Shown: positions 1 to 64,000 of the stretch, one piece after another
How the letters are laid out: every line of letters begins with the position of its first letter
How positions within the stretch are numbered: position 1 is the stretch's first letter
DNA from: Zopfochytrium polystomum
Lineage: Eukaryota > Chytridiomycota > Chytridiomycetes > Chytridiales > Chytridiaceae
DNA length: 64,000 nt
Assembly (NCBI GenBank): GCA_025765615.1
Contig: JAIVFJ010000024.1
Span: 248,001-312,000, forward strand
Reading direction: 5' to 3'
Notes under the pieces: generated by a model
What the model was told of the DNA's origin: nothing
The model's database searches: none
The model's input: the letters and a program-made list of their open reading frames with translations, nothing else
Made by a program: the position numbers and the translations under genes

Positions 1-3000
1 TGTCGAAGGTTTCAAAACAGGGCTTGATCTAGCTTTGCATATCCGGGATGCTTTGAATGAGCGCCGACGCTGGGAACGGATGTCATCGCTTGCTAATTCA
101 GGAATACCTGAGGAAATAGAGCTGGACAGTGCAGACCGACGCAAGCAAACTGTCTCGGAAGGTCGGCGCACGCCTGTTCTGACGCGAGGATCAACATCGT
201 CAACACCACACAAGAAGACTATCCGGAGAGTCGGAACACCGGAGACTTTGCAATCGTCAGAGTCTCCATCGTCATGGAAATCTGTCTCACTTGTCCACTC
301 CGAGCATTCACGGGTTCCGACGACTCGGAGCGCCGTTTCCCAGGCTAAAGAAGCTCGAGCGACCTCCGAGCGTGAAGAGGCTCAGCAGCCACTGCCCCTT
401 GCCAAGAGGGAGTTTCGACTGTCCCCGCTGCAAATCGCCACATATGAAGGCTGCCCTGACCTCAACGTTGCGATTGTTTTGAGACTGAGTCGTGGACACT
501 TTGATGACGCAGCACTGCAGTCTGCCTTGAATCGCGTCACAAAAGAACAGCCTCTGTTGAGGTGCCATCTGCTCGTGGACGAGGCAACCTCCCGGCCAAC
601 CGGCTTCAAATTGGATCGTCCATCCACAGAAATTCCCGAGGTAGAGAACATTGACCTGGGTGACACCCAGGGCATCGGCGAATCGGACGTGTTTGCCCTG
701 GTTGCCTCGGCCGCCGCAGCAAGACCCTTTGCTGATACGTCCAGGCAGGGTGCCGCTTATGAATTTCCCGTTCGCGCTTGCTTATTTAGTACCGCACACC
801 AGCCGCCCAAGATCGCAGCTTTTATTTTCAACGCGGCATTTATTGATGTTTCGTCTTCTCAGTCGGTTGTCCGACGAGTACTCTCTTTGCTCAATTCTGG
901 CGCCGAGCTTGTGTCTCCTTTGGACGAGTCTCTTGCGTTGCACAAACTCATTCCTATTGTGGAAAAACAAGGTCGTTCACCACCAAGAGCTCAATTGGAA
1001 TACTGGACGTGGAAACTGCAAGGACCGCTGCATCTTCCAACCATTCCATCTATTCCTCAACTGAAAAAAGGCGTAACTGGTGATTTACTCATGCGAAGAA
1101 CCATTCAGGACATTCATCCAGCCATCCGAGCTCGGCTCATGGTCCTTAGTTCAATGGACAAATCCTTTTCTCTCAAGGATATTATGATTGGAGCTTTTGT
1201 CTCGCTGCTAAAGTGGTACGGGTCCCCCAGTGACGTGTTGGCTGGATTCAAGCTTCCCGGTCGGAGACTACAATCAATGGAGGGAATTGCAGGACTGTTT
1301 GAGAATATTGTTCCACTCCGTTGTAAATTGGAACAAGGGTTTCAAGCAAGCTTCAGAGATGTCGTTCTGAATTTGAGGAATACACTTATGGAGGCTGAGG
1401 AGAATGGAGAAGTTCCGTTCCGGCTCATCGATGAAATCTCAGGGCTATCTTCATCGCTTTTCCAGGTACTTTTAGTTTTCATCTCGTCCAATTAAACCGA
1501 GTATATCGTACCTCACCATAGGTTGTCTTTGCGTTCGAAAGAGTTTCTTCGTTTGGGCAAAACTTGGAAGAGCTGCACATTGCCACTGGCCCGTTCTATT
1601 CCAATCTCCTGATCAAGATTGAGGAAGACGATACAGGAGCTCTCCGACTTTGTGCCGAATCTCGCGTCGAGTTTGATGCAGACGACTCCATCGAAGTCTT
1701 CTTCGGGCACTACATTTCCCTGCTTTCGCATTGTATCCAGGCTCCGGATGCACCGCTGGAAGAGTTCTTGTTTCAATTTCCGGAGCCTGAGACGACTTGG
1801 CATGCGTCGCTTAACAAAAGCTCTGTCGATTTCATATCTCTGTTTGAGGACACCATTTATCCTCTTCTGACATCCTTAGAGAATAAGTGCCACAAGCACT
1901 TTGGCGAGGCTGCGATCGTCAAGGATGGCGTTGCCATGAGTTTTGTTGAATTGAATCGGGCCTCGAACAGATTGAGCAGATTGCTTTCAGATCTCCCGAA
2001 CTTTCTAGATGAGCAGTTGCCACTTGTACTATGTGTTCTACCGCCGTCTGCTGGAATGATGATTGCTCACATTGGAATTATCAAAGCCGGCGGGTGCTGT
2101 GTGCCGCTGGACCCGTCGTCACCAGAAGTGACGCAAGACTGGATTTCACAAATATGGGAGGCGAATCGCCCGAGGTATGTGATTCTGGAGTCAGCTCACG
2201 CAAACCTTGTCCGCGGGCTGTCGGACGACGCCGTGCTGTTCATTGATTTACTGGGAACGGACCTAGCTCAAATGAGCGATGTAAGCCCCTCTCCTATAAT
2301 CGAGGAATCCAGTCTCGTTTACGGTACGTGCCTTTTCTTGTTTGAAAGGATTCTTGTCTCACTGTCTGCCGCAAGCATTTCCGAGGAGGAACACCGCAGG
2401 TCGTGTTGAAACATTTTTCCGGTCGCAGAAAAATCTTTTGTCCGACATATTTGCAGTGCAAGCTTCCTCAGCGTCCTTGAAAGCTGAGGATCGAATTGCA
2501 GTTACGGCGTCCTCTTCCTCTTACCTTTCTGTTCTGCAAATGTGGGGATCACTTCTAGCAGGATCTTCTGCTGTCGTTGCTTCTTCGGTAGACGATCGTG
2601 CCCTGATAGACTTTATAAAGGCTGAGAGCATCACCGTTCTTTACGTAAGAGGACCAAAATATTTCCTTTTTCAACGTTGACCTTGTCTTGCAGGGATCAT
2701 CCGCTTACTGGGAACGTGTGTCCAATTCGAATTGGGCCGTTGTTTCGAGCCTTCGCCTAGTACTGGTGTGCGGCAGCAAGTTGCACGCAGTGCCATGGGA
2801 AGGCTGCAAGTTTGAACTGATTCGCCTCTTCATCCCTTCAATCAACACCGGCGTTGTTACCGTGAACGCTCCTATGGTGGATGGCCCGGGCCGATCCATC
2901 AGCCAGCCGCACATGGCCCTCTGCTACATCGTGGACTCCCGGGGAAAGCTCGCCCCTCCTGGTGTCGCTGGAGAAATTTACGTGAGCGGCCCTGGAGTGA

Positions 3001-6000
3001 TTCCAATGTACGCTTTGAATCGAGGTCAGCAAAGGTGGAATGGAACCATCCTTTCAGACCGGCCCGTGTACCCTTCGGGTTGGATTGGTCGATGGTGCTC
3101 AGACGGGCTTTTGGACATTGTGGGGCCTGCTGCCCAGAAGGTGGGACACTTGTTTTTTTGTTCACGTTTGGAGAAAAATACTAACGCGCCAGCAGATCGA
3201 GATTTCCGGTGCGTTAGTGGACCTTGGCGAAGTAGCAACCTACATCAAGGAATTCAGCGGCGTCAAAGATGCTCGTGTGGCACTTGCAGACAGTATCCAA
3301 GGCGAGGATCTGATTGGGTATGTGTCTGTGAGAGCAGACGCCAACTTGAGTGTTGTGCGGTTGGACCAGTTCCTCCGTTCGTGTCTTCGTCATGAGGCTG
3401 TTCCGCGTGCCTTCTCAATCACGACCGAAGGGCTTCCCTATGATGACGACGATGAAATATTTGTTGCAAAGATGCCTTCCCCCAACTCCCCCTTTCCCGA
3501 TGTTGTCCCGATATCGTCAGCAGGAGAGTTGATGAATGAGCTCGAGAAGACTATGTAAGATTAGTTTACTGGGTACTCTGATCTCACATCCTTGCAACAG
3601 TTATGACACAGTTTTGGCTGAATTGCGACTACAGCAACTGTCTCTGGATTCGAACATATTCGAGATTGCCGGCGTGGATTCCCACAAGGGTGCGGCGATT
3701 GTCTCAAAACTCCGGCAAACTCTAAAAACACCGATTCCAATGGAGCTTATATTTCAGTGCCCAACAGTCCGAGGTTTCGCAAATGAACTTTCAAAAACCG
3801 ATCTTGCAGAACCTCAGTTTCTTCCAAGTGATCGTTTCCGAAGAGATTTTCACACCGCACACTCCAAGCCAAAGTTCAAATCATCACCGTTTATTCGGTA
3901 CATATACCAGCTTATCGGTCTTATCTTTTTGCTTGCTGTTTCTCTCTGCAACATCGTGCCCCCCGTAGCCATGGTTATCTATGTATATGCAAACGTGTCT
4001 GTCCTCACAGCCTTCCTCTGCCTTCCGGCCATGCTGCTGGGAATACCTTTGTGCTCTGCAATAACGACCTCTGCATGCAAATGGATCTTGATTGGACGCT
4101 ATCACTCGGGCACCTACCCACTGTGGGGTTGGTATTACTTCAGGTGGTGGTTGGTCGGAAGACTCGTGACAAGCCATCGATACTACACAAGTGCGATAAG
4201 AGGAACACCCTTGTTGAGTGTGGTTCAAATTAATGGGGGCCAATGTTTCCACAAGAGCGTTTGTGGAGACTGATCTTTTCTCAGAGTTTGACCTGATCTC
4301 TGTGGAAGATGGCGCCCGCATTGGTATCGGTACAAGGATCTCACCGGCGCTGATTGAAAACGGTTCGCTTGTTCTCCGCCGAATTCGGATAGGGAAATTT
4401 TGTGACATTGGCGCGAAATGCTACATCAGCGCTGGAGCGACCATCCACTCATACTCGACGTTGTCGCCGGCCACGGTCGTTCCATATGGCATCAGCATAC
4501 CCTCCCACGAGCACTTTGAAGGATCCCCACTTCGAAAGATTGGAAGCTCAATGCGAAATGGAAACCTGATTATGCAGAATGTGAATCCGTCGAATACTGT
4601 GATTCAGCTGCTTGTTCTGGTTTTCCTTGCAGTGTTGTCATCCATCAGCGCGGTACCTTCTGCCTACCTTGCTCACTTGACTTGGACTCGAATGGGACTA
4701 CTTTGGGTCATCGTCATTGCCCCGCTTCTGTGGCTCTTGGCGTCGATCGTGTATGCTTGCGTATGCTGCGTCATCCGCCGGGCGTCTGCTGTTCAGATGG
4801 ATGTACACGCCGAAGTGGTCTCAGCCAAGAGCAGTGAGGCGATCCGATCTTGGTTCAATGCTGCTCTTTTCACGAACCCCACCTTGCGTCCTTTCCTAGA
4901 CCAATTCTCCGGATCAGTTGTCATTGTGAGTGCCGTAGTGTTTTGCCATAGCATCGCTAACGGTCCTTTTTGAAGAACTGGTTTTACCGCGCCCTTGGCG
5001 CAAGAATTGGGCGAAACGTGTTCATTCACTTGGCACCGGAGAGTCTGAGCATGCTCAATCTTGTCTCCGTTGGCGACAACACTTCGATCCTTGGCGGCAA
5101 AACGCTTCTGCTGTGCGAAGCCTTCGAGTCTGGGCTGATCCGTCGATCGCCAATTGTAATTGGTGAAAACTCGATCATTGGACACGGCAGTGTTCTACTT
5201 CCTGGTGCCCTTATTCCAGCAAATACACTCGTCGGCCCGAACACGAGAATTGACGGCTCTGACGTCCTGAAAACTGGGTCTACTTGGATTGGGTCTCCTC
5301 CGTTCTTGCTCATCGACTCCCCACCGGAGGTTGTCGCCGAAGCTGCACGCATTCGCGGCCGGGCAGCCGAGCACTGGCCGTGGCTACTGGTTGAGTCCTT
5401 GGGACAGCTCCTGATTCCAGCACTTTCATTCATTTTGCCCTTGCCAACGTAAGCCTTTCTCATATTTTGTATTGCATCTAAAAAGTTGCCCAGAATCTAC
5501 TTGCTGGAATCTGCGATTTACGATGTATTTGGCTGGACGGGAGTGGTCCTGCTTTCTCCAATCAGCTACGCCATTTTCGGCATTACCACGTACGTCGTCG
5601 TTCTACTTGGCAAATGGTTCCTCATGGGAGGATTGCGGGCGGACTCAACCTACAAAGTCTTTGGAGGACGGTTTTTGGGCTGGACTCTATTTGCTGCACT
5701 GCAGCGTTACGCGGCTGCGTTAGTGTTGGAAAAAATACTCGGAACGGAATTCTGCGTCACTTATTGGCGAACACTGGGTGCCAAAGTTGAGGGTAACGTG
5801 TATATTGACAGTCTTGAATGTCTGGAATACGAATTGCTGGATGTCCGCGCGAACGCAGTGATCGGCGAATCAGCTGTTCTGTCTGGTATTTACTTGAAGC
5901 GCAACGAAAGGAACTGGCCTTCTAACGTAGTCTGTTCAGGTCTGACACTGCGATCTCTGCACGTTTCTTGCGCAAAAGTAGTTGTTGGGGAAGAAGCCTC

Positions 6001-7801
6001 GGTCGGGGCGTTTTCGCACATTGCACCAGGATCCGTAATTCAGCCAAAAGCCGTTGTTGGCGCTGCCTCGACAATCATCGAGGGCGAAGTGCTGACGAGC
6101 GATCATTACTGGGAAGGTAGCCCGTCCTACGGTGTGTCGATGAAATCCACCAGAAGCTTTCAACCGCGGCTAGAGCCATCAGTTTCAATCGATATCAGCC
6201 TTGACAGGCGTGACAGTACGGCATCTGGTGTTACTCGCAGTGCCGTTCAGTCACAAGCCGGTGTGGTCAGGTCGTTCAGCGGAGTTTCACGAAGGAGCAG
6301 CACTCGATCAAACTTCCTGACTTCGCGCGCACCCCAAGACCGTCCCCTTTCTTTCCGTGCGAGAACAGGACCGCAAAACATTCTTCTTACAGGGTTTGTG
6401 AGCAAATTCCAAACGCGACGCTCCTTCTTACTGTGTTATCCTTCGATTCCAGAGCAACTGGGCTGATCGGCGCGTTTCTGCTGGAAAAACTCGCTAGCGA
6501 AGGCCATCATGTCTATTGCCTTGTTCGCGCAAGGTCGAAAGAACATGGTGCCGAACGAATTCGGGCAAAGCTACAATCCCTTGGACTTTGGAAATCATCA
6601 TTTGAATTTGCTGTCACGGCCGTTCCGGGAGACCTTATCGGGACCCATCTTCAGCTGGATGATGAAACTTGGGCTCACTTGACTAGAGTGGTCGATATTG
6701 TAGTCCATTGTGCCGCCGAAGTAAACTTCGTAAAGGTGAGTAGTGTACCCACTCTCGGTTCAGTATCCTGACCTTCCGACAAAGTCATATGAGGATTTGT
6801 ACCCCGTCAACGTGCAAGGAACAAAGACCATGCTCGAGTTTGCAGTGAGCGAAAAGCAAAAGCACTTTCACCACATCAGCACCATGGCTGTTTTCAACCC
6901 AATTTCTGACTTACGCGTTGATGAGTCTGACATTCCAACAGGGAGAGGAGTTGTCACTGGTAATTGCTGCGAACTTTCCTGTCTTTGCGACCGTGATCTA
7001 AATCTTTTCTCTTAAGGCTACGCCCAAACCAAGTACCAAGCCGAACTTCTAGTTTTGGAGTCTGGACAGCAATGCTCCATCTACCGGCTGGGGCGAGTCA
7101 TATCGACAAACCCGCAGTCGAGCCCAACGAAACAGTTCCCGTTCCTCCTTCTCAAAACAATTTGCGAAATGAAGGCGTACCCAGCAGACTTGAAAGCTCC
7201 GATTGAGATGCTTCCTGCTGACCTGTGTGCCAACCTTCTGTCGCACTTTATTGAAAAGTCTCGCTCTCCATTCAACCTTCGTGGGGTTCGGCACAGCGGC
7301 GGCCGCGTTCGGATGTTCCACATCATACACCCACGACCAGTGGCTATTCCGATCTTATGCGGCTGGCTAATCGAGCAAGGGTTCGCTCTCGAAGCAGTCC
7401 CGTACGTGCGATGGAAGCAGCTTCTCTTGCAAGAAGCCGCCAGCGAGGACGGAACACCCGTCGCCCCATTCTTGTCCTTCTTCGAAGACGGCCTTGAACA
7501 CGCAATGTGGGCGCGGTTCCGCTGCGACCGAACGCTGCGCGACGCAGAGCTCACCGGGTTCCAAGGCCACATTATGGACATAGATGCGCACTTCCTGTCA
7601 AGCTATATGGACATGCTGGTTTCAACCAAGGCCATCTCTGGCCCGCTGCAGGTCCCGGAGACGACGGTTAGTCCTCCGCATTGGGCTCGCAGATCCGTGT
7701 CGTCGGCTTCTATAAGCTACGGAGGTGGTCGCGCACCGCCCTCGCAAGTTTCAAGCGCTGCGTCCTCCTCGAGAGGCCTGCTTACTGGCTTTCAGAACTA
7801 G
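1..7801 (+). CDS. NRPS-like protein: degenerate C-A, carrier, Pls-type TM/beta-helix region, thioester reductase (5' partial)
   Basis: The frame is open to base 2, so the gene starts upstream of the window. Order of parts: a condensation-like domain (about 420-1500) whose HHxxxD motif reads NAAFIDV; an adenylation-like domain (about 1560-3530) in which no TSGTTGxPK loop can be found and the A7, A8 and A10 motifs are degenerate; a carrier-like domain (about 3600-3800) with DS at the phosphopantetheine position (IAGVDSHKG). Then follow three TM-helix pairs, each before a hexapeptide left-handed beta-helix block (about 4230-4540, 5000-5270, 5760-6130). This matches the terminal region of epsilon-poly-lysine synthetase (Pls). 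It ends in an SDR-type thioester reductase with TGATGLIGAFLL and the catalytic YAQTK (about 6380-7650). About ten short introns are needed. The product is probably membrane-bound. A substrate cannot be named. Domain order is well supported; the inactivity of C and A is inferred from motif loss. Confidence 0.85.
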
Positions 7802-8159
7802 TCACACTGTCACTGTTTTTAGATTGTATGCTTCTGGTGTTTTAGGGTCTCGAGTATAATAGAGTCATTTACTGTATCTCTAAACAGAGTTTTTAACGAA
7901 AACCGAGCCGGTTTGTTATAGAGTTGATTGTTTGTTAATGTGGGGTTTGTGCACGGTGCCGTATTAACCGTTGCTTTTTTTTTTTTTTTTTTTTTTTTTT
8001 TTGGCAATCCAAAACTTTACCTCAGTAAAAAAAGGAATAAAAAATTAGAAATTGTCAATCCTCTCCAACCAGAACTGAGCAATCCAACACTGGCGGAGGC
8101 CTTCTCAGTAACGTGCCAGTACTTCAACCCCTACGGATCCCTCGCAAAGAGCCGCCGTC
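7802..8159. other. Intergenic spacer with T28 tract
   Basis: No gene is visible here. The stretch holds the 3' flank of the NRPS-like gene, a run of 28 T at 7975-8002 and the 5' flank of the next gene. Small ORFs on both strands are low-complexity. Confidence 0.6.
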
Positions 8160-11100
8160 ATGCTCCTGGGTCGCCGGTTCTCTAAACCAAGCGCCGGGCC
8201 GTTTGCAAGCTTTCTCAAAAAGGTTGGCGTGCGTTGTTCCAATGTGGTCGCAGGGTGCCTGTGAAATGGGAATGAGTGTAGGTGTGGGATACGTGGTGCC
8301 CGTCGCCTGGCATGCACGATTTTCCTTTCATTCACTGCACACGCCCCGTGCGGTTACCGAAGATGCTCATTGCTCAGGCGAAAGTGGTTTCATTAACAAT
8401 TCGTTGTTGTGCTTGCACCTTTTAAAGAATACGGAGCCTAGCCCACCACCTCCACCCGCTACCGATGACTTGAATGAGCACAGCAAACTGATGCTATTCT
8501 GGCCCGTAAGTTCTCTGTGAACTACTTTCCGCCCCCTTCCACCACCTCTCCTTCCATCGAACAATCTCTAACTCAAAACCGTCTCACCACAACGCAGCAA
8601 AAGGTAAACAATCAAACAAAGGCGGGAAAGGCGCAGCTTTCCAAAGCAACGCCCGAGTTTCGCGCAAGAAACGCAGCCTTCGAGACGCTGATCTCCGAGG
8701 AGATCCAGTTTGAAACGGACATGAAGCTGTTGCAGATGGTAAGAATGTGTGACCGACTTTGGACTGGGAACTGACAAGCTTTTTCAGACAATTTCATCCC
8801 TGATTGATGAAGGGGAGATTACAGTCTTCAAGCGGTCCCTGGACGCCATTCTAAGCACGTCCAACGTCATTCTAGGGGTAAGATGCCTTTTTGCCGAAAG
8901 CTCAATTCGAAGGGCACTGCTGATCATGTGTGCATTCGTCGTTTTGTCAGACTGTGCAACACTTCCCCAACAAAATTCTCGAGGGTTGGCTCTGGAAGGT
9001 ATGGGGTCAGAACCGGCCCACCCCGCTCAATGCTCGTTACTCACACCATTCATAGAATATCAGTGACAACTTTGGGCTTTGTTTCGAGAACATTCCTTAC
9101 GACACTGTCGTAAAAGGCGCCGAACCGAACCGACCAGAAGCAGATCAGTTCAAGGTACCCTATTGGTTCAGGCTCCAATATTGAGGAAGTTACCCTGATC
9201 ATTTGAACCTCACCATTCTTTAGAAACTACAAGAATTAATTCATAAACTCATTGCTCGACCTTTATTCTATCGACTTTTCTTACATGTACGAACTGAATG
9301 TCGCCGCTCGAAAATCTGCTGCGCTAACGGCTCACATCACTCAACAGGCTGTTAGGATAACGTGTCCTGTGGACTACACCGGAGGCCTATTGGTACGTAG
9401 AATTCAATTTAACTTCTATCTTGTCGCCATTCTAACTTTTTTGGTGGCCGCCAGCAACTCGTCAAGCCAGTCATTGAGAAAGGTTTGAAAATCCTTGGAC
9501 TCAGCCAGTGCGATGCTTTTGCATCTATAAGTGAGCTGGAGGGTAAATTTGACTGCAGTCTCTGCCAAAGCCTAGACCCCAGCGAGGTTTGTTGGCTTTG
9601 CCGTCTGCGTTCTCGAGATCCGTCTCAACATTTGCCATTTTATCAACCCTTGCCAATGAAAATGGTTGGCGCCAAATAGAAGCGTTTCAAGTACGTCTCC
9701 ACGGGACTTACAAGGCCAGTAATGTCTTCCGAGTTTCCTATTCCGATGACTGGAAGATTTCTGGCAGCCATAACGGCTCGCGAAGTCTCGTGGATGGGAA
9801 AGCGCGCGGTCTTCTCGGAAAAGTGCATTTCCAAAGAACGCCTTTTGATCACCATTCTGTCCAATACGGTCTTTCTTGCCAAGACGTCCATAAAAATGCC
9901 GGGACGGCTGGCGCTGCTTTATCCCCCTGTTGACATAGCCCAAGCTTCCGTTAGGAGGAATGACGCTATCAAAGGTACAGAGAACTTTTTCTTTCTCGAA
10001 GGTCCAGGCGACGTTAACAAAGGGACTTTTTCGGACAGGCCTGGGGGTTATTGTGGAAGTACGTCTCAGCAGTTTAATGATTGTCGCCCAAGTTGCCTCC
10101 GAAGAAGACTGCCGCTATTTGGATTTTTTCTTGAACCAAAAGGGGGGAACCAAGATTCCGAAACCCCCGTCGACGGTTACCGCTATATCGAAGGAAAGAC
10201 AGAGTTTGTCAAGCAAGAGTGTCGCTCCAGGAGCGGCAGAGAAGCCGCTACCAGCTGCTTCAAACGTCATTTTTCGGTCTGCTTGCAAGCCGTACAGGAA
10301 AAAGGAGGACGCATGGGACCCGTTGCCAAAATCCGAAATCTTTGTAAGCGCTGGCTCCAAAGATAACGGCTTGCATCAAAGTTCCGTTACGGTTTCCATG
10401 GAGGGCAGCGGTCGGCCGCTATTTGTATCGCCAGTGTCGTTGTGGACTGAATACAGATGCGCTGATGCGAAGAGTATTGTCGTCACAGGACAGGTACAAG
10501 CGCAGCAAACCAAAGCAGCCCACAACAGCTGATACAAACACTTTCGTCCACTTTCAGAACCCGACCCTCGGTGTGGGTCTCTACCTCGTCAAATTGAAAG
10601 ATACTCCGGAGAAGGATGCATTCTTGCAATCAATCAAACAAGCTCAGGCGCTTATGGTGAAGGCTGGCTTGGAAAAGTGCAGTGCACTCATCAGGCAAAC
10701 GACGCAAGAAGAGGTTGTCACGAAGGAAGTAGTTGATGAGAACATATTTACAACTTTCAGCACGCACGGCTACGTGGGATCATCTCGCAACGATCCTCTC
10801 ATTGATTTGGGACCAGTTAAGCTAATTATTGCAACGTATCGGGATGCGGACTCGGCTGCACATCGCTTGAAAAACGCCCGCATCGCAGTATCCTCGACAA
10901 TCGATTCGAACATAACAGCGATAAGAGCAAAGCTATATAATGGGCGTGCTGCCTTTGAGGTCGCCGGAAGCACTCTGTCTGTCCAATTCACAATCCCCGG
11001 CTCGAAAACCGAACGGTCAGAAGCGCTGAAATTGGCCAGCAGCAGCAACCAGACCGAAACCGGCTCGCTCAACGAGCAGTGCAGCGACTCCCCTTCTTTC

Positions 11101-12072
11101 TTCACTGTTGTTGTCAAGCTTGCGGACGCCGCGACCGCCGCCGACGTCGCCGGCCGCGTGGCGACGATGCGCGACATTCTTCCTGTACACCCCGATGACA
11201 CCGTGGAAGGCGACGACGGGGCCGGGGACAGCGGAAAATCCGGGGCGGCGCAAACCGACGCGCGACCGGAGCCGAAGCCGGCCGGTCGCGTCGGGCTTAA
11301 ATGGGCCGCGGTGCCGCCGCCGGCGGGCGGGGCCACTCCTGCTAGTGGGTCTGGGTCTCCAGTGCGGGTTTCGCAATCGGGAGCTTCTTCTGGGGCGTGG
11401 TACAAGGCGGGATGGGTCGCGAGCCGTGTGGCGTTTTTCAACGACTGCGCGCGGCGGGCAGCCGGGAGCGTCACTGGTCCTGTCGGGAGGCGGCGGAAAG
11501 TTTCCGCTACCGTGCAGGCCGCCCAGCAGCAGCAGCAGACGCCCGCGACGGAAGAGGAGCCTCGGGAGTCGAATGCGCTGCTCAAGGCAGCTTGTGGAGA
11601 GGACATTGCCTCTTACAGCCCTGTCTGTGAAGAGACGGAAGTGCCTGCCAGCAAAGTCGGGGGAGCGTTTTCGCTGCCGGCAGGCGATGCTGAGTCTGCG
11701 GCAAGCGACGTCACGTCAAAGACCTCTATTGAGCCGACCGTCGGAGCAGCAGTAGCTGCCGAACCGTTGTCAACTGATGATTTGATGGTAGTTGAAAGGC
11801 TTGACGGTGATGTCACCATCGCAGCGCAAGACATTTACGAGAGGCTCTTTGAGCAATCTGCATTGAGTAAAGAGTCATACTGGGGCGGTGTGAACGAGAA
11901 GCGCTGCTATTACTTTCCGCCAGTCGGTATTCCTCAGGAGTTGGTGGTGGCGTGGTCCCGAATTCCCTACGAGGCACAAAAACTATTAGCTGGAGGTGCC
12001 AATCAGGTAATGGCTGCGATATTTGTGAAACCAACGAAGTCTCATTGCTTTGCACAACAAGGCTTTGATTGA
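8160..12072 (+). CDS. Probable Rho guanine-nucleotide exchange factor (DH-PH)
   Basis: The proposed ATG at 8160 opens a short first exon (MLLGRRFSKPSAG). After an intron the protein resumes with AFETLISEEIQFETDMKLLQ, which resembles the first conserved helix of Dbl-homology domains (repeated E-x-x-Y/F-x-x-D-L-x-x-L spacing). Later exons give FSYMYELNVAARKS, comparable to the DH Y-x-x-Y-x-x-N-x-x-x-A pattern. At about 9720-9970 comes a PH-like stretch with a strong core (ERLLITILSNTVFLAKTS) followed by YPPVDIAQASV. The last exon (10560-12072) encodes about 500 residues ending in an Ala/Pro/Ser-rich tail with no recognised domain. The role would be activating Rho-type GTPases at membranes. The DH match is weak because exons are short and joins uncertain; the PH-like block is clearer. 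The gene converges on EF4 with 85 bp between stops. Confidence 0.5.
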
Positions 12073-12157
12073 GGCGAGTTTAAGGTTTATTCGCTCAGAA
12101 GGGATTCAGTCCAAGATGGAGCAGATCACCGAGTCAAGTCGAGATGATAAGTCAAGT

Positions 12158-14927
12158 TCACTTCTTGTTTAGTTTGTCGTATCCGAACCCTCCAACCAGG
12201 GACAAGAACGCCTCCTGCGGCAGCGGGATGCCGCCTGCAACACTCTTCATTCGTTTCTTTCCCGCTTTTTGTTTTTCCAGTAGCTTCATCTTCCGAGTTA
12301 CGTCACCCCCATACAGTTTAGCGGTTACGTCCTTTCGGAGCGCGGACAGCCTACAAGTTTATTAAGCCAGTGGTTATTACATGTCAGTATTGGAACGAGG
12401 ACAACGAAAATAAATAAATTGTCAAACACTTACGTTTCGCGAGAAACTATTCTGCCATTCACTGCTCCTTGAATAATAATCTCATGAAGTTGTCTTAAGA
12501 TAGAAGTACAAAAGGAATGGTATTAGTGTCGTTCATGCGAAGCAAACTTAACTTTTCCATGACTGCCTTGAGCTTCCGAACCCATTCCCTTGCTGTTCTT
12601 TCACCTTGACTTCTGTGAACGATTGTCGCCAACGCATCGACAGGCTTCCCGTTCAACAGCAAATTGACCTAAACCGGAAATTAACAAGTCATATAAGCGA
12701 AAACTTCTAATAACCTTCACGAGATCAGACTGCTCGTATCCAATCTCTTCATAGTCAAATGAAGCGTAGCCTATAGAGAGGGTTAACTCTCGGGAAGGTC
12801 TTCAATGAGCGCAAACGAACCTTGTGTTCTCGACTTCAGCTGGTCGTAAAAGTCCGTCAAAATCTCCGCCATGGGAAGCTTATACTTTAAAATAACGCTG
12901 TGCGCATGAACCTTTAGCTCCCAAAAGACTGGTAACGAACTATTAACCGTTGCTCGTCCATGAAATTATATCCCAGCTGCTCGCCTCTGTGAGACTAATT
13001 CAAACTATTGTTGGCTGTTTGGGGAATGCATTCAAAGGAATCAAGTGCTTACTCCACAAAGCTCTATCATGGAGCCCAAGTATTCGCTTGGAAAGATCAA
13101 AGTGCCAATGACCATGGGTTCGAAGAAAGCTTTGACTTTTCCCATCTGATCGGGCTCCGGAAACTCCGCCGGGTTGCGAATTAAAACCTCTCCTCGCCCA
13201 TCCTCTTTCACAAATTCGACCTTGCATGCTACGGTCGGCGCAGTGTTGATGACAGCGGCATCGTGCTCTTGCTCAAGGCGCTGGGAAAAAACGTCCATAT
13301 GAAGGGTGCCCAGAAAACCAAGACGGAACCCTTGACCCAGCGCTCCAGACGTTTCACGCGCGACAGACACTGACGCGTCATTCAGGGTAAGGCGGTCGAT
13401 TGCGTCCTGCAGGCGAGGATATTCACTAGCGTCGACCGGGTAGAGACCGGCAAAGACGACAGATTTGGCCGGCCGAAATCCTGGAAGGGGTGTGACTTCT
13501 GCGGGTTTCTGGGCGTTTGGCCCTCGGGGAGCAGGCTGAGGCATGAAAAATGTGTCGCCGATGTTGGCATCCCGCGTTGACTTCATCCCAAGATGTAAAT
13601 ATCCCACTTGCCCGGCGTGAAGGGATGGACAAGGATGGGGTTCGGGGTACATGATGCCCAAATCAATCACTTCGTAGAACTGTCCGGTGTGGTACGATTT
13701 TATTCGGTCCCCTGAACATCGTTAGCCAGTTACAGTTGCGCTACTTCCAACAAACCTCGCTTTACGCTTCCGCCATGGATTGCGATGAGGCAAACGACTC
13801 CAACATATTGATCGTACCAACTATCGAAAAGAAGTGCCTTGAAAGGAGCGTTTGAGTTGGATGGCGGTGGTGGTACATTATCGACTATCAGCGGGAAAAT
13901 CTCAGAGCAACCGAGCCCAGTCTTGGCGGATATCCGGTGGACGGTGTCGGCAGGAATTTCAAAAGCAGATTCGATTTGCCGGCTGACGGCCTCTGGCTCC
14001 GCACCAGGGAGGTCAACCTTAAGATGCTGGGTAAGATAAACAGATAAAGTTGTTCCTCTTGACCTTGTTCAAAACGGGAACTATAGATAAGCCCTCCCCG
14101 AACGCTAAGAAAAAGTTTGCCACTGTTTGCGCTTGAACACCTTGCGCTGCATCGACTAGCAGTATCGTTCTGAGTGGACGTGTTACCTATTAGCATTTAA
14201 TTCCAACCCACATTGGCTTCCAACCCTTGGCACGCCGCCAGAGACCGAGATACTTCATAGCTGAAGTCGACATGGCCAGGAGTGTCGACGAGGTTGAGAA
14301 GGTATTCGTTCCCATCAGTATGGTTGTAGATCATTGACGCTGACTTTAAATTGGTTAACAACGCGGGGTGAGTTCTCTCATAGCCAACCTGTGCTTTGAC
14401 CGTAATTCCTCGCTCCTGCTCGACGCGCAGTTTATCTAGCACCCTTGGTTTGTCTTTGTCCCTACTGATAGTCCCTTAACATTCATTATTACTCCCCAAT
14501 CGATAATCCCAACCGCTGCAAAAACTCCAATATTCAGTTATCAACCTGTGAGCTCCAATAAACGGTCCGCCAATGTACTTTTCCCATGGTCTGCAGCATG
14601 AGTTTTACGGTAAAGAAATTTTGTGAGTTTTCGTTGGGAGAGACTTCCCCAGGAGTGCTTGGGGGGTTACATCTACTTGCCAATGTGTGCAATTATGCTA
14701 AAATTTCGAATCCTCTCTGGGGGAAACTTGGATAGGTCTAACCGCTTCGCGGAGGAGGCGACCTCCTTGGCGCCGCCGCCGCTGCTGCCGCCACTCGCAG
14801 CGCGCGACTGTAGTATGGAGGCATTGTTGGGTAGACGAAGTGCTGTAATTGTGGGCAGGGGTGCGGCGGGTACGAAGCGCAGCCGACGTCTTGCGTTGAG
14901 ACGGATGATCGCCCTTTCCACGATCAT
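12158..14927 (-). CDS. GUF1: Elongation factor 4 (LepA/GUF1), mitochondrial
   Basis: This is a LepA-family translational GTPase of mitochondria. The first exon carries RNFSIIAHI, spliced to [14 protein letters not shown] (G1), then [16 protein letters not shown] (G2 area) and [20 protein letters not shown] (G3). The middle exon has [17 protein letters not shown] and the LepA block [20 protein letters not shown]. The C-terminus shows the LepA-specific [19 protein letters not shown] and ends GYDKLNKK at the TGA at 12158-12160. The chosen start at 14927 gives [18 protein letters not shown], a basic amphipathic leader typical of mitochondrial import; a longer start at 15050 is possible. EF4 back-translocates or remodels stalled ribosomes and supports mitochondrial protein synthesis under stress. 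At least eight short introns are present. The family assignment is secure; individual splice sites are not. Confidence 0.93.
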
Positions 14928-15323
14928 CCTTCTGACAAGAGCGATCGGAAATGTCTTGCTTTCTGTCCTTTTTTTACTAGGTTTGTTTTGTTTTGTTTCT
15001 TCTTTCTTCACGGCATGGCCGCGCGGGCGTTGGAGGATGGAGTCTTGCATTGCGGCACTTTCGCTCTGTAAAACCGCCAAGGAAGGCAACTGACCCCCAC
15101 CAAGTGTAACTTCTGTCGAGCAAGCCACCACACAGGACTGGACAATGGCAGTAGTCAGTAGTTGGTGAGTGTGGTTCTCCGTCGCCGATAAAGCACCGCG
15201 GCTGTTGTTCCCCTCACACCCACGGCCACCCCTGGTCGATGGAACTTCCCCCGCGACTGGGGGCACGCAGACACACAAAGAGCGACCGCCACAGTTCCAG
15301 TCCTGGCCGGCGGTGGTGGCCGT

Positions 15324-15324
<1 letters not shown>

Positions 15325-15366
<42 letters not shown>
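15325..15366. repeat. (GT)n microsatellite
   Basis: An uninterrupted GT dinucleotide run of about 42 bases. Confidence 0.95.
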
Positions 15367-15367
<1 letters not shown>

Positions 15368-15417
15368 CGGCGGCGGGACCATGGAGTGGGTAGCGGCTGT
15401 CGCGCCTGTGGTGTGTT

Positions 15418-15455
15418 TGTGAGGCTACACCAAGGTCTCAGTGATAAAGTCTAGG
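15418..15455 (+). repeat. Isolated 5' end fragment of an LTR
   Basis: These 38 bases match the first 38 bases of the solo LTR at 23247 with two differences, beginning exactly at the LTR terminus TGTGAG and stopping after CTAGG. No further LTR sequence follows. Confidence 0.75.
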
Positions 15456-15659
15456 GATCTCGGCGTCAGCTTTTACTTTATGAATTATTTTGTGTCCACG
15501 GGAGAAGTTGCGTGTGAAGGGCATTAACGGTGGGAAGGAGCTGAAAAGACGTTGAAAGTCAAGATCTTGATGCTGCCCCTCAATAAATGCAAGTCTAGAG
15601 TTTCTTTTTTCCAATTTGTCTAACAAAATGTGTGTTGGGAGGGTTATCTCTGGATTTGT

Positions 15660-17682
15660 TCAGTATCCCCCCGGGTACCGATTTCCACCTCCACCTGCTC
15701 CATAGCCTCCTTGATTTCCCTGGTTTCCGTACCCTTGGCCGGCCCCACCGTTGTACGGGCCGGCACCTGCATTTTGCGGATACGCTCCAGCTCCTCGTTG
15801 AGAATTGTTCCCGTAACGGTCCATCCCCGGCGCGCCCAACCGATCTCCGCTGGGATTACCATATCTGTCATTACCCATGTTGTTGCCGTAGTTGTTATTC
15901 CCTCCGTGGCCGCCCCCACCACCCCCACCGCCACCGCCGCCACCATAGAACTGCCCACTGTTGTTTCCATAGTTGTTGCTGCTTCCAGCATTGTTAAAGT
16001 TCCTGTTTCCGAACCCGCCGTTGCCGCCTCCGTTTCCACCATAGCTTTGGTTTGCGCCATAGTTCCTCTGGTCTTCATCCATGCCACCACCACCACCACT
16101 AAAATGGTCCACAAGCTCCGACACGTCTTTACCAGCCGCGGCAAACAAAGCCATCGACTGCGGGTTGAGCATGCTCATTCCCCGCTGTTGACGCAAATTG
16201 CCATAATCCAGGCTTCCAGGCATGATGGACGCGCGGGCCGTCTCCATGACATCGAGGCATGCCACAGGTATCATGCCTTCGTCGCCGACCTTGCTGGCGG
16301 AAGGGTCAGTCCCAGCCCGTGCGCTCTTTGAGACCTTGGCCAGGCACCAGCCATCCCCGTACGTTTCCGTGAGCACAACAGCGTCTCCAGGAAAGAGCGT
16401 CAGCTCGTCTTCCAACCCAGCGCGACAGGGGTGAATGATGCGAAGTCGAGACCCGGGACCCATAGCTGTTGGAGCGGGTATTTCATCCAAAGGTGTCGTG
16501 TTTTGCTGCTGCGGCGTCGTGTCGTAGTAATCAAACTTATTCATACCGCCGGCGCCAGAACCGGCAAGTGCAAGTGTTCCGAAATTTCGAGACATCGATT
16601 GGAAGGTGCTCCCTCCTCCGGGTGCCATAGTCCCGCTGTTCACCCCTCCGCCGCTGGTCGTTGGGCTTGAAGGGTAGCCTGAGTTTGGTGCGTTGCTAGC
16701 GTTCGCAGGTGGTGTCGCTCCAGCTGCGGCCTGGTTGTTTTTCACACCAGGGGCTTCCCACCACTTCAGACTCGCCCGTTTTGCCGCCTTGGACGTGTTG
16801 ATCGCCGGCTTCTTCATGGTTTGGGGCGCTACAATTGAAGTTGGGGCCATGGAAGGTCCGGGATCCGGGTATCCTGGCCCGGGTAAATTTGAGGACACGG
16901 ATCCACTGCGAGCAAACGATCCACTGCTGGGGGATCGTTCCATCTGAAATCTGTTCATCCCATCGTCCGAGCTGAACGATCCCATGGGCCTAGGCGCGCC
17001 CATGGGTGGCTCATATTGCTGACCGGACTCTGTTGATGCAACAAAGATTTTCAGCTTCCCTGCATAAATACCATTTCCCAAAACATGAGTACCAACCTTC
17101 ATTCCCAGGACCCTTCCCATTCTTCTTCTTGGATCGCATGAAGTTCAAAACGGAGCCCAGAACGGCCACAACAACCGCGGCGCTTGCCACACCTGGAACG
17201 ACTACCGTAGTGCTTATTGTGGAACTGCTGGTGGAAGAACCCTTGATCGCCCAGGCAGAGCCCGCGCTGCTGTCCGTTTTGACAGCGCTTACGAGCTCGT
17301 CCGTTTTAGATAAGCCTGGGGAGGTCAGGCGGAATGATCGCGCCAAGAACACCTTCAAAAGCATGATCGTTTATATCCGGGTAAAATTGGTTTCATCGAC
17401 CGATCGCACCTGCCCCTCCGTGACCGTGATCGAACGCGATTTTCCAGAGTCGATATTCGCCGCCACTGTTTCAGTGCAGTCGTGTTCAACGTGGTAAACG
17501 GTAACGGCAGAGGGCCACAAGTTTTGCACGGATAGCGTCCACGAGGCTGTGGACGGATCGGAGGATGAGGCACCGAGGACATTGTCGGAGGCACAAGCAG
17601 CCGCCGCGAAGCCGAACGGACCCATAGTGATGAGAAGGGTGGCGACCGTAAGCGCACGGGCCAGTGATCGCAGCTGTGTCAT
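15660..17682 (-). CDS. Secreted/type I membrane SH3-domain protein
   Basis: The start at 17682 gives a clear signal peptide (MTQLRSLARALTVATLLITM followed by an Ala-rich cleavage region). A short extracellular part follows. After a 57-base intron (GQ joined to VFLARSF) comes a single TM helix (VVVPGVASAAVVVAVLGSV) with a basic stop-transfer RSKKKNGKG. The cytoplasmic part has a linker and an SH3 domain at about 16250-16480 with ALYDY-equivalent LRIIHPC, EDELTLFPGDAV, DGWCLAK and GMIPVACLD. The tail, about 140 residues, is rich in Gly, Asn and Tyr. The layout resembles fungal single-pass SH3 proteins placed at the cell surface to couple wall or adhesion signals to actin or MAPK factors. That role is inferred. 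Partner proteins cannot be named. Confidence 0.85.
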
Positions 17683-18170
17683 TTTCGTCGATCACGTCCG
17701 CTAGCCACAGGCCAAGTACGTGGGCTTCTTGGGGTGAGGGAAGACAAGGCCGACAAAGAGGTGGATGAGGCAACAAATTTTCTCAACAAAACGAGCTTGT
17801 GTTATAGCTGAGCAATATCTCTCGGGTAACACGCAGGTAAAGACGCTCAAATATGGGTGGGAGTTCTCCTTCACGATGGGGAGGAGAACACGCCCAGGGC
17901 GGGGTTGCCAGTCCAGCCGTGGCCCCCCTGGCCATGTTCGCCGTCAGAACGCTCTGGCGGATAATCTCAAAACACCATCCACGCAGTCCTTCACACCCGC
18001 TCTGTCGGCAGTGTGCACAATCTTCTTATCTTCTACATTCACAATACTACTTCATCCCTCGCTGATTATTCTGAAATCGTTTTGGGAAGAAGAGGACCGG
18101 ACGGATGTAGATGTGCTGCAATTTCCTCTCTCGATGAAGGATTGAGACCTTTCGCCCTGACCCCGCCGGA
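17683..18170. other. Divergent intergenic region
   Basis: This lies between the divergently transcribed SH3-protein and quinone oxidoreductase genes and presumably holds both promoters. I see no gene and no clear TATA element. Confidence 0.5.
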
Positions 18171-20092
18171 ATGGTCCGCCCGCTTAGAGCCGCCGCAGTG
18201 CGGGATTCCGCCCTGTCTGTCCGCAAACAGCCTTTCTTCTGCGCAGACATGTTTCCCTGCACGCTTCGCAAATCGATTCTGTCTTGCTCCAAAGCTGCCG
18301 ACGCCGCCGCCGCCGCCTGCTCCTCCTTCCGCCACCCATTTTCGAAAGCCCTCGCGCCCGACCATCGCCCTCGCAGCACCTTTCTCTCGTCCGCGTTCAG
18401 GCAACAAACTCATCGCACCATGTCCACCATGAAAGCCATTCAGTTCAGCCAGGTCGGTGGCGTCGAGGTCCTCGAGTTCAAGGACGTCCCCCGCCCCTCG
18501 GCGCCATTGCCAGGTCAGCATGCACGCGTGCTCCCGACTGCTACACGCCTTTTGCTGCATGCAATGCTTTATCGCTCAACTCACACCGCCAATGTCAATG
18601 CGATTTTTGGCGATTAGGAACAATTCTCGTCCAGAACAAGTACGCCGGCGTCAACTTCATCGACACGTATCACCGAACAGGCCTCTACAAAGTCCAGCTT
18701 CCTTTCATCCCGGGACGGTGTGTGCAATCATGCACAAATGTCTACTCAAGTTTGATTACTGACATGTGTTTTAGCGAAGGATCAGGAGTGGTTGAAGCTG
18801 TTGGAGATGGGGTTGAGTTTCGGGGGCGGTGGCCCAAACATGGCGTGCTAACTGATTTGAAATCATCTGTCCATGCAGGTCACCGAATTCAAGGTCGGCG
18901 ACCGCGTTGCCTACATGGCTGGTCAGACCTACGCCGAATACACGGTCGCACCTGCATGCAAGTGGCTACCTTCCTTTACGTGTCACCAGCCTAAACAGAT
19001 CTTTTCCAACAGGGCAGACTGTCAAGCTTCCCGACAACGTCAGCTTTGAAGACGGCGCCGCGCTCCTCCTCCAAGGTTCGGAGCTCTTCACGCTCCTTCT
19101 CCATCCCCCTAAAACTTTTATGGCGTGTGATTGCTCTGCCAAAAAGGTGCGACGGCAATGTCTCTCGTTCTTCGCGCGAACGAAGTCAAGCCGGGGGACT
19201 TTGTTTTGATCCACGTAAGACAAGCCCCTATGGCTTTGCCTCTAGGAATGATCTTACTGATTGGGAGCAACGTTAGGCTGCTGCCGGTGGTACAGGGCGG
19301 CTTCTGACGCAAGTTTGCAAGAACCTTGGTGCCTTCGTAATTGGCACCACTTCTACCGCTGAGAAGGCCGCCACCGCCAAAGCTTGTGGTACGTGATTTT
19401 GGCGGACAGCGTTTTCAAGCAGAGCCAGAAGTGATGGTATAAACACCCGCAGGTGCCGACGTCATCATCAACTACTCGACCTCGGATGTCGTGGAAGAAG
19501 TCAAACGCGTTACGGGAGGAAAAGGTGATTGGCCCTTGATTTGTTGGAATTCTACCGCGCTGAAGCTTCCCTCTTCCAGGCGTTCACGTCGTTTACGACG
19601 GAGTTGGCCGCACAACGTTCGAGACTTCGCTCGCCTGCCTTCGACGATTGGGAACAATGGCGTCGTTTGGAAATGCTTCGGGCAAAGTCGCCGACGTTGA
19701 TATCATGAAGCTTGTACCGCGCGCCGTCAAGCTGATGCGACCCAGCCTTTTCGAATTCATTAAGGACAAGGAGGACTTTGACTTCTGTAAGTGGTTTTTT
19801 TAACGGAAGCCGGGTCTTCGGAAACCCCTCTAAAACACCTGTCGTTCATTGGGACGACTCTTGGTTTCCAGTGGTTCAACCCTTGATGAAGATGATGAAC
19901 GAAAAGAAACTGAACCTTCACATCCACAAGATTTACGACATCAAGGACTCCGCCAACGCGCATGTGGATCTCGAAGGTGAAAAGCAAAAAACCAAAAAAA
20001 AAAAAAAAAAAAAGCCTGCCAATTGAATAGTGACTAATTCGACTTCTTCCGAAGGTCGATCCACGCAGGGGAAGTTGATACTCAAACTGTGA
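18171..20092 (+). CDS. NADPH:quinone oxidoreductase (zeta-crystallin-like, MDR family)
   Basis: This is a medium-chain dehydrogenase/reductase of the QOR group, reducing quinones with NADPH in one-electron steps. Visible blocks in order: MKAIQFSQVGGVEVLEFKDV; KYAGVNFIDTYHRTGLY; EGSGVVEAVGDGV; FKVGDRVAYM; the nucleotide-binding AAAGGTGRLLTQVCKNLGA; GADVIINY; VVYDGVGRTTFETSLACL; and a final exon ending QGKLILKL. No structural or catalytic zinc ligands are seen, as expected for QOR. Nine or so short introns split it. Three in-frame starts exist: 18171, 18249 and 18421. The last matches the cytosolic QOR start; the earlier two add an Arg/Ala/Ser-rich leader that would suit mitochondrial import, so dual targeting is possible. 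The 3' end at 20092 is followed 226 bases later by the transposon island. Confidence 0.9.
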
Positions 20093-20318
20093 GCAGGAGC
20101 GTTTGCCGGTGGGCCGATGATTTTTTCCCCGGTTGCAGTGGTTTGATGCAAAATAAAATCGTGTTGCCCAGGATGTTGCCGAGTATGTGTTGAATGCCGG
20201 CTGTCGGATTGGGCGGCATCGAGGATTTTTCGCGCGGCAGGTTCGGCGGTTGTTTTTCCGGGATCGTGTCAGCATAAGCATCTCCCTCGAAGAGTGTTGA
20301 CCGCTGCCTTGGAGTATA

Positions 20319-20530
20319 CAGAGGCTCACAAAATTGGGCAAATGTTTTCAAGGTTGGGCTGGCAAATGCAAGTACAGCTGCAATAATAAAGATATGCCTG
20401 TGAGATTTGCAGGGCGAACAACCCTGTATATAAAGAAGATGTACACGAATTTTCATTTGTTTATCATTGCAATTGCACAATCTGTGCACTTGCAATGATC
20501 GCTGATCCATTGGCCCAATTTTGTGGATGC
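20319..20530 (+). repeat. Left long terminal inverted repeat of Tc1-type element
   Basis: The outer motif GGCTCACAAAATTGGG at about 20323 and an inner, inverted motif CCCAATTTTGTGG at about 20513-20526 delimit about 212 bases. The right-end block 26911-27123 has the same plan in inverted orientation. Confidence 0.65.
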
Positions 20531-20668
20531 ATCAATAGAAAAAACAAATCAGGTGGTTTCACTGTCCCGTGACCATTTTCCCACGCAATTTTTCCACCAA
20601 ATGAGAGAATATATAAAGAAAGGAAGCTGGGGCATCGTTGAAAGTGCTCCCACTTGCTCCTGTGTGTT

Positions 20669-21401
20669 GAGATTTGAGCCCAGGAAGCCAGTTTCCTATG
20701 TCGACAGTGGCCTCGTCACCGACACCGATGCGACTTACACTAAGTCAGGTAACCGAAAGGCCTAATCTGAATCCATTGAAAAGAGTTAGGTGAAGACAGC
20801 AGTGATTCTAGCTTTGCTTTCCAAGGCTTCACCAGCGAGGACAATGCGATTAGAATCACACTCAATGGGTTCAGAGAAATGTTGAACCAGGGCAGCTCAC
20901 AGCAGCTCCAGGCCAGCTGACTGTTGTCTGAACCAATGTTGAACCAAGGAGGACTGATTGGTTTGAAATGCCCCTGATGATTTCAAATCATCCTTCCTCT
21001 GTGGGAAGACTGGTCACTGCGCACAGACCTCTGGACAGACCTTGGTTATTTGAAATGCTCTGAATATTTCAAATCACCCTCCCTCTGTGGGAAGGGGTTT
21101 ACAACACCTCCCCAGAGCAAAGTCCTGTCTGACGCAGTTTGCAACTTGTTCAGATAGGCAAAACAGGAAAACTGGTCAACCTCCCTGCAGGAGTATAAAT
21201 TGGGCAGAGTTTTCTTAATGAAAAAAAAAGAGGCACTCTCACTCCAATTTGCCAGTCCCTGTCTAAAACAAGCTCTCTTAACTTGCTACGCTCGCTCCCT
21301 TGTACTAGTACTCAATTCAAGCCTTGGTTCCTCGACCCTTCAACCTTCTTGCAGCACCGCCTCCACTCACGACGTCGCCTTCTACACTGCAACTTCAACA
21401 C
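20669..21401 (+). repeat. Dispersed repeat, copy 1 (TATA-bearing leader)
   Basis: This segment is strongly similar to 37929-38674, from GAGATTTGAGCCC to CAACTTCAACA. It includes a TATA-like GGAGTATAAATTGGG near 21190 and lies just upstream of the Tc1 transposase start. It is probably the promoter and leader of the transposase; a separate nested element is the alternative. Confidence 0.75.
21190..21204 (+). promoter_or_regulatory. Probable TATA box of the Tc1-type element
   Basis: AGTATAAATTGGG lies about 250 bases before the first recognisable transposase helix and is conserved in the copy at about 38451-38463. Confidence 0.4.
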
Positions 21402-21450
21402 TGTGTCATCTCCCAATCAATGAAAGCTCTGCCACTTGCAACAAAAAAAT

Positions 21451-21814
21451 GATGTGCTCAATCTCATCAACCACGGTCTTTCCAGTCACGAAATTGCATC
21501 CAGACTGGACGTAGGACGTTGCACTGTCGATCGAATCTGAAATAGCGAGCGTCCAGAGGCATCTATCAAACCAGCAGGCTGCCCAAGCAAGCTCTCATCC
21601 CCTAAAAAGCAGTTGTACGTGAGAAAAATCAACTCTGGTGAGGAGAAGAACGCAACCCATCTTGCCCAAATTCACCACACAACTACTGGAGACACTGTTT
21701 CACCTGAAACAGTGCGCCGTGCGCTTCAGGAGGCAGGTCTGAGAGGACTTCGGAAGAAAAAACAGCCAGCCTTATCTCCCAGACACAAGAAAGCTCGCTT
21801 GGACTTCGCTTAGT
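21451..21814 (+). pseudogene. Tc1 transposase, N-terminal DNA-binding part (broken)
   Basis: The frame reads LINHGLSSHEIASRLDVGRC, a helix-turn-helix typical of Tc1 transposases, then a GCPSKLS linker (GRPxxLS-like) and a second HTH region with [16 protein letters not shown] and a final [10 protein letters not shown] stop codon falls between the first and second parts (ERPEAS preceded by a stop). The reading stops abruptly at 21814 where Gypsy sequence starts. The catalytic domain's first Asp region is absent. Confidence 0.75.
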
Positions 21815-23242
21815 TTGGATCTTGTCTGGTGCCATGGAGATCCCTTTGTCAGGCACAATGAACCCCAAAAACTCAATGGAGGTCTTGTGGAATTCACACT
21901 TCTCCAGCTTTGCATAGAGGTGATGCTGTTTGAGTCTCTCCAAGACAGTCTTGACATGTCCCATATGGCTTGCAGTGTCGGACAAAAATACCAGGATATC
22001 ATCCAGGTAGACAATGACAAAATGGTCCAGAATATCCCTGAAGATGTCATTCATCATGCCTTGGAAAATAGCTGGAGCATTGGTAAGTCCAAAGGGCATG
22101 ACCAAGTACTCAAAGTGACTGTATTTGCATCTGAAGGCAGTCTTCCATTGATCCTGGGGCTTAATTCTGACCAAATTGTAGGCACCTCTGAGGTCAATCT
22201 TGGAAATATCCTTGCATGGCTCAGTTTGTTCAGTAATTCAGAGATGAGAGGCAGTGGATAGCGGTTCTTGACTGTCATCTCATTGAGATCTCTGTAGTCC
22301 ACGCAGGGTCTCAGTCCCCCATCCTTCTTCTTGACAAAAAAGATGGGAGCTCCAGCTGGTGACTTGGAAGGTTGGATGAATCCCTTGTTCAGCATTTCTT
22401 CAATGTATTCTTGGAGGGCCTTGGCTTCTGGTGGAGAGAGGTGGTACAGTGGCTTGAAAAGTGGGCTGCAAGTTTCATCCTTGAGTGGGATTTCACAGTC
22501 ATAAGGCCTCTGAGCTGGTAGCAGGTCTGCCTTGGTCTTGGAAAACACATCAGCATAAGGGAGATATTCTTTTGGTAGCTTGGATGCCAGCAAAACGTCT
22601 GAAGGGCCCAGGTTGCTGTACTCTTCAGCAGTGGTGCTTGAATTCTTGACTGGGAACTGTGATTCTTGAATCTTTGACTGAGAGTTCTGTTCTTGGCAAA
22701 GGCTGTGAGCTGTGGAACTTGAATCTTGAATGTAGACTGTGAACTGTGGTATTTGAATCTTTGACTGTGGGTTCTGTGAACTAGAGTCTTGGCCATGACT
22801 GTGAGCTCCTTTTGCTCTACTTGAATCTTGACTGTGAACTGTGAACTGTGGAACTTGAGTCTTGGCTGGGATTTGTGAACTGCAGGGTGACACTGGAGTT
22901 GTCTTTGGTGGTTGACCTTTAATACCTGGCTGTGAACCGTGAATCAAGGACTTGCGAGCATGAGACTTGGAGGCTTCACTTGAGTTTTGGGTGACTGTTC
23001 CAATTGGTGGAGGTTGGACTTGACCAGTGACCCAATCAATGGCAGGGTTCTGGGCTAGCAGCCATGGTAATCCCAGGATGACAGAGAATGTGGGTGAGCC
23101 AAGATCCAATACTTCCAGGTTGACCATGGATGGTGGAAAGTCTTGGATGTGGAGGTTTAGCTTGGTTTCATGGCTGATTTCCTTGAACAGAGCATGATTG
23201 GCAAAGTGGACCTTGAGGGGTGTGGATTTCTTGATGGTGGGA

Positions 23243-24704
23243 ATGGTGTGAGACTACACCGAGGTCTCAGTGATAAAGTCTAGGATTTTATTCGCAAAAA
23301 CAAGCGTACCTGTCATAAAACCGCAAGGATCGGGACCCCTATTATTGCTCCCGGTTCTTTAGTTTCCAAGGCGTTATCAAAGTGTATTTGCGGCTAACCC
23401 GTCTTTATTATTGGGTCTGCTTTTACTACTTTCGTCTTAACAGTTTCCGTTGCACCAGGGTTTCCTCAACATATTTTCTTTTTCGGTGACTAACGGAGAC
23501 TGCCCGACTGCCGAGGGATGGGGTGCCTGACAGGCTGTACCCCAAGCCCGCCTAATTTATTATTTATTTTTGTCACTTGTACATACATGCATAGGGTTGG
23601 GGGGGACTTAGAGCATTTGTGGTGGATGCTCCAAGTCAGGGGGGTTGACTTGTCAATTTTCTCTCTCTCTGTTTTTGGGCCATTTCTCTTTTTCCTTTTT
23701 TCTTCAATCTGATTTCTGTCCATTGGCACCAATACAGAGTCCCTTCAAATCCATCTGGCTTGCAAAGGTGAGGGTCGTGAGAGATGGTACACACCCGGGT
23801 GTGTACATGGTCCCTTCGTGGGGCTCCTCTTAAGGGGCCGAGGGTGGGGAATGCAGCTGGCCCCACCAGCGACTGTGTGACATTGCCGGCTCTGTGTTGG
23901 AGTGAGGATCCCTGGCGCTTGCCCGCCGCGATGACAGTGGTGGTGGTGGTGACGACGACGGCATCGTTGTCCCCGACCTTCCCGTCCCCGCGAGGGTGTT
24001 GGTGGCTGCGCCCGGTGCGGCCCCCGACACCTGAGAGTTCGATCTACAAGCGCCTGCCTCGGTCCTATTGCTGTGAGGGTGAGATGTGTGAGTACGAGTG
24101 CGATGCGATAAAGCCCGTTGGTCGAGTGATCGTGCCGACGCAGCCCGGCGGGGTGCGTGTACGATCGCAGGTGTTTCCGCGTGCGAGTTCCCTGCTGGCG
24201 ACCTTCCGACCCCTACATAGTCGACTCCCTTCTCTCTCTCCCCCCCGTCGCTGGCGACGACGAGGGCTCCCGCAGCACCGCTCGCGACGAGGGGCGCTAG
24301 GTCGCGCCCTGTCCGTCCCGTCGCTATTAACCGCTCCTGTTGTATTTGAGATTAGGTTCCTGAGATAAAAACCCCTGTTTCCCTCTTCTCTCTCTTTATT
24401 CTGCGGTTGTGTTGCGCCCTCGGGAGTGCCCTTCCGTTTCCCCTCGCATCGGCCCGCGGCCACGCGAGTAATCGGTGCTCTGGCACCGATCCTTCAGAGG
24501 ATTGTCCCTCTGAATGTTCATTCTTTGTGTTTGAGACCCCTGTTAGACAGATCAGTAGGGATACTTCGTGGACTAGGCAAGTAGTAGGGTTGAAACACCC
24601 CCTAGACAACAGCCCAATAAAGTTAGTTTTAGCCTATTATTTGCTTTCCCTCACTCTAGGGCCCAGATCCCAGGGTCAAAGGAGTGAGTATAGTCTCACA
24701 ATGG
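23243..24704. repeat. 4-bp target duplication (ATGG) around the solo LTR
   Basis: ATGG stands immediately before the LTR start (23243-23246) and immediately after its end (24701-24704). Removing the LTR and one copy restores the pol frame across the site. Confidence 0.8.
23247..24700 (+). mobile_element. Solo LTR, 1454 bp, TG...CA termini
   Basis: The ends are TGTGAGACTACA and TATAGTCTCACA, a 12-base inverted repeat with one mismatch and the TG/CA termini of LTRs. It is flanked by ATGG direct repeats. An AATAAAG motif near 24616 is in the position of an LTR polyadenylation signal. The long ORFs inside it (for example 23784-24368) are in biased, non-homologous sequence and are not genes. Related but diverged sequence lies at 39442-40070. 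Confidence 0.8.
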
Positions 24705-24907
24705 CACAAGACTTGGCAGGGGTGGCATCAATGATGTTGCAGGATGATCCAGAGTCTATAGTGGGCCTTGGTTGTGATGGTTGACTTGGGTGAGAGTTGA
24801 ATCTTGACATCCACGGTGAGTTGGTGGGGCTTGGAATCTGAGGTGTTTGTGGTGCTGGTGGTGGTGATGAAACAGGGGCAGCTTGGAGGAGGGTCCAGGG
24901 AATTGCC

Positions 24908-25833
24908 CCTCAGTGAGCCTGGACCTGGGAGTTTGGGTGCTTCTTCCTTGGGCAGTCCTTGACAGCGTGTTCCTTGGAGCCACAGTAGAAACACAGTCCC
25001 TGCTGGGCCCTCCTTGTTTTCTCCTCTTGGCTCAGAGGACCCTTAGGAAGTGTCTCAACTGCATCCACTTGCATGGGTTCAGGAACTGTAAGAGCTTGAG
25101 GGACTGGGGTAGGCCTTGATGTAGTTCCTACTTGTCTTTGCTTCAGCCTCTTGGAGTAGAGTCTGTTGTCAATCTTGATGGCAAGGAGAATGTACTCTTC
25201 CAAGGTCTCAGGGATGTGCAGAGACTGGGAGAGCCTGTCTTGGATAGACTCATGGAGACCATCATGGTGCAGCTCCATCAGAGCTGCATCATTGTATCCA
25301 GAGTCTCTGGCTAGTTGCTTGAATTGGTTGGTGTAGGCCACACAAGATTGCTTTCCTTGCTTGATATGCTTGAGCTTGGATCTTGCTGTCCAAGATGCGA
25401 AGGGGTCACCAAAGGTAGCTTCCAGCCCCTCCCAGACCCTTTGCAGGGTGGTGGGTGTGCTTGGGAGAGATCTGTACCATGATTGAGCTTGACCAGACAG
25501 GAGGGTGCTTGTGAAAAGAACCTTGACTTGCTCACTGGGAAATCTTGAAGGTTGGAGAAGGATGACATTCTCCACAGTGGCCATAAAGTTCCTAAGGTCT
25601 TTGGCCAGCCCAGTGAACTTGTCAGGGCTGGGAACCTTGGGCTCCCTTGCTTGGTTGGCTTGGGGCAGGGGAAGAGCTTGATGTTCTTGTTGGTGAAGTT
25701 GTTATTGAAGCTGGTGCTGCTGGTGAAGGACTTGTTCTTGACGTTGGTGTGTCTGTCTTGAAAGGGCTTGAAATTGGTCCATCAAGGCTTGGAAGGCAGT
25801 TGCATCAGGGAAGGTGTTGTTTGGCTCAGACAT
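24908..25833 (-). pseudogene. Gypsy Gag-like protein
   Basis: The start at 25833 (MSEPNNTFPDATAFQ) is followed by a Q-rich region and a frameshift near 25640. The capsid-like part reads KVPSPDKFTG, RNFMATVENVILLQPSRF, AQSWYRSLP and WEGLEATFGD, typical of the retrotransposon gag family, and ends with a CX2CX4HX4C zinc knuckle (CFYCGSKEHAVKDC). It packages element RNA in live copies. Confidence 0.85.
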
Positions 25834-25873
25834 GATGGCAGAGAGTAGTAGGAGAGGGTGAAGTGAATTATGA

Positions 25874-26173
25874 TGTCAGGAACAGGGCAGGACAGGACAA
25901 GGCAGACAAGGAACTGAGAGGAGTGATGATTGTATTGGAAACAATAATTCACTTGAGGGATGGGACAGGTCCCCCATCCCCCTTTTATACCCTTTGAGAG
26001 TCTTCCTTGTCACTACTCAAAGAAAGTTCCAGAAAGAGCAATTAGTAATACAATGATACCAATGATACCAAAGACAACAAGAGACAAGTCAGGAAAGCAA
26101 AGAAGGTTCCAGAAGGTTCCATGAAGGAATGTTCTAGAAGGTATCAGAGGTTTCCAGAGGGTGATTCATAACA
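25874..26173 (-). repeat. 5' LTR of the Gypsy element (300 bp)
   Basis: In minus orientation it starts TGTTATGAATCACC and ends TTCCTGACA. The same termini are found at 26407-26804 and 38921-39276. It has a TATAAAAG motif in its middle. Confidence 0.85.
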
Positions 26174-26177
26174 AAAT

Positions 26178-26400
26178 GGGAATGACCCTGCAGGAATCAC
26201 CTTGCAGCAAGACAACGACCCCAAGCACACATCAAAATACACCAAGGGATGGCTGGTAGAGCAAGGATTTCGTTGTGTTGAGTGGCCAGCTCAATCTCCA
26301 GACCTGAATCCTATCAAGCATCTGTGGAGAGATTTGAAAACTTGGCCGAATTCCTATGAAAGACATCCAAGATCCAATGCAGAGCTCTGAGAGCGAATCC
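26178..26400 (+). pseudogene. Tc1 transposase, C-terminal catalytic part (broken)
   Basis: It reads LQQDNDPKHTSKYT and VEWPAQSPDLNPIKHLW. This is the second Asp and the DD34E region. The residue 34 positions after the Asp is Lys, not Glu, so the catalytic triad is broken. Frameshifts follow, then similarity resumes past the solo LTR at 26805 with IPPEVCQN. Confidence 0.8.
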
Positions 26401-26406
26401 GCTGCC

Positions 26407-26804
26407 TGTTATGAATCACCCTCTGGAAACCTCTGGAACCTTCTAGAACATTCCTTCATGGAACCTTCTGGAACCTTCTGGAACATTCTAGAACATTCCT
26501 TCATGGAACATTCTGGAACCTTCTGGAACCTTCTAGAACATTCCTTCATGGAACCTTGTGGAACCTTCTGGAACCTTCTTTGCTTTCCTGACTTGTCTTG
26601 TTGTCATTGGTATCATTGGTATCATTGTATTACTAATTGCTCTTTCTGGAACTTTCTTTGAGTCTTGACAAGGAAGACTCTCAAAAGGTATAAAAGGGGG
26701 ATGGGGGACCTGTCCCATCCCTCAAGTGAATTATTGTTTCCAATACAATCATCACTCCTCTCAGTTCCTTGTCTGCCTTGTCCTGTCCTGCCCTGTTCCT
26801 GACA
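26407..26804 (+). mobile_element. Solo LTR of the Gypsy family, with 5-bp TSD
   Basis: It begins TGTTATGAATCACC and ends CTGACA, with CTGCC on both sides (26402-26406 and 26805-26809). It carries internal CTGGAACCTTCTAGAACATTCC-type tandem repeats and a TATAAAAGG motif. It splits the transposase C-terminus. Confidence 0.88.
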
Positions 26805-26910
26805 CTGCCAGTGGAGGCAAATTCCACCTGAAGTTTGCCAGAACTAAGGAATGCCACTGTGATTGCAGCAGGTGGGGGTCACACTACATACTGAATAAAA
26901 AATTTCATTA

Positions 26911-27123
26911 GACACCCACAAAATTGGGACAATGGTGCAGCACACTTCCTCTGCCTCTTTCTTGTGCAATTCAAAAGCTGGAAGAATGAAATTTTGTGAG
27001 CAGGTTAGTCTACTGCAAGGCAACATTTGCTGAATTTCTCAAATTTTATGATGGTCTTATGCATGTGTGACAGCACTCTGCAGCGCATTGTTCAAAACAT
27101 TGACCCAATTTTGTGAGCCACTG
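26911..27123 (-). repeat. Right long terminal inverted repeat of Tc1-type element
   Basis: Inner motif CCCACAAAATTGGG at about 26914 and outer motif CCCAATTTTGTGAGCC at 27104-27119, an inverted counterpart of 20319-20530. Confidence 0.65.
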
Positions 27124-27274
27124 TTTTTATAGTGCTGGCGAGAGACACACGGCTCGACTTGCGACAGTCATCACAGACACACAGACACACACACTTCCCT
27201 CTCTCTTTGTCTCAAAACAGGTATAAAGCGACAAGAAAAGAGGGAAAAAACACAAAAAAAAAAACGAAATCAAT

Positions 27275-27809
27275 ATGCTGGCGCCCCACTCGGCCCTCGT
27301 CTTCCTCTTCTTCACGCTCATTGTGTTCCACGCCACCCCGCAAATCGCCGCCCGTTCCCAGCGCAGCGGCGGCGGCGGCGGGGGCGGGGGCGGCGGCGGG
27401 GGCGGCGGGGGTGTTAGCGGCGGCGGCGGCGGGGGCGGCGGCGGCGGCGGCGGGGGTGTTAGCGGCGGCGGCGGACGCCCCCCCGCCTTCGGTGCGCAGG
27501 CGTTTACCAGCGGTACCAACGTCCCATTTGCCCCGGGTTCCCAAGGCAACAACTTGATCGCCCACGAGCTCACCCACGTGGTCCAGCAGCAACTAGGTGG
27601 GTGTGTGTGGGTGTCTATGCTTACCCCTGCCAGAAGGCCAGCCTCCACCCGTTTCACTCGCTCACTTTACACTCCATTTGCCACTCTCACTCACGCCGTC
27701 CTCCTCCTCCTCTCTCTTGAAACATTGCGCCGAAAACTCGACCGTTGCAGGACGCGCCCGATTCCGAGGCGCCAGAAAGTTCAAGGCGAATGCCAAGAAC
27801 TCTTCATGA
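27275..27809 (+). CDS. Small secreted protein with DUF4157-type HELTH motif
   Basis: ATG at 27275 opens a signal peptide (MLAPHSALVFLFFTLIVFHA, then TPQIAAR). A glycine tract of about 40 residues follows, broken by two VSGGG units. Then comes AFGAQAFTSGTNVPFAPGSQ and IAHELTHVVQQQ, the hallmark of DUF4157 (the eCIS-core/putative metalloprotease family) with HExxH zinc-ligand spacing. An intron (about 27597-27750) splits a Gly codon; exon 2 adds GRARFRGARKFKANAKNSS and a TGA at 27807. The total is about 127 residues. The N-terminal half of the usual domain (the VRVHT strand) is missing and the glycine tract stands in its place. The family is mostly bacterial, so transfer is possible. Function is unknown; peptidase activity is only a prediction from the motif. 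No other contractile-injection genes are nearby. Confidence 0.8.
27364..27475 (+). repeat. GGC/GGG glycine-codon tract
   Basis: Near-perfect GGC and GGG triplet runs encoding polyglycine in the DUF4157-type protein. Confidence 0.9.
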
Positions 27810-28159
27810 TGGTCCGTCTGCTCTCTGGTCAGATAGCCACGGGCCATTCCTCGATTTTACCCCCGTCTATTGCTCTCTCTCTATAGTTTTTTGTGTGTGT
27901 GTGTGTGTTTTTTTTTTCCCTTTTTTTTTTTTTTCTTTGGACATACATGTATGTGAATTTGTCGCCAATATTACGGGCTAAATATCAAATGTTGTGTTTG
28001 GTTAATTACATAGATGGCCGAAGGCCATTGTCCTCGGAGGTGTAAAGCATTAGATACCCAGAAGGTTGGATATGATTGAATAGGTGAACCTCATAGGTGA
28101 GGTCTCTGAAAAATTCCATCTCCCTCGAATCTCCATCTTTTCGACAATTGCCCCCTTTC
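27810..28159. other. Intergenic spacer with GT and T tracts
   Basis: Holds a short GT run near 27891, T tracts at about 27909-27934, and the 5' flank of the coiled-coil gene. No gene is visible. Confidence 0.5.
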
Positions 28160-31100
28160 ATGTCCGCACCAATGCCTGCGCAAACGGGCGCTGCCGTGCG
28201 GACAGAGCGAGCTCGACCCCCCGCAGACCCGATCAACCACAGAAGCAAGTGGGAAATGGAGGTCGCAAGCCACGCGGAAACTGCATCCAAACTGTCGATC
28301 GCGCTGAAACAGCTTGAAATAGCGCAGGCCCACCTTGCTGACCTCAGGTAGTTCTCCCCGCTTCTGATCCATTCCCTTCACGGGCCGTTCTCATCGTCCC
28401 GCTTCCTGCGAAACCAGCGCGGAGCCATTTGCAGCGATTTCTGTGAATGTCGATTTGCAGAAGGCGCTGACGGACCTAAAGCTCTCAAATGATCGCGTCG
28501 AAGCTCGCGCGGCCCAACTGGAGGCGGCGCTGGCGGAGCAGGCTGCGGCTGCCGAGGAGGCTCGACAGGAGGCTCGAATGGCGAAAGCCGATGCGGAGTC
28601 TGCGCGTCGGGTAGCTGACGAGTGGAGGCAGCAGCGAGAGGACGCCGTTAATCAGCTTGCGGCTTGTCGTGGTGAAGTTGGACGACTGGAAGCCGTTGTC
28701 CGAAGCGGCGATCACCTGGCTACAATCGCCCGCACACAGAAGGAGGCCGAAGCGGAGACGGTCGCTGTCGATCCAGCGATCTCATGCCCCAACTGCCGGC
28801 TTCTCATTAAAGTAAACGAAACAGACCGGCAGGCCGATCTGGACCGAATTCAGACACTCAAAGCGGAGATTTCGCGACTGGAGTGCTCTGCTGAATTCTT
28901 TGAATCGATTCAACGCCAAACTCATCAGCAAGTTAGTAGTGCCAACTTTTTTTGGCTTCATCCAGTGAGTAACCACTGACTCTCGCTCTCTTGCCAGCTG
29001 AAGGACGAGAGAGATGCCCATTTGTCCACCGCCCGATCCACCGCTGATCTACAACATCGCCTAGTCATTCTTCGAGGCGACCATGAGGCTGCACAATCGC
29101 GAATGCGGTCCTACATGCGTCTATCTGAGGACAGACAGCGACTACTTCTCGCGCACGCTGAATCTGTCCAAGAGTTTGCGTACAAGCGAGTGAAGGATGC
29201 AAGCGAGCTCGCCCGCGTATCAACTTGGGTGGTGGAAAGTGCCGCGAATTCTGTGCGGGACGCCATATCGCTTGTTTGGCTGAGCATTCCATCTGCAGAT
29301 GGAGAAGGCCATGCCGAAGCCGTCAACAGCCTGTTTGGGTCTGTCAGCGACAGATTGGATTCCTGGGTCCGCGAAATGGAAATGCATCGCGTCAGTGAGA
29401 AAACAGTGGACGAGCATGTTGAGGAGCAATCGGCCCTTGCAAGATCCAACGCGTCGATAGGAGGCTTGGACCGGCGCAAACCATCCTCGTCGGCGACGTT
29501 GCTGGTCGAACTGCGCAAGCGCATGGGGCTATATCCGTCGGCCGTTCACGGTGGACTTTCACCAGCTGTTCGGTCATCGAACGAATCCATTGCGGCGAGT
29601 TCTTCGAACCTGCGCCCCAGTACGGAGCGGAAAAAGGATACCTTTTGGGCTGGTGTGACAACCGCGCTCAGCAGCTTAACAGCCACAATCAGCGGAGAAG
29701 TAGAGAGCGAAGGGCTAGCTCCGCTTTCCAGGATGCTGCTCAAGCAGGAGGAAGAGATAAGATCACTTCGTAAGGAACTGAGCTCCGCTCAGTCTAATGG
29801 CCTTTATGTTCCCTCGACCAACGACGCCTTTGTGCCCGCCGCAGTGGTACAGTCTCGTCTTCGGGATGTATTGTCTGCGGCTTCGTCCGACCACGACTTC
29901 TCTGAGCTTGGTATTCACGAGCTGTTCGATGCTGTCACTCTGCAGGTTTCGACGCAGAGCGACTTGTTGCGAACACTCTCAGCCTTGCAACCAAAAGATG
30001 CGGCGGCGGTTGAGGCCGCGGGACGACAGAGTCTTCCAGACGAAACAGACCCGAAAGAGGCTCGGGAATTGCTGATGCGAGAAGTCGAGGAATTGCGGGC
30101 AGTCATTTCAGGCTTGGAGGATTCTCTGTTCGATCAGCAGCAGCGGGAGGAGCGACTTCTAGCAGCAGTGGAGATTGCTCAAAACGACCGCGACGCAGAG
30201 ATCGAGGCAGCCCATGGATGGGCACGGGAGTTGGAAGCTAAACTAGAGGCGATTGAGCGAGAGCTGCAAGACGTACTGGAGGATCGGTCGCAACTCGTTT
30301 TGGAACTTAAGACCCTCAAGTCTGCGTTAGAAGTCGGAAACCGAGGCAACGACGGTGAATCGGTCCTCGAAAAGTCTGTGAAAGTTTTAGAATCGGAACT
30401 GTCCAGAGCCGCAGCAGACGTGGAGTACCTGCAAGCAGAACTTCACCATCGCGAAGATCTGATCAAGCGGCTGGATGAAAAGGCTACTAATTACCAACAG
30501 GAGGTAGGAATTAGTTGTACTTTCTGTTTGATTGTGTCCAACATCAATTGATGGCCCAGATCGAGGTGCTGAGCCGTCAACTGGCACAACAGGCGAACCT
30601 CAACGCTTCCGAAATCTCTGAATCGCAGCGAGAGAACGCAGCTCAGATGCGTTCGGTCCTGCACCACAACAATCTCCTCAACTTGGACCTTGAGGCAGCT
30701 CAGATGCACATCAAGGCTCTAAGACAGTCGATCGACGAAGCAAGCCGACTTGAAAAAGAATTAGTTGCTGATCTTGAGAGCACTCGCGGCGCAATGCACG
30801 CGCGAAACGAGACGATTCGATCAATGGAGGAGTCGCTGCGATCTGCCTTATCTGAGCGTGACTCAGCTGCTGCGCTGGTCGTAGCATTGCGTGAAGAACT
30901 TGCAGAGGAGGTCACGCGCAACAGCCACCAAGGGAATCTCCATGCAAAGGAGATGGAGGAGCACATGGCGAAAGCTACCTCGCTACAGCGCGACCTGGAC
31001 GCTGCTTCCGCTCGCTGCGATCAATATTGGGCGGAGGCAGAGGAGTTACGGCACTCGGTCGACCGTGGGGCTGAATTTTTGGCTCGTGTTGGCGCATTGA

Positions 31101-34100
31101 TCGAAGTTGCCGATGTGACAGAGGCTAACTGTGTCGAAGGACTTCGAAGCATAACAGCAAATACGAAGATAGTAAAGACGGAGAGGGACGCTCTAAAAAC
31201 TAGACTGAATGAAGTCGAGAATGGAAGAATCGACGGTGTTGTTTCGCTTCAACGGCAGCAAGATGAAATTGCAGCGCTTGTAAGTGCGTTCTTTTACTTG
31301 TGTTGCCTGCTGATCCCCGAGATGTGCAGACGCATGAACGTGATGAAATTCATTCGCGTCTGGAAGCAGTGCAGCGAAAGCTCTCCGCGCAAGGAGACCA
31401 AGCGCAAGGAGACCAAGCAAAGGTGAGCTTGTATAATTCGAATCCTCCACTGACTTTTTGCAGGGAGTTGAGCTCGAAAGGAATACCAAAGCTCCTGGTG
31501 AAAGGTTGAAGCAGCTTTTGACGTCAGGCGTGCAGACGCTTTCCAATAAGACCGTCGATGCAGGCGTTTCAACGACCTTCCCATCCGGACTCATCAAGAG
31601 TACGCAGACTGAGTCATATGGAGAACAAACCTATGGAATAAGCTCCTCGTCAACAGTTCCGATGGTAGATAATGCATCCGCTAAGCTTCTAGCATCTACT
31701 CTTGCCGAGCTTTCTTTGGCGAAGGGCAGGATCGCAGGTTTAGAGGAGGAGATCTCGCGGTTGGACGTCAAGGCCGGCAAGCTAGAGGTAGTGGAAGAAA
31801 GCATGAAACGTGCCGCAGATAACCAAGGTGAGAGGCCAATTGAAATATGTTGTTTCTGATTCTAACACTCAGTGCCTCAGCTCGCACCGCCCAGGCTATT
31901 CTGCAGAGTATACAAGAACTCGACTACCTTCGCACGCACTCCCAAGCAGCGCTCCTTCAGTCAAACCTGGAGACACTCACCAGATTGGCGGAAACGCACT
32001 CCCGAGCCTCCGCATCCACAGCGACGGCCATCGCTCGGCTTGAGTCAAAGCTTCGTCGGACGGCAGCTGAAGTTGACGCTCTCAAGAAGGAACGCGACTC
32101 GTTGCAGGAGTCTCTTATCGGGAAAGACGCTGTCGTCGCCACGCTTCGAGAAGACGGCGCCGCGTGGAAGGGTGCCGCAGAGAGAGCAGCGCAAGCGGCG
32201 ACGGTGCGAGGCAGCGACGGGGAGAAAATTGCATCGCTGGAAGGGACAGCCAGAAAACTGGAAAGTGAATTGGCTACCACGCGACGGGACCTTTCTGCAG
32301 CTTTGCGGGCAAAAGAGTCTGCAGAGGCGAGAGTGGAGCTACTGAAGGCTGAGGTAGCCAAGAGCGAAGCGGAGTTGGAGTCGTCTGTGAAGCGGAGAGA
32401 GGAGCGGATGTCTGAGGTCATGGCAGCTTTGGCCAAAGCCAAGGGCGAAGCGGCCGAAATGAAGGAAAAGTTGAAAGAGTCGAAACGTACTGCCCGCTTG
32501 GAGGTTGAAAAGCTGGAGGCAGAGGTCCGCCGGGTCAAAGACGAGTTAGTGGTCCGGATCAGCTCGTTGTCGCAGCAAGCGACCGAGGAACAAAGGCGAG
32601 CTGAGAAAACCACCCGAGACATGGCTGGATTAAGGGACACCATTGCTGCCAAAGACCGCTTGCTGAAAGAGCTTGACGCAGAACTCGCTCGGATCGAGGC
32701 AGCGTCGGAGCACGAGCGGATTGATTTCAAGCGGCGCATTCTGGATGCGGAAGCCAGCCGCGACGAGATTGCTAGGGCTATTGAGGCTGAACGACGGAGG
32801 TGGACTGACCGAGAAGTGGCCCTGCAAAGGCAATTGGAACGGCTTGACGCCGTGATAGCCGCAAAGGACAAGGACTTTGAGGAGGCTCGGGATCGGTACG
32901 AACGGGAACGAGCAGACGCCGCCAAAGCGGCTGCATCAGCCGGCAGTGGCGCGGCAGCGGCGGCGGCCGCAGCTGCGAGCAGAGAAATCGAAGGCCTTCG
33001 CGGTGAGCGCCTCGTGTTGGAAGCCAAGCTCCGTGACGCCGAATCTGCACTCAGGATGGCGACAGCCGTGGTGGACGCGAAAGAATCGGAGCTGGAAGAG
33101 CTCACGCGGTCAATGAATGCTGTTCTCGCAAATGAACGCCAGCGAGCGGACATGGCGTCGCACGAATTGGAGCAGGAGCGGAGTAGGCGTGAAAACCTGG
33201 AGATTGAGGTTCAGTCGCTCCGCGAGCGCCTTCGAATAGAGGCGACAGACGCCCGCGCCACCGCCTTGCAGGCACAGACGGAACTGTCCTCCGCCTTTGC
33301 GGCGGAGCGGAGGCTTTTACAGGACCGCGTCGCCGGGATCGAGACCGAATTGAAAAATGCGAAAGCAAGGTTGGCTTCGCTTGCGAAAGAACTCGAAGCA
33401 GAGCGCGAACAGGCGCGAGAGCTTGGAGCACGGTACCGCACCGAGATGGAAGCATGGGAGGAACTAGTGCGGCGCTCAGCTGCAGAAAGAGACACCGCTT
33501 TGCAAAGGGCAGAGCTCTTGGCGGCCGAAGCTGTGGCGCGCGGAGCTGCAACGCAAGCAGAAGTTGTTGATGCGAAAGTAAGGGCGTCAGAGGCCGAGCG
33601 GCGGGTAGACGACCTGGTGCAAGAAGCTCAACGCGAAGTAGAAAGTGCAAGGGCGGAGGCTCGACGTGCGAACGTCCAGAGGGAGAGCGCGGTGAGGTCG
33701 CTTGAGCAGATGCAGAGAAATGTGGAGCGCTTGGAGAGGGAGATGGAGGCAGAGCGGCGGGTTCGGGCCACACTCGCGTCCCCGACTCGAACGGCAGTCG
33801 ATCCGCTCCTTCCGTCTCAAGCTCCCCGGGCAGTTTCGAACGACGTAGCCTCAATTCCACCCTCAATGTCATTCTCAAAGGGTACACAGTGCACCCGCAT
33901 CATCGCCATCGACGCCGCAGCGCAAACAGACGCGGATATCTCAGCAGAGAGAAAGTCGGAGGCACGGCGTCGTAGTACAGACCTCCCTCCGTCGATTAGA
34001 TCGACCGCTCACACCTCTGTGCAAGTCGACCTGACCACACCAAAGCCCCTCCCACTGCCGCGCCCCCTCACCATCGATAGGGGTGTCGACGCCCCGCGGA

Positions 34101-34864
34101 GTTCGGTCAAAGACTTCAGCCAAACTACCGATTTCCCTCGCACACCCGTTCGAGAAGTCGCATCGATGACGGAGGGAGACGCAAATGACCTACCGGGAGT
34201 GGGCGGCACTCTCCACGCCGATGCACTCGAAGCAGGCATGGAAAACGGAGACGAATTTGTTGTGGAACGGAGAACAGAGTATATATACGTTGAGGAAAGT
34301 CTTCCAGGCAGGATCTACTCGTACGGTCATGCGGCATCCTTGGCGGAAAGGTGAACTAACTAAAAATTGCACCGAGCCGTCCAACTGACAGCAACACCTA
34401 CCCCCCATTTACCTTTGGAATTCAGGGAGGAGATGGAACGAATCACCAGGGAGCTGGAACAGGTCCAAGAAATGGCAGCACAATCCCGTGCGCGGACAAT
34501 GGAAACCCTCGACCTTTACTACACGCACCAGCAGAGCCGAAACGGACCGCCCGGCCGCTTTCCGCTCGACACCGCGACGGCGCCGCGGTCCGGATACCCT
34601 GGCTACATCACTGAAATCGAAGACGGCAGCTCCGACGGTCGATCCTGGCGGCAGACGAGCCCCACCAGGGGAATGTCAAAGTGGGGGGCACAGGACGACA
34701 GGGCGTACGATGTGGAGGTAGACGACGGGCTCGTGGCGGACGAGGACGATGACGATCTCAGCGTGGAGGAGATCAAGGCGACGACGGCCGCGTCGCTGGC
34801 GCGAACGGCCGAGGTTATTAAGGAGGTCTCGTCTGCTTCAAACAGCTATAGGCGTTGGGCATAG
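28160..34864 (+). CDS. Giant coiled-coil protein
   Basis: From ATG 28160 (MSAPMPAQTGAAVRTER) the protein runs through about eight exons to the TAG at 34862, roughly 2,000 residues. Nearly all of it is charged heptad sequence rich in Glu, Arg, Ala and Leu. Breaks occur at CPNCRLLIK (about residue 190; a single CxxC pair), a Ser-rich stretch near 29540-29720 and a disordered region at 33780-34200 with two SFSKGTQCT/DAAAQTDAD-type repeats. The acidic C-terminus (DEDDDDLSVEEIKATTAASL) closes it. Such proteins are usual at basal bodies, centrosomes or along the cytoskeleton, which would fit a flagellated cell, but no family signature is recognised. AATAAA lies at 34911. Confidence 0.8.
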
Positions 34865-34910
34865 TGTACATACATAGCGGGAAAGAAGGAATATAGAGGC
34901 GGTTACAAGC

Positions 34911-34916
34911 AATAAA
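34911..34916 (+). terminator. Polyadenylation signal AATAAA
   Basis: Canonical hexamer 47 bases after the coiled-coil gene's stop codon. Confidence 0.6.
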
Positions 34917-35309
34917 TGTGAGGGTTTAAGCGAACGGCTCGCGCGTTGGCGTGTTCTCTGTAACGCATGAACGGAACTGGGCGCTTGCGGTTGTCTTGCT
35001 GCTCAAGTGAACTAACTACATTCAGGGAGGTACCGTGCGCCAGGCAATTAAAGTGGGTGGAGGCGTTTCACGCGCACTCCCCAGCGTTGGCCTCTACGCA
35101 TCTTTCCAAAACCACCGCGTCGGGCAAAACTTTTGCAACCCAGTGTGCGCGCACAATTCACACTTCGCCCATTTTTTTGGAGATTACGCGTTTTATTCCA
35201 ACAACAAAAAAGCAGAATAAGGGCAACAAACGGAAACGACGAAAACAAAATGAAAAAGTAAGAGTTGGTATGCGGCCATATCCCCCACAAGAGTCGGTTG
35301 GTTCATCTC

Positions 35310-35312
<3 letters not shown>

Positions 35313-35367
<55 letters not shown>
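35313..35367. repeat. (CA)n microsatellite
   Basis: Uninterrupted AC dinucleotide run of about 55 bases. Confidence 0.95.
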
Positions 35368-35368
<1 letters not shown>

Positions 35369-35408
35369 GTACTCCACACACCCTTTCTGCACTTCAACTT
35401 TCAACAAA

Positions 35409-37385
35409 CTACGCCCACTCCCTTGGGTTCTTGAGCACCTGCACCATTTTCCACTCGTCCGACCCTTCCTCCGGCTCGTGCGCGTACTCCCACCTGGCCG
35501 TCAGCGGCAAACTGCACATGATGCTCTCTACCCTCGCGCCGGGGGTCGCCAGTCCAAACTTTGTCCCGCGGTCGTACACGAGGTTAAACTCTGCGTACCG
35601 TCCGCGCCGGATCTGCTGCCACGTCTTCATGGCGGGCGAGAACGGCGCGTCCTTCCGCCGCGCCACCACCGGCACGTACTGCGCCACAAACGCCCGCCCG
35701 CAGTCTTCGACGAACCGCGCGAGTTCTGGCGCGGGGCGTTCATCGAGGTCGTCGAAAAAGATGCCGCCCACCCCGCGGTGCTCGTCGCGGTGCGGCAGGT
35801 GGAAGTACGTGTCGCACCAGGTTTTGAAGCGCGGGTAGTACGACCGGTCGTGCTTGTCGCAAGCGGCCTTGATGACGGAGTGGAAATGCGCGGCGTCTTC
35901 TTCGAAAATGTATGAGGGAGTCTTGCGTTTTTTCGAGGTAGAAGTAGCCGTTAGCTTTTTTTTTTTCCGGCGAAAACCCCTCGCTTTTGTAATAAGAAAA
36001 ACAAGTTTTTTCCTCACCAAATCGCTTCCGCCGCCAAACCACCACGCGGCCGGCTCGTCTTTACCGTCCTCGCGCAGCTCAAAGTACCGATAGTTCAGGT
36101 GCGCGGTCGGCGCGTTCGGGTTGTGCGGGTGCACGACCAGCGAGATGCCCGCGACGAACAAGCGGTACGGTTTCGCCGGGTCCAGCTGCGCGTCGCCCTT
36201 GAGCGCTCGCGCGCGCATCTGCCGCAGCAAGGCCTCGGACGCCGGCGCGCCGCGCACAACCGACACCAGGACCGCAGCCTTTTCAAACACACGCCCGTCC
36301 TGCAGGATGCACGACAGCCCCGCGCCGTCCCCGTCCGGCCGCTCCCACGCGTCGCGGCGGAACTTTGCCGGCGACCGCGCCGGCGCCCCGTCGCCGCCGC
36401 CGGCAGCGGGCTCGGAGTCCTCCACGGCTTGCAGCGCATCGACGATTTCGGCCTGCAGCGACCGCACGAGGGCTTCCATTCGAACGCGCATGTCGGCGGT
36501 GTCGGATGGCGTCGCCGGCGCCGTTTCCGTCGTCGTTTTCGCTGCTGTGGCTGTCGTCGGCGCCGGGGTTGCGGATGGAGGTTCGGATGCTGGGTCGGAG
36601 GCGGTTTTGGCGGCGGCGATTATTACGCGCGCATTTGAAAAGTTGACGGTGGTGCTGTCGCTACTTTCAGCGGGTTGTGCCTTTGACACACCATGAGAAG
36701 ATGCGGTGCGTTAGACTCTTGTCCGAAAAGGTCGAGGGTTTGAATTATTGCTTTGTTACCTCGATGGACGATTTCCTGTGGTAAAGCTCAGCGCCGGCAA
36801 CGCCCACCGCAAAAAAAAAGACGAGGCCCAGTTTGCCGCGGGTGGTGAGTGTGCTTTGGGGCACCTCCGGGTGGTGGTGGTAGTGCTGGTAGTAGTAGTA
36901 GTCGTAGTAGTGTTCGTGTTGTTCTTGTTGTTGGGACGGATCTGTGCGGTAATAGTCGATCCGGCTTCCATCGCGGGAGTTGTAGCTGCTGTTGTTGTAG
37001 TGGTTATAGCCGTCGTATCTGCCAACACCATGGCTGTTGTGGTGGTGGTGGTAGTGGTACAGGCGTGGGTGGGCTGCTTCGGTGGGATTTACCGGGAGGC
37101 GGACCGTGAAGAGCGTGAGAACGTGCTACTCTTCGACGAAGAACAAGAAGAAGAAGAAGAAGAAGAAGAAGAAGAAGAAGGTGGTGGAGCAGGAGAAGAA
37201 GAAGAGGACCCCCAATTCAGGGAAAGCACGTTACCAAGGGTAGCGGCGGCGGCGCCGCGAGAGCGGAGAGGGCGCAGCAGTAGCCGCAGCTGCACCTGCA
37301 GCGGTGCGGGGCAAGTGGAGGCGGCGGCGACGGTGGCCCTTGCGGCGGCGACCGAACGGGGCAGCGCGGATGCGGCGACAATCAT
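35409..37385 (-). CDS. HEM13: Coproporphyrinogen III oxidase (oxygen-dependent)
   Basis: It converts coproporphyrinogen III to protoporphyrinogen IX by O2-dependent oxidative decarboxylation. The secure part is 35409-36491: MRVRMEALVRSLQAEIVDAL, then GAGLSCILQDGRVFEKAAV, SLVVHPHNPNAPTAHLNYRY, WWFGGGSDL, joined over an intron at about 35935-36020 to TPSYIFEEDAAHFH, then CDTYFHLPHR, GVGGIFFDDL, RRGRYAEFNLVYDRGTKFGL and ARVESIMCSLPLTARWEY. This is about 330 residues, the usual core length. Upstream, 37385 gives a basic Ala/Arg leader (MIVAASALPRSVAAARATV) and 36755-36840 encodes a hydrophobic helix (KLGLVFFFAVGVAGAELY) that splices in phase to AQPAESS. Together these resemble a bipartite intermembrane-space signal. 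The first join could not be placed in frame, so the 5' exons are tentative. Confidence 0.85.
37146..37180. repeat. (GAA)n microsatellite
   Basis: GAA/AAG triplet run inside the presumed first intron of the coproporphyrinogen oxidase gene. Confidence 0.9.
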
Positions 37386-37928
37386 CGGTGCTGCTGCTGC
37401 TGCTGCTGCTACTTGTTGCTTTTTAGTTTCACGCGTTGGCTGACTGTGCTGACTGCGTGAGGTAAATTACTTGTTGAATACACAGCGTTGGGAGGGAGGG
37501 AGGGAGGTTGAAATGTTTTTATAATGCGCGAACCACGGAGCAAAAAAGATGCTGCTGCGTGTTTGTTTGTTTGATTGTGAGTCGGGCTGACTGCGCCTGT
37601 GTCTATCTGCTTGTCTGTCTGTCTGCCTGTCTGTCTATCTGTCTGTCTGTCTGTCTGTCTGTCTGCTTTTCTCCTCCCCATGGCGCCGGCGATCGGTGAT
37701 CGTCCGTGACCAACCACCCATACAAACCTTTTATTTTATATTTTATATTTTATTTTTTTTTTTCGGTTGCCAGCAATCAAGGGGGCGACTCTGAGGCGAC
37801 TCTTCCCATTTGCTTGCTTTGACGCAATAGCGACCAAAGCTGGGATAACACACATTGGAAGCAGCGGAATTACAGGTGCCCACTTGTGGATTGGCCTGGC
37901 ACTGTCAAATTGATATTCTCCCCCTGTG
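37386..37928. other. Intergenic region with tetranucleotide repeat
   Basis: Presumed promoter side of the coproporphyrinogen oxidase gene, followed by a CTGT repeat at 37612-37665 and T/A-rich sequence up to the repeat island. No gene is visible. Confidence 0.5.
37612..37665. repeat. (CTGT)n microsatellite
   Basis: Imperfect TGTC/CTGT tetranucleotide run of about 54 bases with two interruptions. Confidence 0.9.
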
Positions 37929-38674
37929 GAGATTTGAGCCCAGGAACCCAGTTTCCCATGTTGACGGTAGCCTCGTTGCCACAGCTGATGCAACTTACAC
38001 TAAGCTCGGTAAGCTGAAAGGCCTAATCTGAATCCAATGAAAAGAGTTAGGTGAAGACAGCAGTGATTCTAGCTTTGCTTTCCAAGGCTTCGGCAGCAAG
38101 GACAATGCGATTAGAATCACACTCAATGGATTCAGAGAAATGTTGAACCAGGGCAGCTCACAGCAGCTCCAGGCCAGCTGACTGTTGTCTGATTCAATGT
38201 TGAACCAAGGACTGATTGGTTTGAAATGCCCCTGATGATTTCAAATCATCCTTCCTCTGTGGGAAGACTGGTCACTGCGCACAGACCTCTGGACAGACCT
38301 TGGTTGATTTGAAATGCTCTGAATATTTCAAATCACCCTCCCTCTGTGGGAAGGGGTTTACAACACCTCCCCAGAGCAAAGTCCTGTCTGAAGCAGTTTG
38401 CAACTTGTTCAGATAGGCAAAACAGGAAAACTGGTCAACGTCCCTGCAGGAGTATAAATTGGGCAGAGTATTCTTATTGAAAAAAAAGGCGATCTCACTC
38501 CAATTTGCCAGTCCCTGTCTGAAACAAGCTCTCTTTAGCCACTTGACCTTGGTCACTTGCTACACTCGCTCCCTTGTACAAGTTCTCAATTCAAGCCTCA
38601 GTTCCTTGACCCTTCCACCTGCTTGCAACGCCACCTCCACTCAAGACGTCGCCTTCTACACCGCAACTTCAACA
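37929..38674 (+). repeat. Dispersed repeat, copy 2
   Basis: Closely similar to 20669-21401 over its whole length with small indels, including the TATA-like element. Here it is not followed by transposase sequence, so it is a truncated copy. Confidence 0.75.
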
Positions 38675-38920
38675 ATTTTCTGCCAGTGTTATGCTCCTTA
38701 CCCAGGGTAGAGCCAAGCGAGTGTGGCTTTTAGTTAGTCTGTGTTAGGCGGAACTGACTGGTTAGCAGCAAGAGGCACAAGACGGACCCGAACCTATTGT
38801 GACTGTGAGTTATCGTTCTCGCAATGCCCATGGGAGAGCGAGCCACCACCAACGCAGACCTGGGCGCTGGCTTGTGCTGTTGACAAATACTCCGAGTATT
38901 AAGTGGAACGGAAACCTGAT

Positions 38921-39276
38921 TGTTATGAATCACCCTCTGGAAACCTCTGGAACCTTCTAGAACATTCCTTCATGGAACCTTCTGGAACCTTCTGGAACCT
39001 TCTAGAACATTCTATCATGGAACCTTGTGGAACCTTCTGGAACCTTCTTTGCTTTCCTGACTTGTCTCTTGTTGTCTTTTGGTATCATTGGTATCATTGT
39101 ATTACTAATTGCTCTTTCTGGAACTTTCTTTGAGTAGTGACAAGGAAGACTCTCAAAGGGTATAAAAGGGGGATGGGGGACCTGTCCCATCCCTCAAGTG
39201 AATTATTGTTTCCAATACAATCATCACTCCTCTCAGTTCCTTGTCTGCCTTGTCCTGTCCTGCCCTGTTCCTGACA
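38921..39276 (+). mobile_element. Gypsy-family LTR, plus orientation
   Basis: Same termini (TGTTATGAATCACC to CTGACA) and TATA region as 26407-26804, about 40 bases shorter through fewer internal CTGGAACCTTCT units. Confidence 0.85.
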
Positions 39277-39282
39277 TCATAA

Positions 39283-39441
39283 GAAAGTTCCAGAAAGAGC
39301 AATTAGTAATACAATGATACCAATGATACCAATGACAACAAGACAAGTCAGGAAAGCAAAGAAGGTTCCAGAAGGTTCCACAAGGTTCCATGATAGAATG
39401 TTCTAGAAGGTTCCAGAGGTTTCCAGAGGTGATTCATAACA
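39283..39441 (-). mobile_element. Truncated Gypsy-family LTR, inverted
   Basis: Holds the first about 160 bases of the LTR in reverse orientation and ends with GGTGATTCATAACA. It is separated from the preceding plus-strand LTR by only six bases. Confidence 0.85.
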
Positions 39442-40070
39442 TGGATGCTCCAAGTGAAGGAGGGGTTGACTTGTCAATTTTCTCTTTCACTGTTTTTTGG
39501 GGCATTCTCTTTTCCTTTTTCCTTCAATCTGATTTCTGTCCTTTGGCATCAATACAGAGTTCCTTCAAATGCATCTGGCTCACGGAGGTGAGGGTAGTGA
39601 GAGGTGGTACACACCCAGGTGAGTACATGGTATCTTGTGGGGCTGCAGGTCGCACAAGTACAGAGACCTGTCAAATACATTTGGCTCCCAAGGTCAGAGA
39701 TGGTGCGTACCCCTCTGTGCACACAGCCCACGGTGGGTGAGGAGTGTGGTTGGCCCCACCCATGGCTGTGTGGCGCTGTGGGCTCTACACTGGAGTGAGG
39801 ATCCTGGGCGCTTGCCTGCTGCGACAACGGGACACAACGACGATGGCTTCGGCGGCCAGAGGCTGCTGCCCGCTGCCCCCCATCCTGTCCCCCTACCTTC
39901 CCATCCCGCAAGGGTGTCGACAGCAACGCTCTGTGGTGCCCCAACACCTGAGAGTTTGATCTATGAATGCCTGCCTCAGTCCTATTGCTGTGAGAGTGAG
40001 ATGTGTGAGCACAAGTCTGATGCGACAAAGCCTGGTGGTCAAGTGGTTGTGCTGATAATCTGTGGGCGTT
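39442..40070 (+). mobile_element. Diverged fragment of the 1.45 kb LTR family
   Basis: Alignable by eye with about 23618-24140 of the solo LTR, starting at TGGATGCTCCAAGT. Many CG dinucleotides of the other copy are TG or CA here. An extra piece of about 80 bases near 39650-39730 is present only in this copy. Confidence 0.75.
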
Positions 40071-41251
40071 AAGTGCACGGTTCGAATGCTGCCAGTGTTA
40101 TGCTTTTGCCCAATGTTGAGTCAGGTGTGCATGCCTTTTAGTAAGGCTGCAGAGGCGCCTTAGCTTCCCTACTGTAACAACAAATTGCGCAAATTTTCTA
40201 GTTCATAATTGGACTCTTCCTGTGAAGTCTGGGCTGCGCAGTGTGCACCATGCAGCGCCTGGGTCCAACAACAGAAGTTGCCCTTATGTTCTAGTTTGTA
40301 ATCTGGCTCCTCCTGTGAGAGGCTCAAGCCACTGCGTGGCACTGGTTGGATCTAACAACATTTCTCTTTGTCTTGATTTCATAAAAAGTTTATTTTTTTC
40401 TGTTCAAGGCGTGGCTGCGTTCACTCGATTTTGTTGCAGTCGATCAACTTCACTGCCTGGCCTAATTAGGCAAAGTTGCAGAATACTTAATAAAATCTAT
40501 TTCATCAACTTTGCATTGAGATTTGAGATGCATTGGAACATTTCAGGCGGCTTCTTGTCATTTCTGCTCGCAGCACTGTGTGAAATTCGAGAGGTCAACT
40601 CCATTATCCTGGGTTTTCTCTGTTCGGTTGAAAGGGTTATGTAAAGTGCAGACAGGCAGAGTACTCTTGAAAATCGAAGATGGTTGCGGGGCGCGGACTT
40701 CATTTCTCATTTGCTCCAGATCACATCAAGCATTTTCATGTTTTAAAGAGGGCATAAATATGTGCCGTTTTTTTTTTTTTGTTTTTTTTCCTTTTGGTTT
40801 GTATGTTTTTCTTTTTTGTTTTTGTCCCCCACCCGGAGTCCGTTTTTGGAACCCTGGCGGAAAAAACAAAACAACAAACACACTTACTCCAACAAATAAG
40901 GCAATCCGCAAAACTGGTTTGCCCGATCGAGAAAATGAAAATGGAGGCGCTCGGCCCGCTTGCCGTGATTGGTGCACGCGGCGGCACGAGTCCATTATTT
41001 AACCGGCGAGCGAGACGGAGACAACGGAGAGAGAGAGAAAAAAAGCGAGAGAGTCGGAAGCCAGTCCTCTAGACAAACAGAGAAGCACCGGCAGACTGAC
41101 CGACAAAAAAATCGCTCTCCAGCTCTTTGAGATGTTTGGTGAGAGGCCAGACAGACAGACAGACAGATAGAGAGACAGACAGACCGAGAGAAAAAAAGAG
41201 AGAGAGCAAGACCCCGCCGCGGCTCGCAGCGCTCACCCTGGTTGGTCCGGA

Positions 41252-41253
<2 letters not shown>

Positions 41254-41288
<35 letters not shown>
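41254..41288. repeat. (CA)n microsatellite
   Basis: AC dinucleotide run of about 35 bases in the 5' flank of the seven-TM gene. Confidence 0.9.
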
Positions 41289-41289
<1 letters not shown>

Positions 41290-41411
41290 ACAGCACGCTC
41301 AGGCGTGCCGACGCCACCACCGCCGCCGCCGCCGCCCCCGTGGCAGAAGCCAGTCACCCACGCCGCCGCCGCCACGGGCACGCCCCCTGAAGAAAGCCAC
41401 ACACACACACC

Positions 41412-41446
41412 CTCTCTCTCTCTCTCTCTCTCTCCCTCTCCCTCTC
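41412..41446. repeat. (CT)n microsatellite
   Basis: CT dinucleotide run about 20 bases before the ATG at 41464; it lies in the presumed 5' leader. Confidence 0.9.
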
Positions 41447-41463
41447 CGTTTCCGCTCGTACAA

Positions 41464-43914
41464 ATGTCCATTAACGCCACCGACGGTACGTAAGATGGCG
41501 CTCCACAAGGGTCCTTCTTGCTTTGCACTCCAGCGTTGAGGGGCGCCCGATGCCCGCTGTGCGGTCGGTCGGTCGGTTGGGCAGTTTGGCGTGTGGTGTG
41601 GTGGTGTACGCATTCGCCAACCTACAGTGCACATTCGCTGACCCCCGTATCGCCCTTACCAATCTCTGCTCACTTATGCAGCTTGCTACCTTGCACAGCT
41701 GGGCGACTGCGAATCAAAAGTCAGACTAGGATTTGGACCTTTTTGTAAGGACGACCGTTGTTCGCCCAGAGCCTTGACGTCTCTCTGATCGCTTCTCCTC
41801 GTTTCAAGCCCTTTTCATGTGCATTTCTAGTTATGCCGCCGTGATTTTGGGCTTAACAGCGTTCGCCGTTTCCATCTTCGTCCGCACGACCAGGGATCGG
41901 GCAAGAGGAATCGGCAGAGCCTTTGCGGTCAGCCAGTTCGAGTGGTTCCTCCTTCTGTTCACCCTCAGTTGCCTGGCGTCCGCCGTGGCCCTGTCACTTT
42001 CGTACTTCGTCAACATATCCTCGCTTCTATTTTTGTAAGCGCCGTTGGAACAAACTATTTCGGCACTCGCATGCAAACCTTTAACTAATTGATCTATCTC
42101 CAACGGCCTCAAATGTCGTGCCAGCTCCCTCTACGTTCCTCGAAACGTGTTTGTTTACGTCGCAATCATGGTTTTCGTCGACAGCGTCCTTCGTTCGAAC
42201 ACGCTGAAAGACCGTGGTATCGAAACCCTTCGGAAACGCTGGCTTCCACTCCTCATGCTGCCTCTGGTGATCACCAACGCCATGCACGTTTATCAAGGCT
42301 ACCTAAGCGATCTCGTGCACTACCGTCCGGATCTCAACAAGTCATCCCAGTACTCCCTCGTCACATTCCTGGACTCGTGCCTGTGGATTTTGTGCTTCAT
42401 TCTCCTACTTATCTTTCTCCTGGTCGCGCGAAAATCCTTCCGAACTTACTTATCCGAGCTTGTCCCTATCACAACGAGCATACCGCTGAGCGGACTGACA
42501 GGAAGAAGTTCCACAAATAAGCACCCGAACAGCAATGGCTACTCGAAGGAATTATCCACTGCGTCTGATCGTGGAATATACGGTTCCCCACCGCAGCCAG
42601 AGCCCAAAGTCATTCTAGCCAGCATATCTCCTCAGCCGACCTGGTCCAACGGGCAGCCGTCCTTCAGCAACAACCCGACCGCCGGTTCAACCCACAATCT
42701 CGCCTACAGCCATACCGACGCGTACCCCACCAGCAGCAGTCCTCCGTCCTTGCCACGGCTCGACAGCGCCGTCACTTCGCCCCGCGGCCTGTGGGGCGAC
42801 GGCGCGAACCTCCAGATGCCCTTTTGGATGCGCGCAGAGCCGCCACCCGTGAGCCAGTCGCCCACAGGAAACGGCTCCATCGGCGGCGGCGCCCGCAGCA
42901 CCGCCTCCAGCGGCCGCGCGGCCGCGTCCCTCGCCGCCGTCGGCCCCAGCGCATCCTCGTCGGCGGCGGTTGCGGCAGCAGCGGCAGCTGCTGCAACAGC
43001 TGCCGGCGGCGCCTTTGCCCCGCCGACAGACTACCACCCGCATTACGGAGTCGGAGTCGGCGGCGGCGGCGGCGGCGGCATCGGCATCGGCATCGGCTCC
43101 GGATACGCTCCTGCGCTGGCGCAGTCGCCTCCTCCTCCCCCGACGACAACGAGCCAGCAGTTTCGCCCGCGCGCCGCGTCGACAGACTACCCGGTGACGA
43201 CGCCGGCGCCCCCCGCGCCGTGGCAGAAGAAGACCGTTTCCGAGTACCCGCCGCCCACGTCGTCTGGAGCGACCGCCGTCATCCTGCCCGGCGGCGGCGG
43301 TGGTTTGCAAGAGTCGCGAGGCGTCATGTTCCCGAGTTTGTTCCCGCTGGGCGCAGACGGCCATTCCGTTGGCACGTCGTCGTCGTCGTCACAGACGCGG
43401 CAGGTTCCGGAGGGGCTTGCCCAGGCCGTGACGTTTGCCACGGCTCCGCGACCCGACTCGGATCGTCTCGTGGAGGCTTTGAAAAAGTGCGTTTTGGCCA
43501 TTCCTTTCTTCTTTTCTTTTGGGGGGGAAAATACTAAAGTGCAAATGTTATCCCCACAACAGCGGCTTGGCAACGATGAATTGGATGATATGGGGAATCG
43601 TAGTGTTTGTCATCTTTTCGGCCATCTTTGCGGTTCTCTTCTCGGCGGTCGGCCTGAAAGGATACATGTTTCATTTCACGCTCTTCTTCAACTGGTGGTG
43701 AGTTTCTGCATTTTCGCTCTCCTCCTGTTGTTGAAAATACGCAATCTCACCGAAATCTTTTTTGCCCGGTGTTTGCGAGGCCAGCCTAGGTTTCTTTGTC
43801 GGAATCGCCATCTTCCTCGCCGCCATCGTTCGCTCTGCAAAGCAGTACGGGAGACTGGTGAGCGCCACCACGAGGGGCAGGGTCCCTTCCAGCGGAGACG
43901 GCTCTCGGTCTTGA
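41464..43914 (+). CDS. Seven-transmembrane protein with long disordered insert
   Basis: ATG 41464 starts MSINATD, spliced to ACYLAQLGDCESKVRLGFGPF and on into TM1 (AAVILGLTAFAVSIFV). TM2 is FLLLFTLSCLASAVALSLSY, TM3 VFVYVAIMVFVDSVL, TM4 LPLLMLPLVITNAMHV, TM5 CLWILCFILLLIFLLVA. Then come about 340 residues rich in Ser, Pro, Ala and Gly (42480-43490), including GGGGG and poly-Ala runs. After an intron TM6 (WMIWGIVVFVIFSAIFAVLF) and, in the last exon, TM7 (FFVGIAIFLAAIVRSA) follow with a short basic tail ending GDGSRS. Five introns were placed in phase. The N-glycosylation sequon NAT at the N-terminus and the seven helices suit a receptor-like topology. No known receptor family is recognised, so function is open. 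Confidence 0.75.
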
Positions 43915-44313
43915 TTTTACCTGTCGTCTCGCACAAACGGAAAGGCTCCTTTTCCTTTTTGCCCGCCCCGAGACTCATTCTGCATGGTTTGACCGTTTCT
44001 ACTATTTTTCTCGACGAAACCCATTTTGTGCCTCTTTTTTAAAAAAAATTTTTTTTTGGCAAACGTTCGTATCTATGCATCCACTTTTATTGCATACAAT
44101 GTAGTAGTCCTTTTTCCTTTTTTTTTTTTTCTCTTATTTTTTTCAGTCCTTTCCAGCAGGTTCGTGCCTCCCCTTCTCTCTTTTTCATGACCATGGCCCC
44201 ACCAGTCCCACACGCCCCCCTCAACTCTATCGCCGGCCTGTCCGCACCCCCCGTCCCTCTCCGTCGCTCCCTTTCCTTCCGTCCCTTTCACTCTCGAGTT
44301 TGTGCAGGTGTAA
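43915..44313. other. Convergent 3' intergenic region
   Basis: T-rich 3' flank shared by the seven-TM gene (+) and the UPF0193-like gene (-). No gene is visible. Confidence 0.5.
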
Positions 44314-44460
44314 CTAAATAAGCGCAGCCTGCGCCGCCGCCTGTTGTTGTTGCTGCTCCTTTGCCGTGCGTTCGCGATGGATCTGCTCAAGTCTGCGGAC
44401 GCGCTGTTTGTTTGCCGGTCGGTCGGTTTGTCGGTTTTGGTTTTTTGCGTTTCGTTTTTT

Positions 44461-44491
<31 letters not shown>

Positions 44492-44614
44492 GGGTGTTGT
44501 TGTTGTTGTTGTGGGTGTTGGGTTGGTTTGGTTGTTTTTTTGTTCGTGTTTTTTTTTTCAAGTCGGTTTAACCGTGGTCGAAGTAGAAGTCCAAAACAAA
44601 ATTGAGTTTTTCCA

Positions 44615-44646
<32 letters not shown>

Positions 44647-46241
44647 TCGTGTCCGCCTCACCTCCGCGATTTCCCCCTGAATCTGACGCCTGTACGCGTC
44701 TCCCCGCCCGAGCGCAATCATGTCATCGAGCCACTGCCGCCGCTCATCGATTTCGCCTTGGACTGCCCAGGGGGCGATTTTTCAAATACGCGCGCACGAT
44801 AAAGGTTGTTGTGAGCATGCACGACTCACAAAACTCACCACCCACCCACACACACACCCAATCACACACCTAACTCTCTCGCCCCGCTTACCCATTTCAA
44901 ACTCGTCCAGCACCTCGGGCGACTCGTGACCGGCCGGCGCCGCCGACGCTGCGTGTGCTCCGCCGCCGTTGCCAGTCAAACTCGCCGGCTTGCCGTTCGT
45001 CTCCATGAACGACTGCAGCCTGCGTTTCTCGGCTTCGCCGTTCTCTTTGTTGTTGTTTTCCCGCGCGTGGTTGGGAACGAGGCCACCCGTCGCAAGGGTT
45101 TCGCGTGTCGTGCGGTGTTTGGTGATTTTCATTGTTTTGTGAGTATGCTTGATTTTAACCCCCGACTCGCTCACACTCACTCACTCCGGATCGGCGGCCG
45201 ATACGGCTCCTCGTCGAACGCGTCGGACCGCACGATCTGCGCGAGCGTCCGGATGGCCGGGCGTCGGCGTCCGCGCAAGTCGTCGAGCATGGACGCGCGC
45301 CGGAGGGCCGCAGCCGGAGGAGAAGGACCCCCCCGCGCGGTGTGGGACGAGGAGGCCGTGTCGAGGCGGCCGGACATGCCCGGGGTCGGGGTGCTAGGAA
45401 GGCTTTGGCCGTCTTGGGAGGGTAAGAGATAGTTATGTTTGTGTGTGTGTGTGTGTGTGTGTGTTTGTGTGTGTATGTGTGTTCGCGTTTTCCCTCAGAG
45501 TGCAAAGAGAGAAGAAAAAAATGTTACCCAGAATCAGTCGATCAAGCATGCGCTGTTGCAGCCTGCTGAGCTTTGACGCTTTCATCATGGCTTTTTTTTT
45601 TTTGTTTGTTTGGTTTTTGTTTTTCAAGTTGGCGGGGCCGCACGGGAAAAACAGGCCAACAGAACTAGCCCTTAGGTGAAAGTAAAAAAAAAAAAAAAAA
45701 AAAAAAAGTGCACCCACACTTGAACAGGTCCCTCGTCTCGGGGCTCAGCGCGCTCTGGCTCGCCATCGACTCGGCGACCGATGGCGGGCCCCGCCGCGCC
45801 AGGCCCGTCTTGAAGCTCGGAGGCGGCGCGGTGCTCGCCGCCGATGCCGACGCCGCCGCTGACGGCATCCTCGTCCTCCGCGAAGGCGGCGGAGGCGGCG
45901 ACACCGCGGCGCTCCCGCCGCTGCGGGCCGCCGCCTTCGCGCCGACGACTCTCCCGCGACGTGATGACCGTCGTCGTCGTCGAAGCCGCCGCCGCCCTCC
46001 CGGCTGGCGGTACCGTTCCGGAGGGGTCTTGCAATGACTGGGCGGCGGCGGCGGCGGCAGCGGGTGCGATAGCGGGTGCGACGTGGGTTGTTGTTGGTGC
46101 TGCTGCTGGCTGGGCGCGGCGCTGGGGAGCGGAGGCGACGGCGAAGGTCTGCGGCGGCGGCGAGTGGGTTGTTGTTCCAGCTGTTAGTGTTGTTGTAGTA
46201 GGAGTGGTAGTAGTATTGGTTGCTGCTGCTGGTGTTGCCAT
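44314..46241 (-). CDS. UPF0193/EVG1-like (C22orf23-type) protein
   Basis: Pieces in order on the minus strand: SPETRDLFK, spliced to SMMKASKLSRLQQRMLDRLI; a Pro/Ser exon ending IRSDAFDEEPYRPP-like sequence (45180-45430); EKRRLQSFMETNGKP and SPEVLDEFEM (44895-45130); EIDERRQWLDDMIALGRGDA with YRRQIQGEIAEVRR (44665-44790); and a last exon RLEQIHRERTAKEQQQQQ ending AALI at the TAG 44314-44316. The LTNFQQRHL-like and ERKEFLxDMEALGxGxxYRxxIxxEI blocks are the signature of UPF0193. Members are found in flagellated eukaryotes and are linked to cilia. Introns are full of homopolymers, including G24/T at 44461-44494 and A28 at 44614-44641. The N-terminal exon (Ala/Thr/Pro-rich, from 46241) is tentative. 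Confidence 0.7.
44471..44494. repeat. G24 homopolymer after a T tract
   Basis: 24 consecutive G directly after at least 15 T, in an intron of the UPF0193-like gene. Confidence 0.95.
44614..44641. repeat. A28 homopolymer
   Basis: 28 consecutive A in the same intron as the G24 run. Confidence 0.95.
45684..45707. repeat. A24 homopolymer
   Basis: 24 consecutive A in an intron of the UPF0193-like gene. Confidence 0.95.
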
Positions 46242-46580
46242 CGCTGCAGGCGGCAGGTGTGTGCGTTGAATGTTTTTGTTGGAACTTGTTGAAGGATTTG
46301 TCTTGACTCCCACATAACATAATGTAACAATGGGAAAATGGGAAAACTTCTTGGGAGCCGCAAAACCGATTTTAGAATGAAGCTTTTTGGGCTAAAAAAT
46401 TCGTTTTTGAATTTCGATTTTTTTTTTTTTTACGTAAATACTTTTCTCGAATCGCAGAATCCCCGGCGAGACAGGACACCCGCTCCACCGCCACACACAC
46501 ACACACCACACACCCGCCACCCGGAAACAACGCGTCGCCGACTGCCCCCGCCCACTCCCAACTTGAAACTAACTAACAAG
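46242..46580. other. Divergent region between UPF0193-like gene and Mob2
   Basis: Probably contains the first, unresolved exon of Mob2 (an ATG at 46338 opens MGKLLGSRKTDF) and the promoters of both genes. Otherwise C/A-rich and simple. Confidence 0.4.
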
Positions 46581-47559
46581 CTTACCGCGCGCAAGACGCT
46601 CCCAGCCGTAATCGGGTGACGGAATACGCTATGAAGCTGGAAATCAAGGACTACAAGCAGATATGCATCCTCCCTCGGCACATGGACCTGAACGAATGGT
46701 GATTACTCCCCCAGCCGGCGCCCATTCCTCCCACAACCCCCACGCATCGAGGATGCACACGGTCTCCTCACGATGCTCCATCGCCGATTATCGCTGATCC
46801 TCCATGGCTCCGTCTCCTCCCCCAAATCGGACTTTCCAGGCTAGCCGTCAACAGTGAGTGAGCTGTCGTCCCATCATATGCCTGCCCAGAACAGCCCAAT
46901 TGGTTCGCTCTGAACAACCAACAACCAAACGGTTGCCCCGCAGCGTTCGACTTTTTCAACTACACCAACCTCTTTTATAACGCCTTGTCCGAGTTTTGCA
47001 CGTCGAGCGTGTGCCCCACAATGAGCGCAGGACCTGGGTACGACCGTTCACCTTCTTGAACAAGCTTGTGTGTTCACCGCTTCTCATACGTTTTTGTTTC
47101 TTTCGCCTTGCAGTCACGAGTTTACGTGGACCGACAGTCAGCGCAGAACCATGCGACTGAACGCACCGCAGTATGTGGACTACGTCATGACATGGACGCA
47201 GAATGTGATCAACGACCAGACCATTTTTCCGACTAAATCAGGTTGCCCTCCCGTTTGTAAAGCGGGCTCTTAACAAGCAGAACTAACTGTCTAAGGGACT
47301 TCCAGGTGCCGAGTTCCCCAGAGACTTTCATGCAACGATTCGAAATATCTTTAGACAGCTGTTCCGGGTGTACGCACACCTCTACACGGCCCATTCCGAC
47401 AAGATGACCCTGCTGTCGCTTGACGGCCACCTGAACACCCTCTTTTCTCACTTTATCAGCTTTGGGCGCGAGTTTGACTTAATCGACAAAAAGGACATGG
47501 CGCCTCTGCAGGATCTGATCGTGGGCCTGCAAACCACGTCCCCGATGGAAATTTCATAG
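46581..47559 (+). CDS. MOB kinase activator, Mob2-like (5' exon unresolved)
   Basis: Exons spell YRAQDAPSRNRVTEYAMKLE, ICILPRHMDLNEW, LAVN, TFDFFNYTNLFYNALSEFC, SVCPTMSAGP, HEFTWTD, NAPQYVDYVMTWTQNVINDQ, IFPTKSG, FPRDFHATIRNIFRQLFRVY, AHLYTAHSDK, LNTLFSHFISFGREFDLIDK and APLQDLI. The Mob fold is unmistakable. LPRxxDLNEW and the PTMxAGPxxxxxW phrase fit Mob2 better than Mob1. The CxxxxC...H...H zinc site is partly kept. Mob2 binds and activates NDR/LATS kinases (Cbk1/Orb6 in fungi) in cell polarity and wall morphogenesis. Stop at 47557-47559; AATAAA at 47571. Confidence 0.88.
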
Positions 47560-47570
47560 GGATCACCATT

Positions 47571-47576
47571 AATAAA
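47571..47576 (+). terminator. Polyadenylation signal AATAAA (Mob2)
   Basis: Hexamer 12 bases after the Mob2 stop and 13 bases before the next start codon. Confidence 0.5.
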
Positions 47577-47588
47577 CTTTTTGACAAG

Positions 47589-48036
47589 ATGGTGTCGTCG
47601 CTGCCCTCCCCGCGCAAGGCCAGTCCCCACGTTGCGTCCAACAACCTCCCGCGATGGGGCTGGAGCATTCTGGCGTGCGTTCTCGTGTACTGGTCCGCGT
47701 CCATGGTTGTGCTGTGGGGTTTCGCCTGGACCGATCTGGTAGGATGGGGGCGGCACCTTTGCATCCCGCGATTCACCGACATCGTTTCGTCCCCAGCCTC
47801 CGCAAATCATACCAAGAGCACGGTCCCCCTCCTCGCCGCCACCGCCACCCTCGTCAGCACCAGCGGGGAGAGCGTCGTCATCATCATCACCGACGGCGCC
47901 GACTCTCGCATTGCTGGAATCGCACGCGCCGAGCGTTCTGTACTACGCCTGCGTGGTTGCCATCCTGCCGCCCGTGATGCTGTTCTTTGTGTTCTTTAGC
48001 TGGCTGGGCCTGAAGTTGAATAGACACAATACGTGA
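47589..48036 (+). CDS. Small two-TM protein, possibly PIG-P-like
   Basis: ATG 47589 gives MVSSLPSPRKASPHVASNN and TM1 (WSILACVLVYWSASMVVLWG) with FAWTDL. A 58-base intron (47739-47796) restores a frame with a Pro/Ser linker, then YYACVVAILPPVMLFFVFFS and WLGLKLNRHNT at the TGA 48034. A short hairpin with W/LLWAF-like end of TM1, a YY before TM2 and a GLxLxxxxx tail recalls PIG-P/Gpi19, a subunit of the GPI-GlcNAc transferase in the ER. The match is weak and the linker is unlike the family. It lies 29 bases after Mob2. Confidence 0.45.
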
Positions 48037-48074
48037 CAAGTCCCGCTCGCTTTCGTTTCGCACCCACTCAAAAA

Positions 48075-49110
48075 ATGAAGATGAACGCAGTGTCGCTGCT
48101 CGCCGCGACCGCGTGAGTGGACTCTTGCCGCCCACACACACCCGCCAACCCGCCCCCTGAGGGCGCGAGACTCCTCGGCCTCATGCACACGCCTTGCGTC
48201 CCGGTGTTTTTCCTCCAACCCCCCGAGTGGTCGCTCGAGGGGACATTTATTTCGTCCTGTTCCGAGTGTGGCCCCGCCCTAATTTTAAAATTATAAAGGG
48301 GCGAGGACGATGACGACTACCTTTCCGCCGACGACGGTGACTACCGCCCCCCCGACGAGGACGAAAACGACGAAATAACAACAGATGGTAAGCGAGCCAC
48401 CCCCCAGTTTCCGAGGACAGCTTCGGTTTGCAAAAAAGGAATGAAACTTTTTTTTTTCAACTCCTTCATTTCCTCGCCCGGCAGAGGACGCCAGCGGGAA
48501 CGAATCTTCCGCGGACGAAGAAAGCCAAGCGGCCGAATCAGAGGAGGCTGCTGAGGAGAACGAGGGTGAGTATTTCTTGTTGCGCTCTTTCGCAACTGCT
48601 TTCTGCTCGATGGGCGGATCGGTGACACTCTTGAAAAAAATATTCAACCCCAAATCAGCGGAAGGAAGCAGCGATACACGATCTGCGCTGGTCGCAGCGC
48701 TTCGAAAATCATCCGCGGTTGCATGTCGGTGCAATCATATGGCTGCCCGTTTCAGCGACTGTTGCTAATTGCGTCGCCAACAGATGACGAGGATATGTTC
48801 ACGGCAGCGGCGCGTGAGCTCGTTCAAGGTGACCCCATCATTTCTTTTTTTCTTTTCGTTTCGAGCTCGCTCGGTACGCTCTGACGGTTGAGCCCCAACA
48901 ATAGGGCGCCTTCGGTGGCGTAAAGCAACGCGAGACAGGATTGCGCAGCTAAGGGCGGACAACGCACCGTACCAAAAGCGAAGAGATGATTTGCGGGACA
49001 AGCTTGCCGCCGAAAAACGCGAGGAACGTAGACTTCAGGAGGAACTAGGTCGTGTGCGGAAGCTCCAAGCGGGCTTGAAGCAGCTGCTTTCGGCTCCACC
49101 TCTACTTTGA
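48075..49110 (+). CDS. Acidic then coiled-coil small protein, unknown function
   Basis: Five exons join in phase from ATG 48075: MKMNAVSLLAATAG, EDDDDYLSADDGDYRPP, DEITTDEDASGNESSADEE, SEEAAEENEDDEDMFTAAAR and GRLRWRKATRDRIAQLRAD, ending LKQLLSAPPLL at TGA 49108. The first 80 residues are strongly acidic. The last 70 form a basic coiled coil. The first hydrophobic stretch is too short for a confident signal peptide. No family is recognised; acidic-plus-coil proteins are often chaperone or chromatin adaptors, which is only a guess. Confidence 0.6.
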
Positions 49111-49133
49111 ACTTGATCTTTGGGAGCCTTGAC

Positions 49134-49134
<1 letters not shown>

Positions 49135-49167
<33 letters not shown>
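49135..49167. repeat. A33 homopolymer
   Basis: 33 consecutive A, 24 bases after one stop codon and 21 bases before the next start codon. Confidence 0.95.
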
Positions 49168-49169
<2 letters not shown>

Positions 49170-49188
49170 GTATTAAAAATTGTCTGGG

Positions 49189-52100
49189 ATGAAGATAGCA
49201 GACGTAAGCGATACCGTGGAATTACTCTTCCCAAGATTTTCTTCGCAGACGCTGATGCCATCGTTTAAAAGGTGAACGAAGCGATTGATGCAAAAAACTG
49301 GGAGTTGGCCGCCTCTCGTGTCGATGAGCTCCTAGTGGAGGACTCCCTTGACGATGAGACGCTTGCATTGGCTTGCTATGCCCAGTGCCAGATTCTCTTG
49401 AATTCCCGCGGTTCCAACGACTCGGCGACCCGTCATCCTGGGAGCCCTACAGCGCAATCGTCGCCAAACCCGCAAGGGGAGCCGAGAGCGACGGCCGGCA
49501 GCCGTCCGGAGAAGGTGGTTCGAAACGCGGTGGCTTACCTGATGCGGACGCTTGAAATTTCGGTCGAGAAAATGATGGAAAAGATCGCCGAAAAGGCGGT
49601 AATGACCTTTTTGGACCTGACAAAGAACCTCTTTGAAGACGACAGCACCGCAATGGTCTTTTTGATTCCGCTGTCGAACGTTGTCTCTGCGCTGCAAAAA
49701 CTCAATCACGAGGACCGCGTTTTGAGAATCACGCTCCACCTTCTTCTTTCGCGAGTGCTGACTTGCTACATCGAAAAGTACAGCAAGAAGCAAGAGAAAG
49801 GAGATCCTTGGCCCTCGGCGGAAGCTCTTGCAAAGTACTGCAAAGATGCGCCAGAACAGGCGTTGAAACACTTGGAGTCTGCTATGAAATTGATCAAAGA
49901 TCGCCCCGCATTACGTTACTTGCTGTTTCAAGTCACCAAAGTGTATCTCAAGAACCTCTCCGTTCAGCCCTCGAACAAATCGACAAAGTTTGAAAACCTT
50001 CTGAAAGAGGAAAGCAGCCTTCGAGTATTCATCCAACTCAGCATCATGGAGAACGGTCAGATAAACCAGTCTGACGCAAAGGGGCTGTTATCGGAGGTCG
50101 AAAAGCTTTGCGAGACCTGCGGGAGCGCAGAGGAGACGTTGTCTATTCTGGTTGATTTTGCAGAGCAATGCATCAGGCAGGGCCTCACCGACATTGCGAA
50201 GAGATTTTTGGATAAATCTATGCTCATGAACGGAAGCACCCAGCTATGCCACCGACGGCAACTGGTTCAGTTGCAGCTGGAACTGGAGCGAATCAGAGCG
50301 TCGGCTTCCCTTGTTGCAGAAAGCGATGCGCAACACGCGTTCATGAGTGCGGCCGCTGCTTTGATGAAAGCCCTCGACCTGGATTGCGATTCTGCCATCA
50401 TACACGCGACCTGCTTGCAGATGTTTTCTGCCTTCATCTCTTGGAAGGAGGCAAACAAGTTTCACCCACAGTGGTTCACGGCCACTGTAAAAAGTATAGC
50501 GGACGCTCTAACGCAGCGACCAGGACTAGAAGAGTCCAAACGATGCGTAATCGAGTACGAGCTGGCCAAGTGCTACGAGGAGCAAAATGTCTTTTCACTG
50601 GCGGCTGCCCACGCGAAGAAGGCTCTGGTATTCTGCAGCCAAGCCGAGCTTCAGGGACCCATTGAAATAATGATTCAAAAGCTGTCAACAAAGGCCAAGG
50701 CCTTCGAAGGAAAGCTTGCTCCAGAATTACAAGGTGGGGCGATTCTAGAGGAATAATATTTGAATCTGCTGATCGCATTTTGAAAAATAACTCTGTAGCG
50801 CTTTCACTGGTTGATCAGGCGAAAAGCGTTTCCCAATCAGGCGTCGCTCTGAAGTTGTTGGAGAATGCAATAAGGACCATCATCCCAGTAAGACACTCTC
50901 CGTTCACAAAAGCTTGTTCCAAATTACCGCCATTAGGACCATGAGTTCATCTCTCCGGCAGCCGCGGCGGAGAGCTCAGATCCTGTCCAAGCACTCCTGG
51001 GGATCGAATACCACCTCACATTCGACAATATCGTTCTGGGATCATCAAAAGTGAAACAGCTGATACTCGTGGCATTGAACGACATCATGATTCACTCCAG
51101 GCAACTCGCACTCAGAGTTGAAACAAAAGGAAACTCAAACCTGAGGAGGCTGTGGAAAGCAGCGTGGGATTGCAGTAGCTACATTCTATGCGAGGCGTGG
51201 GTCGGAGTCACGGTTGAAAAAGCGCTCCTTCGAATTCAGGCCGAAGCCAACACCATCCGCGGTGAGGCCCTTACCTTTTTCCTCAGAGTCTCAGATTGTA
51301 CTGCGGAGGCTGAGACAGAACGAGGGGCTGAGGAGCTCCAACGAAAGGAAGCAGCTATTCTCTCATCCATTTCGCAGTCAATATCTATATGCCAACAAAT
51401 ATCCGATGTCTCTATGCTGGAGTCAAACGCCTCGTTGCTGACCGGTCACTATTTCGAAACGCCGGATGCTCTCAAACAAAGCGCAGCCGGTGCATGTGTC
51501 GACGTTTTCCAGAAACTCTACGAAGCGATGGCATCGACCGGTTTAAAATCCTCGGACTTGTTTCTTCAAGTTTGCCTCGGCTACGTTCAGGCATTAAAGG
51601 ATTTGCACGACGTGGCCGCGCCGTCGACAACGCCGGGTGATGACAGATCGAAAGCGAAGGGGTCGGTGGCAAAGGCCGCCCCAGCAAAGGCTGCTCCAGG
51701 AAAAGATCGAGAGAACCTCAAACTCGCCGAAGAAGTGTTTACGGTCGCGTTTGCTTCGCCGTCAAATCGCTACGATCTGAAACTGGCCTTGTTCGAGCTC
51801 AGGTCCACTTTCAGAGGCGCCGCGGGCTCGCCAGCAAGCGAGAGCGATCCCTTGCTGAAACTATTTGCGACGCTCGAGGCGATGGACTCGCAAAAAAAGC
51901 CCACCCGAGAAGATTTGGACTCGGCCGTCGCGGAGCTGTCGCGGTCCGCCGGAAAACTACCGAACGAGCTCGCAATCACCCTGTGGCTTAAATTAATACG
52001 CTTTTGCAATCTTGCAGAGCAATACCTTCTCGCTTTCTCGTGCATCCGCGCCCTGTTTGGGCGGATACCATCGGACCTTCCCGCAAAAGCGGCCGCCAAG

Positions 52101-55100
52101 AAATGCAATACAGACGCCGGAGTTCTGATGGAGTGCGAGCTTTTGTATGGGCGAATCATTTTCTCGCTTATGACTCAAAAAACCCCTTACGGGGAATATC
52201 AGGTCATGAGATCAGACGCGTTGCTTCACTTTTGCAACGCCATAGAATATGGCTCTTTATCGAGCAGCAGTATGGCCCAAATTGAAACTTGCCTCCTTCT
52301 GTTTCGCGACGTGAGCGCGGGATCGAAACTTAGCCAGTTGGGTGAAAATTATGCTCTGTTTCTTGAGCGAATAATTCGGTCACTGCAAGGCTGCAATTTC
52401 ATGTCAACCGCCCGGTCGGAGGAATTTGTGAACGCATTAATTTTTCTCAGCGATCGCTGCCTCGAGTACTTCTATTTCAAAAGAAACTTTCAAGCAGGCA
52501 CACGACTGTTGGATAGACTGTTCCGCATCTTGCCGCCTGCGTATCATCGTATGCTTTGGGAGAAAAAAATTCAAATTTTGTCCGATAGTGGCATGCAAAT
52601 CACATCGACTGTCTTAGGGGAGGCAAGCATTGAAGTTCAATCAAACTTGTTAGTTTCGAACGGCTCTCCTTTTCGTTCTAAATTCCTTTCGCTTTAGGTG
52701 GTACAAACTTGCACTTAAATCGAACGGAAATCAACATAGGCGGTCGCACCTCGAGAACGTTCTCCAGCTTGTACGACTTCCTGGTTTTGAACTCAAGTTT
52801 ATTGAATTCGGACTCGAGTTCGTTAAATGGTTGTTGACTGAGACGGATGAGCTTGACAAAGCGAAGAATCTTCTTTCCGAGGTCAAGGTCACGCTCAACA
52901 CAGCTCGGTCCCATTCTGTGAACGACCAGATTTCGCAATTGAAGGTTCTTTGCATTGAGCTTGATATTTCGGAGACCCGGTTGGCGAAGCTGTCGTTCGT
53001 GGAGAAAGCCTCTGCTTTCTTGACTCAGATCATAGAGGGAATTTTTTTGACGGCACAACCCTCCGACTCTTCGACACGTTCTGGACACTCTTCGGCAAAG
53101 AAAAGCAAGGACAAGGAGCAACCTGTCGAAGCCGAGCCTTGTACAATGCCGGCAAGGGACAAATGGGTGGACTTTGAATGGCCGCAATCCGTCAAGGCTT
53201 CTTTCCAATCAACAACCGATCCTCGGTACCTTTCTGCCGCCCGCAGCTCTGAAATTAGGAGCGTTGTGAGTTGCACCCTGCGAATCATCTTGGCGCACTT
53301 TGAGCTTGGTCGATTCCCAGAAAGTATGGCACTCATCAGCCTCCTAGAATTTCTGTCGGAAATTTGTTCGGCAGACGGCGTTCCTATGGAAAGCCTGCGC
53401 CATCTTTGCGCAACACTCTTTTCGCACGCTGCAATTAAAATCGGATCCTGGACTCGTGCTGTCGCAAAGCTCTTTTCCGGCTCTCCACCGCAAAATCTAA
53501 GTGTGAAAGATACGGAGCGGGTTCTCTGCGATATTGGTGTACCTGTAAATACGCTTTCCTTCTCCCTGCAAAAGAGCAAGATTCTGTACGATCGCAGTGA
53601 TTACAGCCAGGCTTTGGATGCGCTTGCTCTCTCGTTCGATTCGGCAGAGGATAGTGACCTTCTCTCAAAAATCGAGAGCGCTTTCCTCCTCGACCTCCTC
53701 ACTGAAACGCTCGAAAAGACAAAGAGCGCGGTTCAAATAGCGAAACTCGGAGGTGTACTTTGCCGGAATATTCTTCCGAGGTATGCGGGAAAGCTACGAA
53801 AATCTTTCGAGCACACTCACCGGTCAGAACTGAAGAGCATTTACCTCTCGGCTCTGGAAGGCACGCATCTGTCGATTCCCTCCAAGGCGGTTTTACACGA
53901 AGAGCTGTTTTACCTTGCAAAAGCGGAGAATACAAACGAATCGGCACTGGGCCATTTTAAGCTGGCTGTCGAATATTACAAAGAATCCGAATCGTTTGCG
54001 TCGGTGGTTCCAATTACCATCGACCTGGCCAAATTTTATTTGCAAGAGATTCCTCATTACGCGCCCATCACGGAGCGAAAACATCAGGAGGCCGCTCTGG
54101 CCGCAGCAAGGGTTCTTCAAGAGTGCAATCAAAACATTCAAGGCTTAATTTCCAATGGTACTTCATTTGACCCGGACTTGGTACACTCGCTTCAACTGTG
54201 TTTCGGAAATGTTTTAATTCACATTGCGCAATCTCCTCAAGTGGAAAAGCCTGAAGATGTGCACCTGGCGGTCAAGATGATCATGGAAGACATCTTCCCA
54301 GGCGAATGCGAAAAGTCTGTGCGTATGCAATGGAATGACCTGCAGAGCGAAGCCTTAAAAATGGCAGTTTCACTCGTACGACCGATCTACTCCAGTTTAG
54401 GTGGTAAACATCTGCCTGTGGCCTGTCGCATCCTTGCCATTGCTTCGCGCTTGACCGAGCGACTGGGATTGACTGACTTGATGGCTCAGCTCAACCCACC
54501 GACGAAAAGCAAGAGCCAAGAGGCATTTTCCCAACGAGGGCTGCGCCATGCGCTAAAGCATCAGAACATCGACGCGATTGAGTATTGCTGCGAGGACCTT
54601 CTTCTGCACACCGCGGTTGGCGGACACACGGACTCGGTTGTATTCGGGCTATTGAGTCTGTGGCAAAGCTGTAGAAATGCACGGCTTCTCGCTTCCCTCG
54701 TGAATCGATACAATTTAGGTCGAGGTAATCACCGCTGCCCTGGAACAGGCGAGACGCACCATCGTTATTTTCTTTGAATGACTGACGACTTTGCCCTAGA
54801 CTCCCAGATTCATAACGACTACATGAACGAAAGTGGTCTTCACCACCGCAGTGTCCTTCAACCTCTCAATCCCGATCTACTGCAAAATCTTCCGAAAGGA
54901 GTTCGTTTACTCGTTCTGCAGCATTCTTCTGACAAGCAGACGCTATTTTGTGGGCTTCTCAGTCGAAGCAAGGAAACCGCGAAGCACAAGAGCTCGATCG
55001 ATGACTTCACCTTTGCAACAACTAGATATGCGGTGTCTTTCAGAGACCTTAGGGCCATGCAGGACTCAATGTGCACGGCTGTGAGTAATAATCGTCACGG

Positions 55101-56143
55101 CCCGTTCAAACCTGACTGACGAGTTGAAAAAGTCAGAGCCGACCCAAAGCGGCCTGGACGCCCTTCGAACTTATTTGCTGCCCGCTCTGTCCCTGCTGGG
55201 TAAGTAACTGTACATAGGACCAATTGCGAACTCAGGCCCGAGTTTTCCGTTCTTAAAAGAGCCGGAAAGCCCCACCGCTGCGGCCCCCGCAAAGGCCGTT
55301 GAAAAAGCGGAGCCGAAAAAGAAGGGCGCGAAAGCCGAGCTCGCTGAAGAAACAGACAAAGGACACTGCGTTGTGTGTTGCGACGAATGGCTGGAATGCC
55401 TGCCGGTCAATGCCGTTATTCGCGGTCTCAGTCTTGCTAGTTGTGTTTCACTGGATCTTGGTAACCGCATTTCGTCCATCACCGTCTTGAAACGCGACCT
55501 GAAAAAGGACCTTCCTATCAACCTCACAGGGCCAACTTACTTTCTCAATCGTCGCGTCCCGCGAAAGGACTCTGACGGCTCAAACGCGCCGCCGTCCACA
55601 CCCTCAACAACGAACGCAAAGTGCGTTGTCGACGCTCCCGCTCTTGCGGGTCGTCTTTCGACTCCTGCTCCTCCCGCCAAAACCGAGGTGCTGGTGGTCG
55701 CGGACCCGCTCATCACAAACTCGTGCTTGACCGCAAAGCATTTCGAAAGCACCTCCCTCGTCGTCGCGCTGCAAAGCCACTCACCCGATCGCGTTCAGAG
55801 TCGTCCAGACGGGAAGGCCGGGTGGGACCCTCTGTGGACGTTGTCGCTTCAAGTCCCGCCTTCGGTTGTCGCGATTATTACTTACCTCTCAAGTGACGGC
55901 GAGTCAAACAGGGCTGACCGATTGCTGGCGTGCGAGTGGGCAGCAGCTGCTTATTTGGCGGGAGTGAAGATGTCGGTGATTTCGCACTACGCGGCAAGTG
56001 CGCACGAGGCGGTAGAGTACGCGCGGGCGATAACGGAGCAAAGCGGCGATCTTCAACTCGAAAGCGCAGGCGCAACGTCACAAATCATCAAAAATGGTGT
56101 ATTCAGCGCGGCGTTCTTAACATACTGGGGCCTTTTACCCTGA
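49189..56143 (+). CDS. Cilia- and flagella-associated protein 46-like, TPR-rich
   Basis: A mini-exon MKIAD (ATG 49189) splices in phase to VNEAIDAKNWELAASRVDEL. The protein then runs about 2,190 residues through seven short introns. It is mostly helical repeats of TPR type, for example AVAYLMRTLEISVEKMMEK, CYEEQNVFSLAAAHAKKAL, and LAKAENTNESALGHFKLAVE. Near the end come RLLVLQHSSDKQTLFCGLLS and a C-terminal globular part (LPVNAVIRGLSLASCVSLDL, RADRLLACEWAAAAYLAG) before the stop at 56143. Size, repeat type and the LQHSxDKxxxxCG phrase suggest CFAP46, a C1d central-pair component of motile axonemes. I rely on memory of the family here, and a different axonemal TPR protein (CFAP54 group) is possible. 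Its presence implies motile flagella. Confidence 0.6.
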
Positions 56144-56298
56144 TACTATTAGGCCGTAATTATACTGGCTCCATATCTGACATCCCAACTGGTCTGGTTA
56201 AACCGCCCTTGGCTGAACTTTGCGTTTTTGAAAAGGCTTTGTAATTGTTCTCCCCATTCATACCGTTCGGTCTTTCGACGACCAACCCTTCCTTGTCC

Positions 56299-57716
56299 TC
56301 AACAGCGAGGAGCGGGGCCTACGTTTTGTAAAAATATGTGAGCAGGAGGGCCGGTACAGGCAAGCTGCGCACACACCGCTTTGAAAGGATCATCCAGTCC
56401 CAAATCGTACATCGTCTCTTCGTTGTCGGAATACCACCACTCTTGGTCATCCTCTGGAGGTGCCTTCCCCCTTTTCGCACCGGCAGCCTTTTTACCTTTT
56501 CCGGCTGTTTTCAACGCGTTTGCCACTTTCAATGCGGCCGCCGTTTTCAATGCGGCCTTTGCCTTTCTGCGAGCCTCCGTTTCGAGCTTCGTTTGACCGC
56601 TAGCAACATTGTCCAGCGGCAAGAGATTCTCGACGGGGGGACCTGCCTTCGGATCCTCCGCACCAACCGCTGGCCGCCGTAGTTTCGCTTGAACAACACG
56701 TGCGCGAGTTGGTTGCGGCTCGTTTTCGTCCTCATTTTGTCGGCTTCGCTTCTTTTTCAACGGTGGCTGTGGCGGCGGCGGTGGCGGCGGTGTAATACAA
56801 GGATGGATGAAAGACTCGGTGTTTGCATAAAACACGGAGAAGATAATGTTATCTTTAAGAACCGGTTCAAGGCCGAAAGACAGCAACGGGGCACGAGCGT
56901 CGTCATCGGAAGGTCCAACAATGCAGGGTTTTGCTATGCCTTTCAATCGACTTCGAAGCGCAGACTTTTCAAGGGGAGTGTCGGACAGGTCGACGGCAGA
57001 GCCTCCACACGCGCGAACAACACTGCTGAGTGAGTCGAACTTGCAAAATGGATGAGCTTCAGCGTGGAAACCATTGAAGGAGCTTGCCTCGGCAGAATCA
57101 CAAAAGAAAAACGTCCAGGATTGGAACAAGTCTCGACGACGATCGTCCACTTGGAAGCAGGACGGATCAATCTGGTTTTCATTGCTTTGAGGCAAATAAC
57201 TACACTGACAATAAGAACCCAAGATTGATCAAACTTTGCATACCTTGACGGATCCGGGATGGTCGTACCATCTCGCAACGCTTGGAGCCACTCGTACGAA
57301 ACTGCATAAAACATTAACAATCTACATACAGAGGCGTGCAACTGACCGATCGCTCGTCGGAGTGCGACTGCTAGAACGACTTTAACTGTAACTTTCAGTG
57401 TAGAGACGACGAGATAGTCGCAGTCATCGCAAAATTCTGGAAAGACGACAACATCTGAACCAAGCAGGGCGTCGTAGCTTAGTGCGCTTGTGCAGCAAGT
57501 ACAATAGACATCACCATTTGCTTTTGCAATGTCCAAGAGTTCCTGCTTGAGCTTTCCTTTCACGCCCGAGAAAGCAACGCGTATGGGAACGTATAATACC
57601 CTGCGAATGTTGACGTTTGAGAGTATTTTGGAGTGAGTAAGACGGTTGCATTGTGGTAGGAGAGTGTAATAGATAGAGAGAGAGACAGAGAGAGAGAGAG
57701 AGAGGAGAGGAGAGAG

Positions 57717-57782
<66 letters not shown>

Positions 57783-58624
57783 AGAGCGAGAGGAGATACA
57801 AACCGCAACGAGGTTGTTTTAGAGCCGAAGGCGACCACGTCGCCGTCATGGAGCTGGGCGGGCTCGGCGATCTTGATTGTTGCCGCCGCTGCCTCCGCCG
57901 TGCTGCCGCTGCCGCCGCTGGCGCCAACAAACGTGCCAAAGCGAGACGAGTCGGTCACGACAAGCGTAGATTTTCCCGGGGCGGACCCCTGCTTGTGCCG
58001 GTTAGGTTTTGTTTTGTTTTGTTTTGGTTTGGTTTTTTTTTTAAGTGTTTTTTTTTTTTTTTTTTTTCGGTGTTGTTGGGTTTGTTTGGGTGATCGTTTT
58101 TCCAGTTTTTGGAGGTTTGTGTGTGGGGTGGTGAGGATGGGTGTCTTGCCTGGTGGACTTCAAACTTGGCGTGTGTCCGGCTAACCGACATGTCCTTGTC
58201 GAGACAGACCGCACAATCTCAAAATTTTAGTCAGCAAATGGCCAAAGGGGGGCGAAGTCGTGAAACAGGGCGATCGGCAGCGGGTGGGTTTGGTTGGCCC
58301 TTGGTTGGTTCGGGTTGTGATCCGAGCGGACCGAACATGTCTGTCCATCCATCCATCATCCATCATGCATCTATCTGTCCATGCAAAAAGCAGGAGTCAT
58401 CGCGTTCGTTGAGGGGGGGGCGGAGCGATGCGCTCGCTCCGTCTCACTCACACTCCCCCCCCCCGCTGTGGCGAAGATGGATGCGATGGGCGGGAGGGAT
58501 TGCGATTCTCGGGCGTAGTTCTCCTCTTCTTACCCCTCTCGCGACCCACGACGCATTGCGCCGCGGGACGCAGTAGAATCCGTGTGCCGGCAATCTGTCC
58601 TGTCAGCCCTTCCAGCACCCACAT
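56299..58624 (-). CDS. NBS1: Nibrin (NBS1), MRN complex subunit
   Basis: Exon 1 at 58624 (MWVLEGLTGQIAGTRIL to CVVGRER) joins in phase to DCAVCLDKDMSVSRTHAKF, then GSAPGKSTLVVTDSSRFGTF and LHDGDVVAFGS. This is an N-terminal FHA domain with the VGR, SxSRxHA and SxxGTF landmarks. BRCT1 follows (VPIRVAFSGVKGKLKQELLD, SDVVVFPEFCDDCDYLVVS, VSYEWLQAL) and BRCT2 (DLFQSWTFFFCDS to CGGSAVDL). The disordered C-terminal part has KKKRSRQ and ends with EWWYSDNEETMYDLGLDDPF, in the place of the Mre11/ATM-binding region. In the MRN complex it brings Mre11-Rad50 to DNA breaks. Intron 2 appears to have a GC donor, and intron 3 holds a GA tract of about 120 bases. Stop at 56299-56301. Confidence 0.88.
57673..57796. 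repeat. (GA)n tract with GGA interruptions
   Basis: About 120 bases of GA repeat in an intron of the nibrin gene; it reads CT on the coding strand, next to the splice acceptor side. Confidence 0.9.
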
Positions 58625-58900
58625 TTTTTTCTTTTCTTTTTTGGAATGTGGTTGCTCGCGTCTGTCCGCCTGTCTGCCTCCCCTGACTGTCGCGGCTATC
58701 TGTCTGCCTGCCTGTCGCCCCCGTACTTCCATTTGATTAGTCTGTTTTTCTCTCAATGGAATGTGGAATCATCACAACAATAAATAAATAGAGCCTGGCC
58801 GTGTGAGGGAATTCAGAGAGTGCGCCAGCAGCAGCCAGCGAAACAAAAAAACCGCAACAACAACAACAACGACCCCCAAGTTACAGTCCTCCCACAGCCA

Positions 58901-61545
58901 ATGTCCGACCTCCCCCCCAAGTACGAGCTGTTCGCATCCGCCGGCAGCAGCTCCGCTGGCAGCGCGCTTGGCGCTGTTGCGCAAGGAGTCCTGACGCCAA
59001 TCGTTTCGCACACGGTTCTTGATGGCAAAAACCTCGCCTTGGTGACGCTGCAGAGCAACGATGCCAGCCCAACAGGGCGGTCTCCCATCGATGTTGTCTG
59101 CGTGGGTAGGTACATTTTCTTGCCGCTCTGTCGCTACATGCCTTCAGTAACGCGCGACGAACCGTGTGCTCGCTAGTCGACCTTTCGGGATCCATGGACG
59201 CCGCCGCAACCCTCACGACCGGTGGAACTGGCACCAAAGAGGATTCCGGCTTGACCGTCCTTGACGTCGGTATGTAGTGCCGAAGCGTGTCGACCAAGCA
59301 TTTAATCGCTCGCTCAGTTAAGCACGCCGTGAAGACTGTCATTATGGCACTGGAACCGAACGACCGGTAACAATTAGGATTGCCGGCACAACGTGCGTTG
59401 ATTTTAACTTCCATGACTCAGCCTCGGGATCGTTTCGTTTCACGACTCGGCGGAAATTCAGATGCCTTTGACTTCGATGGACAAGATCAATCGAGAGGCT
59501 GCTTGCACGAAAGTGACCAGCCTTGAGACGCTGGGATCGACAAATATTTGGGCGGGGCTTGACTTTGCTCTTGACCTGATCTATGAGCAACCTTGCCCGG
59601 ACTCGAGACTCCGTGCTGTGCTCCGTAAGAACGAAATTCTAACGTTTGAGCGCTGACGCTGGCGCAATATATTTTCTCGTAGTTTTTACCGACGGACAGC
59701 CGAATGTCAGGCCTCCTGTTGGAGAAGTTTCCATGTTGGAAAAGCGAAAAGCTCAGAAGTTCAACAAGAAACTTCCCTGCATCATCAGCACCTTCGGATT
59801 TGGAACCAGTCTGGACAGTGGACTTCTTTCAGATATAGCTTCCGTTGGAATGGGAGGATTTTCCTTCATTCCAGACGCAGGTACGTGATTCGTGGTTAAT
59901 GACTTTCAAGTCCTGAACTCTCTGGCCACGCTAGGCTTTGTCGGAACTGTGTTTGTGGATGCGGTGTCGAACCTGCTGTAAGCCATTTAAACTTTGCTAC
60001 AGTTTATGCTCAACATTGATTTCCAGCGCTGCAACGGCGAAAGATGTAGTTGTGACAGTAGAAGGCGTTCGTGGAGCTAGAGTTCAGCTCAAAGATGATA
60101 CCACGTCCGTTGGAGGCCACTACCGTCTGGGATCGCCGATTGTCCCAACTATCACATTCAACAACAACCCCTACGGATCTGACACCAGGACCTACGGTAG
60201 CTCAACTAATCTCCAGACGGACTCGCACATTCGTTTTGGATTTGGTTCATACATGGCGCCTCAGTCGAAAGACCTCGTATTTGTCATTGAAAACATGCCA
60301 TCTTCCGGCGAGTACCTGAGGGTTACTGTCGAGCACGTTCCTGTCCGCGCTCCATTCGGATGCGCCCCGGTGGAAGCGGTGGTGCAACAATACCAGCGAA
60401 AAGTCAATGAACCCGAGGTTCAGGTTCAATGGGCGCGGCTGCGAGCTGTGGACGCCATTTCCTCGGCGAGACTGCTGGCGGGCCAGAAAAAATCGAACGA
60501 TGCTGCCGCCCTTGTCGATCAATGTATCAAAGATCTCGAGGGGGTTGAGCATGATGGCAAACGCGACGATCGAATAAACGATCTACTCATTGATATCAAA
60601 GGCCAAGTCAAGGAAGCCATAAGCGACAAGTACATCCTCACTTGGGGGGGCCACTATCTTCTTTCTCTGGCTGGGGCGCACAGGATGCAGGTAATACACC
60701 CGTCGCTTGCGGTGGGAAGTCTTGGTAACGTGTTCTTGGTGTAGCAATGCAACAACTTCAAGGATCCCGGAATTCAGCGGTACACTGGTGGCACCTTCGA
60801 CACTCTGCGTGATGAAATCAACGAAATATTCCTCAAACTTCCTGCGCCAAAACCACGAGTTCGTCCTCACAGCGGTCGCTCCAGCAATAGTAATCTGTCA
60901 GCTCCAGTCAGCATGTCTCGGTTCCACAATCGGAGCAATCCTTGCTTCGGAGGCTCGAACAAGGTCTCAGTGCTCTTGGGCAAGAGCAAAGAGGGGAAGA
61001 ATGTGTTCCGAAATGTTCCCGTTGCGAAACTTCGAAGAGGCGACCGTGTTCGCATTTCCACAACCACGGAGCAAACTGCGTCTGTCAGATGTGTTCTTGA
61101 AACATACGTACCGCATTCACAGGATCCGCCCACCTTGGTGCAGTTGCAGTCAGGACTAGTCATCACCCCTGGACACCCCATTCATTTTGATGGCCAATGG
61201 ATGTACCCGGCGGACGCTTTCGGTGCGGAATACGTGACGTCAACCTTGAACAGAGTGGTGTACTCTCTGCTGCTTGAAAGCGACGACGACCCATCAAAGA
61301 AGTACGCCTCCACTGTGGTCGTGGCGGGTGTGGAATGCGTTACTCTCGCTCATGGCTTGGAGGGCGAAATTCTCTCCCATGAGTACCTGGGAACAGATCG
61401 TGTTGTCAAGGATTTGCAACTTCTTCCTGGCTTCAACTCCACTTCTGGGCGTGTTCTGTGCAGTGGAGTGAGGAGGGACGCTGTTTCTGGCCACGTTGTC
61501 GGATTGGTTGCGCCGGCCACCTTGATTTCACAGGCACAGTTGTAA
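58901..61545 (+). CDS. vWA-Hint protein (Vwaint/Hint family)
   Basis: ATG 58901 begins MSDLPPKYELFASAGSSSAG. A von Willebrand A domain follows with MIDAS VVDLSGSMD, then LGIVSFHDSAEI, LGSTNIWAGLDFAL and VFTDGQPNVRPP. The middle (AATAKDVVVTVEGVRGARVQ to QWARLRAVDAI) is the Vwaint-type region. From about 60930 comes a Hedgehog/intein (Hint) module: NPCFGGSNKVSVLLG with the first-position Cys, LRRGDRVRIST, and the TxxH block VITPGHPIHFDGQW, ending in VECVTLAHG, SHEYLGTD and VVKDLQLLPGF. No residues typical of C-terminal intein splicing are seen, so any reaction would be N-terminal cleavage or the fold is structural. Seven or eight introns. AATAAA at 61583. Exact cellular role unknown. Confidence 0.88.
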
Positions 61546-61582
61546 CTTTTTTTTTTTTTTTTTTGTATTTTGTGAATTCCTC

Positions 61583-61588
61583 AATAAA
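61583..61588 (+). terminator. Polyadenylation signal AATAAA (vWA-Hint gene)
   Basis: Hexamer 38 bases after the stop codon. Confidence 0.55.
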
Positions 61589-61652
61589 AGACTTCGCAAA
61601 CAGCCTTGTCATTTTGGGCTTTGCAAAAGTAGTCACGTCCAGATCGACCAGA

Positions 61653-64000
61653 ATGAACAGAGTGAAGCACAAGCCCATCCCCAAGATCAAGCCTGTCAAG
61701 AAGGTACAGATGATTCAGTCTCTTCTCATCGCCTTGATGAGGTTGCTCTGCCATACGCGATCAGAAGGCTGCTGGAATGGGACATCATCGTATGTGTGCC
61801 ACCCTCAAAACCCATGCAGTTGCACTTGAGGCCTACCGCTTCAGCGACTGGCCGAACTTTGTTTGGGCCAGATGATGCCGATGATGCGAGTTAGAATCGG
61901 AGAGAGATTGGAAAGTTTGGGGTGGCTTCTTATCCCAGCGTGTGCATGGTTTCGCTAATCGCTGAATCTCGCCAAACCCGGTCTGCTCACCATACTTTCC
62001 TTACAGGCGACGGAGCCGACATTCAACGAAGCGTGGGAGAAGTTGTCTACAGCCATCTTAGAAATATATCGGAAGAACGCGTCCTCTCTTAGTTTCGAGG
62101 AGCTGTACAGGTTTGACACGAAGCAACTGCGCCATCGAGCTGCTCACGTGCTCCAAACGACTATCACTCACTAGGAATGCTTATCTCATGGTCATTCACA
62201 AGCACGGAGACAAGCTCTACAATGGTGTGGAAGGAGCGATACGAGATCATCTGAATGGTGTTACCCGGTCCATCATTGTCCCGGCCTTCCCTATACGCAA
62301 ATCTGCGTCATCATCGTCTGCGTCGTCATCTTCGTCGTCGAACAAGCTTGGAGTCACGGCCGAAGTAGGAGCGCTTGTGGGCGGGCCGGACTACCTCAAA
62401 ACCCTTCGCTCCGTATGGGAAGATCACTCTACTTGCATGATTATGATCCGGGACATTTTGTTTTATATGGTTGGTTGACCAAGCTTGCACAGCGTTTCTC
62501 ACTCCGCAACAGGACAGAGTTTATGTGAAACCAGCAAATAAGCATCCAGTTTATGATCTGGGAATGGTGGTATTTCGGGATGCGGTCCTTAGCTCCAAGA
62601 GTTACGGTGTCCTCACAGCAACGATCGAAACCATTCTAGATCAAATTCTGCTGGAGAGAGAAGGTGAAATGATCGACCGCTTATGCATGAAGAGCATGGT
62701 CGACATGATGCTGAGCCTAAACATGAGTGAGTCATCGAGGTGCCTTAGAATTTAAACGAATCGTATCAATTCAGCTGCCGGTACTTCTGCCTCGTCGTTC
62801 TCTTCGATTTCCGTCTATGACCAACACTTCGAGCCGATATTCATATCATCTTCTCGCGAATACTATTCACGGATCACCGAGACGTTGCTCACGACGTGCG
62901 ACGCACGGGAGTATATGCTAAGAGTGGAACGATTGCTGGCCGATGAAAGCAATCGGGTTCGTGCATATTTGTCGAACCCAACAGAGCCCAAGATTCGGAC
63001 TATATTAGAAGAGCTGTTGATTGCGAACAACCTGCAGACAATAATCGAGGTAATTCCGTCAACCCACTAATAAGTGGCCTAACTACTTTCTAGATGCCCA
63101 ACTCTGGAATGGTCACCATGATGACGAATGAGAAAGTGGAGGACCTTCAGCGTATGTATCATCTTTTCTCTCGGGCCGCAGCGGGCCACCAAGAGATGCG
63201 TAGTTGCATTTCAAGCCACATCGCCTTTGTGGGACGGGGCATAAATGAGTCAGTTGGTGGCATTGCTCAGCCTTCAGCAACTGGAGGTGAATCTCAGCCA
63301 TCCGCGAACCCGGTTCAGTGGGTTGAGTCTTTGTTGTCCCTGAAGGACAAGTTTGACAGAATTCTGGAGGCAGCCTTTGACAAGGATAAGGCCATGATAA
63401 ATGCAGTGAATAGCGCCCTGATGGAGGTCTTGAATGCGAATCCGCGCGCACCAGAGTATTTGAGCTTGTTCATCGACGACAATCTGAAAAAAAGCGTGAA
63501 AGGGGTGAGGTTCGACCTGTTCCTGACTTGTTCTGATGAGCAAACTGCAGAAAACCGAAGCAGAGATAGACGCGATTCTGGACAAGACCGTTGTTCTTTT
63601 CCGCTTTATTTCAGAGAAGGATGTCTTTGAACGGTATTACAAGCAACACTTGGCGAAAAGACTCCTTCAGGGCCGCAGCGCAAGCGAAGACTCGGAAAAA
63701 AGTTTTATTGCAAAATTGAAGGTAGCGTTGCATATTCGGAGACGGAAAGTTTGACCAATCATCTTTTCAGTTGGAATGCGGGTCACAGTTCACGTCTAAG
63801 CTGGAGGGCATGTTCAACGATATGCGCCTATCTCAAGACACGATGGTTGCATTCCGGCAGCATTTGGAAAATTCAGGGCAAGGAAACTCATTGGTGGACA
63901 TCTCTGGTGAACCCGTGGCCCTTCCGGATCTGAGCGTCAACGTGCTCACTTCGTCATTCTGGCCAAATACGAACTCGATCCCGTGTCAATTTCCACCACT
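61653..64000 (+). CDS. CUL3: Cullin-3 (3' partial)
   Basis: ATG 61653 gives [17 protein letters not shown], spliced over an intron of about 300 bases to [20 protein letters not shown] and [28 protein letters not shown]. Later exons show [39 protein letters not shown] sequence, [90 protein letters not shown] and [18 protein letters not shown]. The KIRIRPFK-like N-terminus and the repeat order fit CUL3, the scaffold of BTB-adaptor ubiquitin ligases with Rbx1. A Ser-rich insert sits at about residue 90. The neddylation and Rbx1-binding regions lie beyond the window end. Confidence 0.93.

Follow-up and report, generated by a model that had tools for sequence, protein, structure and literature searches.

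The predicted gene at 27275–27809 (+) carries the second half of the eCIS_core domain (PF13699, DUF4157) in a fungal genome, behind a hydrophobic leader and a glycine tract. We favor, at a probability of roughly 0.6, the reading that part of a bacterial eCIS_core gene now makes up the C-terminal end of a single-copy predicted fungal gene, in which a signal peptide and a slippage-grown glycine tract replaced the first half of the domain. Judged from sequence, the predicted protein is probably what is left of the bacterial domain after transfer and shortening, and catalytically dead. What the analysis establishes is that the match is homologous, truncated, present in one copy and set in a eukaryotic genome; that it was transferred and in which direction, that the product is secreted, that it lacks catalysis and how the first half went missing are inferences. 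The likelihoods that we attach to the alternatives weighed below overlap with that of this main statement, which concerns origin and anatomy.

Anatomy of the predicted gene and its PF13699 match

The features of the gene are listed in Table 1. The frame runs from a hydrophobic N-terminus through glycines into the eCIS_core half, and the open reading frame, leader, glycine tract and FGAQAFTSGTNVPFAPGSQGNNLIAHELTHVVQQQ named in the original prediction are all present where it placed them. The leader has a maximum 11-residue mean hydropathy of 3.16, over residues 8–18, and is predicted on that measure to be a signal peptide. The tract had been described as about 40 glycines; the count is 32, in runs of 15, 13 and 4 interrupted by two VS pairs. 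The 64-kb window (the whole stretch of DNA analyzed) has three further GGN runs, each 8 codons or longer, so repeat growth is not peculiar to this gene. A TATAAA is read about 50 nt upstream of the ATG.

Table 1. Features of the predicted eCIS_core gene, in window coordinates
Feature	Position (strand)	Description
Predicted signal peptide	27275..27352 (+)	About residues 1–26; predicted from hydropathy
Polyglycine tract	27368..27475 (+)	32 Gly in 36 residues; contains a 45-nt direct duplication at 96%
PF13699 eCIS_core, second half	27485..27595 (+)	Profile positions 35–77 of 79; 41.6 bits against a cut-off of 22
HELTH, an HExxH zinc-binding motif	27563..27577 (+)	Sequence reading
Probable intron, GTGGGT...TTGCAG, 154 nt	27597..27750 (+)	Model only
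Probable exon 2, basic tail and stop	27751..27809 (+)	Intron splits the first codon; frame from the intron model

An HMM search of the spliced protein against PF13699 gave a match well above noise (41.6 bits, cut-off 22, E = 1.4e-10). Searched genome-wide, this locus matched at E = 9e-9. At a threshold of E 0.001 it was the only PF13699 match in the genome of 80,164,350 bases, and the 14 control genomes gave no match. The match begins at profile position 35 and ends at 77 of 79, as expected from the original description of half a DUF4157 domain with HELTH in a eukaryote. The AFTxG and AHELTHVVQQ motifs are retained, the latter being invariant across an 11-row alignment, and the matched part has no stop or frameshift.

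The family profile and the fungal product differ chiefly at the N-terminal end. A VxVH-like N-terminal strand is kept in 99 of 100 testable prokaryotic domains, whereas the fungal product lacks positions 1–34 altogether. No remnant of this first half was found in the 64-kb window (best E of 3 with an N-half profile), and the leader and polyglycine stand in its place, which agrees with the new N-terminus that had been proposed. The fungal loop is also 6 residues shorter, at 16 compared with 22 in 91 of 102 prokaryotic domains. At the other end, 5 of 111 prokaryotic domains finish within 30 residues past HExxH, so the short fungal C-terminus has parallels among bacterial forms; on this reading of the sequence, the missing part of the domain is the N-terminal half only.

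We suggest that the fungus acquired a piece of a bacterial eCIS_core (DUF4157) gene, that the first half of the domain was lost with the leader and glycine tract taking its place, and that the tract expanded through GGC codon slippage and duplication. The product, if made, would be a secreted, disordered, glycine-rich chain with one HELTH helix at its end. This helix would bind zinc at most loosely, via two histidines, and no peptidase action would be expected, as the product lacks a third zinc ligand as well as the strand and helices contributed by the first half.

Intron model, fold and zinc motif

Splicing from the GT at 27597 to the AG ending at 27750 would give a 126-residue protein whose stop codon finishes at 27809; the unspliced frame is open to 27886 and encodes 203 residues. 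This intron ranks second by profile score among 116 enumerated GT-AG combinations, with an alternative at 27603/27768 scoring higher (52.1), and none of the other acceptors in the list of 15 ends in GCAG. GC3 is 0.90 in the leader (31 codons), 0.77 in the core (39 codons) and 0.55 in the presumed intron read-through (51 codons). Donors of neighboring genes, picked by eye, are GTAGGA, GTAAGT, GTGAGC, GTGAGG, GTAGTT and GTTAGT; GTGGGT is absent from these.

We also considered homology of the tail as proof of splicing, as the spliced form scored 50.9 bits against 46.9 for a tail-less and 45.5 for an unspliced form. However, 97 of 500 shuffled tails reached the real score (277 of 500 with the first Gly fixed), so the tail signal reflects composition and was dropped as evidence. 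In general, the intron at 27597–27750 appears likely. The profile rank and the drop in GC3 argue for the intron-containing gene that had been predicted, while tail homology adds nothing to it beyond composition.

A full-length bacterial relative is predicted to be well folded, with the zinc-peptidase domain of VgrG2b as its best structural alignment; for the fungal exon-1 product, no confident fold was predicted. Foldseek alone returned nothing at E 0.001 or better. In sequence comparisons of the fungal protein with solved structures, engineered chains led via the glycine tract and metalloproteinase 7z6t appeared at E = 0.062, with a match across residues 7–107 (best 60 of 176 rows). The same comparison with P0001 gave nothing, and profile A1 gave three rows, all weak, one of them aureolysin (E = 0.91).

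Could the product act as a secreted zinc metallopeptidase? Its HELTH is a true HExxH motif, as in gluzincin metallopeptidases. Furthermore, VgrG2b, the closest solved fold to the full-length relative, is described in the available extracts of PMC6899460 as binding zinc through H935, H939 and E983, with toxicity depending on the HExxH motif. However, VgrG2b (C-terminal metallopeptidase domain, PDB 6h56) is a T6SS toxin with its third ligand, E983, whereas the fungal product is missing the domain's first half and, by prediction, any third ligand: among the 25 residues after HELTH in the spliced product there is no E, D or H, a count that hinges on the intron model. In the unspliced 203-residue form, a Glu lies 48 residues past the second His by hand count, which we regard as chance. 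Given the loss of half the domain, we consider peptidase activity very unlikely, the third-ligand part of this argument depending on the intron model. The suggestion of a putative metallopeptidase is weakened accordingly, and an active enzyme seems to us a very remote prospect.

Genomic setting and copy number

The genome is eukaryotic, as had been supposed, with 21 exon-level matches to Chitin_synth_1 and 8 matches to Radial_spoke, 7 of them above cut-off. From the chitin synthases and radial-spoke proteins, we infer a fungus with flagellar genes. Phage_sheath_1, the one injection-system family searched genome-wide, had no matches, and none of the 12 neighboring frames scanned with Pfam matched an injection-system family. 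Contamination or misassembly would be in keeping with a family described from prokaryotes in the extracts of PMC8213781 and PMC11297309. However, the gene lies 27 kb into a 64-kb part of a single contig and is flanked on either side by retroelement and eukaryote-type frames, and the Pfam-scanned neighbors show no injection system; we consider this the least probable of the explanations, fainter still than an active peptidase.

The transposon island reported beside the gene was recovered. It comprises a Retrotrans_gag frame at 24910–25584 (-) and a DDE_3 fragment at 26202–26390 inside long inverted repeats that end at 26804, 470 nt from the start codon of the eCIS_core gene. The repeats belong to a foldback element (25874–26804) with 209-nt arms that are 98% complementary, plus inner arms, flanking the DDE_3 transposase fragment; an inner arm contains tandem repeats of the CTGGAACCTT type.

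Other genes were noted in the window. A coproporphyrinogen III oxidase gene at 35409–36689 (-) has an in-frame insertion resembling a read-through intron, with donor GTGAGG. Two frames at 59938–61545 encode Vwaint and Hint-type Vint domains, as in a VWA/Hedgehog-intein-like protein. A large gene is spread over several frames at 49272–54777; our initial assumption that it is the ciliary CFAP46 gene was dropped, as no match was found in Pfam (two frames) or the PDB.

The nearby inverted repeat bears on whether the locus is a dead gene fragment, neither transcribed nor translated. Half a domain, the loss of 6 loop residues, an expanded simple repeat and a start codon 470 nt from a transposon repeat would suit such a fragment; the matched part, however, is free of stops and frameshifts, with the family core intact. 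We treat a dead fragment as a serious possibility, though not one that we would expect to prove correct.

Searches for a second genomic copy of the leader, of the core and of intron plus exon 2 found none; they scored only the best candidates and skipped simple repeats. The second matches returned were one that overlies exon 2 and the presumed intron, in the frame of exon 2, and, for the leader, a 43-bp piece of the 5' region rich in CA/CT.

Copy number also weighs on a further explanation, that of a functional, non-catalytic secreted protein: the HELTH helix would be kept within a small glycine-rich product, secreted or in the cell wall, that might bind metal, for instance, or interact with a host or with bacteria. 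The signal-like leader and open frame, the higher GC3 of leader and core than of the presumed intron, the upstream TATAAA and the persistence of the invariant AHELTHVVQQ are all consistent with this. Against it, the gene is single in one genome with no paralogue found, and the glycine tract is slippage-like, with the three other GGN runs in the same window. We consider such a function unlikely.

Prokaryotic relatives and significance

In prokaryotic genomes, at least 589 stretches fit the search pattern and at least 267 encode a relative; best-segment identity was 43–66% in the best 80 relatives, which were kept. The plasmid search gave 67 records (E up to 1), the 59 pattern matches in viral contigs included 3 relatives, and a phage collection had no match. 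One protein among 55 candidates reached E ≤ 0.001 in protein searches; a second search gave 31 with E ≤ 10 among 35 candidates, mostly weak (best 2.5e-3), with PF13699 in all 31. The genome collection was prokaryote-only and the protein and plasmid sets prokaryotic or unlabeled, so these searches locate close relatives and say nothing on absence in eukaryotes. Literature listings on DUF4157 and PF13699, also in connection with fungi and horizontal transfer, and extracts of the papers cited here contained no report of a eukaryotic DUF4157 gene. A half domain in a eukaryote with close prokaryotic relatives is consistent with the transfer originally proposed, though with about 38 alignable residues it is not informative on direction or date; the domestication proposed along with it is conjectural.

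In two of the proteins, P0007 and P0005, eCIS_core begins near the AFT motif, which could mean genuine half domains, start codons called too late, or the ends of contigs.

Stand-alone eCIS_core proteins of 123 residues were found in Rhodobacteraceae/Pseudorhodobacter MAGs (L016:2341-2709 and L046:2791-3159), along with the similar P0010. This group has a lysine-rich N-terminus, a shortened loop and the ending GKALTSK, and no eCIS-like genes were seen by eye around L016 (5,676 bases) or L046 (5,462 bases). They resemble the fungal product in their shortened loop (18 residues), short basic tail ending 21 residues after HELTH, and similar length. However, they have the full domain (profile 1–78 or 2–78, 82–89 bits) and neither leader nor polyglycine. 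Because of the tail shuffling control, the likeness in length and tail may be coincidence. As a possible donor, these proteins are a lead only; loop and length are alike but the tail carries no signal.

DUF4157 marks the cargo of contractile injection systems, and its role there is unresolved in the extracts of PMC8213781 and PMC11297309. A eukaryotic copy that retains just the HExxH half would amount to a deletion experiment done by nature. It strikes us as improbable that a flagellated fungus has put the half of a bacterial injection-cargo domain with the zinc helix to use as a functional secreted protein; if true, half of eCIS_core would work alone, outside injection systems and the zincin fold. 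If the gene is expressed, it would represent bacterial injection cargo reused by a fungus; if not, it would be a fossil of bacterial DNA that reached a fungal nucleus.
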